50,882 nt of DNA from contig JAKSIU010000017.1 in NCBI GenBank assembly GCA_024398615.1, forward strand, positions 1-50,882, written 5' to 3'. Positions within the stretch are counted from its first letter, which is position 1, and each line of letters starts with the position of its first letter. Source of the DNA: Bacteroidaceae bacterium (GTDB lineage Bacteria; Bacteroidota; Bacteroidia; Bacteroidales; Bacteroidaceae). The position numbers were made by a program, and so were the translations under genes. A model generated the notes under the pieces. It saw nothing but the letters and a program-made list of their open reading frames with translations. It had not been told where the DNA came from and did not search any database. Positions 1-50,882 of this stretch are shown piece by piece.

Positions 1-22
1 CTGTGCGTGCTTTTGCCGCAAA

Positions 23-55
23 CTGTAAGATTCTTACAGTTCTTACAGCTTACAG
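23..55. repeat. Short inverted and direct repeat cluster (TTCTTACAG)
   Basis: CTGTAAG (23-29) and CTTACAG (33-39) form a perfect 7-bp inverted repeat with a 3-base loop. TTCTTACAG occurs at 31-39 and again at 40-48, followed by CTTACAG at 49-55. It could be the remains of a terminator or a protein-binding cluster. No gene is supported in 1-251; apart from this cluster the interval holds the promoter and leader of the next gene. Confidence 0.45.
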
Positions 56-161
56 TCTTCTGGAGATGGATACTGTCATTCCCCGCGGTGAGTGGATGAC
101 TGCCAAACGTTCACGGAACGGTAATCCGGAGGGTACCCTGCACGGAATCCGAGATAACCCA

Positions 162-192
162 TTGAATTTAGGGGAGTCGGTCATATATTTGC
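162..192 (+). promoter_or_regulatory. Bacteroidetes-type promoter of the FISUMP gene
   Basis: TTG at 162-164, a 19-base spacer and TATATTTGC at 184-192 match the Bacteroidetes -33/-7 consensus (TTG / TAnnTTTGC) exactly. The expected start of transcription is near 198, giving a leader of about 54 bases before the ATG at 252. Confidence 0.7.
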
Positions 193-195
193 ACT

Positions 196-216
196 GTGAA
201 TCAGTTCGTGATTCAC
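196..216 (+). promoter_or_regulatory. Perfect 8-bp inverted repeat at the transcription start
   Basis: GTGAATCA (196-203), loop GTTCG, TGATTCAC (209-216). It lies where transcription from the promoter at 162-192 should begin, so it is either a 5'-leader hairpin or an operator. There is no T-run after it, so it is not an intrinsic terminator. Confidence 0.45.
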
Positions 217-251
217 ATTCGTGTATTAAGAAGCTGTTTTGAAATCATTTC

Positions 252-1439
252 ATGAAAAGGTCGATTGTTTTTCCTCTAATCTACTTCATCAGTCAAGTAT
301 TATGCTATGGACAGAGTGATAATTCACAGATGATGATAGCCGTGTGCGACATTGAAGATGCAAAGTTGCTGGAAAACAGTATTATCGAGCAGAGGAAGGT
401 AAATGATATTGAGTATCTGTCTGCAACTTATGATGTTTTTCTGCTGAAGTGCAAAGTACGTCAAGTGCTGTCAGGTGAATATCATGCAGACACCATCTCC
501 ATGGTGGCATACCGAAAACCGTATCGTGACAGAAAACTTCTTGTCGAGTCACAGTATAGCCATGCTTTGCTTTTGATAAAGCCATCAGCTCAAGGATATA
601 TTTTGCTTGGCGAAGGCTACAATTCTGAAGTCTTTGAAACCACTGACAGACGATGGTTTGCAGCCTCCAAAGAAGCAAAGAAGTTACCTTACGTTCTATT
701 ACCCCGTGACAGCATACATTCTGTCAAGTTAATGGATGGTCAAAACACGCCATTTGATGGAGTTGATGCTTCTTTGATGGCTGACGCATGGATGAAATTC
801 TTTCTCCACCGTCCAAACAACTGTAATATGCGGGATTCTGCATTCTATGCTGGAATCTGCTATGAACCGGTAGATATGGGGCTGTCTGTCAATTGGGCGT
901 CATGTAATGTGGGTGCGTCCTGTCCTGAAGAGCCTGGAGGATATTTTGCATGGGGCGAGATTTCAGAGAAAGAATATTATTCTGAGGATAACTACAAATG
1001 GTATGAACGCGGCACTGTTGACAATAAAGCTGTTCTTGATTTTGAGGATGATGCAGCAGCGGTCCTCTCCAACGGGGAATGGCGTATGCCTACTGCCAGC
1101 GAGTGCAACGAGTTGCGAAGGAACTGCACAATTGAGTTTATCGAACAGAACGGTACGTTTGGGTATCGTCTCACCAGCAAGCTTAATGGGAACAGCATCT
1201 TCCTGCCATCTTCCGGTTGGTGCGATGATGACGGTTCAGTATATGATGATTGTGTCAGAATCTGGACTTCATCAATGGGAGATGGCGCTCCACCAGCTGA
1301 GTCATATTGTTTTGAGATAGTATTACGTGGAAGAGAACCGCAGAATCCTTATCCGATGGTTAATGGCGATAAACGATACAGAGGTTATCCTATCCGTCCA
1401 GTTTGCAGCATTCGGAACATCTCAGGCATCGGACAATAG
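252..1439 (+). CDS. Secreted protein with C-terminal FISUMP-type domain
   Basis: 395 residues. An N-terminal signal peptide (about residues 1-20, ending near CYGQ) implies export. Residues about 21-200 form a domain I do not recognise. Residues about 207-390 look like the FISUMP (Fibrobacter succinogenes major paralogous) domain seen in many Bacteroidetes surface proteins: VDMGLSVNWASCNVGA, then GGYFAWGE, WRMPTASECNEL, SSGWCDDDG and a terminal GYPIRPVC. The ATG at 252 has its own consensus promoter at 162-192. The gene converges on the antiporter with 2 bases between the stops. The role is unknown; surface display or binding is only an inference from the domain type. Confidence 0.75.
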   Translation: MKRSIVFPLIYFISQVLCYGQSDNSQMMIAVCDIEDAKLLENSIIEQRKVNDIEYLSATYDVFLLKCKVRQVLSGEYHADTISMVAYRKPYRDRKLLVESQYSHALLLIKPSAQGYILLGEGYNSEVFETTDRRWFAASKEAKKLPYVLLPRDSIHSVKLMDGQNTPFDGVDASLMADAWMKFFLHRPNNCNMRDSAFYAGICYEPVDMGLSVNWASCNVGASCPEEPGGYFAWGEISEKEYYSEDNYKWYERGTVDNKAVLDFEDDAAAVLSNGEWRMPTASECNELRRNCTIEFIEQNGTFGYRLTSKLNGNSIFLPSSGWCDDDGSVYDDCVRIWTSSMGDGAPPAESYCFEIVLRGREPQNPYPMVNGDKRYRGYPIRPVCSIRNISGIGQ

Positions 1440-1441
1440 TG

Positions 1442-2713
1442 TCAGCGTCTGACAAGGATAGCCAGCAGGGCGCTGAGGCCCAGTGCCATAGGGTAGTACA
1501 GGTTTGGAATGATGTCAATTGCTCCGACTCCGCTCAGTGACGATGCCATGAGCAGCTGGGCTCCATAGGGAATGAGTCCCTGAACCATGCATGAGAAAGT
1601 ATCAAGTATGCTGGCTGTACGGCGCGGGCTCAGATTGAACCGTTCGGATATGTTCCTTGCAAGTTCTCCTGTCGTGATGATGGCTATGGTGTTGTTGGCT
1701 GTACACAGGTTTGCCAGACTGACTGTGGCTGCGATTGAAAGTTCGGCTCCTCTTTTCCCTTTCATTTTGCCGGACAGGCTGCTCATGATGAAATCAAGTG
1801 CTCCGGCTTCACGCATGAGTGCCAGCATGCCTCCGGCAAGAAGGGTCACTATTATCAGTTCTGACATGCCGGCTATTCCGCTTCCGATAGCGCTCAGAAA
1901 ACCTCCCCAGCCGAAACCACCGCATGAAATGCCTATCACTGCATTGGCAAAAAGGCCGATGGAAAGGACAATAATCACGTTACATCCCAGCAGGGCAAGC
2001 ACGATTACTGCCAGATAAGGTATGAGTCTTATCCAACTTACCGGACCGGTCTGGAAATCTGTTCCGGCACCGGTCCCCTTGAACAGGTAAATGCCTATGA
2101 CGACAATGAAGGCCGGCAGTACAATTCCGAGATTCGACTTGAACTTGTCACGCATGCGGCAGCCCAAGGCCTGTGTGGCTGCAATCGTGGTGTCCGAAAT
2201 GAATGAAAGATTGTCTCCGAAGAATGCGCCGCCTACAACTACTGCCGCCATCACTGCGGTGTCCAGTCCGGTCTGCTGGGCAATGCCTGCTGCAATTGGC
2301 ATCAGGGCCACAATGGTGCCTACGCTTGTGCCTATTGAAAACGATACGATATTGGCTGCCAGGAACAGACCTGCAAAGGCAAAGCGGCTTGGGATAACGC
2401 TAAGAGTGGCGTTGACTGCCGCGTCAATCGCTCCCATTTCCTTGGCGGTCGATGCAAAAGCTCCTGCAAGTACGAAAATCCATATCATCAGGAGTACGTT
2501 CCTGTCGCCTGCCCCTTGCGAAAACACTTCAATCCTATGCTGCAGAGTTCCCTTGGAAATCATCATCGCATAAGCCGATGCAAGGACGAACGCAGCGCTC
2601 ACGGGTACAGCGTAAAAGTCGTGCAGGGCAATGGAGCTGATAAGGTAAATACCCAGAAACACCATCATGGGACTGAGTGCCAGCAGTCCGTTCTTTTTTG
2701 AATTGGCATTCAT
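1442..2713 (-). CDS. nhaC: NhaC-family Na+/H+ antiporter
   Basis: 423 residues, almost entirely hydrophobic helices separated by short loops, as expected of a 10-12 TM inner-membrane ion exchanger. The segments VVVGGAFFGDNLSFISDTTIAATQALG and LANLCTANNTIAIITTGELA are typical of the NhaC/ArsB-NhaD group; the exact substrate cannot be read (Na+/H+, or an organic acid as in some NhaC-type carriers). An in-frame ATG exists at 2752, but a perfect -7 box (TACTTTTGC, 2729-2721 on this strand) lies between it and the ATG at 2713, so 2713 is chosen. Divergent from the C10 protease gene. Confidence 0.85.
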   Translation of the reverse strand: MNANSKKNGLLALSPMMVFLGIYLISSIALHDFYAVPVSAAFVLASAYAMMISKGTLQHRIEVFSQGAGDRNVLLMIWIFVLAGAFASTAKEMGAIDAAVNATLSVIPSRFAFAGLFLAANIVSFSIGTSVGTIVALMPIAAGIAQQTGLDTAVMAAVVVGGAFFGDNLSFISDTTIAATQALGCRMRDKFKSNLGIVLPAFIVVIGIYLFKGTGAGTDFQTGPVSWIRLIPYLAVIVLALLGCNVIIVLSIGLFANAVIGISCGGFGWGGFLSAIGSGIAGMSELIIVTLLAGGMLALMREAGALDFIMSSLSGKMKGKRGAELSIAATVSLANLCTANNTIAIITTGELARNISERFNLSPRRTASILDTFSCMVQGLIPYGAQLLMASSLSGVGAIDIIPNLYYPMALGLSALLAILVRR

Positions 2714-2720
2714 ACTGGAT

Positions 2721-2729
2721 GCAAAAGTA
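2721..2729 (-). promoter_or_regulatory. -7 box (TACTTTTGC) of the antiporter gene
   Basis: A perfect TAnnTTTGC on the minus strand, 7 bases upstream of the ATG at 2713. Transcription should begin at about 2714-2717, leaving almost no leader. No clear TTG is seen at the -33 position, so the call rests on one box and the position. Confidence 0.45.
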
Positions 2730-2738
2730 GTGATTATT

Positions 2739-2768
2739 TTGTTCTTCCGCATTTTTCGGTATCTTTAC
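2739..2768 (+). promoter_or_regulatory. Probable promoter of the C10 protease gene
   Basis: TTG at 2739-2741, an 18-base spacer and TATCTTTAC at 2760-2768 (one mismatch to TAnnTTTGC). Placed correctly for a start of translation at 2791. Confidence 0.4.
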
Positions 2769-2790
2769 CACATCTTTTTAAAAGGGACTG

Positions 2791-4860
2791 TTGAGGAGAA
2801 CGTATAACATATTGTTTCTGGCGCTTGCCTTCTGTCTGTCAGCCACTTCTTCCTTTGCCCATGTCATTGGGGAGGATGAGGCCAGACTGATTGCAGCCGG
2901 TTTTTTCAACAATGGTTCCAATCAGGGGGAATATGCGGTCCAGAGTCGTGACAAAGGAATGGAACTGGAACTGGCCGATGAACCCGATGGGAAAATTTAC
3001 GTCTTCAACAGGGAAGACGGCCAAGGCTGGGTGATAGTGTCAGGGGAAAGCCAGGGACCCGAGATTCTGGCATACTCTTACCATGGATCGTTCAATCCCG
3101 ACCCGCGCATGGCGTCATCGGTCTTTCTGGAATCATACCGTTCTGCGATTGACAGCATTAGATGTGGTGTCTTTGATGGCGTGCCTGACACTAAGGCGGG
3201 TATCGGCTGGTCAAAATGCCTTGAAACTGCCAAATTCAATCAGAACGGAGACAGTTTCAATACTTCTGTTGCCCCTAAAGTTTTCGGTCGTCCCTGCATG
3301 GCTGGTTGTACGGCAACAGCTATGGCAATTATCATGAAGTACTATGAATGGCCGGAAAGTAATACCGGAAGTTTCAGTTACACGACAACGACAAGAAAAC
3401 TTCATCAGGAGTATGATTTTGCGGCAAATCCGTTTCGGTGGAAGGAGATGGAAAATGTGCCATCAACCTTGTCAAGCGCTGCAGTATCAGAACTTATAAG
3501 GGCTTGTGGCGTGTCTGTGGCTATGGATTATGATAATGATGTAAGTTCTGCATATCTGACTACCGTCCAGTATGCATTACGTCACTATTTTCATTATGAT
3601 TATGCCATGTATCTGTATCGTGAGCTCTATGATACGGAGGACTGGAATGCAATTCTTCGTGTCGAAATTGCTGCTGATCGGCCCGTTGCCGTTTTAGGTG
3701 GTGGTTCAAGGGGATGGCATACGTTTGTGCTTGACGGTTATGATGACCGTGGGCTGTTTCACTACAATCTTGGCTGGGGAGGGTCCAATGACGGATTCTA
3801 TTCAGACGGGATGATTTCGCCTGATCATTACTCGGTGTCAAACGCTCTGGTAGGAATCAAACCGGGCAGGATGGATGTTGAGGATTTTGCTTCTCCATTT
3901 CTCTATAACCGGATTTATACCACAGTCGATGGAAATCTTGCTCCAGGATACGTGTTTGATGTTGATGTTTTCAATCTGACTAATATGTCGAATCAGGATT
4001 TTGAAGGAAGCATCAGGGTGGATGTCTATTCATCGGACAACAAGTATCGTTTTACAGTGCATCCGGGTTATTCAGCAGGCCCATGTCCGCCCGGATCATT
4101 TTGGAAACAATTTCCCCTGGAATATTGTCAGATTGATCCGATGAACAGAATACAGCCGTCAGACAGGATTGCAATCAGTACATCGGCCGATGGTGAAAAG
4201 ACATGGCAGCCGGTGTACAGCAGCTCATCGCTTTTTCATGACATTCCAGTATCCGGATACGGTACGGATGCCATTCTGTATTCACAACTGTCATTTTATG
4301 GAAATGATCAGTGCATCAGCGTGAGCGGACAGGTTGGGTTCAGTCCTTTTTACACGAATACATCGGCAATTATTAATTTTTCGAGGACAACAGCTTTCAG
4401 CGGAACTTTGGATCTGATGGTGTGCGATACTCTGGACTGGTCGATAGTGGACAGGCTGTCTACAAACAAATTTGATCATGTCGGTTATTCCAATGGCATA
4501 TATGGAAAGTTTGGAAGGGTGTCAATAGCCAAGGATATTGTTCTGAAACCGACATATGCGATAGCTGTCTATTCAAAACTGTCCGGAATGTCCGAACATG
4601 CACTTGTTTGTTCCTCTTCCCGAGACCCCATATATATCAGGCTTGAGGATTTCATAGACATTCCCAATACGGTTGATGCACCTCCAAACGGGTATCTTTC
4701 CGGTTTGGCACGGATTTATTCTCTTGATGGCAAGGCGGCTGGTTCATTTGAGGTAAAAGAACCGGGTGTTGTGCCGGAAAGGGCTGTTCAAAGTCTTGAA
4801 TCGGGAATATGGCTTGTCAAATTTCCGGGAGGTGAGGCTCATCTGATTTCAATTGAATAA
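2791..4860 (+). CDS. C10-family (streptopain-like) secreted cysteine protease
   Basis: 689 residues with a signal peptide (about 1-23), a Spi/propeptide-like segment (about 24-140) and a C10 catalytic domain. The nucleophile is predicted as Cys173 in GCTATAMAII and the general base as His310 in GWHTFVLDGYD, followed by the conserved NLGWGGSNDGFY. The C-terminal half (about 350-630) has beta-rich repeats, and the last 50 residues (IYSLDGKAAG ... GIWLVKFPGG) resemble a type IX secretion sorting domain, in line with the por genes at 42-49 kb. Only a TTG start fits; no ATG or GTG precedes the signal peptide. The cupin gene begins 14 bases downstream, probably co-transcribed. Confidence 0.88.
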   Translation: MRRTYNILFLALAFCLSATSSFAHVIGEDEARLIAAGFFNNGSNQGEYAVQSRDKGMELELADEPDGKIYVFNREDGQGWVIVSGESQGPEILAYSYHGSFNPDPRMASSVFLESYRSAIDSIRCGVFDGVPDTKAGIGWSKCLETAKFNQNGDSFNTSVAPKVFGRPCMAGCTATAMAIIMKYYEWPESNTGSFSYTTTTRKLHQEYDFAANPFRWKEMENVPSTLSSAAVSELIRACGVSVAMDYDNDVSSAYLTTVQYALRHYFHYDYAMYLYRELYDTEDWNAILRVEIAADRPVAVLGGGSRGWHTFVLDGYDDRGLFHYNLGWGGSNDGFYSDGMISPDHYSVSNALVGIKPGRMDVEDFASPFLYNRIYTTVDGNLAPGYVFDVDVFNLTNMSNQDFEGSIRVDVYSSDNKYRFTVHPGYSAGPCPPGSFWKQFPLEYCQIDPMNRIQPSDRIAISTSADGEKTWQPVYSSSSLFHDIPVSGYGTDAILYSQLSFYGNDQCISVSGQVGFSPFYTNTSAIINFSRTTAFSGTLDLMVCDTLDWSIVDRLSTNKFDHVGYSNGIYGKFGRVSIAKDIVLKPTYAIAVYSKLSGMSEHALVCSSSRDPIYIRLEDFIDIPNTVDAPPNGYLSGLARIYSLDGKAAGSFEVKEPGVVPERAVQSLESGIWLVKFPGGEAHLISIE

Positions 4861-4874
4861 AAAATGCTGATAAA

Positions 4875-5285
4875 ATGACAATAGACGATTGTAGAATAAT
4901 TGACCTTCCCCGAATCGTGGACGAACGGGGGAATCTGTCGTTCGCACAGAATGGAGACCAGGTTCCATTCGATATCAGACGCGTGTATTGGCTTTATGAC
5001 GTACCGGGCGGTGAGAGCCGCGGTTCACATGCACACCGTACCCTTGAGCAGGTCATCATTGCTGCAGGCGGTTCGTTTTCAGTCACGCTGGATGACGGAC
5101 GACAGCGCAAGACATTCTTTCTGAACCATCCCTATCAGGGACTTTATGTGGGCTCCGGCATCTGGAGGGATATATTCGATTTCTCCTCCGGTTCGGTCTG
5201 CATGGTGCTTGCATCGGATAAGTATGTCGAAGAAGATTACATACGCGAATATCCCGAGTTCCTTGAGTACAAGGGCGTGAAATAG
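4875..5285 (+). CDS. FdtA/WxcM-like cupin (sugar 3,4-ketoisomerase family)
   Basis: 136 residues, the usual length for a single-cupin FdtA/QdtA-type enzyme. Family marks are IVDERGNLSFAQ near the start, RRVYWLYDVPGGESRGSHAH (residues about 36-55), LDDGRQRKTFFLNHPYQGLYV and the C-terminal SDKYVEEDYIREY. Characterised relatives isomerise dTDP-4-keto-6-deoxyglucose before a DegT-type aminotransferase makes a 3-amino sugar; such an aminotransferase lies at 9303. No rmlA or rmlB is present here, so the actual substrate is open. It is followed 10 bases later by the ATP-grasp gene. Confidence 0.82.
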   Translation: MTIDDCRIIDLPRIVDERGNLSFAQNGDQVPFDIRRVYWLYDVPGGESRGSHAHRTLEQVIIAAGGSFSVTLDDGRQRKTFFLNHPYQGLYVGSGIWRDIFDFSSGSVCMVLASDKYVEEDYIREYPEFLEYKGVK

Positions 5286-5295
5286 AATTCATGTA

Positions 5296-6552
5296 ATGAA
5301 CGGAATAATGGGTGCCGGTGACCGTTGGTTTGTCCTTCTGGGTGAGAATCCCCTGCTTTGGGGGCAGGTGTGTCATTTGCGCGAGTTGGGATACAGGGTT
5401 GCCGTGGTGGCATGGAACGACTGCCCGCGCATTGAAGGTGACAGGTATTTCCAGATTGATATCAAGGACAGCGCCGCAATAATCGCTGCATTGAAGCAGG
5501 CTGGTTTGGAAGGACATGTCCATGGCGCCCTTTCCAGCATAGATCTGGCTGCTCCGTCCGTCAATGCCATCAACGCATGGTGCGGATGCTGCACCATGCC
5601 CGAGCGTTTCAACCGTGTCCTTTCCAAACGTGACATGCGTGACTTGTGGACCAAGGCCGGGCTTTTCGGGCGTTTTTCTGAAACTGATGACTGTTTTACC
5701 CCGGAGAGCATTCATGAACTTAACCGTGAGAAAAAACTGATATGCAAGCCCGATGTTTCGGCCAGTTCGCGTGGAATAACCATACTGGAGCCGGGCAGGT
5801 CTCTGGATGTAATCTGTGAGGCTATTGAAAAAGCCAGGTCAGAATCATTCAATGGCCATTGTCTTATAGAGGAGTTTGTTGAAGGTCAGGAGTTTACTGT
5901 AGATTTGCTTGGAGACAGCTATGGTAATGTGAACTGCTATGGCAGTTCCATCCAATACCATTCCAAGTATGCCCGGAACAATCATGTCACGGTTATCCAT
6001 CATTGGAATTCCACATTATATGACACTTCAACATGGGACAGAATCGCTCAGTTCGGCATTGAATGTTACAAAGCTCTGGGACTTGACAGCATGTTCGGTC
6101 ATCTGGAAGTGATAATGAAGCCCGATGGTACTATTGTTCCTGTTGAGATGGGGGCCCGCAGCAGCGGATTCATCTGCAGTCATACGGTCTGGGAGGCATC
6201 GGGCCACGATTATCTGGCCGATTACATAAGCGTACTGCATGGCGGTCTGGTTGAGCCGGGCAATTATCTGAATGGACCGGTCTCAAGCATGTGGTTCGGT
6301 TACGATATTCCTTCCGGTACCCGTTCAAAAAACGGTGACATCAGTATAGTCCGTTATCTTGACCCCCGTATCAAGGTGCTGTTCGAACGCCATGACGGTC
6401 TGAAACAAGGTATGGATTTCGGTATGTATATCAATGACGGTGACCGTGATAAATTCGGATACGCCATTCTCAGCGGTGACAGAAATGTGTTGACATATGA
6501 AAGCATTCAGGCTGCAAACGAACGCTTTCTGAACGATTTTCTAATGGATTGA
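5296..6552 (+). CDS. ATP-grasp domain protein (carboxylate-amine ligase-like)
   Basis: 418 residues. An N-terminal Rossmann-like domain (about 10-110, VLLGENPLLWGQVCHLRELG) is followed by an ATP-grasp fold: KLICKPDVSASSRGI (lysine and glycine-rich nucleotide loop), CLIEEFVEGQEFTVDLLG, and the metal-binding glutamates in FGHLEVIMK and VPVEMGARSSG. Enzymes of this fold join a carboxylate to an amine or thiol through an acyl phosphate. The position between a sugar-modifying cupin and a nucleotidyltransferase-kinase suggests a sugar or surface-polymer substrate, but this is inference. The stop is one base before the next ATG, so translation is probably coupled. Confidence 0.8.
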   Translation: MNGIMGAGDRWFVLLGENPLLWGQVCHLRELGYRVAVVAWNDCPRIEGDRYFQIDIKDSAAIIAALKQAGLEGHVHGALSSIDLAAPSVNAINAWCGCCTMPERFNRVLSKRDMRDLWTKAGLFGRFSETDDCFTPESIHELNREKKLICKPDVSASSRGITILEPGRSLDVICEAIEKARSESFNGHCLIEEFVEGQEFTVDLLGDSYGNVNCYGSSIQYHSKYARNNHVTVIHHWNSTLYDTSTWDRIAQFGIECYKALGLDSMFGHLEVIMKPDGTIVPVEMGARSSGFICSHTVWEASGHDYLADYISVLHGGLVEPGNYLNGPVSSMWFGYDIPSGTRSKNGDISIVRYLDPRIKVLFERHDGLKQGMDFGMYINDGDRDKFGYAILSGDRNVLTYESIQAANERFLNDFLMD

Positions 6553-6553
6553 T

Positions 6554-7726
6554 ATGAAAAAGGTATTTGTAAGCGGATGTTATGACCTGCTGCACAGCGG
6601 GCATGTGGAGTTTTTCCGTCAGGCTTCACAGTATGGTGAACTGTATGTCGGAATAGGATCCGATGCCACCATCCTGGAACTGAAGCATCATCATACGGTA
6701 TATAGTGAGCAGGAACGTCTGTTCATGGTACAGAGCATCAGGTACGTAAAACAGGCTTTCATAAATCGGGGGAGCGGAATCCTTGATTTCGTTCCGACGT
6801 TGGATATTGTGCAGCCGGACATTCTTCTGGTCAATTCCGATGGTTCGTCACCGCTCAAGGAGCAGCTGTGCCGCGAACGCGGGATGGAGTACGTCGTACT
6901 GGACCGCGTGCCGCAGACCGGACTTGAGGCCCGTTCCTCAACCAGTCTGAAGCAGACGCCATGTCAGTTGCCGACCCGTCTTGACCTGGCGGGAACATGG
7001 ATAGACCAGCCATATGTGAGCCAGTATGCTCCGGGCTGGGCCATTACCATAAGTCTTGAACCGACTTTTGAAATTCGCGAGCGTTGTGGGCTTTCAACCT
7101 CTACCCGTAATATCATCAAGCGTATCTGGCCGTATCAGCTTCCGAATATGGACCCTGAGACTCTTGCCCGCCTGGTGTTCTGTTTCGAGAATCATCCCGA
7201 GCGTGAGGACGGTATCGTGAGCGGTGCTCAGGATGCCATAGGAATTTGTGTTCCGGGACTGTGCCGTCACTGGTATGACAATCATTTCTGGCCGTCAAGG
7301 ATAGAGACATGTCAGGACCCTGTCATTCTGGAGTGGCTGGAGCAGCACCTTGTGATGATTCCCATGGATCCACGTCCTGCAGGTTGCAGTGTGGTGACAG
7401 GCAAGGACATCACCCCAGTCAAGGTCCGTGCTTTGGCCGATGCTGCCGAACGTTGCTGGAAAGCCATTATGGAACGTGATCTGACCGCTTTTGCCAGTTC
7501 ATATCTTGATTCATTCCATGCACAGACTGCCATGTTCCCTGCAATGATACAGGGAAGTGTGCAGTCATATATTGACAGGTACAGTGTTATGGAACAGGTG
7601 CTGGCATGGAAAATGCCGGGAGCCGGAGCCGGTGGGTATCTGGCACTGGTAGTATCCGATGCTGCTGGGTTTGCAGCTGCCGACACCCAGGCAATCCGGC
7701 TTACAATCCGTCGTGGAGGGTTATGA
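6554..7726 (+). CDS. Fused cytidylyltransferase-like and GHMP kinase-like enzyme
   Basis: 390 residues in two parts. Residues 1-135 are a nucleotidyltransferase of the glycerol-3-phosphate cytidylyltransferase type, with the HxGH motif at 14-17 (HSGH) and a RSSTSL motif at 127-132. Residues 140-390 resemble GHMP sugar kinases: RLDLAGTWIDQP (142-153), a degenerate phosphate loop GLSTST (179-184), SGAQDAIG (223-230) and the glycine-rich motif PGAGAGGYL (355-363) seen in heptose and fucose kinases. The likely role is phosphorylation then nucleotide activation of a sugar. The order is the reverse of HldE, whose kinase comes first and is of the unrelated PfkB type. The kinase loop lacks its usual proline, so activity is not assured. 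The last 6 bases overlap the opposing lipoprotein gene. Confidence 0.78.
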   Translation: MKKVFVSGCYDLLHSGHVEFFRQASQYGELYVGIGSDATILELKHHHTVYSEQERLFMVQSIRYVKQAFINRGSGILDFVPTLDIVQPDILLVNSDGSSPLKEQLCRERGMEYVVLDRVPQTGLEARSSTSLKQTPCQLPTRLDLAGTWIDQPYVSQYAPGWAITISLEPTFEIRERCGLSTSTRNIIKRIWPYQLPNMDPETLARLVFCFENHPEREDGIVSGAQDAIGICVPGLCRHWYDNHFWPSRIETCQDPVILEWLEQHLVMIPMDPRPAGCSVVTGKDITPVKVRALADAAERCWKAIMERDLTAFASSYLDSFHAQTAMFPAMIQGSVQSYIDRYSVMEQVLAWKMPGAGAGGYLALVVSDAAGFAAADTQAIRLTIRRGGL

Positions 7727-9157
7727 TGCCCCGTCTGTTTTCACGCTGACGGTGCGTACCGGCCGCAGGTGGTAGTTCGCGGTTTTTGCACCTGCATTTG
7801 TGACATTGAGTGAGGCACTTTTGAAACAGAATGTGCGTGTGGCCCGTTCGCACAGATATCGTACGTTGTCACTTCCGTCAACGGTTTCAATTCCAACTCC
7901 TCCGGCCTTTACGATAGCTGCGTTCAGAATGGACAGGGATGTGCTGCCTGTTCCGTTGCTGTCATCATTATATGCCGCCTTGAGCTGCCGGGCCTGGGTT
8001 TCTGTCGGAATGTCCCATCCGTCCATTCCGTATTCTATATAGCCATGTGCCGCTTCGGCGGCCATATCCGGTGTCGACTCATTGCCCGCCGATGTCATCT
8101 TGTCCCAGTCATCGAGGCTTATCAACAGCAGTGTGGCCTGTTTCATTCCGGCAATCTCCGACTCATCAGATACAGGATTACCGTCTGCATCATAGACCAG
8201 AGCGACTATATGACCGTTCCATTCACTTGTCGGAGTGGGTATCCGGTTGACGGAAACGGGGTTGTCATCTCCGGTATCGGAGTCTCCGCCTTCATCAGTT
8301 CCGATAATTCCGCTTTCTGATATTCTTGGGCCGAACTGGAATGTCATGTTTTCCGGAGTGTTCCATGATGCCTGTCCGATATGCCCTTCAATCAGGAAAT
8401 CCCCATCGGCAAAAGTTCCGGTTATGTGATACGGAGTGCCTGCCTTGAATGGCTGGTTCGTGCTGACTGCAGTGATGCATTCCGTGTCCCCCTTTATCAG
8501 ACGCACATTGAATTCCTGCTTGTCTTTGGTGCCGGGAAATACATGAAACGGGTCACAGGTCCAGACCTCTCCTCTTTTTTCAAGTCCGATGGAGACTGTA
8601 CCGCCGGTTTCAATGTTGCCTGACATTGACAGTCCTGTCCCCATGTCGGGAAAGGACAGCATGACGGAGTCATATTCTTCCGGGATGCCTGTCAGTTCAA
8701 CTGTCAGACATGTTACGGCGAACTGCATCTGCAGTGACAGAGTCGAAGTGGATTTTGAAGTGGTGACATCGGTCCGGGCCATTTCCAACGGTGAAATGGC
8801 CCATCCTTCGTTTCCTGTCATTCTGATGACGGATTCATGTGAAACATCCTTTGGAATGGAGTAGCAGGTTCCACTGGTTGCAATGGCAGTAATATGGTAC
8901 TGTTTCCCCAGTTCAAGATTGAGGCGGTAATCGCTGTCCGCATCAGTACGGGCTACGCATGTGCCGTCCATGTCAAATGCGAACACCTGTGTCTGAAGGT
9001 CTTTACTGCCAGTGGCGCTTCTGGTAATGACGTTCAGGCACGATGTTTCTGATTCCGTTTCCGTAATGTCAAATGTGCTGTTGTCGCACGAACTCATAAA
9101 TACCGATAATAAGGCTGCGGTCGGAAGGAGCGTCTTCACGGTTCGGCATGTTTTCAT
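7721..9157 (-). CDS. Fimbrillin-like lipoprotein with C-terminal FISUMP-like domain
   Basis: 478 residues. A lipoprotein signal ends at Cys24 (MSSC, then DNS), so the protein should be anchored in the outer membrane. Residues about 40-260 have the beta-rich pattern of FimB/Mfa2-type fimbrillin-like proteins ([36 protein letters not shown]). An acidic Gly/Asp linker (about 285-300) leads to a C-terminal domain with [13 protein letters not shown] and YHLRPVRTV that resembles FISUMP. It is on the opposite strand inside the sugar cluster and overlaps the kinase fusion by 6 bases. Upstream, 9209-9201 holds a weak -7-like box (TAGCTTAGC). The family assignment is approximate. Confidence 0.68.
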
Positions 9158-9285
9158 AGGCTTGTGTTATGATATTGAATTGATGAATGTGTTTTCGGGC
9201 GCTAAGCTACCGTTTTACCGTATTAGCCATTATATGCAAACCGCAAATTTTCAGGTTCAGATAACAGTTTGCCATTTATTTGACC

Positions 9286-9294
9286 TACTTTTAC
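9286..9294 (+). promoter_or_regulatory. -7-like box (TACTTTTAC) before the aminotransferase
   Basis: One mismatch to TAnnTTTGC, 8 bases before the ATG at 9303. No well-spaced TTG is visible. The box favours 9303 over an earlier in-frame start at 9012, which would run through the divergent lipoprotein gene. Confidence 0.35.
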
Positions 9295-9302
9295 AACCAA
9301 TC

Positions 9303-10460
9303 ATGAGACAAGTGCCTTTTTTAAGTCTTAAGGATGTGACGGCTCTGCATGAGGCCGACATCAACGCTGCCGTCACTCGTGTCACCAACAGCGGATGGTA
9401 TCTGCGCGGTGCTGAGAACGAACGTTTTGAAAGCGATTTCTCTTCATATGTGGGAACCGCTTTTACTGTCGGGTGCGCAAACGGTCTGGATGCTTTGACG
9501 CTGATTTTCCGTGCATACATTGAAATGGGGCTGATGAAACGGGGTGACGAGGTCATCGTGCCGGCTAACACTTTCATTGCTACGGTTCTTGCCATTACTG
9601 AAAACGGTCTTGTGCCTGTCCTTGTCGAACCGAAGGCCGATACACTTGAAATTGACGAAGACAGAATAGAAGAGGCGATCACCGGACGTACCGTGGCAAT
9701 TGCAATTGTCCATCTTTACGGAAGGAACGCATATACTTCAAAAATAGGGGAGATCTGCAGCAGGTACAATCTTAAGCTTGTTGAAGACTGTGCCCAGAGC
9801 CATGGTTGCAGAACGGTATATACTGACTGTTCGGGCAATAAGCTAGAAAAGGTTACGGGCTCGATAGGTCATGCTGCTGCACACAGCTTTTATCCGGGAA
9901 AGAATCTTGGAGCATTGGGTGATGGCGGTGCCGTAACTACCGATGACCCTGAACTGGCTTCGGTTGTCCGTTCTCTTGCCAATTACGGGAGCAGCCGGAA
10001 ATATGTGTCTGATTTCTGTGGACGTAACTCCCGTCTTGATGAAATTCAGGCAGCAGTGCTTGATGTAAAATTGAAATACCTTGATGAGGACAATGCACAT
10101 CGTCAGACAATTGCAGGTTTCTATTATGACAATTTGCCCGGTGGTCTGATAAGACTTCCTCTCCGAATGCCTGACGAATCAAATGTCTATCACCTGTTTC
10201 CTATCCTGGTTGGCGGTGGCCGGCGTGATGCATTGGCCGAATACCTGAAACGCAATGGTGTGGAAACGCTGGTGCATTACCCCATTCCTCCTCATCTTCA
10301 GGAATGCTATAGAGGCAGGGGCATATTGAAAATACCATATCATGATGGGCTTCCGATAACCGAATCAATTGCCGTAGAAGAACTCAGTCTGCCAATAGGG
10401 CCTGCCATTACCGTTGATGATGCGGAATATGTAGCTGGACTGATACGTTCATTCGTGTAA
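9303..10460 (+). CDS. DegT/DnrJ/EryC1/StrS-family PLP-dependent sugar aminotransferase
   Basis: 385 residues, the family length. It begins [16 protein letters not shown] and shows the family signs [30 protein letters not shown] (the PLP-contacting aspartate), and [17 protein letters not shown], in which the lysine forms the PLP Schiff base. The last third has [11 protein letters not shown], also typical. Relatives such as FdtB, QdtB and WecE transfer an amino group to a keto sugar nucleotide; with the cupin at 4875 the set resembles an fdtA/fdtB pair, although the two are separated by three genes. Start chosen at 9303 because residues before it lie in the divergent promoter area and match nothing. 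Confidence 0.88.
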
Positions 10461-10502
10461 TTGTCAAGTTCTTGTCATGTTTTCAAAATATTGAGGAAAT
10501 AA

Positions 10503-10520
10503 ATTGCCAAGCTTGACAAT
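10503..10520. promoter_or_regulatory. Candidate operator palindrome in the gmd promoter
   Basis: ATTGCCAAGCTTGACAAT is an 18-bp near-perfect palindrome (one mismatched pair). It fills the spacer between the -33 TTG (10504-10506) and the -7 box (10527-10535). Its 14-bp core, TGCCAA-GC-TTGACA, has the size expected for a Cro/C1-type dimer site. Extra half-sites TTGTCA occur 11 bases apart at 10461 and 10472. Autoregulation by the HTH domain of the gene itself is an inference. Confidence 0.5.
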
Positions 10521-10535
10521 ATTGCCGAACTTTGC
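10504..10535 (+). promoter_or_regulatory. Promoter of the HTH-gmd gene
   Basis: TTG at 10504-10506, a 20-base spacer and GAACTTTGC at 10527-10535 (one mismatch to TAnnTTTGC). The expected transcription start is near 10541, followed by a short leader ending TAAGGT before the ATG at 10553. Confidence 0.5.
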
Positions 10536-10552
10536 AGTATTATTTCTAAGGT

Positions 10553-11896
10553 ATGAAAGATTCTGCAATTATCGAAAATCTCAAGCAGATAATGTCCCAA
10601 AGGGGAATTTCCCAGCGTGATCTGGCTAAAATGCTTGACAAGGACGAGACGGCTGTCAGCCGTTGGTTTAATGGTAAAGTAGGCATAAGTGAAGCGAGTT
10701 TGGCTCAAATCGAGTCTGTACTTGCTGTCAAACTTGACAAAAAGAGCGCTTCGTCAAAGACTAAAGTGGCTCTGATTTCGGGTATTACAGGTCAGGATGG
10801 AAGCTTCCTTGCCGAGTTCCTGCTTGAGAAGGGATATGAGGTCCACGGAATAATGCGCCGCAGTTCCAGTTTCAATACCGGTCGTATAGAGCATCTGTAT
10901 CTTGACGAGTGGGTACGTGACATGAAACGCAAGCGTACCATCAATCTTCATTACGGAGATATGACCGACTCGTCCAGTCTGGTCAGGATAATCCAGATGG
11001 TCCAACCCGATGAGATATACAATCTGGCGGCGCAGAGTCACGTGAAGGTGTCTTTTGATTGTCCTGAATATACAGCCGAAGCCGATGCGGTTGGTACGCT
11101 TCGACTTCTTGAGGCTGTCCGTATTCTCGGAATGGAGAAGAAGACAAGAATCTACCAGGCATCGACTTCTGAACTGTTCGGCAAGGTGCAGGAGGTTCCG
11201 CAGAAGGAAACCACACCGTTCTATCCGCGCAGTCCGTACGGAGTGGCAAAGCAGTACGCCTTCTGGATATGTAAGAATTACCGTGAGGCATACGGCATGT
11301 ATGCAGTGAATGGAATACTTTTCAATCATGAGAGCGAACGCCGCGGTGAGACATTCGTAACGCGAAAGATTACAATAGCTGCATCGCGCATTGCACAGGG
11401 TCTTCAGGACAAACTGTATCTTGGTAATCTCAACGCACTGCGTGACTGGGGTTACGCGAAGGATTACGTAGAGTGCATGTGGCTCATAATGCAGCAGGAC
11501 AAGCCCGATGACTTTGTGATTGCGACCGGCGAATACCATACCGTCCGTGAATTTGCAGGACTGGCGTTTGCTGAAATCGGAATCAGGATAGGATGGGAAG
11601 GCCAGGGGGTAAACGAGAAGGGCGTATGCGTCGGCATTGATGCCGATGCCGCCCGTAAGGCAGGCGTTCTCAACGCGAAATCGCTTATCGGAAAGACACT
11701 GGTGGAGGTCGATCCGAAATATTTCCGTCCATCGGAAGTCGAACAGCTTCTTGGCGATCCGACTAAGGCACGTACCGTCCTTGGCTGGAATCCGCAGAAG
11801 ACATCGTTCAATGAACTGGTTGGAATAATGATGCGTCATGATATGAGATTCGTGCGCAAACTCAAGGTGAAATCCGATATTGACAGTCTGGAATGA
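10553..11896 (+). CDS. gmd: GDP-mannose 4,6-dehydratase with N-terminal XRE helix-turn-helix domain
   Basis: 447 residues; ordinary Gmd is about 350-380. Residues 5-62 are a Cro/C1-type [23 protein letters not shown], then FNGK and a further helix, followed by a short Lys/Ser linker (63-70). Residues 71-447 are a full Gmd: NADP loop GITGQDG (77-83), predicted catalytic Thr205, Glu207, Tyr229 and Lys233 (STSEL, SPYGVAK), and [11 protein letters not shown]. It converts GDP-mannose to GDP-4-keto-6-deoxymannose, the substrate of Fcl encoded next with a 3-base overlap. The frame is open throughout and no ATG lies between the two parts (only a GTG at Val72), so the HTH must be translated with the enzyme. 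Its own promoter contains a palindrome, suggesting self-regulation. Confidence 0.92.
10726..10739. promoter_or_regulatory. Second palindrome of the same design inside gmd
   Basis: TGTCAA-AC-TTGACA is a perfect 6-bp inverted repeat with a 2-bp centre, the same layout as the promoter core at 10505-10518. It sits in the DNA encoding the end of the HTH domain. It may be a second binding site or a coincidence of coding sequence. Confidence 0.3.
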
Positions 11897-12837
11897 TGGA
11901 AAAGACATCGAAGATTTTTGTTGCAGGGCACCGCGGAATGGTAGGCAGTGCCATAGTACGTGAACTTCAGCGTCAGGGCTATGGGAATATTGTAACCCGT
12001 ACGCACAAGGAACTTGATCTGACCTGCCAGGCGGCTGTTAATGATTTCTTTGCAACGGAAAAGCCGGAATATGTTTTCATGCCGGCCGGCAAGGTGGGTG
12101 GAATAGTGGCGAACCGCAATGATAAGGCAGGTTTTCTTTATGAAAACGAAATGATGGCACTCAATACCATACATGCCGCATGGGTGAATGGTGTCAGGAA
12201 GTTCGAGTATCTTGGGTCATCATGCATCTATCCACGTATGGCTGAACAGCCCATGACCGAGGACTGCCTTCTGACCAGTGCGCTTGAGGAAACGAATGAA
12301 GGTTACGCTCTTGCCAAGATAAGCGGTCTCAAGTATTGTGAATATCTGAACCGCCAGTATGGTGTACCCTACATCTCGCTCATGCCGACGAACCTGTATG
12401 GTCCGAATGACAATTACCATCCGGAGCACAGTCATGTATTGCCGGCTCTGATACGTCGCTTCCATGAGGCCAAGGAAGCAGGTCTTGAGTCAGTTACCTG
12501 TTGGGGTGACGGTTCTCCGTTGCGTGAATTCCTTTATGTTGACGATCTGGCCAATCTTTGCGTATTCCTCATGAACAGCTATGATGGCGCTGAGACCGTT
12601 AATGCAGGTACAGGCAAAGAACTGACAATAAAGGAGCTGACGGAGATGGTTGCCCGTGTCATCGGCTATGAGGGAAGGATAGAGTGGGACACTTCCCGTC
12701 CGAACGGGACTCCCCGGAAACTGCTTGATGTAAGCAAGGCGGCCGGACTGGGATGGACGTATAGGACTGAACTTGAAGACGGAATCCGTCTTGCCTATCA
12801 GGATTTCCTGAATAATCCTATCAGGGCCGAGAGATAA
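11893..12837 (+). CDS. fcl: GDP-L-fucose synthase
   Basis: 314 residues, the length of WcaG/Fcl. The NADP loop is [11 protein letters not shown] (11-21); the SDR catalytic residues are Ser110 (SSCIYP), Tyr138 and Lys142 ([10 protein letters not shown]); [19 protein letters not shown] is the family signature. It carries out the 3,5-epimerisation and 4-reduction of the Gmd product to GDP-L-fucose. It overlaps the gmd stop (two ATGs, 11893 and 11896; either may be used), so the pair is translationally coupled. GDP-fucose would feed capsule, O-antigen or protein O-glycosylation, all common in Bacteroidales. Confidence 0.95.
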
Positions 12838-12883
12838 AAACAAAAATCTTATTGATAAAATGCCATGAACCGATTATTATTCC

Positions 12884-12892
12884 CATATTTGC
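12884..12892 (+). promoter_or_regulatory. -7-like box (CATATTTGC) before the FadL-like gene
   Basis: One mismatch to TAnnTTTGC, 62 bases before the ATG at 12954. No TTG at the right distance is seen. The leader after it is A/T-rich and ends AGATAAAAA before the ATG. Confidence 0.3.
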
Positions 12893-12953
12893 ACACGGAT
12901 ATATAGTAAACGCATATACAATATCAGCACACACAATTATAAACAGATAAAAA

Positions 12954-14456
12954 ATGAAGACAAGAAAATCAGCACTAGTTGCACTGTTTGTCCTGGCATC
13001 GGCCAACATGCTGGGCGGAGGACTGTTTACTAACACCAATCAGAATCCTATTTTCTTCCGTCAGCCCGCACAGAACGCCATAATCGGTGTGCAGGGAGCA
13101 TATTATGATCCCGCCGGTCTGGTGTTCATGAACGAGGGACTGCATTTCGGACTTGGCGAACAGATGGCGTTCCAGACGCGCACCATCACATCGTCATACG
13201 CTCCATTTGCGCTTAACCGTGAAAGCCTTGGACAGTCGGTCAATGAATACAAGGGCAGTACTTTTGCTCCGGTAATTCCGAGTCTGGACCTTGCCTACAA
13301 TAAGAACAGGTGGGCTGCTTCTTTGCATTTCGGTGTTGTTTCCGGAGGCGGTTCGTGTGCATTTGATGACGGTCTCGGTTCGTTCGAAGCACCAATGGCT
13401 TTGCTCCCTGCAGCAGTCAATACCCTTGCCGGCAGTCAGATTATGGGAGGATATCAGGCCGATATCAACTTCACCGGAAAGTCTTTCGGCTTTGGCGGTC
13501 AGTTCAACTATTCGTACAAGGTATTCGATGATGATTTTCTTAAATTGTCAGTTGCTGCAGGTATCAGACTGAACTATCTCAAGAACCAGTATGACGGAGG
13601 TATTTTCAATTATCAGCTGTACATGAATCAGATGCAGTCCCTTTTGCCGGCAGGCACTGCCCTGCAGGCTGTCCTCTCACAGATTCTTTCAGCTCAGATG
13701 CCCGCTCAGATGGCACAGCAGACGGCTCAGGGTATTGCACAGCAACTTGGCGCTGACAAGGAGGTTTCCTGCACTCAGACCGGTTTCGCATATACACCCG
13801 TTCTGAACGCCCATCTGCAGGCAGGAATAGTCGATCTGGCTGTCAAGTATGAGTTCCGTACCAATGTTACTCTCAAAAATGAGACAGACATCAACTCTAC
13901 CGGCATAGCAGCTTACGAGGACGGAGTGGAGTCCAGAGCCGATATGCCTGCTCTTCTGTCAACCGGCATTAATGTAAATTTCCTGCCGACTCTGCGTCTG
14001 GCAGCAGCCATGAACGTTTATTTTGACAAGGATGCCGATTATAACGGCCGTCAGGAACTGCTTGGTGGCAATACTCTTGAGTGGACTGCCGGTCTGGAAT
14101 ATGATCTTACTGACAAGCTGACGATGAGTCTCGGTACTCAGATTACCCGCTTTGACTTCGGTGAAAATAACGGCTATCTGACTGATTCCAGTTTCTCACT
14201 TCCGTCATGGTGCCTGGGTGGTGGTTTCCGCTACTGGTTCACTGACCGTCTGGCTATAGATCTTTCTGCATTCAACACCTTCTATGATGAAGCTGAAAAG
14301 TCATACACCGATTATGGCAATGCAGGAGCAACATACGCTCAGAAGCTTGAGGGAATACTTCCGGCACAGGCACTTGCAGCTCTGAAGGTTCCGGGAAATG
14401 ACTCGTTCAAACGTACATCACTGAACTTCGCTCTGGGTATTGTCTGGGATTTCTGA
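12954..14456 (+). CDS. FadL/TodX (OmpP1)-family outer-membrane channel
   Basis: 500 residues with a signal peptide (about 1-21). The mature start has the FadL-type plug pattern: FFRQPAQNAIIGVQGAYYDPAGLVFMNEGLHFGLG. The remainder alternates beta strands and ends SLNFALGIVWDF, a C-terminal aromatic residue typical of outer-membrane barrels. Relatives pass hydrophobic compounds such as fatty acids; no substrate can be read here. A Gln/Ala-rich segment (about 225-265, QMPAQMAQQTAQGIAQQLG) probably forms an extracellular loop. The 3' end overlaps the opposing ABC transporter gene by 39 bases. Confidence 0.85.
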   Translation: MKTRKSALVALFVLASANMLGGGLFTNTNQNPIFFRQPAQNAIIGVQGAYYDPAGLVFMNEGLHFGLGEQMAFQTRTITSSYAPFALNRESLGQSVNEYKGSTFAPVIPSLDLAYNKNRWAASLHFGVVSGGGSCAFDDGLGSFEAPMALLPAAVNTLAGSQIMGGYQADINFTGKSFGFGGQFNYSYKVFDDDFLKLSVAAGIRLNYLKNQYDGGIFNYQLYMNQMQSLLPAGTALQAVLSQILSAQMPAQMAQQTAQGIAQQLGADKEVSCTQTGFAYTPVLNAHLQAGIVDLAVKYEFRTNVTLKNETDINSTGIAAYEDGVESRADMPALLSTGINVNFLPTLRLAAAMNVYFDKDADYNGRQELLGGNTLEWTAGLEYDLTDKLTMSLGTQITRFDFGENNGYLTDSSFSLPSWCLGGGFRYWFTDRLAIDLSAFNTFYDEAEKSYTDYGNAGATYAQKLEGILPAQALAALKVPGNDSFKRTSLNFALGIVWDF

Positions 14457-16112
14457 TAAATCCAACACTCCGGTACACAGATTGAGAACACCTTTCCGAT
14501 GGGTAATGAAGATCACGGTCTGGCCGTGTTCATGAGCCCTGTCGGAAAGGTTTTTCAGTAACTGTTCCTCAGTTTCCATATCAAGGGCCGATGTGACTTC
14601 GTCCAGGAGCATGATTTTCCTTTCCCTGAGCAGGGAGCGTGCTATGGCAATGCGCTGTGCCTGGCCTTCGCTTAGTCCTGCACCGTCCTCTCCGCAGATG
14701 GTATCCAGCCCTTCTTCCCTTTCCAGAACAAAGTCCGCGCAGGCAGTATGCAGGGCCGCTTTCATCTGTTCCTCGCTGGCGTTCATATTGCCTAGCATAA
14801 GGTTGTATCGGACAGTACCGCTGAGCAGTGTATTTCCCTGAGGGACATATTCTATGTTACAGCGCGTTTCCGGGCCAGCCTGAACCTCCCTTCCATCCGG
14901 TTCGTAAAAGACAATCTTTCCGCTGTCGGGATGCAGCAGTGCCATGATGAGCCTGGTCATGGTTGTCTTGCCGGCCCCGGTTTCTCCGAGAACGGCAGTG
15001 AGTGAACCCGGCTTGAAATCAACATTCAGATTATTAAGAACAGGGGAATCGCCTTGGGCATATCTGAAAGTGACGTTGTCGAATCTGACACCCACGGGAA
15101 CGGAGTCTGAACCCAGCATTATGGAGTGTTCATCGGATTCAAGCGGCACCTGTTCCAGTTCGCGGATACGGTCGGTGGATACAAGTGCGCTGATAATCAC
15201 AGGCAGAAGATTGGCAATGGAGCGGAACGGGCCCTGTATCTGCCCTACCAACTGTACGAAAGCCATCATGGTTCCGTATGTGATGGCATGTGCATTGAGA
15301 CTGTACACGCCCCATACGAAAGTCACCAGATAACCTAATGCGAAACCAATTCCGGCGATGAGTGAACTTACGCTTGAGAATCTGGTCTTGCGACGTACCT
15401 TTTCAACCTGGATGTCCTGTGTGCTGGACAGATTGTCTACAATGAAATCAGTCTGTTCAAGAGACTTGATGAGCATGCGGTTCTGTATGTTCTCCTGCAT
15501 GATCATCTGTATGCGGCTCTCCGCATCGCGTATGTCACGCGACAGGGACATCATACGGCGGGCATAGAACCGGCTGAGAAGCAGGAAGACCGGTGCAATG
15601 AACACCATAATCAGCGCCAGACGGGGCTGGAGAGTGTAAAGATATATGAATGCTCCGACAAGACGGAACAGAACGCATAACAGCTGGGGAAGTGTGTCTG
15701 TTATTACGGTCGTAATCTGATTGGCATCCTGGATAAGGCGGTTCATGGTATCGCCTGAATGAAGGCTCTCACGTCCGGTCCAGGCACTTTTCATAATGCG
15801 GGTGAACGTTTTGAGTGTCATAAGGTTCTGGCTCTTGGCTCCAAGAAGCGACCGGACCCAGTTGCGTGCGTATCCAAGCAGGGAACCGCCAAGGACCGAT
15901 GCCACCAGAAATGCCACAGCTCTTGACAGGGCCATATCCCTGACTCCGGTTGCAACATCGACGCACAGTTTGGTGGACCAGATGAAACAGAAGTCAAGGA
16001 GTACCTGAACCAGTCCCATGAGGGTGTTCAGAACCGCCTTGGTCCGAATGCCTTCAGATGACTTCCATAGCCATTTCAGTCTTGGTATGAGCTTGTCCCG
16101 TTCAATCTTCAT
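14418..16112 (-). CDS. ABC exporter, fused membrane and ATPase domains
   Basis: 564 residues. Residues about 20-310 form a type-I exporter membrane domain with about six helices; residues about 345-555 form the ATPase: Walker A GETGAGKTT, signature LSEGQAQRIAIARSLLR (LSEGQ instead of LSGGQ), Walker B IMLLDEVTSALD, and the switch histidine in VIFITHRKG. It works as a dimer in the inner membrane; the substrate (lipid, peptide or drug) cannot be read. It lies 20 bases downstream of the CxxC lipoprotein gene on the same strand, at the end of the pyrE-argH group, and its 3' end overlaps the FadL-like gene. Confidence 0.88.
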   Translation of the reverse strand: MKIERDKLIPRLKWLWKSSEGIRTKAVLNTLMGLVQVLLDFCFIWSTKLCVDVATGVRDMALSRAVAFLVASVLGGSLLGYARNWVRSLLGAKSQNLMTLKTFTRIMKSAWTGRESLHSGDTMNRLIQDANQITTVITDTLPQLLCVLFRLVGAFIYLYTLQPRLALIMVFIAPVFLLLSRFYARRMMSLSRDIRDAESRIQMIMQENIQNRMLIKSLEQTDFIVDNLSSTQDIQVEKVRRKTRFSSVSSLIAGIGFALGYLVTFVWGVYSLNAHAITYGTMMAFVQLVGQIQGPFRSIANLLPVIISALVSTDRIRELEQVPLESDEHSIMLGSDSVPVGVRFDNVTFRYAQGDSPVLNNLNVDFKPGSLTAVLGETGAGKTTMTRLIMALLHPDSGKIVFYEPDGREVQAGPETRCNIEYVPQGNTLLSGTVRYNLMLGNMNASEEQMKAALHTACADFVLEREEGLDTICGEDGAGLSEGQAQRIAIARSLLRERKIMLLDEVTSALDMETEEQLLKNLSDRAHEHGQTVIFITHRKGVLNLCTGVLDLSEIPDNTQSEVQ

Positions 16113-16132
16113 GCTGTGACTCCAATTGGTAT

Positions 16133-16693
16133 TTACATATTGCTGATTCTCAATACGGTTCCTGACCTGCTTACCGGATATCGGTATAATGGCCGGGAAT
16201 CGCTGTCAGTGGGGAAACCGCTATTGTTGAGATCCCAGCTGTTCCCGCATTTCGGGCATGTTGCCATCCCGTTTATTCCAGCCTTGAGCCGTATGTCCGA
16301 TTTCTCGCATTGTGGACAGGCCATATCGTACGCCCAGACTTCCTGACTGTCATTGTTGAAGCAGGGCGTTCCCAACAGCAGCCCTCCCAGTCCAAGACTG
16401 TATGCCGAACCTTGTGCGTAGCTGAGCTCAAAGACAGTCTCGTGCCCGTCCGGATCTGATACACTCAGTTTCTCAAAAGTTCTGGAAACTGACAGGAAAC
16501 GTCCCGGAGTGCCCAACTGATTGTATGGTGCAATCTGGCAGTCACAAGAGAACAGTACAGGATATTTTTTTGAGAAGACCTTGTATGATCTGGCTTCGCA
16601 TCCTTGTAACATGAACATGGGCAGCATACCGGCCATTATTGTGAGCAGTATTGCTGACAATGTGTATCCTGTTCCAAAAATGGGCCTTTTCAT
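16133..16693 (-). CDS. Lipoprotein with two CxxC motifs (zinc-ribbon or Rieske-like fold)
   Basis: 186 residues. A lipoprotein signal ends at Cys32 (LQGC). The C-terminal part contains CPQC (Cys126/129) and CPKC (Cys146/149), 16 residues apart, followed by WDLNNSGFP. The spacing and the flanking beta pattern recall a Rieske fold, but the histidines of a true Rieske cluster are missing, so a Zn or other metal site is more likely. Conserved hypothetical of unknown role. Located 17 bases downstream of argH and 20 before the ABC exporter on the same strand, so probably one transcript. Confidence 0.7.
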   Translation of the reverse strand: MKRPIFGTGYTLSAILLTIMAGMLPMFMLQGCEARSYKVFSKKYPVLFSCDCQIAPYNQLGTPGRFLSVSRTFEKLSVSDPDGHETVFELSYAQGSAYSLGLGGLLLGTPCFNNDSQEVWAYDMACPQCEKSDIRLKAGINGMATCPKCGNSWDLNNSGFPTDSDSRPLYRYPVSRSGTVLRISNM

Positions 16694-16710
16694 CGGTTTT
16701 TTCCAGTTTA

Positions 16711-18051
16711 TCAGGCATTCCCGGTAAGTTCCGAAATGGCCTTGTCTATGTCTGCGAACGGGAATGCGCCGACAAGTTCCTCCATACGTGCCGATATACG
16801 GTCATTGCATAAGTTGCCGATACTTCCCTCGTGCGTGTGGCTTATGTCGTGACATGCCTTGAACGTGCCGTTCTCAATATCCGAAGCGACTGTCCGGTAG
16901 GCTTCACGGAAAGGCATTCCCTGAAGGGCCAGGCGGTTGACTTCCTCTACGCTGAAAATGGTATCGTATTTGGGATCATCGAGAATGTCGGTGCGTACTT
17001 TGATGTGGTCCATCATGTATGCTGTCATGGTGATGATCTGTTCCAGCTGTTCGAAAGCCGGCAGGAACAGTTCCTTGACAAGCTGCATGTCGCGGAAATA
17101 TCCGCTTGGCAGGTTGTTTGTCATAAGTATGATGTCCTGAGGAAGTGCCTGCAGACGGTTGCAGCGGGCGCGTGTCAGTTCAAACACATCGGGATTCTTC
17201 TTGTGAGGCATTATGCTTGAGCCGGTGGTACAGTCATCGGGCAGCTTGATGAATGCGAAGTTCTGACTGTTGAACATGCATGCATCGAATGCCAGACGGC
17301 TTATCGTACCTGCCACGCTTGCAAGAGCGAATGCTACGGTGCGTTCCAGCTTGCCTCTGGTCATCTGTGCATAGACCACGTTATAGTCCATTGATTCAAA
17401 GCCCAGAAGATCTGTGGTCATCTGCCTGTTCAGCGGAAACGATGAACCGTATCCGGCTGCACTTCCCAGAGGATTGCGGTTTGCCTGATCAAAGGCGGCG
17501 CGCAGCACAAGCATGTCATCGGTGAGCGATTCGGCGTAAGCCCCGAACCAGAGACCGAACGATGACGGCATTGCTATCTGCAGATGCGTGTATCCGGGCA
17601 TGAGCACATCCTTATAGGTGTCGCTTTGGCGGACCAGTATGTCGAACAGTCCCTTGACCTGCTCCACAATATGACGCAGCCGGTCACGTGTGAAAAGTTT
17701 CAGATCTACCAGAACCTGGTCATTACGGGAACGGCCGCTGTGAATTTTCTTTCCCATATCACCGAACTGTCGGGTAAGCATAAGCTCAATTTGGGAATGC
17801 ACATCCTCCACACCGTCTTCTATGACGAAATTCCCTGATTTGACTACTTCCAGCAGTTCTCTGAGTCCGGATGTGAGCGTTTTCAGTTCATCGGGCTCCA
17901 GAAGTCCGATGGATTCGAGCATTCTGATATGCGCCATGGATCCTTGGATGTCATATTCGGCCAGCATCAGGTCCATTTCGCGGTCACGTCCTACGGTGTA
18001 GTCCTGGATGAGTGAGTTCACGGGTTTCCCCTTATCCCAGATAGGTTTCAT
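16711..18051 (-). CDS. argH: Argininosuccinate lyase
   Basis: 446 residues from the ATG at 18051. The fumarase/aspartase superfamily signature is GSSIMPHKKNPD (278-288), with KKIHSGRSRNDQV (101-113) and PGYTHLQIAMPSS (152-164), all typical of ArgH. It splits argininosuccinate to arginine and fumarate in the last step of arginine synthesis. The reading frame is open further upstream (to 18252), but that part is in the SRPBCC gene in another frame; the ATG at 18051 overlaps the SRPBCC stop by 4 bases (ATGA), the usual coupling signal. Confidence 0.95.
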   Translation of the reverse strand: MKPIWDKGKPVNSLIQDYTVGRDREMDLMLAEYDIQGSMAHIRMLESIGLLEPDELKTLTSGLRELLEVVKSGNFVIEDGVEDVHSQIELMLTRQFGDMGKKIHSGRSRNDQVLVDLKLFTRDRLRHIVEQVKGLFDILVRQSDTYKDVLMPGYTHLQIAMPSSFGLWFGAYAESLTDDMLVLRAAFDQANRNPLGSAAGYGSSFPLNRQMTTDLLGFESMDYNVVYAQMTRGKLERTVAFALASVAGTISRLAFDACMFNSQNFAFIKLPDDCTTGSSIMPHKKNPDVFELTRARCNRLQALPQDIILMTNNLPSGYFRDMQLVKELFLPAFEQLEQIITMTAYMMDHIKVRTDILDDPKYDTIFSVEEVNRLALQGMPFREAYRTVASDIENGTFKACHDISHTHEGSIGNLCNDRISARMEELVGAFPFADIDKAISELTGNA

Positions 18052-18479
18052 TCGTTGTAAGGAATATTTGATAATAAATCGGCAATTTTCCCAATGGCCT
18101 GAGTCAGCGGTTTCTCTACCATTTTTGCCATGAACATGTTCAGATCGGCATCCACGGTTATCTTGAATTTGCTGCTTTCTGCTGTAGTGGGCAGAATCTG
18201 AATCCACATGGTCATCCTGATGGGCGACTGCAGGGTTTCGAACTTGATGCACTTGAACGGTTCGCGTGAAACGATACCCAGTGCAAGACGTCCAAGCGGT
18301 GAGACCTCACAACTGACCTGGTCCCTTGTGGCCTGAAGGTCCTTGATGCTGATCTTTTCGGATTCACTTTGCGGAATGGCTCCGGCCAGTGACTGAAGGT
18401 TGCTCAGATCAGACAGCCTGTTATAGACATTTTCCTGTGGCCAGGCCACGAACTTTATCTGACTTTCGTATCTCTTCAT
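18048..18479 (-). CDS. SRPBCC-like conserved protein
   Basis: 143 residues, no signal peptide or membrane segment. The pattern MKRYESQIKFVAWPQENVYNRLSDLSNLQSL followed by five or six beta strands and a long C-terminal helix (MVEKPLTQAIGKIADLL) matches the SRPBCC/START helix-grip fold, which binds hydrophobic ligands. Function unknown. In Bacteroidales this small protein commonly lies between pyrE and argH, as here: it starts 1 base after the pyrE stop and overlaps argH by 4 bases. Confidence 0.75.
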   Translation of the reverse strand: MKRYESQIKFVAWPQENVYNRLSDLSNLQSLAGAIPQSESEKISIKDLQATRDQVSCEVSPLGRLALGIVSREPFKCIKFETLQSPIRMTMWIQILPTTAESSKFKITVDADLNMFMAKMVEKPLTQAIGKIADLLSNIPYNE

Positions 18480-18480
18480 A

Positions 18481-19113
18481 TCACTTTCCCCATTCTGAAG
18501 GGTTCTTTCTCCATTCTTCCAGGGTCTGGAGACTCTCGTTTCCTATGTATCCGCTTCCGATTGCCGCCTGAAGCATGGCGGGATAATCCGTGAGGGTTAC
18601 CAGTTTGACTCCGGCCTCTTCAAATGCCTTTTCGGCCTGTGGGAATCCGTATGTGAACGATGCCACCATGCCCATGACCTTACAGCCGGCATCGCGGAGT
18701 GCCTGAACGGCTTTGAGACTGCTTCCTCCTGTTGAAATCAGGTCTTCGATGACAAGGACTGTACTGCCCGGCTCAAGCTGGCCTTCGATTAAGTTGGCCA
18801 TTCCGTGGTCTTTGGGAGCGGAACGTACATATACGAATGGCTTTCCAAGACGGTCGGCAACGAGTGCCCCCTGGGCTATGGCACCGGTAGCAACTCCGGC
18901 AATAACCTGACAATCAGGGAACTGGGTTGTTGCAATGTGGCATAGAGAGTCACGCACCAGATTTCTGACTTCGGGATAGGAAAGGGCTTTACGATTATCG
19001 CAGTAGAAAGGTGAAAGCCATCCCGATGCCCATGTGAACGGTTGTGAAGGACGCACCTTCACGGCTTCGATTCTGAGAAGTTCCTTTGCTACCTGCTGGC
19101 TGATGTTGTCCAT
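18481..19113 (-). CDS. pyrE: Orotate phosphoribosyltransferase
   Basis: 210 residues, the usual length. The PRPP-binding motif is VLVIEDLISTGGSS (119-132), and KALSYPEVR with FVYVRSAPKDHG (94-104) are further family marks. It joins orotate and PRPP to form OMP in pyrimidine synthesis. First gene of a tight group (pyrE, SRPBCC, argH, CxxC lipoprotein, ABC exporter). A -7-like box lies 31 bases upstream of the ATG. Confidence 0.95.
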   Translation of the reverse strand: MDNISQQVAKELLRIEAVKVRPSQPFTWASGWLSPFYCDNRKALSYPEVRNLVRDSLCHIATTQFPDCQVIAGVATGAIAQGALVADRLGKPFVYVRSAPKDHGMANLIEGQLEPGSTVLVIEDLISTGGSSLKAVQALRDAGCKVMGMVASFTYGFPQAEKAFEEAGVKLVTLTDYPAMLQAAIGSGYIGNESLQTLEEWRKNPSEWGK

Positions 19114-19143
19114 AATATTTGCAGTTTTTTTTGAATAACCGCT

Positions 19144-19152
19144 GCGAAGTTA
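19144..19152 (-). promoter_or_regulatory. -7-like box (TAACTTCGC) of the pyrE group
   Basis: Minus-strand TAACTTCGC has one mismatch to TAnnTTTGC. The same variant occurs upstream of mdh (34805-34813). No clear -33 TTG. Confidence 0.4.
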
Positions 19153-19240
19153 AGAAGAAGTAAGGAAATAATGGGTCTAAGGCACGTTTCTTTAATATAA
19201 AACAACACCTTTATATGCCGCGCGAGTGAAATATATTGAC

Positions 19241-19249
19241 TAATTTTGC
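19241..19249 (+). promoter_or_regulatory. -7 box (TAATTTTGC) of the DUF6242-like gene
   Basis: Perfect TAnnTTTGC 20 bases before the ATG at 19270. It heads the envelope group 19270-27293. No TTG is found at the -33 spacing. Confidence 0.5.
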
Positions 19250-19269
19250 GCGGTACACAATTATATAGA

Positions 19270-20634
19270 ATGAGAAAACTGCTTTTTCCACTGCTGACAC
19301 TGTTTTCAGGCGCTCTGTGCGTGTCATGTTTCAGCACTGCCAAAGAGGAAACATATCCACAGGCTGCAATCACTTCATTCACCCTGGGCTATTTCAATGT
19401 AAGTACTCCCGATGTCAATTACCACGGGAATGACACCACGGTCATGGTGCGTGAGGGTGGAGTCATGTACCCCATGACGATAGATCAGACAAACAACATG
19501 ATATATAACAAGGATTCTCTGGCATACGGTTCCCAGCTCAATGGGGTCACATGTACGGTAGGATCAACGGGAACGGTCGCGTACAGATACCTTGATGAAC
19601 CGGAACAGTTCTTTGCGTACGAGCCGAAGGATTCCATTGATTTCACCCGTCCTCTTTCGTTTGTCGTCGTTTCAACTGACGGATCCTACTCTCGGACATA
19701 TGGTTTCAAACTGAATGTAAGACAGGTATTCCCCGATTCTGTCATCTGGAAGAACTGTCAGGTTCCGGAACTTGAGAATCCGGTCATGGCTGTCCGCTCT
19801 GATTCGGCATATCTCATCGGAATGAAGTCCGATGCCATATACATGAGTTCCTGTGATATCAGGAAAGGCGAGTTTTCAAGCCCCGGACAGGTGTCAGGCA
19901 TGGGTGGTGTTCCCGGTGCCATGATGGTCGCCTTCGGGAAACTGTTCGTCCAGTCCGATGGAAGTCTTTATGAATCGGCAGACGGTCTGAACTGGTCAGA
20001 GGCGTGCGGTGGAATAGCCGTCCTGTTCGCATCGGAACAGAAGCAGTACAATCCTGAACTTGAAGTATGGGCAGTGGGAACAGACGGAATGCTGATGAGC
20101 AGTGTTGACATGCATGAGTGGACTGCACGGCAGACACTGCAGGACAATTTCCCTGCCATGGGAGGTACCGTGGTGAGCAGCGCTCTCAAGACCAATCCTT
20201 CAATAACACGTTATGTCCTTGCCGGCCGTTCGGCCTGTGATACTCCGTCAGTCGGGCTGTGGACAAGACTTTCAACCGAGGACGGATGGACGTCGGTCGT
20301 TCCCTCATCGGTCTGCGACCAGGTACTTCCCGCTTGGGAGAAGTCATTCATGTTCCCATACGACGGCAGTCTGTTTGCCATTGGGGATGGTCTGGAATGC
20401 ATGTATCAGTCTATGGATAACGGTATAACATGGTATGCCTGCAACAGATATGCTGACGAATGGTCAACATTCAACAGGTTCATGCAGCTGCCTGTATCGC
20501 TTGTCGGTTACCGGGGCCGTTTTGCCGCAGCGACTGACAGCCGCGGGGGAATCTGGATAGCGGATTCCAACGGTCACGCCTACCGTGGTGCCATAAGGCG
20601 TATTGACAGTCTTAACTCTGAAAACCGATATTAA
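19270..20634 (+). CDS. DUF6242-like lipoprotein
   Basis: 454 residues from the ATG at 19270; an earlier TTG in frame falls inside the promoter box. A lipoprotein signal ends at Cys20 (CVSC, then FSTAKEE). The N-terminal 130 residues look like a cadherin-like or Ig-type domain (FTLGYFNV, SFVVVSTDGSYSRTYGFKLNV); residues about 150-440 carry repeated short beta units (SDAIYMSS, SDGSLYESADGLNWSE, TDGMLMSSVDMHEWT, DNGITWYACN) as in a beta-propeller or sialidase-like fold. It matches what I recall of DUF6242, found beside uppS and bamA in Bacteroidales. Role unknown, probably in the cell envelope. Confidence 0.72.
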   Translation: MRKLLFPLLTLFSGALCVSCFSTAKEETYPQAAITSFTLGYFNVSTPDVNYHGNDTTVMVREGGVMYPMTIDQTNNMIYNKDSLAYGSQLNGVTCTVGSTGTVAYRYLDEPEQFFAYEPKDSIDFTRPLSFVVVSTDGSYSRTYGFKLNVRQVFPDSVIWKNCQVPELENPVMAVRSDSAYLIGMKSDAIYMSSCDIRKGEFSSPGQVSGMGGVPGAMMVAFGKLFVQSDGSLYESADGLNWSEACGGIAVLFASEQKQYNPELEVWAVGTDGMLMSSVDMHEWTARQTLQDNFPAMGGTVVSSALKTNPSITRYVLAGRSACDTPSVGLWTRLSTEDGWTSVVPSSVCDQVLPAWEKSFMFPYDGSLFAIGDGLECMYQSMDNGITWYACNRYADEWSTFNRFMQLPVSLVGYRGRFAAATDSRGGIWIADSNGHAYRGAIRRIDSLNSENRY

Positions 20635-20641
20635 CTGACCG

Positions 20642-21346
20642 ATGTCTGTATCTGGAATTGGAAAGCTGGCGGTCATGACCATTCTGACAGTAATGGTCAG
20701 CGGACTCAGGGCGCAGGACGAAACCACCTGGCTCATGGAAGTGGGTCTTGGCGGTGGCGGCAGTTTCTATATGGGCGATGCCAACCAGAGCCTGTACAGG
20801 AACACCAACGGGGCTGCATCGGTTATTGCCAGGTACAATTTCAATCCCAGGTTTTCGGTCAAGGGAATAATGGGGGCTGCCGGTATTTCGGGTTCTCCAG
20901 ACGGTTCCTTCGGCGAATTGCCTCAGCAGGACATCCCGGATTTCAGCCGTACCGTCTATGGGTTCTCCCTGCAGGCCGAATGGGGCTTCCTGGGTTATAT
21001 GGCCAATGAATGGGCAGGAGGGTCACGGCTGGCACCATACGGTCTGGCCGGATTGGGACTGGATTTCATTCCGGCACCGGCTGCAAATGATTTTGCATTA
21101 AGCATTCCGTTGGGACTGGGTTTACGGTATAAACTGTCGGACCGTACGAACATCGGCTTTGAATGGAGCATGCATTTCACAGGATCCGACAGGCTTGATG
21201 TGGGCGGCTCCAGCCGTGGAAACGGATTGGAGAATCCGCTTCTCATAAACGGAAAGGGTTTGAAGAACAAGGACAGCTATTGTGTTACAATGCTCTATCT
21301 GACTTTTGATGTGTTCAGGAAACCATGTCATTGCAACGATGAATAA
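20642..21346 (+). CDS. DUF6089-like outer-membrane beta-barrel
   Basis: 234 residues with a signal peptide (about 1-24, ending GLRA). Repeated amphipathic strands rich in Gly and aromatic residues (VGLGGGGSFYMGDANQS, PYGLAGLGLDFIPA, LGLGLRYKLSDRTNIGFEW) indicate an 8-strand type barrel. It lies 7 bases after the DUF6242-like gene and runs into uppS. The order DUF6242-DUF6089-uppS-bamA is common in Bacteroidales. The ending KPCHCNDE after the last strand is unusual for a barrel. Role unknown. Confidence 0.75.
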   Translation: MSVSGIGKLAVMTILTVMVSGLRAQDETTWLMEVGLGGGGSFYMGDANQSLYRNTNGAASVIARYNFNPRFSVKGIMGAAGISGSPDGSFGELPQQDIPDFSRTVYGFSLQAEWGFLGYMANEWAGGSRLAPYGLAGLGLDFIPAPAANDFALSIPLGLGLRYKLSDRTNIGFEWSMHFTGSDRLDVGGSSRGNGLENPLLINGKGLKNKDSYCVTMLYLTFDVFRKPCHCNDE

Positions 21347-21347
21347 T

Positions 21348-22115
21348 ATGGAAAACAAAACATACAGGGAACAGCTTGATCTGAACCGCATACCGCAACA
21401 TGTGGCAATCATCATGGACGGAAACGGCCGTTGGGCACAACAGCGCGGCCTTGACCGTACAAAAGGCCACATTGAAGGTGTGGAAGTGGTTCGCAGATCT
21501 CTTGATACGGTTGTCAGTCTTGGAATAAAGTATCTTACCCTCTATACGTTCTCGACCGAGAACTGGAACCGTCCGCAGTATGAGGTGAGTGCTCTGATGG
21601 ATCTTCTGCTGAACAACATTGAAGAGGAAATGTTCTTTGAGAATCATGTACGTCTGAAAGTCATAGGCGACATGGAACGTCTTCCAAAGGATGTTCAGAA
21701 ACGCCTGAACCAGTGCATTGATGACACCAAGGATTTTGACCGCTGCACCCTGGTGCTTGCTTTGAGCTATTCTTCGCGCTGGGAAATTACCGATGCAGTG
21801 AAAAATATCGCGAAACGGATTGAAAATGGGGAACTGAAAGCATCGGACATCAATGAGAGTCTGCTGTCACAGTCTCTTTCGACTTCATTCATGCCCGATC
21901 CTGATCTGCTGGTCCGCACCGGTGGAGAACTGCGTCTGAGCAATTATCTGCTGTGGCAGTCGGCTTATACCGAATTGTATTTTACTGACACATATTGGCC
22001 TGATTTTGATGAGGATGAGCTTTGCAAGGCTCTGCTGTCATATCAGCGCAGACAACGCCGTTTTGGCCTTACCGGTGCCCAGGTCGAAAAGACTGATGGA
22101 ACCACACAAAAATGA
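21348..22115 (+). CDS. uppS: Isoprenyl transferase (undecaprenyl diphosphate synthase)
   Basis: 255 residues from the ATG at 21348; ATGs at 21339 and 21306 are also possible. The cis-prenyltransferase signature HVAIIMDGNGRWA holds the catalytic Asp24; TLYTFSTENWNRP and LVRTGGELRLSNYLLWQSAYTEL follow. It builds the C55 carrier lipid for peptidoglycan, lipopolysaccharide and capsule. The start overlaps or abuts the stop of the DUF6089-like gene, and its stop overlaps the first ATG of bamA. Confidence 0.95.
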   Translation: MENKTYREQLDLNRIPQHVAIIMDGNGRWAQQRGLDRTKGHIEGVEVVRRSLDTVVSLGIKYLTLYTFSTENWNRPQYEVSALMDLLLNNIEEEMFFENHVRLKVIGDMERLPKDVQKRLNQCIDDTKDFDRCTLVLALSYSSRWEITDAVKNIAKRIENGELKASDINESLLSQSLSTSFMPDPDLLVRTGGELRLSNYLLWQSAYTELYFTDTYWPDFDEDELCKALLSYQRRQRRFGLTGAQVEKTDGTTQK

Positions 22116-24757
22116 TGATGATGAAGAAAAGACTTATACTGACTGTTATCCTGCCTCTGCTCGCTTTCCTGCCGGTGGTGGCACAGACAGAGATTGAGCA
22201 GACTCAGGAGAATCCGGTCATCCTGTATTCCGGTACTCCAAAGAGATATGAGATAGCCCAGATTGATGTGAGCGGAATAGAAGAGAATAATCACAAGACT
22301 CTTCTGCGACTCTCCGGTCTGAGTGTGGGGCAGAGAGTTACGGTACCCGGACCGGATATCACAGGTGCCATGAAGAAGCTCTGGCAGACCGGTCTGTTCG
22401 GAAATGTCGGTATCAGTGCCAAGAAGATTGTCGGTGACAGGATATGGTTGGAACTGGCTGTGGAGCAGAATCCCAAGGTCAAGGAACTGGTGTTCCATGG
22501 AGCCAAGAAAGGACAGATATCGGAACTGGAAGAGAAGGTCGGCCTGTTCCCCGGAAGCCAGATTACCCAGAACGCGCTTGACAGGACTGAAAAGCTGGTC
22601 CGCAACTATTTTGATGAAAAGGGTTTCAAGAATGCCGAAATCAGAGTGCAGCAGCGGGCTGCCGATGAGGACGGACTGGCATACGTTGACGTATATGTCG
22701 ATGCCAAGGACAAGGTCAAGGTGAATGCCATACATCTGGAAGGCAACAGCGCACTTTCTGACAAGGAGATACGCAAGATCATGAAGAAAACCAACGAGAA
22801 GGGCTATCTTCCTGATTTCTTTCACAGCAAGAAGTTCATCAACGATGAATATCTGGCCGATCTGGACCGCATTTACGAGCGCTATGGTGAAAAGGGTTAC
22901 CGTGATGCTTATATCGTAAGTGACAGTATCTCGCAGAATCCTGCAGATGGTACGGTCGATGTCTGGCTCAAGTTCGATGAAGGCAATCCGTATTATATCC
23001 GCAGTGTGGAATGGGTGGGCAACTCGGTCTTCGACAGCGATGAGCTCAATGCGTTTCTCACTCTTAAACCGGGTGACGTCTATAACCAGAAGAAGATGAA
23101 GGAACGTACCAAGGATGATGAGGATGCCATAGGAAAGATGTACTACAACAAGGGATATGTGGGATTCCAGATCAATCCGGTGGAATCGAACATAGACGGT
23201 GATTCAATTGACCTTGAGATACGTATTGCCGAAGGTCCCCAGGCTTCAATCAACCGTGTTACCATTACCGGAAATGACCGTCTGTATGAGAACGTGATTC
23301 GGCGCGAGCTTTATACCCGTCCGGGAGATATCTTCTCATACGATGCCATAGAGCGCACATACCGTACTTTGGGACAGATGGGACACTTTGATCCGCAGAC
23401 AATCAACCCCAACATAGTGCCTGACCAGGTTAACGGAACAGTTGACATTGACTGGCAGCTTGATAGCAAGCCCAACGACCAGATTGAACTGTCAGCCGGT
23501 TGGGGACAGACAGGTGTGATTGGACGTCTGTCACTCAAGTTCACGAACTTTTCCATGTACAATCTGTTCCATAAGAGTGACAACTACCGCATGTTCATTC
23601 CTCAGGGTGACGGACAGACTTTCTCCATAAGCGGTCAGACCAACGGCAAGTTCTATCATTCGTACAGCATTTCGTTCCTTGAGCCGTGGCTGGGAGGAAA
23701 GAGACCTAATTCTCTTTCAATGGGGGCATTCTATTCCAAGCAGAGTGACATAAGCAGCAACTACTACAATTCCGCCTATTACCAGAACATGTACAACTAC
23801 ATGTACGGTTACGGCAGCTACAACTACGGCGGATACGGCAGTTACTACAACAACTACGAGTCATATTACGATCCGGACAAGTACATATCGATGCTTGGAG
23901 CCAGTGTGGGCTGGGGTAAGCGTCTCCACTGGCCCGATGATTATTTCCAGGTTTATGCCGAGCTGTCCTACACCCGTTATGATCTGAAGCAGTGGGATTA
24001 CTTCCTTATCCATAACGGTACATGTAACAACATCAATCTGGGCTTTACGGTAAGCCGTAATTCGACAAACAATTCACTGTTCCCGACCATGGGCAGCGAG
24101 TTTGCGGCATCGGTCTATCTTACCCCTCCTTATTCTCTGTTTGACGATGTTGATTACAGGAATCTGGCAGCGGACAGGACATTGTCCACATACCAGGATG
24201 AACTGCAGCGCAAGCACAAGTGGATTGAGTACAACAAATGGAAGTTCCGCAGCCGTACATACACTTCTCTTACGCATGGCATAAAGCGTAATCTGGTTCT
24301 TATGACCCGCTTCGATTTCGGTCTTCTGGGTCATTACAACAAGTATAAGAAGTCGCCGTTTGAAACATTCTTCATGGGTGGTGACGGCATGAGCGGCGGC
24401 AGTTACACCTATGCGACAGAAACCGTGGGACTGCGTGGTTATGACAATGGCGCGCTGACACCTTATGAAGATGGTTACGCCTATACGCGCATGGCGGCCG
24501 AGCTGCGCTATCCTCTGATGATGGAGAACAGCACCATCATCTATGCGCTGGCGTTTGTTGAAGGTGGTAACTGCTGGAATTCCATATCGAAGTTCAATCC
24601 GTTTGACCTGAAGCGTTCAGCGGGTGTCGGTGCCAGAATATTCCTTCCCATGGTCGGTCTGATGGGCATTGACTGGGCGTACGGTTTTGATCCTGTCATG
24701 GGTTCACGTCAGTACGGCGGAAGTCAGGTGCATTTCATTCTTGGCCAGGAATTTTAA
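22112..24757 (+). CDS. bamA: Outer-membrane protein assembly factor BamA
   Basis: 881 residues. Signal peptide about 1-29 (four successive Met codons at the start, so the exact first residue is uncertain). Five POTRA domains cover about 45-440 (for example VNAIHLEGNSALSDKEIRKIM, IRSVEWVGNSVFDSDELNAFL, INRVTITGNDRLYENVIRREL), followed by the 16-strand Omp85 barrel with MGGDGMSGGS and VGLRGYDN (the loop-6 VRGF/Y motif as LRGY). It inserts barrel proteins in the outer membrane. Residues 548-591 form a Tyr/Gly/Asn-rich insertion. It sits with uppS and three Skp genes, its periplasmic partners. Confidence 0.95.
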   Translation: MMMMKKRLILTVILPLLAFLPVVAQTEIEQTQENPVILYSGTPKRYEIAQIDVSGIEENNHKTLLRLSGLSVGQRVTVPGPDITGAMKKLWQTGLFGNVGISAKKIVGDRIWLELAVEQNPKVKELVFHGAKKGQISELEEKVGLFPGSQITQNALDRTEKLVRNYFDEKGFKNAEIRVQQRAADEDGLAYVDVYVDAKDKVKVNAIHLEGNSALSDKEIRKIMKKTNEKGYLPDFFHSKKFINDEYLADLDRIYERYGEKGYRDAYIVSDSISQNPADGTVDVWLKFDEGNPYYIRSVEWVGNSVFDSDELNAFLTLKPGDVYNQKKMKERTKDDEDAIGKMYYNKGYVGFQINPVESNIDGDSIDLEIRIAEGPQASINRVTITGNDRLYENVIRRELYTRPGDIFSYDAIERTYRTLGQMGHFDPQTINPNIVPDQVNGTVDIDWQLDSKPNDQIELSAGWGQTGVIGRLSLKFTNFSMYNLFHKSDNYRMFIPQGDGQTFSISGQTNGKFYHSYSISFLEPWLGGKRPNSLSMGAFYSKQSDISSNYYNSAYYQNMYNYMYGYGSYNYGGYGSYYNNYESYYDPDKYISMLGASVGWGKRLHWPDDYFQVYAELSYTRYDLKQWDYFLIHNGTCNNINLGFTVSRNSTNNSLFPTMGSEFAASVYLTPPYSLFDDVDYRNLAADRTLSTYQDELQRKHKWIEYNKWKFRSRTYTSLTHGIKRNLVLMTRFDFGLLGHYNKYKKSPFETFFMGGDGMSGGSYTYATETVGLRGYDNGALTPYEDGYAYTRMAAELRYPLMMENSTIIYALAFVEGGNCWNSISKFNPFDLKRSAGVGARIFLPMVGLMGIDWAYGFDPVMGSRQYGGSQVHFILGQEF

Positions 24758-24814
24758 CAATGAATCGGGAGATGATATATTAATTATGAAGTATGACCTA
24801 AAATCTTGAATATT

Positions 24815-25333
24815 ATGATTAAAAGAATTCTCACAGTAATGGTAATGGCAATGGTGTTGCCTCTTGCCGCAAGCGCACAGAAGTTCGCTTTTGTTGATAT
24901 GGAGTACATTCTTGACCGCATACCTGCATATGAAAGGGCCACAGAACAGTTGAACCAGCTTTCCAAACGCTGGAATGCCGAAATTGACGCTTTGGCACTT
25001 GAAGCTCAGAATATGTATAAGAGCTATCAGAACGAATCCCTTTTCCTCAGTGAAGAGCAGAAGTCAAAACGTGAAAACGAAATCATCGAGAAGGAAAAGC
25101 AGGCCACTGAACTGAGACGTCAGTATTTCGGAGTTGACGGTGAGCTGCAGAAGAAGCAGGAAAGTCTCATGGCCCCGATCCAGGATGAAATCTACGAGGC
25201 TGTAAAGCAGATCAGCGAGAAGGACGGTTATCAGGTCGTGGTTGACCGTTCATCGGCCCAAAGTGTTATCTTTGCTTCACCGAAGATTGATATCAGCAGG
25301 CAGGTGCTGGCAAAACTCGGCTATTCTGAGTGA
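24815..25333 (+). CDS. Skp/OmpH-family periplasmic chaperone, first copy
   Basis: 172 residues from the ATG at 24815, with a signal peptide (about 1-21, ending ASAQ). The short FAFVDMEYILDRIPAYE strand is followed by long charged helices (about 45-120, coiled coil with EEQKSKRENEIIEKEKQ) and a return strand, VVVDRSSAQSVIFASPKIDIS. This is the Skp/OmpH architecture, a trimeric holdase that escorts unfolded barrel proteins to BamA. It lies 57 bases after bamA. Confidence 0.9.
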   Translation: MIKRILTVMVMAMVLPLAASAQKFAFVDMEYILDRIPAYERATEQLNQLSKRWNAEIDALALEAQNMYKSYQNESLFLSEEQKSKRENEIIEKEKQATELRRQYFGVDGELQKKQESLMAPIQDEIYEAVKQISEKDGYQVVVDRSSAQSVIFASPKIDISRQVLAKLGYSE

Positions 25334-25363
25334 TATGATTTTGAATATTAACAAAACAAAATA

Positions 25364-25876
25364 ATGATGATTATGAAAAAGTTCATTGCAGCGATGCTGG
25401 TTGCCATTGTTCCGACCATGGCTTTCTCTCAGAAGTTCGGAAATCTCAATTCAAGTGAAATCATCCCTCTTATGCCGGAGTATAAGGATGCCCAGACGGA
25501 ACTTGAGACATTGTCAAAGCAGTATGAGGAAGAGCTCAAATATATGAGCGACGAGTACACAAAGAAGGTTGAAGATTATGAGAAGCAGCGTGAGACGCTT
25601 CCTGAGAACATACGTCAGCGCCGCGAGGAGGAGATCATGAGCAGTCGTGAGAAAGCCGATGAATATTATAACAGCTGCCGTGTCAATCTTGATGCCAAGC
25701 AGAATGAACTGATGGCTGCCATCAATACCAAGCTTCTGAAGGCCATTCAGGCAGTTGGCGAAGAGGGTCAGTTCATCTGTGTCTTTGACATGGCTGCAGG
25801 TGTGATTCCTTTTGTAAATGCCACTCTTACAACCGATGTGACAGAACAGGTAAAGGCCAAGCTCGGCATTAAATGA
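25364..25876 (+). CDS. Skp/OmpH-family periplasmic chaperone, second copy
   Basis: 170 residues; signal peptide about 1-22 (MAFSQ). The start may be the ATG at 25364, 25367 or 25373. It has the same layout as the first copy: KFGNLNSSEIIPLMPEY, a charged coiled coil (about 40-110) and the terminal FICVFDMAAGVIPFVNATLTTDVTEQVKAKLG. The stop overlaps the next ATG by 4 bases. Confidence 0.9.
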   Translation: MMIMKKFIAAMLVAIVPTMAFSQKFGNLNSSEIIPLMPEYKDAQTELETLSKQYEEELKYMSDEYTKKVEDYEKQRETLPENIRQRREEEIMSSREKADEYYNSCRVNLDAKQNELMAAINTKLLKAIQAVGEEGQFICVFDMAAGVIPFVNATLTTDVTEQVKAKLGIK

Positions 25877-26424
25877 TGAGACGTACAGTTGCAGTCCTGG
25901 CAGTTCTGCTGTCTGTTTTGCTCGGGGCGCACGCCCAGACAGGGCATTTTGGCTATATTGACCGCGATTTTGCGATCAAGGCCATGCCGCAGTATGTAGC
26001 TGACAGCATTTCACTTGACAGCATACAGAAGGAATATTCCATGGAAATGGAGCGCTCAAGCGAGATGTTTGAGCGCATGTATGTTGATTTCATGGTAGAA
26101 CAGGACAAGCTTGCCGCCCCGATAGTCGCTAAAAGGCAGAAGGAACTTCAGCTGCTTCTTGAGGAGGATTCAAAGCTTAGGGACAGCCTGCAGAAGGATC
26201 TTGAACAGCGTCGCCGTTCGATGCTGGATGCACTTGACGAACATCTGGCATCAGTGGTAAACAAGGTGGCTGTGGAACTGGATCTGGATTATGTGGTGGA
26301 TATTTCCAACAGGACATTCATGTTCATGAATCCGGAACGTTCAGTTGACATTACGGAAAAGGTATTCCAGAAACTGGGAATCAAAATGCCTCAGCCCAAG
26401 GATGCTGGGAATACCGGAAAATAA
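25873..26424 (+). CDS. Skp/OmpH-family periplasmic chaperone, third copy
   Basis: 183 residues with a signal peptide (about 1-21, GAHAQ). HFGYIDRDFAIKAMPQY, a long charged helical region (about 55-130, Met- and Glu-rich) and YVVDISNRTFMFMNPERSVDITEKVFQKLG follow the Skp pattern, but it is more diverged than the first two and carries a short C-terminal tail. Overlaps copy two by 4 bases. Confidence 0.85.
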   Translation: MMRRTVAVLAVLLSVLLGAHAQTGHFGYIDRDFAIKAMPQYVADSISLDSIQKEYSMEMERSSEMFERMYVDFMVEQDKLAAPIVAKRQKELQLLLEEDSKLRDSLQKDLEQRRRSMLDALDEHLASVVNKVAVELDLDYVVDISNRTFMFMNPERSVDITEKVFQKLGIKMPQPKDAGNTGK

Positions 26425-26444
26425 AACATAAACAGGACACACGA

Positions 26445-27293
26445 ATGGGCAGTATGTCAAAGTCAGTCACATGCGGACCGATAGGTATTTTTGATTCGGG
26501 TTACGGAGGTCTTACAATACTGAAACATATTAGGGAAACACTTCCTGATTATGATTTTCTGTATTTTGGGGATAATGCAAGAACTCCATACGGTACCCGA
26601 TCCTTTCAGGTAGTCTACGAATATACCCTTCAGTGTGTAACCCGACTGTTTGAAATGGGCTGTCCGCTGGTTATTCTTGCCTGCAATACGGCAAGTGCCA
26701 AGGCACTCAGAACCATTCAGCAGATAGATCTTCCAAAAATTGATGCAAGCCGCAGGGTACTGGGAATAATACGGCCAACAGTCGAATCCATAGGTGAGCT
26801 GAGCAGTTCACGTCATGTCGGTCTGCTGGCCACTCCGGGAACCGTCAAATCCCTGTCATATCCGTTGGAAATCAACAAACTGTATCCTGATATCCGTGTG
26901 ACAGGCGAGTCGTGTCCCATCTGGGTGCCGCTTGTCGAGAACGGGGAGTCCCAGTCTCCCGGTGCCGATTTCTTTGTGCGTCGTCACATTGACAACCTGC
27001 TTCAGAAGGATCCTTTGATTGATACGATTATTCTTGGCTGTACGCATTATCCGCTTCTGTTGGACAAGATAAGACAGTATGTTCCGGAAGGGATTAAGAT
27101 TGTCTGTCAGGGTGAATATGTGGCAAGGAGCCTGGGAGATTATCTGCAGCGCCATCCTGAGATAGATTCACGCTGTACCCGGAATTACGCCTGCAGTTTC
27201 CTCACTACCGAATCGGTCGAAACATTCCTGCCCGCAGCAAGCGTCTTCCTGGACAGCAGTCGGGAACTTGACGTGAAGAGCGTCACTCTTTAG
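26445..27293 (+). CDS. murI: Glutamate racemase
   Basis: 282 residues. Both catalytic cysteines are present: Cys80 in ACNTAS and Cys199 in GCTHYPLL. IGIFDSGYGGLT (13-24) supplies Asp17 and Ser18, and FGDNARTPYG (41-50) is typical. It makes D-glutamate for peptidoglycan. It ends the envelope group, and its last 11 bases overlap the opposing Lol-type permease gene. Confidence 0.95.
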   Translation: MGSMSKSVTCGPIGIFDSGYGGLTILKHIRETLPDYDFLYFGDNARTPYGTRSFQVVYEYTLQCVTRLFEMGCPLVILACNTASAKALRTIQQIDLPKIDASRRVLGIIRPTVESIGELSSSRHVGLLATPGTVKSLSYPLEINKLYPDIRVTGESCPIWVPLVENGESQSPGADFFVRRHIDNLLQKDPLIDTIILGCTHYPLLLDKIRQYVPEGIKIVCQGEYVARSLGDYLQRHPEIDSRCTRNYACSFLTTESVETFLPAASVFLDSSRELDVKSVTL

Positions 27294-28521
27294 CCTTTCC
27301 TATAAACTTTTTGGAAATCGGCCCGATGGGGCGTACTGCAAGAAAACTGACCGCCAGAACGGTGGCCAGTACAATGGCCACATCTGTCAGTTTCAGATGA
27401 ACCGGATAGGCATCCACTACAAAGCTGCCGGCCTGTCCCAATCTTATGAATCCGAACTTCTGCTGCAGCAGGACGGCTATTATGCCCAATGCCAGTCCTG
27501 CCAGCGCGCCAATCAGTGAGATCAGCATTCCGTTGGTGATGAAAATCTTTTCCACGGTTGGAGTCGTTGCGCCCATGCTTTCCAGCAGCCATGCATCGGA
27601 CTGTTTGTCAATGATCAGCATTATCAGTGACGAAATGATGTTGAAACAGGCAATAAGGAGTATGAACGAAAGGAAAAGGTAGGAGATGAATTTCTCAAGT
27701 TTGACTACCTTGAATACGTCCATCTGCTGTTCCACACGATCCTGCACAAGGTACTCCGGGCCCAGCAGACCGGTCAGTTCGCGTTTGGCCTTTCTGATGG
27801 ATATGCTTCCGTCCAACGCTATCTCCAGATCCGATGCCTGCTCGCTCCGGCCGGTAAGGCGTCTGGCAAGGTCAAGTGAAACCAACAGGTAGTTGTCATC
27901 ATACTTCTCCTGATTGACCATGAATACCACTCCCGGTGAATATGCCTGTGCCTGATTGAATGCCCCTCCGGGATTCAGCGGGCTGATGGCACCGTTGCCG
28001 GGACGCGGTATGTAGATTGACAGCGGCTTGACCGGATTGATTCCGCATTCGAGACGGCTCATCAGACCTACTCCGGGTATGGCATAATCACAGACATCGT
28101 CTTCAAGCATGTAGATGCCATTGCCGCGCAGCAGATTTTCTATGCCGGTCAGTTCATGGAATGCATCGTCTACGCCTTTTATCATGCAGATCTGCTGGTT
28201 ACCCTGATATTGGACAAGTGCCTGTTCCTCAAGACTGAAACTGCTTTCCCGGACAAAACCAAGATTCCTTGCATTCAGAATGAGACTGTCCCGGCAGTCA
28301 ATGACACCGCCATCGGCCCTGACCACCTTCAGTTCCGGATCAAAATCGCTCAGGAGTGTTTCCACCAGACTGTGGAAGCCGTTGAACACAGACAGCGTAC
28401 AGATCAGGGCAAATGCAGCCAATGCTATTCCCGCCATGGAAATGCCGGAAATCACGTTTATCACGTTATGGCTCTTCTTCGCGAAAAGGTAACGCCGTGC
28501 TATGAAGAACGGAAAGTTCAT
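27283..28521 (-). CDS. LolC/LolE-type ABC transporter permease
   Basis: 412 residues. N-terminal helix after MNFPFFIARRYLFAKKSHNVINVISGISMAGIALAAFALIC, the characteristic start of LolC/E proteins. A periplasmic domain (about 50-260) precedes three C-terminal helices of the FtsX type (about 270-405). Such permeases, with a LolD ATPase, release lipoproteins from the inner membrane; no lolD is present in the window. The stop of rbfA overlaps its start by 4 bases. Confidence 0.88.
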   Translation of the reverse strand: MNFPFFIARRYLFAKKSHNVINVISGISMAGIALAAFALICTLSVFNGFHSLVETLLSDFDPELKVVRADGGVIDCRDSLILNARNLGFVRESSFSLEEQALVQYQGNQQICMIKGVDDAFHELTGIENLLRGNGIYMLEDDVCDYAIPGVGLMSRLECGINPVKPLSIYIPRPGNGAISPLNPGGAFNQAQAYSPGVVFMVNQEKYDDNYLLVSLDLARRLTGRSEQASDLEIALDGSISIRKAKRELTGLLGPEYLVQDRVEQQMDVFKVVKLEKFISYLFLSFILLIACFNIISSLIMLIIDKQSDAWLLESMGATTPTVEKIFITNGMLISLIGALAGLALGIIAVLLQQKFGFIRLGQAGSFVVDAYPVHLKLTDVAIVLATVLAVSFLAVRPIGPISKKFIGKAKE

Positions 28522-28853
28522 TTCTTGAGCAGTTCGTCAATATGGGCCATGTAGTCAATGGTCGTGTCAAGGAAGAATCTCAGTTCGGGAATGATACGAA
28601 GCTGATGGCGTACCCTCTGTCCGAAATCATATCTGATGTCCTTTACGTTGTCATTGATGTTCTTGACTGTTTCAGGTCCCTTTTCTGAGGGGAAGACACT
28701 CAGATAGACCGTGGCAATGCCCAGATCAGGACTGACCTTGACTTCGCTTACGGTTACCATAAGTCCGTGGGTAAGTCTGGTCTGTGAAAGAATCAGTTCG
28801 CTCAGTTCCTTCTGTATGAGTCTTGCAATTTTCTGTTGTCTTGTGGTGTTCAT
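28518..28853 (-). CDS. rbfA: Ribosome-binding factor A
   Basis: 111 residues, the normal size. NTTRQQKIARLIQKELSELI at the start, VTVSEVKVSPDLGIATVYLSVFP and LRIIPELRFFLDTTIDY are RbfA landmarks of the KH-like fold. It assists maturation of the 30S subunit at helix 1 of 16S rRNA. It is between an O-methyltransferase gene (13 bases upstream) and the Lol-type permease (4-base overlap). Confidence 0.93.
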   Translation of the reverse strand: MNTTRQQKIARLIQKELSELILSQTRLTHGLMVTVSEVKVSPDLGIATVYLSVFPSEKGPETVKNINDNVKDIRYDFGQRVRHQLRIIPELRFFLDTTIDYMAHIDELLKK

Positions 28854-28866
28854 ATTTCAGTTATGG

Positions 28867-29532
28867 TCATTTTTTTCTGATGATTGTGATACCGTCACGA
28901 ATGGGAATCATGGCTACAGTGACACGTGGATCAGCTGCTGCAATGTCATTGAAACGGCGTATGGCTATGGTCTGGGCATCATTGTCGTAGCCACTGTCTG
29001 CCACATGACCGTCCCAGAGAGTATTGTCGGCAAGTATCCATCCGCCAGGTCTGACGTAATCCAGCAGCATTCCATAATAGTCCGGATACTGTCTTTTCTC
29101 GCCGTCCATGAAAACCATGTCGAACTGGATGCCAAGTTCAGGAACAATCTTCATGGCGTCGCCTATGTGCAGTTCTATCAGGTCTCTGACATCGGATTTT
29201 GAAATCCATTTCCGTATGAAATCCTCAAGTTCGTCATTGATTTCAACGGTGTGCAGCTTTGCACCCGGTTCCAGCCCCTGTGCAATGCAGATTGATGCAT
29301 AGCCGGTAAAGGTACCTATCTCCAGAACCTGTTGCGGGCGTATCATGCTGACAAGCATCTTGAGCAGACGTCCCTGGATATGGCCCGATGCCATTCTCGG
29401 GTTGAGAAGTCTCAGGTTCGTGTCACGGTACAGGGCTTCCAGAAGCTCGCCTTCGGGTTCAATGTGGCATGCGATGTACTCTTCCAGTGCATCTTCGCCT
29501 GTGTATCCTATTCCGTGATTCGCAATTGTCAT
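28867..29532 (-). CDS. Class I SAM-dependent O-methyltransferase (COMT-like)
   Basis: 221 residues. The SAM-binding motif I is VLEIGTFTGYASICIA (about 69-84); VEINDELEDFIRKW, FDMVFMDGEKRQYPDYY (metal-binding Asp) and ILADNTLWDGHV follow the catechol O-methyltransferase/CCoAOMT type. The substrate is unknown. First gene of a group with rbfA and the Lol-type permease, with a perfect -7 box upstream. Confidence 0.9.
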   Translation of the reverse strand: MTIANHGIGYTGEDALEEYIACHIEPEGELLEALYRDTNLRLLNPRMASGHIQGRLLKMLVSMIRPQQVLEIGTFTGYASICIAQGLEPGAKLHTVEINDELEDFIRKWISKSDVRDLIELHIGDAMKIVPELGIQFDMVFMDGEKRQYPDYYGMLLDYVRPGGWILADNTLWDGHVADSGYDNDAQTIAIRRFNDIAAADPRVTVAMIPIRDGITIIRKK

Positions 29533-29554
29533 TAATTTCTTACCTTAGCGGTCT

Positions 29555-29563
29555 GCAAAGTTA
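29555..29563 (-). promoter_or_regulatory. -7 box (TAACTTTGC) of the O-methyltransferase group
   Basis: Perfect TAnnTTTGC on the minus strand, 22 bases before the ATG at 29532. The place of the -33 element, about 29582-29586, falls inside the terminal repeat of the inserted element and holds no TTG. Confidence 0.55.
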
Positions 29564-29573
29564 ATGTCTTTTA

Positions 29574-29810
29574 TAGAACCTGTTTTGAAATGTTCCAATT
29601 AATCTTTTATAAAATCTTTCCGGCTGAAAAGTCCGTTTCTTTTCAGTCACAATGGAACCCCATTGACTACGTCTTCCTCCTTCGCACCTCGGACATTCAA
29701 ACAAGTTTGATGTCGCTCGGTTTGGCGTCGGTTGCTCCTTCAAATAAACGGATTTTCATCTCGAAAATCTTTCATAAAATTTTTAATCGAACATTTCAAA
29801 ACAGGTTCTA
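29574..29810. mobile_element. 237-bp MITE-like element with 22-bp perfect terminal inverted repeats
   Basis: The 22 bases at 29574-29595 (beginning TAGAACCTGTTT) are the exact reverse complement of 29789-29810. About 48 more bases inward on each side pair imperfectly, giving arms of about 70 bp. Inside are two further hairpins: CAATGG/CCATTG (29650-29665) and GACATTCAAAC/GTTTGATGTC (29692-29714). The ends begin and finish with TA, which may be a duplicated target dinucleotide. It has no transposase. A 60-aa minus-strand frame (29743-29561) spans it but is not supported as a gene. It fills the gap between the divergent O-methyltransferase and xerD genes. Confidence 0.75.
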
Positions 29811-29823
29811 AGAGTCAATTAAA

Positions 29824-30747
29824 ATGGAGGTTCCAAACGGAAAAGGATCCGGCGGACACGGAATGACTGAACGTTTTGCGCAGTATCTGATGCTTGAAAA
29901 ATCCATGTCGCGCAACTCAGTTGATGCCTATGTCTGTGATGTCTGCAAACTCGTGGATTATGCTGATGACTGTGGCGTGGACCTGTTGGACATCAGTCTT
30001 GATTTCCTGCAGGAGTTCCTGGCGTCGCTGGCCGATCTTGGCATTTCCGCCCGCTCTCAAGCCCGAATACTGTCGGGAATAAGGGCGTTCTTCCGTTTCC
30101 TTGTCCTTGACGGATACCGCAGCGATGACCCGACAATGCTGCTCGAATCCCCAAAACTGGGAGAACATCTGCCTCAGGTCCTTTCTGTTCAGGAGGTCGA
30201 TGCGCTCATCGGTGCCTGTGACCTTTCACAGCGTGAAGGGCAGCGTAACAGGGCTATGATGGAGACTCTGTACAGTTGCGGATTGCGTGTCAGTGAACTC
30301 TGCAATCTGAAAATGAACGACATCTATCCTGAGCAGGGTTTTATGAGAATAAAGGGAAAAGGCAGCAAGGAACGTCTGGTTCCTGTTTCAGGACGTGCAC
30401 TTCATGAAATTGAACTGTATATGCCGGACCGTGCCATGATTGACATCAAGCCCGGTTCCGAATCTTTCCTGTTTCTCAGCCTGCGTCGTGGAAGACCGTT
30501 GTCCAGAGTAATGGTTTTTGATATTGTGAAGGATCTTGCCGCAAAAGCAGGTATAACAAAGACGGTCAGTCCTCATACTTTACGACATTCCTTTGCAACT
30601 CATCTGCTTGAAGGCGGTGCGAATCTCAGGGCAATCCAGTGCATGCTTGGCCATGAAAAGATTACAACCACACAGATTTACACGCATATAGACAGCACCC
30701 GTCTGCGTGAGGAAATAGAAATGCATCATCCAAGGAATATGCGCTGA
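29824..30747 (+). CDS. xerD: Tyrosine recombinase XerD-like
   Basis: 307 residues; a start at 29863 (MTERFAQYLMLEKSMSRN) is equally possible. The N-terminal SAM-like core-binding domain covers about 14-100. The catalytic residues are all present: Arg155 (GLRVSEL), Lys179, His251 and Arg254 (PHTLRHSFATHLLEGG), His277 (LGHEKI) and the nucleophile Tyr286 (TQIYTH). With XerC it resolves chromosome dimers at dif. It begins 13 bases after the MITE-like element, and I see no consensus promoter outside that element. Confidence 0.9.
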   Translation: MEVPNGKGSGGHGMTERFAQYLMLEKSMSRNSVDAYVCDVCKLVDYADDCGVDLLDISLDFLQEFLASLADLGISARSQARILSGIRAFFRFLVLDGYRSDDPTMLLESPKLGEHLPQVLSVQEVDALIGACDLSQREGQRNRAMMETLYSCGLRVSELCNLKMNDIYPEQGFMRIKGKGSKERLVPVSGRALHEIELYMPDRAMIDIKPGSESFLFLSLRRGRPLSRVMVFDIVKDLAAKAGITKTVSPHTLRHSFATHLLEGGANLRAIQCMLGHEKITTTQIYTHIDSTRLREEIEMHHPRNMR

Positions 30748-30778
30748 ATTCCAGCCTGCAGATTTAGCATTTCTTATA

Positions 30779-30809
30779 TTGTACCATGAGAATAATTTGG
30801 TAAGTTTGC
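30779..30809 (+). promoter_or_regulatory. Consensus promoter of the TPR lipoprotein gene
   Basis: TTG at 30779-30781, a 19-base spacer and TAAGTTTGC at 30801-30809: a complete match to the Bacteroidetes -33/-7 form. The leader to the ATG at 30862 is about 47 bases. Confidence 0.75.
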
Positions 30810-30861
30810 GCTATAAAAGCATGATGCGGACTATAGTAACCATAAAATATCAGTAATAATT

Positions 30862-32550
30862 ATGTCAAAATCATTACGTTTTGCGCTTCTTGGCGCAGGT
30901 CTCCTGGTTCTTGCAGGATGCAAGTCAGGAATGGACATGTCAAAGGATTATTACACCGTTACTCCTCAGATCCTTCAGGCAGTAGGCGGTGAGGTTCCTT
31001 ACACTGTAACCGGTACTTTCCCTGCCAAGTTCTTTCCTAAGAAGGTAGTATGCACTGCAATACCTGAACTCCGTTGGGATGGCGGTTCAGTCAAGGGTGA
31101 ACCTTTTACCCTTCAGGGAGAAAAGGTCGCCGGCAACAATAAGGTTGTCAGTTACAGTGACGGTGGTTCATTCACATACAACGGCAGTTTTGCCTATCAG
31201 CCCGAAATGGAATCATCGGAGCTTTTTGTCACTTTCATTGCAAACAAGAAGGGAAAACCCGTTGAAATCGCACCGGTCAAGATCGCTGATGGTGTAATTG
31301 CAACCGAACAGCTCTATAAGCAGACCGCTATGTCTGCAAATATGGCTCCGTCAGTCGATTCATACCAGCGTATCATCAGACAGGCTCAGGATGCAAACAT
31401 CATGTTCGTTATCCAGCAGGCAAATGTCCGTTCGTCAGAGACCGGAAGTGATGCCGTCAAGGCCCTCAAGGAATCAATGAAGAAGTATGCATCGGACACC
31501 AAGAACTATGCCATCGAGAACGTTGAAGTATCAGCATACGCATCACCGGATGGCGGTCTTTCTCTGAATGACAAGCTTGCTGCCCAGCGTGAGGATAATG
31601 CCGCCAAATACATGAAGGGTGAGATTAACAAGGCAAAGATTGACGCTCAGGTCGAATCCAAGTACACCGCACAGGACTGGGAAGGATTCAAGGAACTGGT
31701 CGAGAAGTCGAATATTCAGGACAAGGACCTGATTCTGCGTGTTCTTTCAATGTATGATGACCCGGAACGTCGTGAATCGGAAATCAAGAACATTTCAGCT
31801 GTTTATCAGGATCTGGCTACTGACATTCTGCCACAGTTGCGCCGTGCACGTCTGACTCTGAATTATCAGATCATCGGTCGCAGTGATGAGGAAATCATGG
31901 ATGCCTTCAAGACCGATGCAAAGGTCCTGAGTGTTGACGAGCTTCTTTATGCTGCTACCCTGACACAGGATAATGCCCAGAAGAAGGCCATCTACACCAC
32001 TGCATCACGTTATTTCCCGAACGATCACCGTGCATTCAACAACCTTGGCGAACTTGCCATGATTGAAGGTGATCTTGCCACTGCACAGCAGCAGTTCAAG
32101 AAGGCCATGTCACTGAACGCCCAGGCACCTGAAGCAAACACCAACATGGGTCTTCTCCTGTTGGCCCAGGGTAATCCTGAACAGGCACAGTCATATTTTG
32201 CCAAGGGTGGTGAAAGTCAGGAGAACAAGCAGGCACTGGGCAACTTGTATATCGCTCAGGGCCAGTACGAACGTGCTCTTGCAGCTCTCAAGGGCAGCAA
32301 CACCAATGCCGAGGCTCTGGCCATGATCATGACCGAAGACTATGCAGGTGCCAAGAAGATTCTGTCGGCTGTCAAGAATGCCGATGCATACACATCATAC
32401 CTTGCCGCTGTTGCAGCAGCCCGTACCAATGATTCAGCCGCTGTGGCTCAGAATCTGAAGAAGGCTGTAGGTCTGGATTCATCAATCAAGGCCAAGGCAC
32501 TCAAGGACCTCGAATTTGCAAAGTATCTTGACGCTGTAAGAAGTCTGTAA
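30862..32550 (+). CDS. Lipoprotein with OmpA-like and TPR domains
   Basis: 562 residues. Lipoprotein signal to Cys20 (LAGC, then KSG). Residues about 25-150 form a beta domain; about 165-265 resembles an OmpA-type peptidoglycan-binding fold (IENVEVSAYASPDGGLSLNDKLAAQRE, where the A-SPDG-N--L---R pattern is the OmpA signature); about 360-540 holds TPR-like helical repeats (DHRAFNNLGELAMIEGDLATAQQQFKKAMSL). An outer-membrane lipoprotein that may link to the cell wall and hold partners. Strong own promoter, so probably abundant. The combination resembles T9SS-associated PorE-type lipoproteins, but I cannot show that. Confidence 0.8.
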   Translation: MSKSLRFALLGAGLLVLAGCKSGMDMSKDYYTVTPQILQAVGGEVPYTVTGTFPAKFFPKKVVCTAIPELRWDGGSVKGEPFTLQGEKVAGNNKVVSYSDGGSFTYNGSFAYQPEMESSELFVTFIANKKGKPVEIAPVKIADGVIATEQLYKQTAMSANMAPSVDSYQRIIRQAQDANIMFVIQQANVRSSETGSDAVKALKESMKKYASDTKNYAIENVEVSAYASPDGGLSLNDKLAAQREDNAAKYMKGEINKAKIDAQVESKYTAQDWEGFKELVEKSNIQDKDLILRVLSMYDDPERRESEIKNISAVYQDLATDILPQLRRARLTLNYQIIGRSDEEIMDAFKTDAKVLSVDELLYAATLTQDNAQKKAIYTTASRYFPNDHRAFNNLGELAMIEGDLATAQQQFKKAMSLNAQAPEANTNMGLLLLAQGNPEQAQSYFAKGGESQENKQALGNLYIAQGQYERALAALKGSNTNAEALAMIMTEDYAGAKKILSAVKNADAYTSYLAAVAAARTNDSAAVAQNLKKAVGLDSSIKAKALKDLEFAKYLDAVRSL

Positions 32551-32560
32551 TCAATAAGGA

Positions 32561-33682
32561 ATGGAAGTAATGCCTGACAGTGAACTGCGGGCATTGCTCT
32601 TTCTGGACAGAATAGAAGGAATTGGGCTTGCAGGAGCAAGACTCCTGTACAGCCAGTTTGGGAGTGCCAGTGAAATACTGAGGCACCTCAAGGAAATAAA
32701 AGACATCATACCCGGAGCCGAACAGGGCCTGAACAAGGCTTTGAACGACTCCGGGTATGATGTTTCCGTTTCCAATGAGCTTGAGTTTATCCGGAAGCAT
32801 GACATCCGATGTGTTACGATTGGCGATGACGATTATCCGTCACGTCTTCTGGATTGCAACGATGCACCTCTATTCCTGTTCAGTATGGGCAATGTCAACT
32901 TGAATGCGAAACGGATTGTTGGAGTGGTTGGAACCAGAAAGGCCACCGGCTACGGTCTGCGGATGTGTCGCACTTTTGTGAGTGAATTGGGACAGCTCTG
33001 TCCCGATGCTGTAATTATCAGTGGTCTGGCCAGTGGCATAGATGTCGAAGCGCACCGTCAGGCCATTGCAAGCGGAATGTCCACATATGGAGTGCTGGCC
33101 CATGGCCTGGACCGTATCTATCCGGCAGCAAATCGTAGCACTGCGTGCGGAATGCTGCAGAAAGGAGGACTCATTACCGAGTTCCAAACGGGAACCGTGC
33201 CGATCAAGAGCAATTTTGTGCGTCGAAACCGCATTATTGCAGGGCTTAGCGATGCAGTGGTAGTTGTGGAATCGGCAGCGAAAGGCGGTTCGCTTCTGAC
33301 CGCCGAGATGGCTGAGAGTTATAACAGGGAATGTTTTGCATTTCCTGGGAGCGTTGGCGATCCGTATTCAGTAGGTTGCAACGAACTGATCCGTGACAAT
33401 CGTGCCGGACTGATATGTTCGGCACTGGATTTTGTAACGGCTATGGGATGGGATTCCGTTAGCAGGTCATGCAACCCAATTGATAAGCAGTCGTATCCGC
33501 AATTGACTGAACTTGAAGCCAAAGTGCTTGGACGTATTATGCAGAAAGCCCATGGTGTCCATATCAATACTCTGATTGTGGAGTTGAACGTACCATATCA
33601 GAAACTGGTAACTGTGATGTTTTCTCTTGAAATGAAGAGGCTGGCGATGATGACGGCTGGTTCCGTCTGCCGGCTGATTTAG
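32561..33682 (+). CDS. dprA: DNA processing protein DprA
   Basis: 373 residues. An N-terminal SAM-like helical part (GIGLAGARLLYSQFGSASEIL, about 18-40), then the Rossmann-type DprA domain with GVVGTRKATGYG, IISGLASGIDVEAHRQAI, GVLAHGLDRIYPAAN, ITEFQTGTVPIKSNFVRRNRIIAGLS and KGGSLLTAEMA. A winged-helix C-terminal part (about 310-373) is present. It loads RecA on incoming single-stranded DNA. It lies 10 bases after the TPR lipoprotein gene. Confidence 0.93.
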   Translation: MEVMPDSELRALLFLDRIEGIGLAGARLLYSQFGSASEILRHLKEIKDIIPGAEQGLNKALNDSGYDVSVSNELEFIRKHDIRCVTIGDDDYPSRLLDCNDAPLFLFSMGNVNLNAKRIVGVVGTRKATGYGLRMCRTFVSELGQLCPDAVIISGLASGIDVEAHRQAIASGMSTYGVLAHGLDRIYPAANRSTACGMLQKGGLITEFQTGTVPIKSNFVRRNRIIAGLSDAVVVVESAAKGGSLLTAEMAESYNRECFAFPGSVGDPYSVGCNELIRDNRAGLICSALDFVTAMGWDSVSRSCNPIDKQSYPQLTELEAKVLGRIMQKAHGVHINTLIVELNVPYQKLVTVMFSLEMKRLAMMTAGSVCRLI

Positions 33683-33718
33683 AGTATATGGAAAGAGACA
33701 GTTTTATAGGATGAAAAA

Positions 33719-33760
33719 GGACAGGTCCCATTTGCGCACTTGCGCGAACGGAACCTGTCC
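33719..33760 (-). terminator. 42-bp hairpin, terminator of mdh
   Basis: The bases from GGACAGGT (33719) to ACCTGTCC (33760) fold into one long stem with a 4-base loop and only two mismatches on the plus strand, which become G-U pairs on the minus-strand RNA. On the minus strand it lies 18 bases after the mdh stop and is followed by CCTTTTTC. No T-run follows it on the plus strand, so it serves dprA less well. Confidence 0.65.
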
Positions 33761-33778
33761 CCTGTTCGTCTCGTCTTA

Positions 33779-34771
33779 TTAGAGGTTAGGATTAACCTTG
33801 TTCCAGTCAGCGATAGCCGGGATGATTTCCAGAGTTACCAGTTCATCGCGCATCTTCTGCAGATGTTCGTATGAAGCCTGGAGAGCTGCCATTTCATCGG
33901 CGGTACCTTCAGGAGCGGTGAAATGAACACCGGTCTTGTCGATAACGGTCGGCATTGCCATCATGACGTTCTTGAAACCGCACTTGTCGCAGTTTACGTA
34001 GCAACCTGCAGGCAGAGTGAAAGGTTCACCGCCCATGGCGCCTTCAATCATCTTGACAGCCTGATAGGCAGGGCTCTGGAATGAGCTGCGGCCACGGAGC
34101 TTGATGATGTTTGAGCCACCCTGGATGGTATTGTGCTTGATCTCTTCGAACTTTTCAGCTGAAAGATTCATTTCTGACAGAGGCTTGCCGTCAATCTTGA
34201 CCTTTGATGCAAATACTGCCATCTGCTCGCCGTGACCACCGTATGTGTGGGCTCCGGTAACCTTGTCCTGCTGAACACCGAATTCAGCGGCGAGAGCCTG
34301 CTGCAGACGTGTTGAGTCAAGAGCTGCAAGTGAAGTGAGCTGGTTTGGTTTCAGACCTGAGTGAATCAGAGCGGTAAGAGCGGTCACATCGGCCGGGTTG
34401 AAAATTACAACGACATGCTTTACATCGGGGCAGTACTTCTTGATGAAATCACCGAATTCAGCGGCGATTTTGCAGTTACCCTTGAGCAGATCTTCGCGGG
34501 TCATGCCTTCCTTACGGGGAGCACCGCCTGAAGAGATGATGAACTTTGCACCTGTGAATGCCTTCTCAGGATCGGTTGTCCAAGTGATGTTTGCGCCTGG
34601 GAATGCGCAATGAGCCATTTCATCGGCAACGCCGTGAACACCCGGTTCGAAAATGTCATACAGACAAACGTTTGGTGTAAGACCAAGCATAAGAACACTC
34701 TGAACCATGTTTGAACCGATCATACCACCGGCTCCGACAATAAGAAGCTTTTCGTCAGTTAGAAATTTCAT
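33779..34771 (-). CDS. mdh: Malate dehydrogenase
   Basis: 330 residues. NAD-binding loop VGAGGMIGSNM (about 12-22); FIISSGGAPRKEGMTREDLLKGN carries the substrate-binding arginines; VVIFNPADVTAL and GAHTYGGHGEQM contain the typical asparagine and catalytic histidine. It is of the lactate/malate dehydrogenase type found in Bacteroidales. It interconverts malate and oxaloacetate, used in this group in the reductive branch to succinate. Own promoter box at 34805-34813 and own terminator. Confidence 0.93.
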   Translation of the reverse strand: MKFLTDEKLLIVGAGGMIGSNMVQSVLMLGLTPNVCLYDIFEPGVHGVADEMAHCAFPGANITWTTDPEKAFTGAKFIISSGGAPRKEGMTREDLLKGNCKIAAEFGDFIKKYCPDVKHVVVIFNPADVTALTALIHSGLKPNQLTSLAALDSTRLQQALAAEFGVQQDKVTGAHTYGGHGEQMAVFASKVKIDGKPLSEMNLSAEKFEEIKHNTIQGGSNIIKLRGRSSFQSPAYQAVKMIEGAMGGEPFTLPAGCYVNCDKCGFKNVMMAMPTVIDKTGVHFTAPEGTADEMAALQASYEHLQKMRDELVTLEIIPAIADWNKVNPNL

Positions 34772-34804
34772 ATTATTTGAATTGAAAGGTTTAATGTCTT
34801 GTCT

Positions 34805-34813
34805 GCGAAGTTA
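34805..34813 (-). promoter_or_regulatory. -7-like box (TAACTTCGC) of mdh
   Basis: One mismatch to TAnnTTTGC on the minus strand, 33 bases before the ATG at 34771; identical to the box before pyrE. Confidence 0.4.
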
Positions 34814-34851
34814 GTCAAAAGAATAATGAATCGTAATGGAATATGCGTTTT

Positions 34852-35385
34852 TTATTCTTTCCCATCTTCATCCTGACTGTACCAGCTTGCGTACATGTGA
34901 TAGTCACGTGCAATCCGCTGGTTCATTTCAGCACTCTGGGCAGGATCGACCTTCTTGATGAATTTGGCGGGAACGCCAGCCCAAAGTTCTCCATCTCCTA
35001 CAACAGTCTTTCCTGTCACCACGCTGCCTGCAGCAACAATGGCTCCCTTGCCGACTACTGCATGGTCCAGAACTACGCTGCCCATACCGATCAGGGCATT
35101 GTCCTGTATTTCTGCACCGTGGATAGTGACGTTATGTCCTATGCTGACATTGTCACCGATAGTGGTTGTCGAACGCTGATAGAGAGTATGTATTACGGCT
35201 CCGTCCTGAATGTTGGTGCCGTTTCCTATACGGATTGAATTTACATCACCGCGTAGAACGGTCCCGAACCAGATGCTGCATCCGGATCCCATTTCAACAT
35301 CGCCTATAATTGTGCAGTTTTCAGCCAGGAAACAGTCCTGACCGATCTTTGGGGTAAAGCCCCGAACTGATTTGATGAGTGCCAT
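34852..35385 (-). CDS. Gamma-carbonic anhydrase-like hexapeptide-repeat protein
   Basis: 177 residues of a left-handed beta-helix, with repeats such as ENCTIIGDVEMGSGCSIWFGTVLRGD. The three zinc-ligand histidines expected in this family are in DGAVIHTL and SIGHNVTIHGA. Ends with a C-terminal helix. It belongs to the YrdA/PaaY/CaiE group, some of which are carbonic anhydrases; activity is not assured. It lies 14 bases after waaA. Confidence 0.85.
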   Translation of the reverse strand: MALIKSVRGFTPKIGQDCFLAENCTIIGDVEMGSGCSIWFGTVLRGDVNSIRIGNGTNIQDGAVIHTLYQRSTTTIGDNVSIGHNVTIHGAEIQDNALIGMGSVVLDHAVVGKGAIVAAGSVVTGKTVVGDGELWAGVPAKFIKKVDPAQSAEMNQRIARDYHMYASWYSQDEDGKE

Positions 35386-35399
35386 GAATGATTTTGCTT

Positions 35400-36629
35400 T
35401 TAAAGATTGAGACTCGCAACTATCCTTTCGGATACGCCGTTGTTTGACATTACGTAATCACCGGCTGCCTTGCCGCTCTGTTCAAGGAATGCAGGATCGC
35501 TGATGAACTTGTCAACAGTCATTCTCAGAGAGTGGGAATCGGTTATCTCAAAACCACCACCCTGTTCAATGAGCTGGAGCGCCTCGCGGAAACGTTTGTT
35601 GTTCGGACCGAATATGACAGGAATTCCGTAGACAGCCGCTTCAAGGGTGTTGTGGATGCCGGCACCGAATCCGCCTCCTATGTAGGCAATGTTACCGTAG
35701 CGGTAGATTGATGAAAGCAATCCGAAACAGTCAATGATCAGGCAGTCAAGGTTCTGTGTGTCGCTGTCAGCGGTCAGACCGGAATAGCGGGCAAAGCGTC
35801 GGCCTTCAAGCATTCCTTCAATCATTTTCAGATGGTTTTCGTCAATGACGTGGGGTGCAATTATCATTTTCCAGCCCTGGCGTTGGTTCATGAGCGGGAT
35901 GAACAGCTCTTCATCGGCCGGCCATGAACTGCCTGCAATGAAGACCTTGCAGTCCGATGCGAACTTTTCCACAAGCGGCAGTTCTGCGGCCTGTCCGGCA
36001 ATCTGTATGACGCGGTCAGCACGGGTGTCGCCTACTATAGTCACGCGGTTGATTCCAATGCTCTCCAGCAGTTCCTTTGAATTGCTGTCCTGAACATAGA
36101 AATGTGTGAAGGTCTTGAGCGCACGGCGCATGAACCGTCCGGTCTTTTTGAAAATGTACTGATCCTTTCTGAAGATTGATGATACGCTGTATGTCTGAAT
36201 GCTGCGTTTTGACAGTTCTCTCAGAAAATTGGGCCAGAACTCATATTTAATGAAGAACGCCTTTTCAATATTGCACAGGTTGAGGAATCTGCGCGCATTG
36301 AATTTCAGGTCGAAAGGCATGTAACAGACAATGTCGGCTCCATCGTAATTCTTCCTTACCTCATAACCCGATGGCGAATAGAATGTCAGCAGGATCCTGT
36401 ACTGCGGATAGTCGCGCCTGATGGTTTCCATGATGATACGTCCCTGCTCGAATTCTCCAAGAGACGAAGCATGGAACCAAAGGTATCGGTCTCCCTGTAC
36501 GACTTGATTCTTCAGCGTTTTGAAAATGCTGTTGTGACCCTTGATCTGAAGTCGTGCCTTCCTGTTGAACAGGGCGGCGACACGGGTGCCTGCATTGAGG
36601 AGCGCAATTCCGATGGAATATATCAGCAT
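35400..36629 (-). CDS. waaA: 3-deoxy-D-manno-octulosonic acid (Kdo) transferase
   Basis: 409 residues. One N-terminal membrane helix, then a GT-B fold with [37 protein letters not shown] and the C-terminal [27 protein letters not shown], all WaaA landmarks. It transfers Kdo to lipid IVA in the inner membrane. It overlaps gltX by 7 bases, so the two are co-transcribed. Confidence 0.92.
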
Positions 36630-38167
36630 GACTCCTGACTGCTAATGACCTGAAGTGCCTTGCGTGCGCGTCTGAGCGTCTCTTCCTTGCCAAGGAAGTC
36701 TGTGATGGCAAAGATATGCGGCCCGACAGCTGCACCTACCAGGGTAACGCGGAATGCATTCATGACTTTGCCGGTGGCATAACCCTTTGAGGCTATCCAT
36801 TCCATGACCTTAGGTTCAAGGACAGCTCCGTCAAATTCAGGCTGGTTTTCAATGAAATCACATAACTCGGCTGTTGTCTGGGCTGCCTGATCCTTCCACC
36901 ATTTCTTAAGTGACTTTTCGTCATATGAGTCCGGTGCCTGGAAAAGGAAACCGCAGTTGTCCCAAAGTTCGTGTATGAAATTGACACGGTTCTTGACAAG
37001 TCCTACGGCTGTCTGAATGCGGTCCATATCTGCTTCAATCCCCCGTTTGGCGAGTTCAGGAGCAAAAAGGGCGGCTACCTGCGCATCGTCCATCCGCATT
37101 ATGTATTCGTGGTTGAACCACACAAGTTTCTGATAGTTGAAACGCGCGCCGGCCTTGGAGCATTTTTCAAGGTTGAAGAGTCCGACCATCTCGTCAAGGT
37201 CCATCAGCTCGCGGTCGTCACCGGGATTCCATCCGAGCAGAGCCAGGAAATTGATGACAGCCTGCGGCAGATAGTCTTTTTCACGATAGCCCGATGAAAT
37301 TTCTCCGCTTTTCGGATCATGCCATTCCAATGGGAAGACCGGGAATCCCAGGCGGTCACCATCGCGCTTGGAAAGTTTTCCGTTGCCTTCGGGCTTGAGA
37401 AGAAGCGGCAGGTGGGCGAAATGCGGCATGGTATCTTCCCATCCGAACGCACGGTAAAGGAGAACGTGCAACGGGGCGGACGGAAGCCATTCTTCTCCAC
37501 GAATGACGTGGGTTATCTCCATCAGATGGTCATCGACTATATTGGCCAGATGGTAAGTAGGCAGTCCGTCAGCTGATTTGAACAGCACCTTGTCATCAAG
37601 GACTGACGAATTGATGACCACTTTCCCACGGATTATGTCGTTGACTTCGACGTCCTGACCCGGTTCGATGAGTATACGTACAACGTACTGGTGTCCCTGC
37701 TCAATCAACGATCTGACTTCCTCGGCCGGAAGAGAGAGGGAATTGCGCATGCTCATTCGGGTTGAAGCGTCATACTGGAAATTGGGAATTTCAGCACGCT
37801 TGGTTTCAAGTTCCTGAGGAGTGTCGAAGGCCAGATATGCACGTCCGGATTCCAGAAGCTGATCTACATACTTCCTGTAAATCCCTTTCCTTTCAGACTG
37901 ACGGTAGGGACCGTAGTTTCCACCGAAGGAGACTCCTTCATCAAACTTTATTCCAAGCCAGTCAAAGGCTTCAAGAATATATTGTTCGGCTCCAGGAACG
38001 AAGCGCCCGGAATCGGTATCTTCAATGCGGAATACCAGATCACCGCCGTGCTGGCGGGCAAACAGATAGTTATACAGTGCGGTGCGCACACCTCCTATGT
38101 GGAGCGGACCGGTGGGACTTGGGGCGAAACGTACCCTGACCCTGCGTCCATTGATATTTTCAGCCAT
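36623..38167 (-). CDS. gltX: Glutamyl-tRNA synthetase
   Basis: 514 residues from the ATG at 38167. HIGH-type motif [13 protein letters not shown] (14-26) and KMSKS-type motif KLSKR (264-268). It charges tRNA-Glu. An earlier in-frame start (38269) lies upstream of the perfect -7 box at 38194-38202 and is rejected. First gene of gltX-waaA-gammaCA. Confidence 0.95.
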
Positions 38168-38193
38168 TTCTATTCCAAATTCGTATAATTGCC

Positions 38194-38202
38194 GCAAAAG
38201 TA
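38194..38202 (-). promoter_or_regulatory. -7 box (TACTTTTGC) of gltX
   Basis: Perfect TAnnTTTGC on the minus strand, 26 bases before the ATG at 38167. No TTG at the -33 spacing. Confidence 0.55.
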
Positions 38203-38258
38203 CGCATTTTACTTTGAATAATAGTGTGCTGATTCCACGTCTCTCATCCAAATTGTAG

Positions 38259-38267
38259 TATTTTTGC
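38259..38267 (+). promoter_or_regulatory. -7 box (TATTTTTGC) of the 7TM-HD gene
   Basis: Perfect TAnnTTTGC on the plus strand, 24 bases before the ATG at 38292. Divergent from the gltX promoter about 60 bases away. Confidence 0.55.
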
Positions 38268-38291
38268 ATCAGTCAGCAATTATCAAGACAC

Positions 38292-40355
38292 ATGAACACC
38301 AGAAGAAAACTGATCCAGGACAACAGGCATCTGTTGTATGTGCTGTCATTACTGGCCGTAATGCTCACAGTATATTTTCTCCCCAAGAAAAAGAGTGAAC
38401 AATATGTCTTTTCAATAGGCAAGCCATGGGCATACAATGTTCTTATTGCTCCATTCAGTTTTTCAGTCGAGAAGGATGAGGCCAGCTTCGAGGCGGAAAA
38501 GGATAGTGTCGCCAATCGTTTCGCTCCGTTCTTTGACAGCAGGGAAAGCATTGCCGCTGCCTCTTTGGCGGAACTGGAACAGCTGTATGCTGACAGCCTT
38601 GCCGGCAACGTAAGTCCGGAGTCATGGCGAGCCTTCACTGCACGTGTGCGTCAGGCATACCGTTTCGGAATAGTTTCAAAGGACGATGAAAATGTCATGA
38701 CCCAAAGGCCCATGCTGAGAATCCGCTCCGGCAATTCGAATGTCCTTACTTTGACGGACAGCATAATGGGAGTCCAGAGTGCATGCAGTTACATCATGCA
38801 GGCACCGGTTGATCCCGAAGATCGCGGGTACTTTGAAGCAATAGCGCTTGACCGATATGTGCATCCTAATCTTTCGTATGACAGGGAGGCCAGTGAAAAG
38901 GCCCTTCAGGAGCAGCTGGATCAGGTTTCCCGGACTGCTGGAACGGTTCTTGCCGACCAGAAGATCATAGGTCAGGGGGAAATGGTCGATCTGGAGAAAA
39001 GCAGAGCCATAAGGTCGTATCTTGAGATTGTGAATGAAAAGGTAAGTTCCCGGCGTTTCCAGCTGTTTACCTGGGGTGGCCAGAGCCTGTATGTGGTTGG
39101 CTGTTTCCTTTTCCTCATGCTTTATCTCATGCTTTACAGGATAGATGACATCCAGAACCGTAACATATTGTATTTCCTGTTTGCTTCCGTAACGTTGTTC
39201 AATGTGGGTCTGGGGCTGTATATGCAGTATGTCCCTTGGAATGTCATGATTGTGCCCTGTACTATTCTGGCAATAGTCCTGCGCATATTCCTGGATTCAA
39301 GAACGGCATTTGCCGGTTATCTGGTATTCGTTCTGACAACATCGGTCTGCGTCCCCATGCAATATGAGTATGTCATACTGCAGATTGCTGCCGGACTGAC
39401 TGGAATTTTCAGTCTGAAGGAACTGTCACAGCGTTCCCAGATACTGCGTTCATGTCTGTTCATATTCCTTACCTACAGTCTTGTATGGTTCTCTCTTCAG
39501 ATTATCAAGCTTGAGAACTTCAGGGATATTGATCCTACGTTCTTCCTGTTATTTGCAGTCAACTGCATACTTGTTCTTCTGGTATATCCATTGCTTTTCC
39601 TTATTGAGAAAACATTCGGATTTACATCGAATGTAACCCTGATAGAATTGTCAAATCTGAACAGTCCTCTGCTTAGGGAACTTGCAGAAAAGGCCCCGGG
39701 TACCTTCCAGCATTCAATGCAGGTCTCCACATTGGCTTCCGATGCAGCCACTGCCGTTAAGGCTAATGCTGCCCTGGTACGTACTGCCGCACTTTATCAT
39801 GATATAGGTAAGATTGAAAGCGCTCCGTTCTTCACCGAGAATCAGAATGGAGTGAATCCACATGACAGACTGACACCGCAGCAGAGTGCCAGAATCATTA
39901 CAAATCATGTGGATGCCGGTCTGGCTCTTGCAGACAAATATGGTCTTCCGAATGCCATAAGAGATTTCATAGCTTCGCATCATGGAACGGGTATGGCAAA
40001 ATATTTTTATCTGAAATTCAAGCAGGAACATCCTGATGAGGAGCCCGATATCCAGACTTTCAGTTACTCCGGTCCTGATCCCTGGACCAAGGAGACGGCC
40101 ATTCTGATGATGGCCGATGCGGCCGAAGCGGCATCGCGCAGTCTGAAGGAGTATACGGAAGACAGCATCAGCGAACTGGTAGACCGTATAATTGACCGTC
40201 AGGTCAGTGACGGGTATTTCCGTTCATGTCCTTTAAACTGGCAGGAAATAGGAAAGATCAAGGATGTTTTCAAAAGCAAACTGCGCATCATGTACCATAC
40301 GCGCATAAGTTATCCTGACGAATCTACTGTGGGTCAACGTCAAAAGACACGCTGA
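38292..40355 (+). CDS. 7TM-HD family phosphodiesterase (PgpH-like)
   Basis: 687 residues. One N-terminal helix, an extracytoplasmic 7TMR-HDED-type domain (about 50-245), seven predicted helices (about 255-445) and a cytosolic HD domain with the metal site His503-Asp504 in LYHDIGKIES, plus HVDAGLALADKYGLP and IASHHGTGMAKYFY. PgpH proteins of this architecture hydrolyse cyclic di-AMP, so it probably controls that second messenger. The 3' end overlaps priA by 32 bases, tail to tail. Confidence 0.9.
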   Translation: MNTRRKLIQDNRHLLYVLSLLAVMLTVYFLPKKKSEQYVFSIGKPWAYNVLIAPFSFSVEKDEASFEAEKDSVANRFAPFFDSRESIAAASLAELEQLYADSLAGNVSPESWRAFTARVRQAYRFGIVSKDDENVMTQRPMLRIRSGNSNVLTLTDSIMGVQSACSYIMQAPVDPEDRGYFEAIALDRYVHPNLSYDREASEKALQEQLDQVSRTAGTVLADQKIIGQGEMVDLEKSRAIRSYLEIVNEKVSSRRFQLFTWGGQSLYVVGCFLFLMLYLMLYRIDDIQNRNILYFLFASVTLFNVGLGLYMQYVPWNVMIVPCTILAIVLRIFLDSRTAFAGYLVFVLTTSVCVPMQYEYVILQIAAGLTGIFSLKELSQRSQILRSCLFIFLTYSLVWFSLQIIKLENFRDIDPTFFLLFAVNCILVLLVYPLLFLIEKTFGFTSNVTLIELSNLNSPLLRELAEKAPGTFQHSMQVSTLASDAATAVKANAALVRTAALYHDIGKIESAPFFTENQNGVNPHDRLTPQQSARIITNHVDAGLALADKYGLPNAIRDFIASHHGTGMAKYFYLKFKQEHPDEEPDIQTFSYSGPDPWTKETAILMMADAAEAASRSLKEYTEDSISELVDRIIDRQVSDGYFRSCPLNWQEIGKIKDVFKSKLRIMYHTRISYPDESTVGQRQKTR

Positions 40356-42585
40356 CACCTTTCAGCAGAAGACGGCATCCATTCATGCAGTCGGTCATTT
40401 TCTTGCGGAGCTCCCGGATTCCGATGGAGAGCGGAGCTTTTATCAGTATGCGTCTGATATGAAGGTTGTGGATGCGTGATACTTGAGGAGCATCAGGTCC
40501 CAGAACGCGCTCATTCCCCATCATTTCAGACAGGCTTCTGCACAATGATATGGCGGCGGTACTGACTACGTTCTCATCCTTTCCCTTCAATGAAACATAA
40601 ACCAGTCTGGAATATGGTGGGTATGAGAATAAAGAGCGTTCGTGCATCTGGGAAGCGTAGAATGATGCATAGTTTCCTGTCGTAACGTAATTCAGAAGCT
40701 CTGAATCCGGTTGGCGTGTCTGAAGAATGACGTGCCCCTGCTCCAGCCGTCGTCCTGCCCGTCCGGCTACCTGTGCCATTAGCTGATAGGCGCGTTCGCC
40801 TGAACGGAAGTCCGGGTAACTCATCAGAGAATCGGCCTGAAGGATACCTACAACCTGGACATTGTCAAAATCCAGTCCTTTGGAGAGCATCTGAGTACCT
40901 ATCAGTATATCTGTCCTTCCTTCCTGAAAATCGGTCAGAATGCTCTCGTAGCCATGCCTGGCGGAATCCAGGTCAAGCCGGGTAACTCTGGCTTCTGGAA
41001 ACAGTCGGCGTAAATCCTCTTCAACGCGCTGTGTTCCGTATCCGCGTCCATGAAGATGTGTCCCGCCACATCCCGGACACCTGTCGGGAATTCTGTAACT
41101 GCGTCCGCAGTAATGGCAGTTTGCCGTTCCGGCAGTCTTGTGGAATGTCAGACTTACATCACAGCAGTCACATTTCTGTATCCATCCGCAATCAGGACAT
41201 TCCACGACATTGCTGAATCCGCGTCTGTTGAGAAACAGAATACTCTGCTGTCCGTTTTTCAGCGCATGATCCATACACTCAATCAGTCTGGGAGAAAACA
41301 GTCCCTGCATATACCGGCGTTTCATCAGGTCGGCAGTGTCAACCGTCTCAATGGCAGGTAGCGCCACATTGCCAAAGCGTTCCGAAAGTTCAACCAGACC
41401 GTATTTGCCCCCAGTGGCATTGCAGTAACTTTCCAGTGATGGGGTCGCACTTCCAAGAAGCACCTTCGCGCCGCATAGTGATGCCAGCATGATGGCCGTG
41501 TTGCGTCCATGGTATCGTGGGGCAGGGTCTTCCTGTTTGTAACTGGGCTCATGTTCCTCGTCCACAATTATGAGTCCGAGATTGCGGAAAGGAAGCATGA
41601 CGCCTGATCTGGTAGCCAGTACAAGCCTGTAAGGATTGTCGCCGCACTGGCGTTTCCAGATTTCGGCTCTGATGCTGTCTGCGCAACCGGAATGGTAGCA
41701 GCACATCTCATCCCCGAACAGCCGTGCCAGACGATGCATGATCTGGGTGGTCAGTGCTATTTCAGGCAACAGATACAATACCTGTCGGCCTTTGGCCATC
41801 TGCTCTTTTATAAGATGTATGTATATTTCGGTCTTGCCGCATGATGTTACCCCATGCAGCAGACATACGTTCTTTTCTGTGAAAGATTTTCTGATACCGT
41901 CAATGGCAAGTTGCTGGGCATCGCTTAGAACAGCCGGCTCTGCCTTGATTCCATCAGAAGAAGGCAGTCTTCCTATCTCGATTTCGTATATCTCCAGCAT
42001 CCTTTTTTCAATCAGGCTCTTCAAGGCTGCTGTTCCTGATGACGCTTCAATAAGATGCTTCTTTGTAACGGCTTTAGGCGAGGCTGGATTACGGTCCAGA
42101 CCTGAAAGTGACAGATATCGGTCAAATACTTCCTTCTGTCGTCTGCAACGTGAATCAAACAGTAATGAAGTATATTTCAGGTCCTTTCCATTGACTGCAG
42201 GACCAAGACGGACAAAACTCTCAGTGCGTGGACGGTAAACAGGGACCGATGTGGAACTGTCCGGCCTGAGGCCGCCGGGAAGTGCAGCCTTAAGGACATC
42301 GCCCGGGGAACAGATATGGTATTCCCACATCCATTGCATGAGTTTCAGCTGAAGTTCTGTAACCGACGGCCCTTCCGTGTCAAGAATCTGTTCGATGGCC
42401 TTTAAATTACCTGTTTCAGGTCTGACATTATGGACCCGCAGTACGACACCGCCTATTTTTCTGGTCTTGCCGAATGGTACCAATACTCTTGTGCCGGGCA
42501 AAACTTCACTGGACTGACTGTCTGGTATGATGTACGTGAACAGGCAGTCAAGCGGAACGGGCAGTATGATATCGGCATAAGACAT
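40324..42585 (-). CDS. priA: Primosomal protein N' (PriA helicase)
   Basis: 753 residues from the ATG at 42585 (a GTG directly before it at 42588 is also possible). An N-terminal DNA-binding domain, Walker A GVTSCGKT (245-252), DEEH box (342-345), and the zinc site with paired cysteines: CPDCGWIQKCDCC, then CHYCGR and CPGCGG. QVAGRAGR is helicase motif VI. It restarts stalled replication forks. It lies 22 bases downstream of the PorT-like gene on the same strand. Confidence 0.95.
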   Translation of the reverse strand: MSYADIILPVPLDCLFTYIIPDSQSSEVLPGTRVLVPFGKTRKIGGVVLRVHNVRPETGNLKAIEQILDTEGPSVTELQLKLMQWMWEYHICSPGDVLKAALPGGLRPDSSTSVPVYRPRTESFVRLGPAVNGKDLKYTSLLFDSRCRRQKEVFDRYLSLSGLDRNPASPKAVTKKHLIEASSGTAALKSLIEKRMLEIYEIEIGRLPSSDGIKAEPAVLSDAQQLAIDGIRKSFTEKNVCLLHGVTSCGKTEIYIHLIKEQMAKGRQVLYLLPEIALTTQIMHRLARLFGDEMCCYHSGCADSIRAEIWKRQCGDNPYRLVLATRSGVMLPFRNLGLIIVDEEHEPSYKQEDPAPRYHGRNTAIMLASLCGAKVLLGSATPSLESYCNATGGKYGLVELSERFGNVALPAIETVDTADLMKRRYMQGLFSPRLIECMDHALKNGQQSILFLNRRGFSNVVECPDCGWIQKCDCCDVSLTFHKTAGTANCHYCGRSYRIPDRCPGCGGTHLHGRGYGTQRVEEDLRRLFPEARVTRLDLDSARHGYESILTDFQEGRTDILIGTQMLSKGLDFDNVQVVGILQADSLMSYPDFRSGERAYQLMAQVAGRAGRRLEQGHVILQTRQPDSELLNYVTTGNYASFYASQMHERSLFSYPPYSRLVYVSLKGKDENVVSTAAISLCRSLSEMMGNERVLGPDAPQVSRIHNLHIRRILIKAPLSIGIRELRKKMTDCMNGCRLLLKGVSVSFDVDPQ

Positions 42586-42607
42586 CACTCGGCATCAGGC
42601 TATGGAA

Positions 42608-43294
42608 TTAGAAAGTACAGGAAAGAGAGACCTGTAACGTGCTCGACTTGAATTTGCTCTCTCCTTTGGCTGTCCATTCGTCAAGTTTCTCATGATCCCG
42701 CATGAGTTCGCTCACTTCCGTTTTCTTGAGTTCGTCATAAAAGAGATAGGCACCTTCGTGTGTAACCGGCATATTGTAATTGACAGTTATCTGGACATGT
42801 CTGAAGAATCTGAGTCCTGCACCGATGTTGATGCTCCAGTTGCTTCTGTCAATGGCAAATGACTGGATCTGGTAAAGATTGACATTTTCTTCCATTGTAT
42901 CATCGTACAGGTTCAGAAGTTCTCCGGTCTTGTACGAGAACTGTCCTCCGGCATGAAAGAAAGGAGAAACGTCACCTTCTGTATTGAAATAGAATTTCAG
43001 ATTGGCCGGAATATCAATCATCTGCTGTTTCAGCGATTCATGTCTGGCCAGTTCAAATCCCTTCTGTGAATAAAGCGCGGCTATGTCAATACCCAAGGAC
43101 CAGAAATCAATCTCAAGCATCGGCCCGAAAAAGAATCCTGTGTACTTGTCAGTCTGCGTTATGGTTTCCATATTAACCGCCGTAATGTCGTTGTCAACGA
43201 AATTGACACCGCCCCTGACACCTAGGACCAGTTGTGCCATGAGCGGTATTTCAAGCAGAAGCGATAATGCGGCTGTCGCTATGAATCGTCTCAT
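42608..43294 (-). CDS. PorT-like outer-membrane beta-barrel protein
   Basis: 228 residues with a signal peptide (about 1-20, PLMAQ). LVLGVRGGVNFVDND, GFFFGPMLEIDFWSLGIDIAALYSQKGFEL and IPANLKFYFN are the pattern of the PorT/OMP_b-brl_2 group, ending LQVSLSCTF with the terminal Phe typical of barrels. It lies 1 base after porN, so it is probably an additional component of, or client linked to, the type IX secretion cluster. True PorT identity is not established. Confidence 0.75.
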   Translation of the reverse strand: MRRFIATAALSLLLEIPLMAQLVLGVRGGVNFVDNDITAVNMETITQTDKYTGFFFGPMLEIDFWSLGIDIAALYSQKGFELARHESLKQQMIDIPANLKFYFNTEGDVSPFFHAGGQFSYKTGELLNLYDDTMEENVNLYQIQSFAIDRSNWSINIGAGLRFFRHVQITVNYNMPVTHEGAYLFYDELKKTEVSELMRDHEKLDEWTAKGESKFKSSTLQVSLSCTF

Positions 43295-43295
43295 A

Positions 43296-44321
43296 TCAGC
43301 GGTGGACTCCTATGCGTTCGCCACTGGAGACACTCTTCTGACGTGGCTCGCGCTGTTTTCTTTCGCGTTGTTTCTCAGGCTTTGGAGCATTGGACTTTGC
43401 TTCAGTCTTGGATTTGGCTTTTGGCGTTTCGGCCTTTTCGTTGTCCGGTTCAGTTTCTGAAGAGTCTTCGTTCCATAGTCCTTTCCTGAATCCTACCAGC
43501 TGGTCTTCTATCTTCTGACGTTCTTCGGCCAATGCGGAGTCGGTCTCGCAGTATTCGGCCAGAGGCTGGTTTCTCAAATTTGATGTCTTGTAGATATCAC
43601 CGTCGTAGCAGCCCATTACGAAATAGTCATCAAGACTCATGTTGCTGGTGTTGTTGTAGCTGCTGGTCATGACTGGAGTCTGGCCAAGGTATGGGCTTAT
43701 CTCATCATAGTTGAGCCAGAACATGGGTTTTTTAGTAGGTTCTCCGCCGAAACCGTTCTCAACCATAACAGGGCAGATGGCTGTAACACGCGTGTGATAG
43801 TTGGACATCTGATCCAGATAGTTGCTTTCCTTAATGTAGTATTTGCCTATTTCGCGGCTTGGAATGTCTCTCTGCAAGACTGTAATCTTGCCGTTTTCGT
43901 TCTTATAGTCAATGTAAAAACGTTCCAGCATATTCTCAATGTCAAGCAGATTGTCCGGTGTGAACAGCTCGTTGTCATCAAGACGGTATTCGTAAGCCTG
44001 GATCTTTCCGTTCAGAATCAGGTTGAAGACCAGAGTAAAGAAGTTCACACGGTCGCCGAGCGGCTCCTCCGGGTAGTACAGAGCTGCATTCTTTTCCTTG
44101 GTCAGATCAAGCTCGCGATAGATATCACGTCTCCAGGCAAGTTCGGTGGGCATGACGCTTTGAGCGGTATACTGGGTCATGGCCCTGCGGGTCAGGGTAA
44201 CGCCTGCGGGACTTTTCTGTTCTGCCTCTCTGGCGGCCTGTTCCTCCAGTCTTTTCTGTGACTGCGCCATGCAGGGCACTGCCATTGCTATGGCTATGAT
44301 TGATGCAATTACTTTATTCAT
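43296..44321 (-). CDS. porN: Type IX secretion protein PorN/GldN
   Basis: 341 residues from the ATG at 44321, which starts a proper signal peptide (MNKVIASIIAIAMAVPCMAQ); the ATG at 44339 overlaps the porM stop and is the alternative. ELAWRRDIYRELDLTKEKNAALYYPEEP and YYIKESNYLDQMSNYHTRVTAICPV are GldN marks. PorN forms a periplasmic ring with PorK under the outer membrane. The last 60 residues are a Lys/Glu/Arg/Pro-rich tail of low complexity. Confidence 0.9.
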   Translation of the reverse strand: MNKVIASIIAIAMAVPCMAQSQKRLEEQAAREAEQKSPAGVTLTRRAMTQYTAQSVMPTELAWRRDIYRELDLTKEKNAALYYPEEPLGDRVNFFTLVFNLILNGKIQAYEYRLDDNELFTPDNLLDIENMLERFYIDYKNENGKITVLQRDIPSREIGKYYIKESNYLDQMSNYHTRVTAICPVMVENGFGGEPTKKPMFWLNYDEISPYLGQTPVMTSSYNNTSNMSLDDYFVMGCYDGDIYKTSNLRNQPLAEYCETDSALAEERQKIEDQLVGFRKGLWNEDSSETEPDNEKAETPKAKSKTEAKSNAPKPEKQRERKQREPRQKSVSSGERIGVHR

Positions 44322-44335
44322 ATTGCAGACATTTG

Positions 44336-45913
44336 TCATTTAACAATTACCTCGAGTGCGGTGTTCAACTGGCGTTCAATGCCATCGGGACCGATAGCAC
44401 GTACACGCTGGATGTAGAACCGGCGTCCGCGTCCGAGACTTTCTATGTTCTTCTTCTGACGGTTTGAGAATTTCGGCCCGTCGCTCAGTTCAGTGACCGC
44501 GTCACCGATGTTGCTGAAGAAGGTCGTTTCAAAACCGAGCACCTTGAATCCGATGTTCAGCAGGCCGTCATCGATAGCTGCTACTATGCCTCCGGATGAA
44601 ATGACAGTCTCTCTTGAAATTGGAGTTCCATCGCCACGGTAGCGCTGGGTGTTGCCGTTCTCATCCTTGTATTCGATGAATGGTTTCGGGTCTGGCAGCA
44701 TGCGTGTCTTGAACGTATATTGTCCCATGCTCTGACGTCGTCCGTCCTGATTGGCGGAAACAGCGATGACCACATCCTGATTGACATTGGAAGGGATGAC
44801 AATATAGCCGCTTCCGTTGGCTTTAATTGTGCCGTTGCCGTTCTGAATGGAGGCCGATATCATGTTGCTGGGTACACCCGGAACAGATATGCTGATGGGA
44901 TTCTCAATGCCGGCATACAGTACATTCATCATTGTGGCGCTTACTGTTGCGGCAGGTGGTACTACGGTATATTTCTGCGAGAAGTCGCGACGCAGTGTGC
45001 CGCTTGCAGTCTGCAGTTCAAGATAACCGTCAAGGGAATAATCGCCGGTCTTATTACACATGACCTCATACCATCCGTCTTCCGATTCAATCTGCTTGCC
45101 GTCAATGAAAATGGCAGGACGTGCTGTAGAGTCAACAGCCGCCATGATGATGCGGGCGCTGAACGGACTGCCCTGAACGACATTCTGGGTCGTTGGGATG
45201 ACGTATGCGTTGACTGCATTGACACGCAGGTCACCAACGTCAATGTTCTTTACCAGTGTATGAAGGACTTCTCCTTCAGCATAGCGGACATCATTCTGCA
45301 GTTTTGTGAGCAGGGTGATTGCAGCTGCCACTGGCATGTTCTCAAAGTTGTATTCCTGCCAGTTCTTGCCCAATGCACCTATCTTAAGCGGTACTTCAGT
45401 ACTGAAGTTGGCGCTGATGATTTCGCGCTGGGTCTCATCGGTAACCATAGTCAGGATATTGTTCCTGTATGAGTTGATGGCTTCAAACAGTTCCTGTCCC
45501 TTACCGCGTTTCGGCGAGAGCATGACCTGTGTGGCGGCTTCAAGGTCTTCGCGGTTATGGATGTCGTCAACATTGGCGTCCTTGCCGTCGGCCTCTATGG
45601 CTATGAGCTGTTTCAGCTGGTCGGCGAAATTGAAGAGCGAGTCGCTCATAGACTTCACTTCCATGGCTTTAGCATACCATTCACCCACCTTTTCGTGGTT
45701 CAGAGAGTCCTGTTGGGCAAATTCGCGCATCACTGCCTGGTTCTGCAGGGTGGCATTCGATGTGCTCTTGGACAGACTGTCCTCGACAATGGTGAATCCG
45801 TTCAGTACGTCCGATGATATATTCATGGCCAGCATTGCCAACAGGACAATGTACATGAGATTGATCATCTTCTGACGCGCCGATGGCGGTCTTTCATTCG
45901 TTTTCCTTTTCAT
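44336..45913 (-). CDS. porM: Type IX secretion protein PorM/GldM
   Basis: 525 residues. One N-terminal membrane helix (about 15-35, MINLMYIVLLAMLAMNISSDVL), then a long periplasmic region (GldM N-domain about 40-215, central and C-terminal beta domains to 525). PorM spans the periplasm and, with PorL, forms the energy-using motor. Overlaps porN start region by 4 bases (ATGA) if the 44339 start is used. Confidence 0.93.
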   Translation of the reverse strand: MKRKTNERPPSARQKMINLMYIVLLAMLAMNISSDVLNGFTIVEDSLSKSTSNATLQNQAVMREFAQQDSLNHEKVGEWYAKAMEVKSMSDSLFNFADQLKQLIAIEADGKDANVDDIHNREDLEAATQVMLSPKRGKGQELFEAINSYRNNILTMVTDETQREIISANFSTEVPLKIGALGKNWQEYNFENMPVAAAITLLTKLQNDVRYAEGEVLHTLVKNIDVGDLRVNAVNAYVIPTTQNVVQGSPFSARIIMAAVDSTARPAIFIDGKQIESEDGWYEVMCNKTGDYSLDGYLELQTASGTLRRDFSQKYTVVPPAATVSATMMNVLYAGIENPISISVPGVPSNMISASIQNGNGTIKANGSGYIVIPSNVNQDVVIAVSANQDGRRQSMGQYTFKTRMLPDPKPFIEYKDENGNTQRYRGDGTPISRETVISSGGIVAAIDDGLLNIGFKVLGFETTFFSNIGDAVTELSDGPKFSNRQKKNIESLGRGRRFYIQRVRAIGPDGIERQLNTALEVIVK

Positions 45914-45934
45914 TTCCTCAAATCTGAAGAATGA

Positions 45935-46612
45935 TTAGCTGTTTCCAAGTTGTGAATTCACTTTCATGGCACTTATCATGCGTGCATACAGACTGTTCAG
46001 TTCTTCAATCTGACGTACCATGGTGCCGGTCTGCTGGCTGGCATTGTCAAGGTTTTCCATCTGAGCGCTGGCACTCTTGAGATGCATCTCGTAGAAGGTG
46101 TTGATGCTTATCAGATTGCGGGTCAGTGTCTCCAGTTCCTCACTGCTCTGCTGCATTCTTTCGGCGTGCTTGAGCATGCTCTCCATGCTTTCCGCAAGCT
46201 TGCTTATCTGTGCACTGATGGATTCCATGTCAGTTCCGACACTTGAGAGGTCGGGAATGTTGAGGGCCGATGCCTTCAATGCAGGCTGAACGGCCTCAGT
46301 TGCTGCGGCTTGAACATCGGCAACCGGCGAACGCCTTGCCTTGTGTACCGGTTCCATGTCTTCATCGGCATCGGCATCACCGGGAATGTAAGGACGCTCG
46401 AAGCCTGAAATGAAGAAGACCAGAACTTCAGTACCCATTCCGATGAACAGCATAAGATTGGCACCTTTGATATGTGTGAGTTTGAAAAGTGCACCCAGAA
46501 TTACGATGGCGGCACCCCAACTGTATAGGTAGTTCAGCAGTATACGTCCTTTAGGAGTATCCAGATAGTCCTGAATCCTTGTCAACAGATTCTTTTTTTC
46601 AGTATTTTCCAT
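45935..46612 (-). CDS. porL: Type IX secretion protein PorL/GldL
   Basis: 225 residues. Two inner-membrane helices in LLNYLYSWGAAIVILGALFKLTHIKGANLMLFIGMGTEVLVFFISGF (about 23-70), which include the conserved charged residues expected of the proton-using PorL/M motor, followed by a helical cytosolic tail (about 120-220, coiled-coil with many Glu/Ser). It lies 21 bases before porM. Confidence 0.92.
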   Translation of the reverse strand: MENTEKKNLLTRIQDYLDTPKGRILLNYLYSWGAAIVILGALFKLTHIKGANLMLFIGMGTEVLVFFISGFERPYIPGDADADEDMEPVHKARRSPVADVQAAATEAVQPALKASALNIPDLSSVGTDMESISAQISKLAESMESMLKHAERMQQSSEELETLTRNLISINTFYEMHLKSASAQMENLDNASQQTGTMVRQIEELNSLYARMISAMKVNSQLGNS

Positions 46613-46656
46613 TGTCTTCTCTGTTTTGTCTTTGATTTATGTCCTGTTTGAACAGA

Positions 46657-48093
46657 TCAGCGGCCACGTTTTGTTGAGGCGGTGCCCATCTGGGTGCGTA
46701 CGCATCGGAATCCTATGAATGAGCGCTGTTCGTTCTGATATTCGTATGTACGCCAGGATGACTCGATGAATTTTTCGGGGTCTTTCCATGAACCTCCACG
46801 TATGACCTTACGTTTCATGTAATACGGGTCCTCGATGGCCGCATTGTAGTAGAGTTCCGGGTTCATGTCATTCATCTGCAGTATGCCGGCTTCGGTATAT
46901 ACTGTCGATGTCCATTCAGCCACATTTCCGGCCATGTCATACAGTCCGTTCGAGTTGGGCTTGTATGAACCGGTTCGTGTAGTGATCAGACTTCCGTCCT
47001 TTGTGTAGTTTCCGTTTTCTGGCTTGAAATTTGCATAATAGCAACCCTGGTCATCCTTGCTTCCATCCTTTTTCCATGGAAACAGATTGCCTTCTCTGCC
47101 TCTGGCCGCGAACTCCCATTCAACTTCTGTAGGCAGGCGGTATCGCTGTACGTATTTTGCCTGTGGGCCAAGTGCTGACAGGAGCAGTTCGGTACGCCAT
47201 GCGCAGAACGCATTTGCCTGTTCCCAACTGACGCCGACTACAGGATATTCGTTGTAGTTCGGATGATTGAAATATGCACGTGAATACGTTTCGTTGTTGG
47301 CGTTCGGAAAATCGTTGACCCAGCATGTGGTGTCAGGGAAAATGTTCACAATATAGGTGTTGACAAAGTCGAACAGGCTTGTCAGCTCACGTTCAATGGT
47401 CTGACGGACAATTACTCCATCTTCATTGATGTATGCAGTGTCTTTGGATATGATGACCGGTTCGTCCGATACGGTCTTGTCCGTGTCTTTGATCCTGTCT
47501 TCTGGATCCAGCCTGTTCTTACGCAGAGCGGCCTGATTGTAGTCATAGATTTCATAGCGGTAGTTGAGCTGCTTCACATCCAGCATGCGTTCACCGGTAA
47601 TGGGGTGAGTATAGTACATGCTTTCGATAGCCATCTGCTGGTCTTCGTTCGCTTTTTTCCATGGAATAGGCTTGGACCAGTTAAGGTGCGGCGTGATAGG
47701 ATCGCCATTGCTGTCTTCAGTAATCATGAATGACTCGTCGCCTCCATAAGCGGGATCGGCCAGACGTGTTCGGATGATTGAATCCCTTACCCATTCCACG
47801 AACTGGCGGTATTTGGCATTGGAAACCTCCTTTTCATCCATCCAGAATGATTCAACCGATATGTCTTTGCTTGGAACGCCTGAGCCCCACAGACTGTCGG
47901 ACTTCTCATCGCCTATTTTGAGTGAACCGCGTTTCACCAGCACCATGCCGTAAGGAACAGGTTCGCGCAGTTGTGCAGACTGGGCACCGGTCACTTCGCC
48001 GCCTGCAAGTGACGAATATCCGCTGCTCGTGCATGAAAGCATGAACAATGGAATCAGTGCCAGACAGGCAGAAACAATGTTCTTCAGTTTCAT
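46657..48093 (-). CDS. porK: Type IX secretion lipoprotein PorK/GldK
   Basis: 478 residues. Lipoprotein signal to Cys21 (FMLSC). The rest is an FGE/SUMF1-type domain (GMVLVKRGSLKIGD; SVESFWMDEKEVSNAKYRQFVEWV; VVGVSWEQANAFCAWR; RLPTEVEWEFAARG; GNVAEWTSTVY; VIRGGSWKDPEKFI), which in PorK is structural rather than catalytic. It forms the outer-membrane ring with PorN. It lies 13 bases after porP. Confidence 0.93.
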   Translation of the reverse strand: MKLKNIVSACLALIPLFMLSCTSSGYSSLAGGEVTGAQSAQLREPVPYGMVLVKRGSLKIGDEKSDSLWGSGVPSKDISVESFWMDEKEVSNAKYRQFVEWVRDSIIRTRLADPAYGGDESFMITEDSNGDPITPHLNWSKPIPWKKANEDQQMAIESMYYTHPITGERMLDVKQLNYRYEIYDYNQAALRKNRLDPEDRIKDTDKTVSDEPVIISKDTAYINEDGVIVRQTIERELTSLFDFVNTYIVNIFPDTTCWVNDFPNANNETYSRAYFNHPNYNEYPVVGVSWEQANAFCAWRTELLLSALGPQAKYVQRYRLPTEVEWEFAARGREGNLFPWKKDGSKDDQGCYYANFKPENGNYTKDGSLITTRTGSYKPNSNGLYDMAGNVAEWTSTVYTEAGILQMNDMNPELYYNAAIEDPYYMKRKVIRGGSWKDPEKFIESSWRTYEYQNEQRSFIGFRCVRTQMGTASTKRGR

Positions 48094-48106
48094 CGTATGG
48101 TCTTTT

Positions 48107-49057
48107 TTACAAATATCTTACACTTTTATGTGAATTTCTGCCTTTTTTGAAGAAATCCACTTCCTTTTTCCAGTTCAGAATAAGGTCATGGCTACCGTTC
48201 AGGTATCCGACCCCTCTTGTGAACAGTTCATATGCATATCCTACAGTCATGTTCCCGTATGTGCCGCCTAAAAGAACCGTCCACGAGATATCCGGGCTCC
48301 ACGTAAGTCCGCAATATAGATCGAACTTCTCATAGCTGTAGACCGCTCTCGCCTGGAAATCGGTCCTGAACGATTCAAGATCGCTGGCCAGCATGAAACA
48401 TGGCTGTATCGTGAATAACGGATTATTCGTCCTAATATTGTATCCACCATGAATATAATACATGCGCGCTATATCCATATACGTCTGTGCGGCATCGGGT
48501 TTCCCGAATTCGACATGTGGTGCGTTGAGGTGCTGGCATGACGCACCAAGGTAGAGCTCTCCGCACATGAAGAAAAGTCCTGCTGCAAGGTCTGCTGTCG
48601 TGCCCTTGTCCTTTCCGCTCGGGAAGGCGGGGTCTCCGCCGTCTTTGGCTCTGACTTCACTTCCGTCAAACTGTTGTGACATGACGCCTGCCTGAATGCC
48701 AAGATTCAGCCATGCTCTGCCGATACCTATTTTATATGCATAATCAATCGTCAGACGCTGCGATGAGAAAAGTCCGATGGATTCGTTGAATAGCGATGCG
48801 CTTGCTGAATGGTGCCCCATTCCGAATGGCAGGACAGAATTGGCCCCGGCATAGAGTGAACCGGGAGCATTGGTATAACCTGCCATCTGCATGGAGTACG
48901 ATGCAATGGCATTCAGCTTGGAATCACGGTTCATAGCTGCCGGATTGTAGAAATTTTCCATTTCCCTGAAGTGGGTGAAATGGACGTCATACTGGGCCTG
49001 GACACACGACAAGGCCCCTGCCAGCACGAACAGTATGGTAAAAGTCAGGCGTTTCAT
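48107..49057 (-). CDS. porP: PorP/SprF-family type IX secretion membrane protein
   Basis: 316 residues from the ATG at 49057 (ATG at 49066 is also possible). Signal peptide about 1-22. YDVHFTHFREMENFYNPAAMNRDSKLNAIASYSMQMAGY is the classical PorP/SprF start, followed by a barrel with aromatic strands. First gene of the porP-K-L-M-N cluster, the order known from Porphyromonas gingivalis. Divergent from rpsU; only about 126 bases separate the starts. Confidence 0.92.
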   Translation of the reverse strand: MKRLTFTILFVLAGALSCVQAQYDVHFTHFREMENFYNPAAMNRDSKLNAIASYSMQMAGYTNAPGSLYAGANSVLPFGMGHHSASASLFNESIGLFSSQRLTIDYAYKIGIGRAWLNLGIQAGVMSQQFDGSEVRAKDGGDPAFPSGKDKGTTADLAAGLFFMCGELYLGASCQHLNAPHVEFGKPDAAQTYMDIARMYYIHGGYNIRTNNPLFTIQPCFMLASDLESFRTDFQARAVYSYEKFDLYCGLTWSPDISWTVLLGGTYGNMTVGYAYELFTRGVGYLNGSHDLILNWKKEVDFFKKGRNSHKSVRYL

Positions 49058-49099
49058 TGCATTCACATGGCAAATAACGGCAAAATTTTTCCATTATTT

Positions 49100-49130
49100 T
49101 TGCTCTTCATGAAAAAATGTCTAATTTTGC
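49100..49130 (+). promoter_or_regulatory. Consensus promoter of rpsU
   Basis: TTG at 49100-49102, a 19-base spacer and TAATTTTGC at 49122-49130: a full Bacteroidetes consensus. Leader of about 47 bases to the ATG at 49184. No Shine-Dalgarno sequence is seen in it. Confidence 0.75.
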
Positions 49131-49183
49131 GCCGCTTATTTCATGCGGAAAAGTCAGAACTAAATAAAAATAAAGAACTTAAA

Positions 49184-49375
49184 ATGATCATTGTTCCTGT
49201 AAAAGAGGGTGAGAACATTGAACGCGCTCTCAAAAAATTCAAGAGAAAGTACGAAAAGACAGGTGTGGTTAAGGAACTTCGCCGTCGCCAGCAGTTTGAC
49301 AAGCCTTCAGAACTGAAGCGCCTCAAGATGGAGCACGCCATCTACGTACAGAAGTTGCAGCAGACCGAAGAGTAA
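49184..49375 (+). CDS. rpsU: Ribosomal protein bS21
   Basis: 63 residues, the normal length: MIIVPVKEGENIERALKKF, then a strongly basic stretch ending VQKLQQTEE. It is a 30S protein near the 3' end of 16S rRNA; in Bacteroidetes it helps hide the anti-Shine-Dalgarno sequence. The reading frame is open upstream to 48971, but the promoter at 49100-49130 and conserved N-terminus fix the start at 49184. It is followed by a strong terminator. Confidence 0.97.
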   Translation: MIIVPVKEGENIERALKKFKRKYEKTGVVKELRRRQQFDKPSELKRLKMEHAIYVQKLQQTEE

Positions 49376-49392
49376 AAAAAGCTCTTGCGGTA

Positions 49393-49424
49393 TTGCACCA
49401 TAGCAATTTCTTTTCTATATTCGT
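49393..49424 (+). promoter_or_regulatory. Weak candidate promoter of xerC
   Basis: TTG at 49393-49395, a 20-base spacer and TATATTCGT at 49416-49424 (two mismatches). If used, transcription would begin inside the terminator hairpin and omit its 5' arm. Confidence 0.22.
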
Positions 49425-49457
49425 CACTGAAACATTTCGGTGACGATTTTTTTTTTT
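49421..49457 (+). terminator. Intrinsic terminator after rpsU
   Basis: TCGTCACTGA (49421-49430), loop AACATT, TCGGTGACGA (49437-49446; one G-T pair), then an unbroken run of 11 T (49447-49457). It ends 5 bases before the xerC ATG at 49463. Confidence 0.85.
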
Positions 49458-49462
49458 GTGTG

Positions 49463-50350
49463 ATGTACATAAAGGAGTTTGCGGATTATCTGAAATATGA
49501 AAAGAACTGTTCGATACGTACTGTCGATAGCTATCTTTCTGATCTGGATCTCTTTGACCGTTTCCTGAAAACCCAGGAACAGTGTCTGGAAATTCAAACT
49601 GCAGGTCGTGACAATATCCGTAACTGGGTGGTTTCAATGATGGAGAACGGCGAGTCTTCAACCAGTGTCAACCGCCGGCTGAGTGCATTGAGAAGTTTCT
49701 ACAGGTATCTTATCAAGAAAGGCATACTGTCAGAATCTCCAGCCAGTCTGGTTCAGGGCCCCAAAAACGGCAAGCCCCTTCCGCATTTCGTGCGACAGTC
49801 CCAGATGGATGACATTCTGGATAACGGCCAGTTCGGTGAAGGTTTCAAGGCGGTCCGTGACAAAGCTGTCATATCGGTCTTTTATGAGGCAGGACTCAGA
49901 CTCGCGGAACTTATTGGCCTTGATATCGCTGATCTTGATTTTGGCCAGCGTACTATGCGGGTCACGGGAAAACGCGACAAACAGCGCATCATTCCGATGG
50001 GAGCAGAACTGGTCACCATACTCGAAGACTACATTTCCTTGAGGAACACGACTTTCCCGTCGGCAGGCCAGGCTTTGTTTCTCAGCACATCAGGTGAGAG
50101 GATTCCGCGTCACCAGGTTTACAGGATGGTGCGTGATGTCCTTTCCCGCTATTCCGATTCGGAAAAAAGAAGTCCTCATGTTCTGAGACACAGTTTCGCA
50201 ACCTCAATATTGAACAATGGAGGCGATTTGGGAGCGGTCAGGGATCTTCTTGGACATGAGAGCCTGTCCACTACGCAGATATATACTCATGCGACATTTG
50301 GAGAATTGAAGAATATTTACCAACAGGCCCATCCACGGGGCGATAAATAG
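49463..50350 (+). CDS. xerC: Tyrosine recombinase XerC-like
   Basis: 295 residues from the ATG at 49463 (upstream frame to 49385 runs through the terminator). N-terminal core-binding domain about 1-95. Catalytic residues: Arg146 (GLRLAEL), Lys170, His239 and Arg242 (PHVLRHSFATSIL), His265 (LGHESL) and Tyr274 (TQIYTH). Its position between rpsU and hpf is the usual one for Bacteroidales XerC. Partner of the XerD-like protein at 29824 at dif. Confidence 0.92.
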   Translation: MYIKEFADYLKYEKNCSIRTVDSYLSDLDLFDRFLKTQEQCLEIQTAGRDNIRNWVVSMMENGESSTSVNRRLSALRSFYRYLIKKGILSESPASLVQGPKNGKPLPHFVRQSQMDDILDNGQFGEGFKAVRDKAVISVFYEAGLRLAELIGLDIADLDFGQRTMRVTGKRDKQRIIPMGAELVTILEDYISLRNTTFPSAGQALFLSTSGERIPRHQVYRMVRDVLSRYSDSEKRSPHVLRHSFATSILNNGGDLGAVRDLLGHESLSTTQIYTHATFGELKNIYQQAHPRGDK

Positions 50351-50359
50351 ATCATTATT

Positions 50360-50659
50360 ATGGAAACAAAGATTCAAGCATTGCATTTCGGTGCAACTGA
50401 ACAGCTTCAGGCGTTCATCCAGAAAAAGTGTGCAAAGTTGGAAAAGGTCTATGACCAGATTCAGACTGTTGATGTGGTGTTGAAGGTCGTCAAGCCGGAA
50501 ACAGCAATGAACAAGCAGGCATGCATTACGGTAAAGACCGCTAATGGAGAATTCTATGCAGACAAGACATGTGACACATTTGAACAGGCAGTTGATGACA
50601 GCCTGGTCGCTTTGACCAAGCAAGTGCAGAAAATGAAGGAAAAACTCCGTGATATTTAA
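50360..50659 (+). CDS. hpf: Short-form ribosome hibernation promoting factor
   Basis: 99 residues, matching the short HPF/YfiA (RaiA) form. KIQALHFGATEQLQAFIQKKCAKLEKVYD and DKTCDTFEQAVDDSLVALTKQVQKMKEK follow the beta-alpha-beta-beta-beta-alpha family pattern. It binds the 30S decoding region in resting cells. It starts 9 bases after xerC and is probably co-transcribed. Confidence 0.92.
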   Translation: METKIQALHFGATEQLQAFIQKKCAKLEKVYDQIQTVDVVLKVVKPETAMNKQACITVKTANGEFYADKTCDTFEQAVDDSLVALTKQVQKMKEKLRDI

Positions 50660-50676
50660 AAAATCTGTTCCATTTG

Positions 50677-50708
50677 TTTGTGAGAAAAAAAATATAAGGT
50701 ATCTTTGC
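50677..50708 (+). promoter_or_regulatory. Consensus promoter of the tRNA group
   Basis: TTTG at 50677-50680, a 19-base spacer and TATCTTTGC at 50700-50708, a perfect match. Transcription is expected from about 50714. Confidence 0.75.
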
Positions 50709-50737
50709 ACCCGCCTTTCAGTAAAAGAAGGGCGGGT
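50709..50737 (+). terminator. GC-rich hairpin between hpf and tRNA-Thr
   Basis: ACCCGCCTTTC (50709-50719) pairs with GAAGGGCGGGT (50727-50737) around a 7-base loop, followed by TCTTTGATTT. It is probably the hpf terminator, but it begins where the tRNA promoter ends, so a tRNA transcript would begin within it. Confidence 0.5.
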
Positions 50738-50750
50738 TCTTTGATTTATC

Positions 50751-50822
50751 GCCGCTATGGCTCAATGGTAGAGCAACGCACTTGTAATGCGTAGGTTGTT
50801 GGTTCGATTCCGACTAGCGGCT
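50751..50822 (+). tRNA. tRNA-Thr (anticodon UGU)
   Basis: 72 bases. Acceptor arms GCCGCTA and TAGCGGC pair fully, discriminator T, CCA not encoded. The anticodon stem ACGCA/TGCGT encloses the loop CTTGTAA, with anticodon TGT. The T loop is GTTCGATTC. Reads ACA and related Thr codons. Confidence 0.95.
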
Positions 50823-50827
50823 CTGAA

Positions 50828-50882
50828 GGGTGAATTCCAGAGTGGCCAAATGGGGCAGACTGTAAATCTGCTGTCTCTCGAC
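50828..50882 (+). tRNA. tRNA-Tyr (anticodon GUA), cut by the window end
   Basis: Begins GGGTGAATTCCAGAGTGGCC. The anticodon stem CAGA/TCTG with loop CTGTAAA gives anticodon GTA. The start of a long variable arm (CTGTCTCTCGAC) follows, as in type II tRNA-Tyr. The T arm and 3' acceptor strand lie beyond 50882. It is 5 bases after tRNA-Thr. Confidence 0.9.

Follow-up and report, generated by a model that had tools for sequence, protein, structure and literature searches.

The window analysed here, a stretch of 50,882 nucleotides from a Bacteroidaceae genome, encodes a GDP-mannose 4,6-dehydratase (Gmd) with a helix-turn-helix (HTH) of the XRE type at its N-terminus, and this raises the question of whether an enzyme of sugar-nucleotide synthesis may also regulate the gene that encodes it. 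That both domains are read in one frame, as the first-pass annotation had proposed, was confirmed: the frame is free of stops, Pfam recognizes HTH_3 at residues 10-62 (39.7 bits against a cut-off of 23, E 5e-10) and GDP_Man_Dehyd at residues 74-426 (E 6e-147), and the fusion passes the NCBIfam gmd equivalog model TIGR01472 with 567.5 bits, the curated cut-off being 415. In the alignment to E. coli Gmd (1db3), the NADP loop is intact and T205, E207, Y229 and K233 occupy the positions of T132, E134, Y156 and K160, which we take to be the catalytic residues of the E. coli enzyme; all four are kept. The absence of an ATG between the domains was also correctly described, the linker being devoid of Met and the codon of Val72 being GTG. 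The AlphaFold2 model shows an XRE-like four-helix head joined loosely by the linker to the Gmd part (mean pLDDT 74.6, with several Gmd stretches below 50). We infer from the sequence that the fusion has kept GDP-mannose 4,6-dehydratase activity; its draft genome (81.7% complete) holds no other strong match to Gmd, two further matches reaching 36.5 bits at most. Stand-alone Gmd enzymes, such as those of E. coli, human (GMDS) and Brucella (7kf3), agree with the fusion in having a catalytic domain of full length with these residues but have no DNA-binding head, and their solved chains measure 335-381 aa. The ATG of the downstream fcl gene overlaps the HTH-gmd stop (4-nt overlap), so that both enzymes of the route from GDP-mannose to GDP-fucose are encoded side by side; the fcl product scores 454 bits against GDPFucSynFcl, under the cut-off of 500 of that NCBIfam model.

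Table 1. Positions of the fusion gene, its parts and its predicted upstream elements in the window, and of related fusions at other loci.
Feature	Position	Strand	Basis or context
Distal site TTGTCAAGTT	10461..10470	+	Upstream site search
90% copy of the distal site, TTGTCATGTT	10472-10481		Follows TTGTCAAGTT
Near-palindrome ATTGCCAAGCTTGACAAT, proposed proximal operator	10503..10520	.	Upstream site search
Putative -7 box GAACTTTG	10527..10534	+	One base off TAnnTTTG
HTH-Gmd fusion gene, 447 aa	10553..11896	+	Single stop-free frame
XRE-type helix-turn-helix, residues 1-62	10553..10738	+	Pfam HTH_3; AlphaFold2 helices
Lys/Ser linker, residues 63-70 (about ten residues)	10739..10762	+	Low pLDDT at 65-68; comparison of linker lengths across the 25 fusions
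Complete GDP-mannose 4,6-dehydratase, residues 71-447	10763..11896	+	Pfam, NCBIfam, alignment to 1db3
fcl, GDP-L-fucose synthase, next gene	11893..12837	+	NCBIfam GDPFucSynFcl; Epimerase domain
HTH-cytidylyltransferase fusions	L115 12040-12978; L116 10497-11453		GTTAAG upstream
HTH-Gfo/Idh/MocA fusion	L113 4626-5789		Downstream of exonuclease VII large-subunit gene

The search for the same architecture in other genomes, which the first-pass annotation had suggested, revealed that it recurs in four genera of the family (g1, g11, g13 and g22). With an HTH profile, HTH-Gmd was detected in at least 22 of the 399 sampled genomes, a lower bound set by matches at E 1e-7 or better and at most 15 candidates scored per genome, and Gmd itself is present in 305 of them. 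Together with the genome G016 and two contigs (L033 and L034) of the public MAGs RUG470 and RGIG8007, at least 25 distinct HTH-Gmd genes are available, the window's included; among the 80 best relatives from public genome contigs, two carry the window's HTH. In 23 of the 25 loci fcl follows HTH-gmd on the same strand, the other two being cut by contig ends; in L222 and L240 the contig ends fall within Gmd. At the order level, no second HTH-Gmd appeared in 393 genomes (at most 16 candidates scored per genome), and the other HTH frames listed do not exceed 261 aa, the content of the 256- and 261-aa frames being left aside; at the phylum level (345 genomes, 214 of them with Gmd), only the window's protein aligns before residue 31 among the matches listed. 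The first-pass annotation knew of no described DNA-binding Gmd; at least 25 distinct genes are present in the genomes. In the literature, neither an HTH-Gmd nor a sugar-nucleotide trigger enzyme was found in titles and abstract openings, subscription papers being thinly covered. The loci stem from draft genomes or MAGs, and an assembly or annotation error might in principle have joined an HTH gene to gmd; against this stand the constraint on the HTH and the recurrence of the fusion, in frame, as 25 distinct genes from separate assemblies, the two public MAGs among them. This recurrence rules out an assembly artefact, and artefactual joining of either kind has practically no probability left.

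Concerning the origin of the fusions, a quick tree of 139 Gmds, in which the unfused gmd of the second subfamily are undersampled, places the fused genes in two Gmd subfamilies and requires five changes of the fused label, four of them forced by well-supported branches. A Met directly before the Gmd part is kept in eight of the 25 fused genes (the window's has none), as if the HTH had been placed ahead of a whole gmd. A separate HTH gene beside an unfused gmd was considered as the ancestral state and rejected, as none was detected with this HTH profile in 14 unfused loci (L244-L257). Other long HTH frames (L241-L243) are not sugar enzymes by eye; two of them resemble an HTH with a metallopeptidase-like part.

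The HTH part shows dN/dS values of 0.03-0.15 in nine of 12 pairs, the other three being saturated, and because of these values and the four-helix head in the AlphaFold2 model (helices at residues 4-17, 21-28, 32-39 and 47-57) it is judged to be translated and under purifying selection. A translation start at the GTG of Val72, with an HTH that is untranslated or not conserved among relatives, had been named as an objection to the fusion, next to an HTH gene broken into the frame by an assembly error; both can be ruled out, the HTH being conserved in frame across four genera and constrained. The third helix (residues 32-39, ETAVSRWF) is taken as the recognition helix on the basis of the model. 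Among the nearest solved structures of the HTH model are C.BclI, C.AhdI and C.Esp1396I, controller (C) proteins, with no Foldseek E below 0.001; the best E is only 3e-3, but the TM score to C.BclI is 0.75. Capture from a small regulator of the HigA type, as proposed in the first-pass annotation, is favored by the nearest unfused HTHs seen, which are frames of about 100 aa, and by solved relatives that include HigA chains and 3omt (titled as a putative Xre antitoxin component); nevertheless, C proteins of restriction-modification systems are about as near, and this part of the proposal is only partly supported. HigA-type antitoxins have an HTH related to the HTH-Gmd head, whereas the neighbors of HTH-gmd in the window are an aminotransferase gene and fcl, and no toxin family was recognized by Pfam among the adjoining genes.

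If the head binds DNA, matching sites would be expected ahead of the fused genes. For this comparison the fusions were divided by their first protein letters into type 2 (MTR or MLR) and type 1, with three non-Gmd fusions excluded. The hexamer GTCAAG/CTTGAC occurs within 160 nt upstream of all 19 type-1 fusions (expectation 0.00-0.13 per upstream stretch; L234 was kept with 136 nt), 14 of which have two or more copies, versus nine of 113 unfused gmd, none with two (L255, one of 114 unfused genes, was dropped with 102 nt). In an open count of 6-mers, CTTGAC ranks first among type-1 fusions, with 19/19 against 0.96 expected. These counts are not independent because the fusions are related; grouped by eye into about eight clusters, the comparison of eight with 113 unfused genes still gives a Fisher p of 3e-8. 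Spacing is also regular when sites are written as G[TC][CT]AAG and the -7 pattern includes a variant added for the window: neighboring sites are 30-33 bp apart in 17 of the 19, and the nearer site lies 20-23 bp ahead of a -7-like box in 17 of the 19, L034 and L224 failing this promoter-distance check. The -7 consensus of Bacteroidetes is TAnnTTTG. A point against the operator reading is that TTGAC resembles the sigma-70 -35 box, which is not known to be the Bacteroidetes consensus. By eye, the site is often the right arm of a dyad, with TTGACA-N7-TGTCAAG as the clearest form. Among the matches listed for 13 genomes, the exact dyad is found ahead of HTH-gmd in five (G020, G057, G251, G263 and G174), where no further exact match is listed, and not in the other eight; the two exact matches listed for G094 and G112 are inside predicted genes, and in six genomes none is listed anywhere, G142 being without any listed match. 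Copies with one mismatch are common, several to tens per genome and 27 places in G020, so only exact matches discriminate.

The layout in the window is looser than in its relatives, with sites 43 bp apart and no exact TTGACA-N7-TGTCAAG. The near-palindrome ATTGCCAAGCTTGACAAT covers the TTG (10504-10506) of a putative -33 element, and the putative -7 box was admitted by widening the search pattern. The 16-mer TTGNCAAGNTTGNCAA has three other exact places in the window's genome, all inside predicted genes, and its pattern with one mismatch occurs 44 times on both strands, compared with six for a control pattern. BLAST of the promoter DNA against 37 genomes of the genus gave no match with an E below 0.005 outside the window. 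The word CTTGACAA is present twice more inside the HTH coding sequence (10634-10641 and 10733-10740), either as extra sites or by chance.

The sites also follow the HTH type. The recognition helix begins with [DSN]ET[AVC] where the site is GTCAAG (19/19) and with KE[TS]E where it is GTTAAG (2/2), the latter in fusions of the same HTH to an IspD-like cytidylyltransferase in two genomes (G019 and G021), with an MFS transporter gene following it and, nearby, LicD as recognized by Pfam in G019 or a frame that resembles LicD by eye in G021. The six type-2 fusions (L235-L240), in which linkers of 19-45 residues connect Gmd to an HTH of the second type, have no GTCAAG/CTTGAC upstream (0/6); five of the six have ATTTTGTA there, versus 0.21 expected in all, although this candidate word was picked by eye and is part of a possible -7 box in two of them. 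The HTH of the window's type also heads a Gfo/Idh/MocA oxidoreductase in one genome (G016), which also has an HTH-Gmd; no upstream site was found at this locus. The fusion, its conservation, the sites, where they lie and how they pair with the HTH type are features read from sequence, and the idea that the enzyme is a likely regulator of its own gene, advanced from the window alone, gains support from the comparison, where the predicted upstream sites are present and go with the HTH type. The same covariation bears on two other explanations. The head could be a structural or oligomerizing appendage that has lost DNA binding; the structures that Foldseek matched to the HTH model include chains of the epoxidase HppE, whose HTH may no longer bind DNA, and in all eight pairs with both values dN/dS is higher for the HTH than for Gmd, which denotes weaker constraint. 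An appendage would not be expected to go with sites that match its type at a regular promoter position, and we regard this explanation as improbable. Alternatively, the sites could serve a regulator of the gmd operon that is free of the enzyme, the head being present by chance: free HTHs of the same kind, of about 100 aa, exist in many of these genomes; however, unfused gmd of g1, g13 and g22 mostly have no site (GTCAAG/CTTGAC in 1/10), and the site changes with the fused HTH, which makes this very hard to believe.

The reading that we consider best, and probably correct, is that of an active Gmd acting in addition as the repressor of the gmd-fcl operon to which it belongs. With matching DNA sites ahead of its gene, the enzyme probably sets its own level of production; DNA binding, oligomerization and repression rather than activation are what we infer from this arrangement. 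The Gmd part would oligomerize and present the N-terminal heads in pairs, and these would bind TTGAC/GTCAA sites at two upstream places; with the nearer site at the -33 promoter element, bound heads would block RNA polymerase, so that the enzyme opening the route from GDP-mannose to GDP-fucose would be under simple negative feedback. The protein might instead activate the operon, or activate and repress it from two sites, as restriction-modification C proteins do. The C proteins among the nearest solved structures, the weak Foldseek E values notwithstanding, agree with activation, as do the distal site well upstream of the promoter and a C protein-endonuclease fusion active in both functions (PMC3850674); the nearer site, placed at the -33 element itself, favors occlusion, and activation is accordingly an unlikely, though not negligible, alternative. 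In the self-repression reading, a pathway ligand, either the end product GDP-fucose or the substrate GDP-mannose, may shift DNA binding; the first-pass annotation had named NADP(H) beside these two as a ligand that the catalytic domain might sense. Such ligand control is plausible because human GMDS binds a GDP-fucose-based inhibitor, with which it was solved (5in4, title); an allosteric site is mentioned in PMC8640046.

A broader scheme, which we put forward tentatively and hold to be somewhat short of an even chance, is that of a transferable XRE cassette, fused several times to sugar or sugar-nucleotide enzymes (two Gmd subfamilies, the IspD-like cytidylyltransferase and the Gfo/Idh oxidoreductase), which would become self-repressing and ligand-gated, the operator changing with the cassette. 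A Gmd tetramer would place its HTHs, as two pairs, on two operators separated by three helical turns, and how tightly it held them would depend on GDP-fucose.

PutA, NadR and BirA are trigger enzymes, in which one chain is both an enzyme and the regulator of its own pathway. As judged by its reading frame, HTH-Gmd likewise unites an enzyme and a DNA-binding domain in one translated chain; it differs from them in DNA-binding fold and pathway, and ligand control is known for PutA, NadR and BirA. To our knowledge, no sugar-nucleotide enzyme has been counted among DNA-binding metabolic enzymes. The precedent that comes closest is CR.NsoJS138I of Niabella soli, a C protein-endonuclease fusion whose controller protein is of the XRE type. 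Experiments showed it to be an enzyme as well as a regulator, and the likeness lies in the union of a controller protein with an enzyme, in a chain that governs its own promoter; CR.NsoJS138I is, however, a nuclease rather than a metabolic enzyme and works through an activator loop, with no metabolite sensing described in the abstract or the Discussion (PMC3850674). HTH-Gmd would represent a feedback loop made of a single protein and its predicted operator and, if ligand-gated, a natural GDP-sugar sensor; the joint change of the HTH head and the DNA sites ahead of it across several enzymes is an experiment of nature on the evolution of regulation. The life of gut Bacteroidales with their host depends centrally on the fucose of surface glycans, and the control of their de novo GDP-fucose supply is, as far as we know, little described.

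Fkp is the known fucose salvage enzyme. Among 28 draft genomes, 23 lack it (PF07959), including that of the window, so feedback by GDP-fucose through the salvage route is unsupported. Positions 6554-7726 of the window encode a protein of 390 aa that begins with a nucleotidyltransferase part resembling RfaE-II; its relative in G020 (L117 9011-11406) weakly matches Fkp at the kinase end, with FucP and HTH-gmd next in this order, and a possible role in an unusual fucose salvage in genomes without Fkp can be considered. Upstream of the sugar genes, the window also contains a peptidase C10 with a Spi-type inhibitor domain (2959-4860; Pfam).
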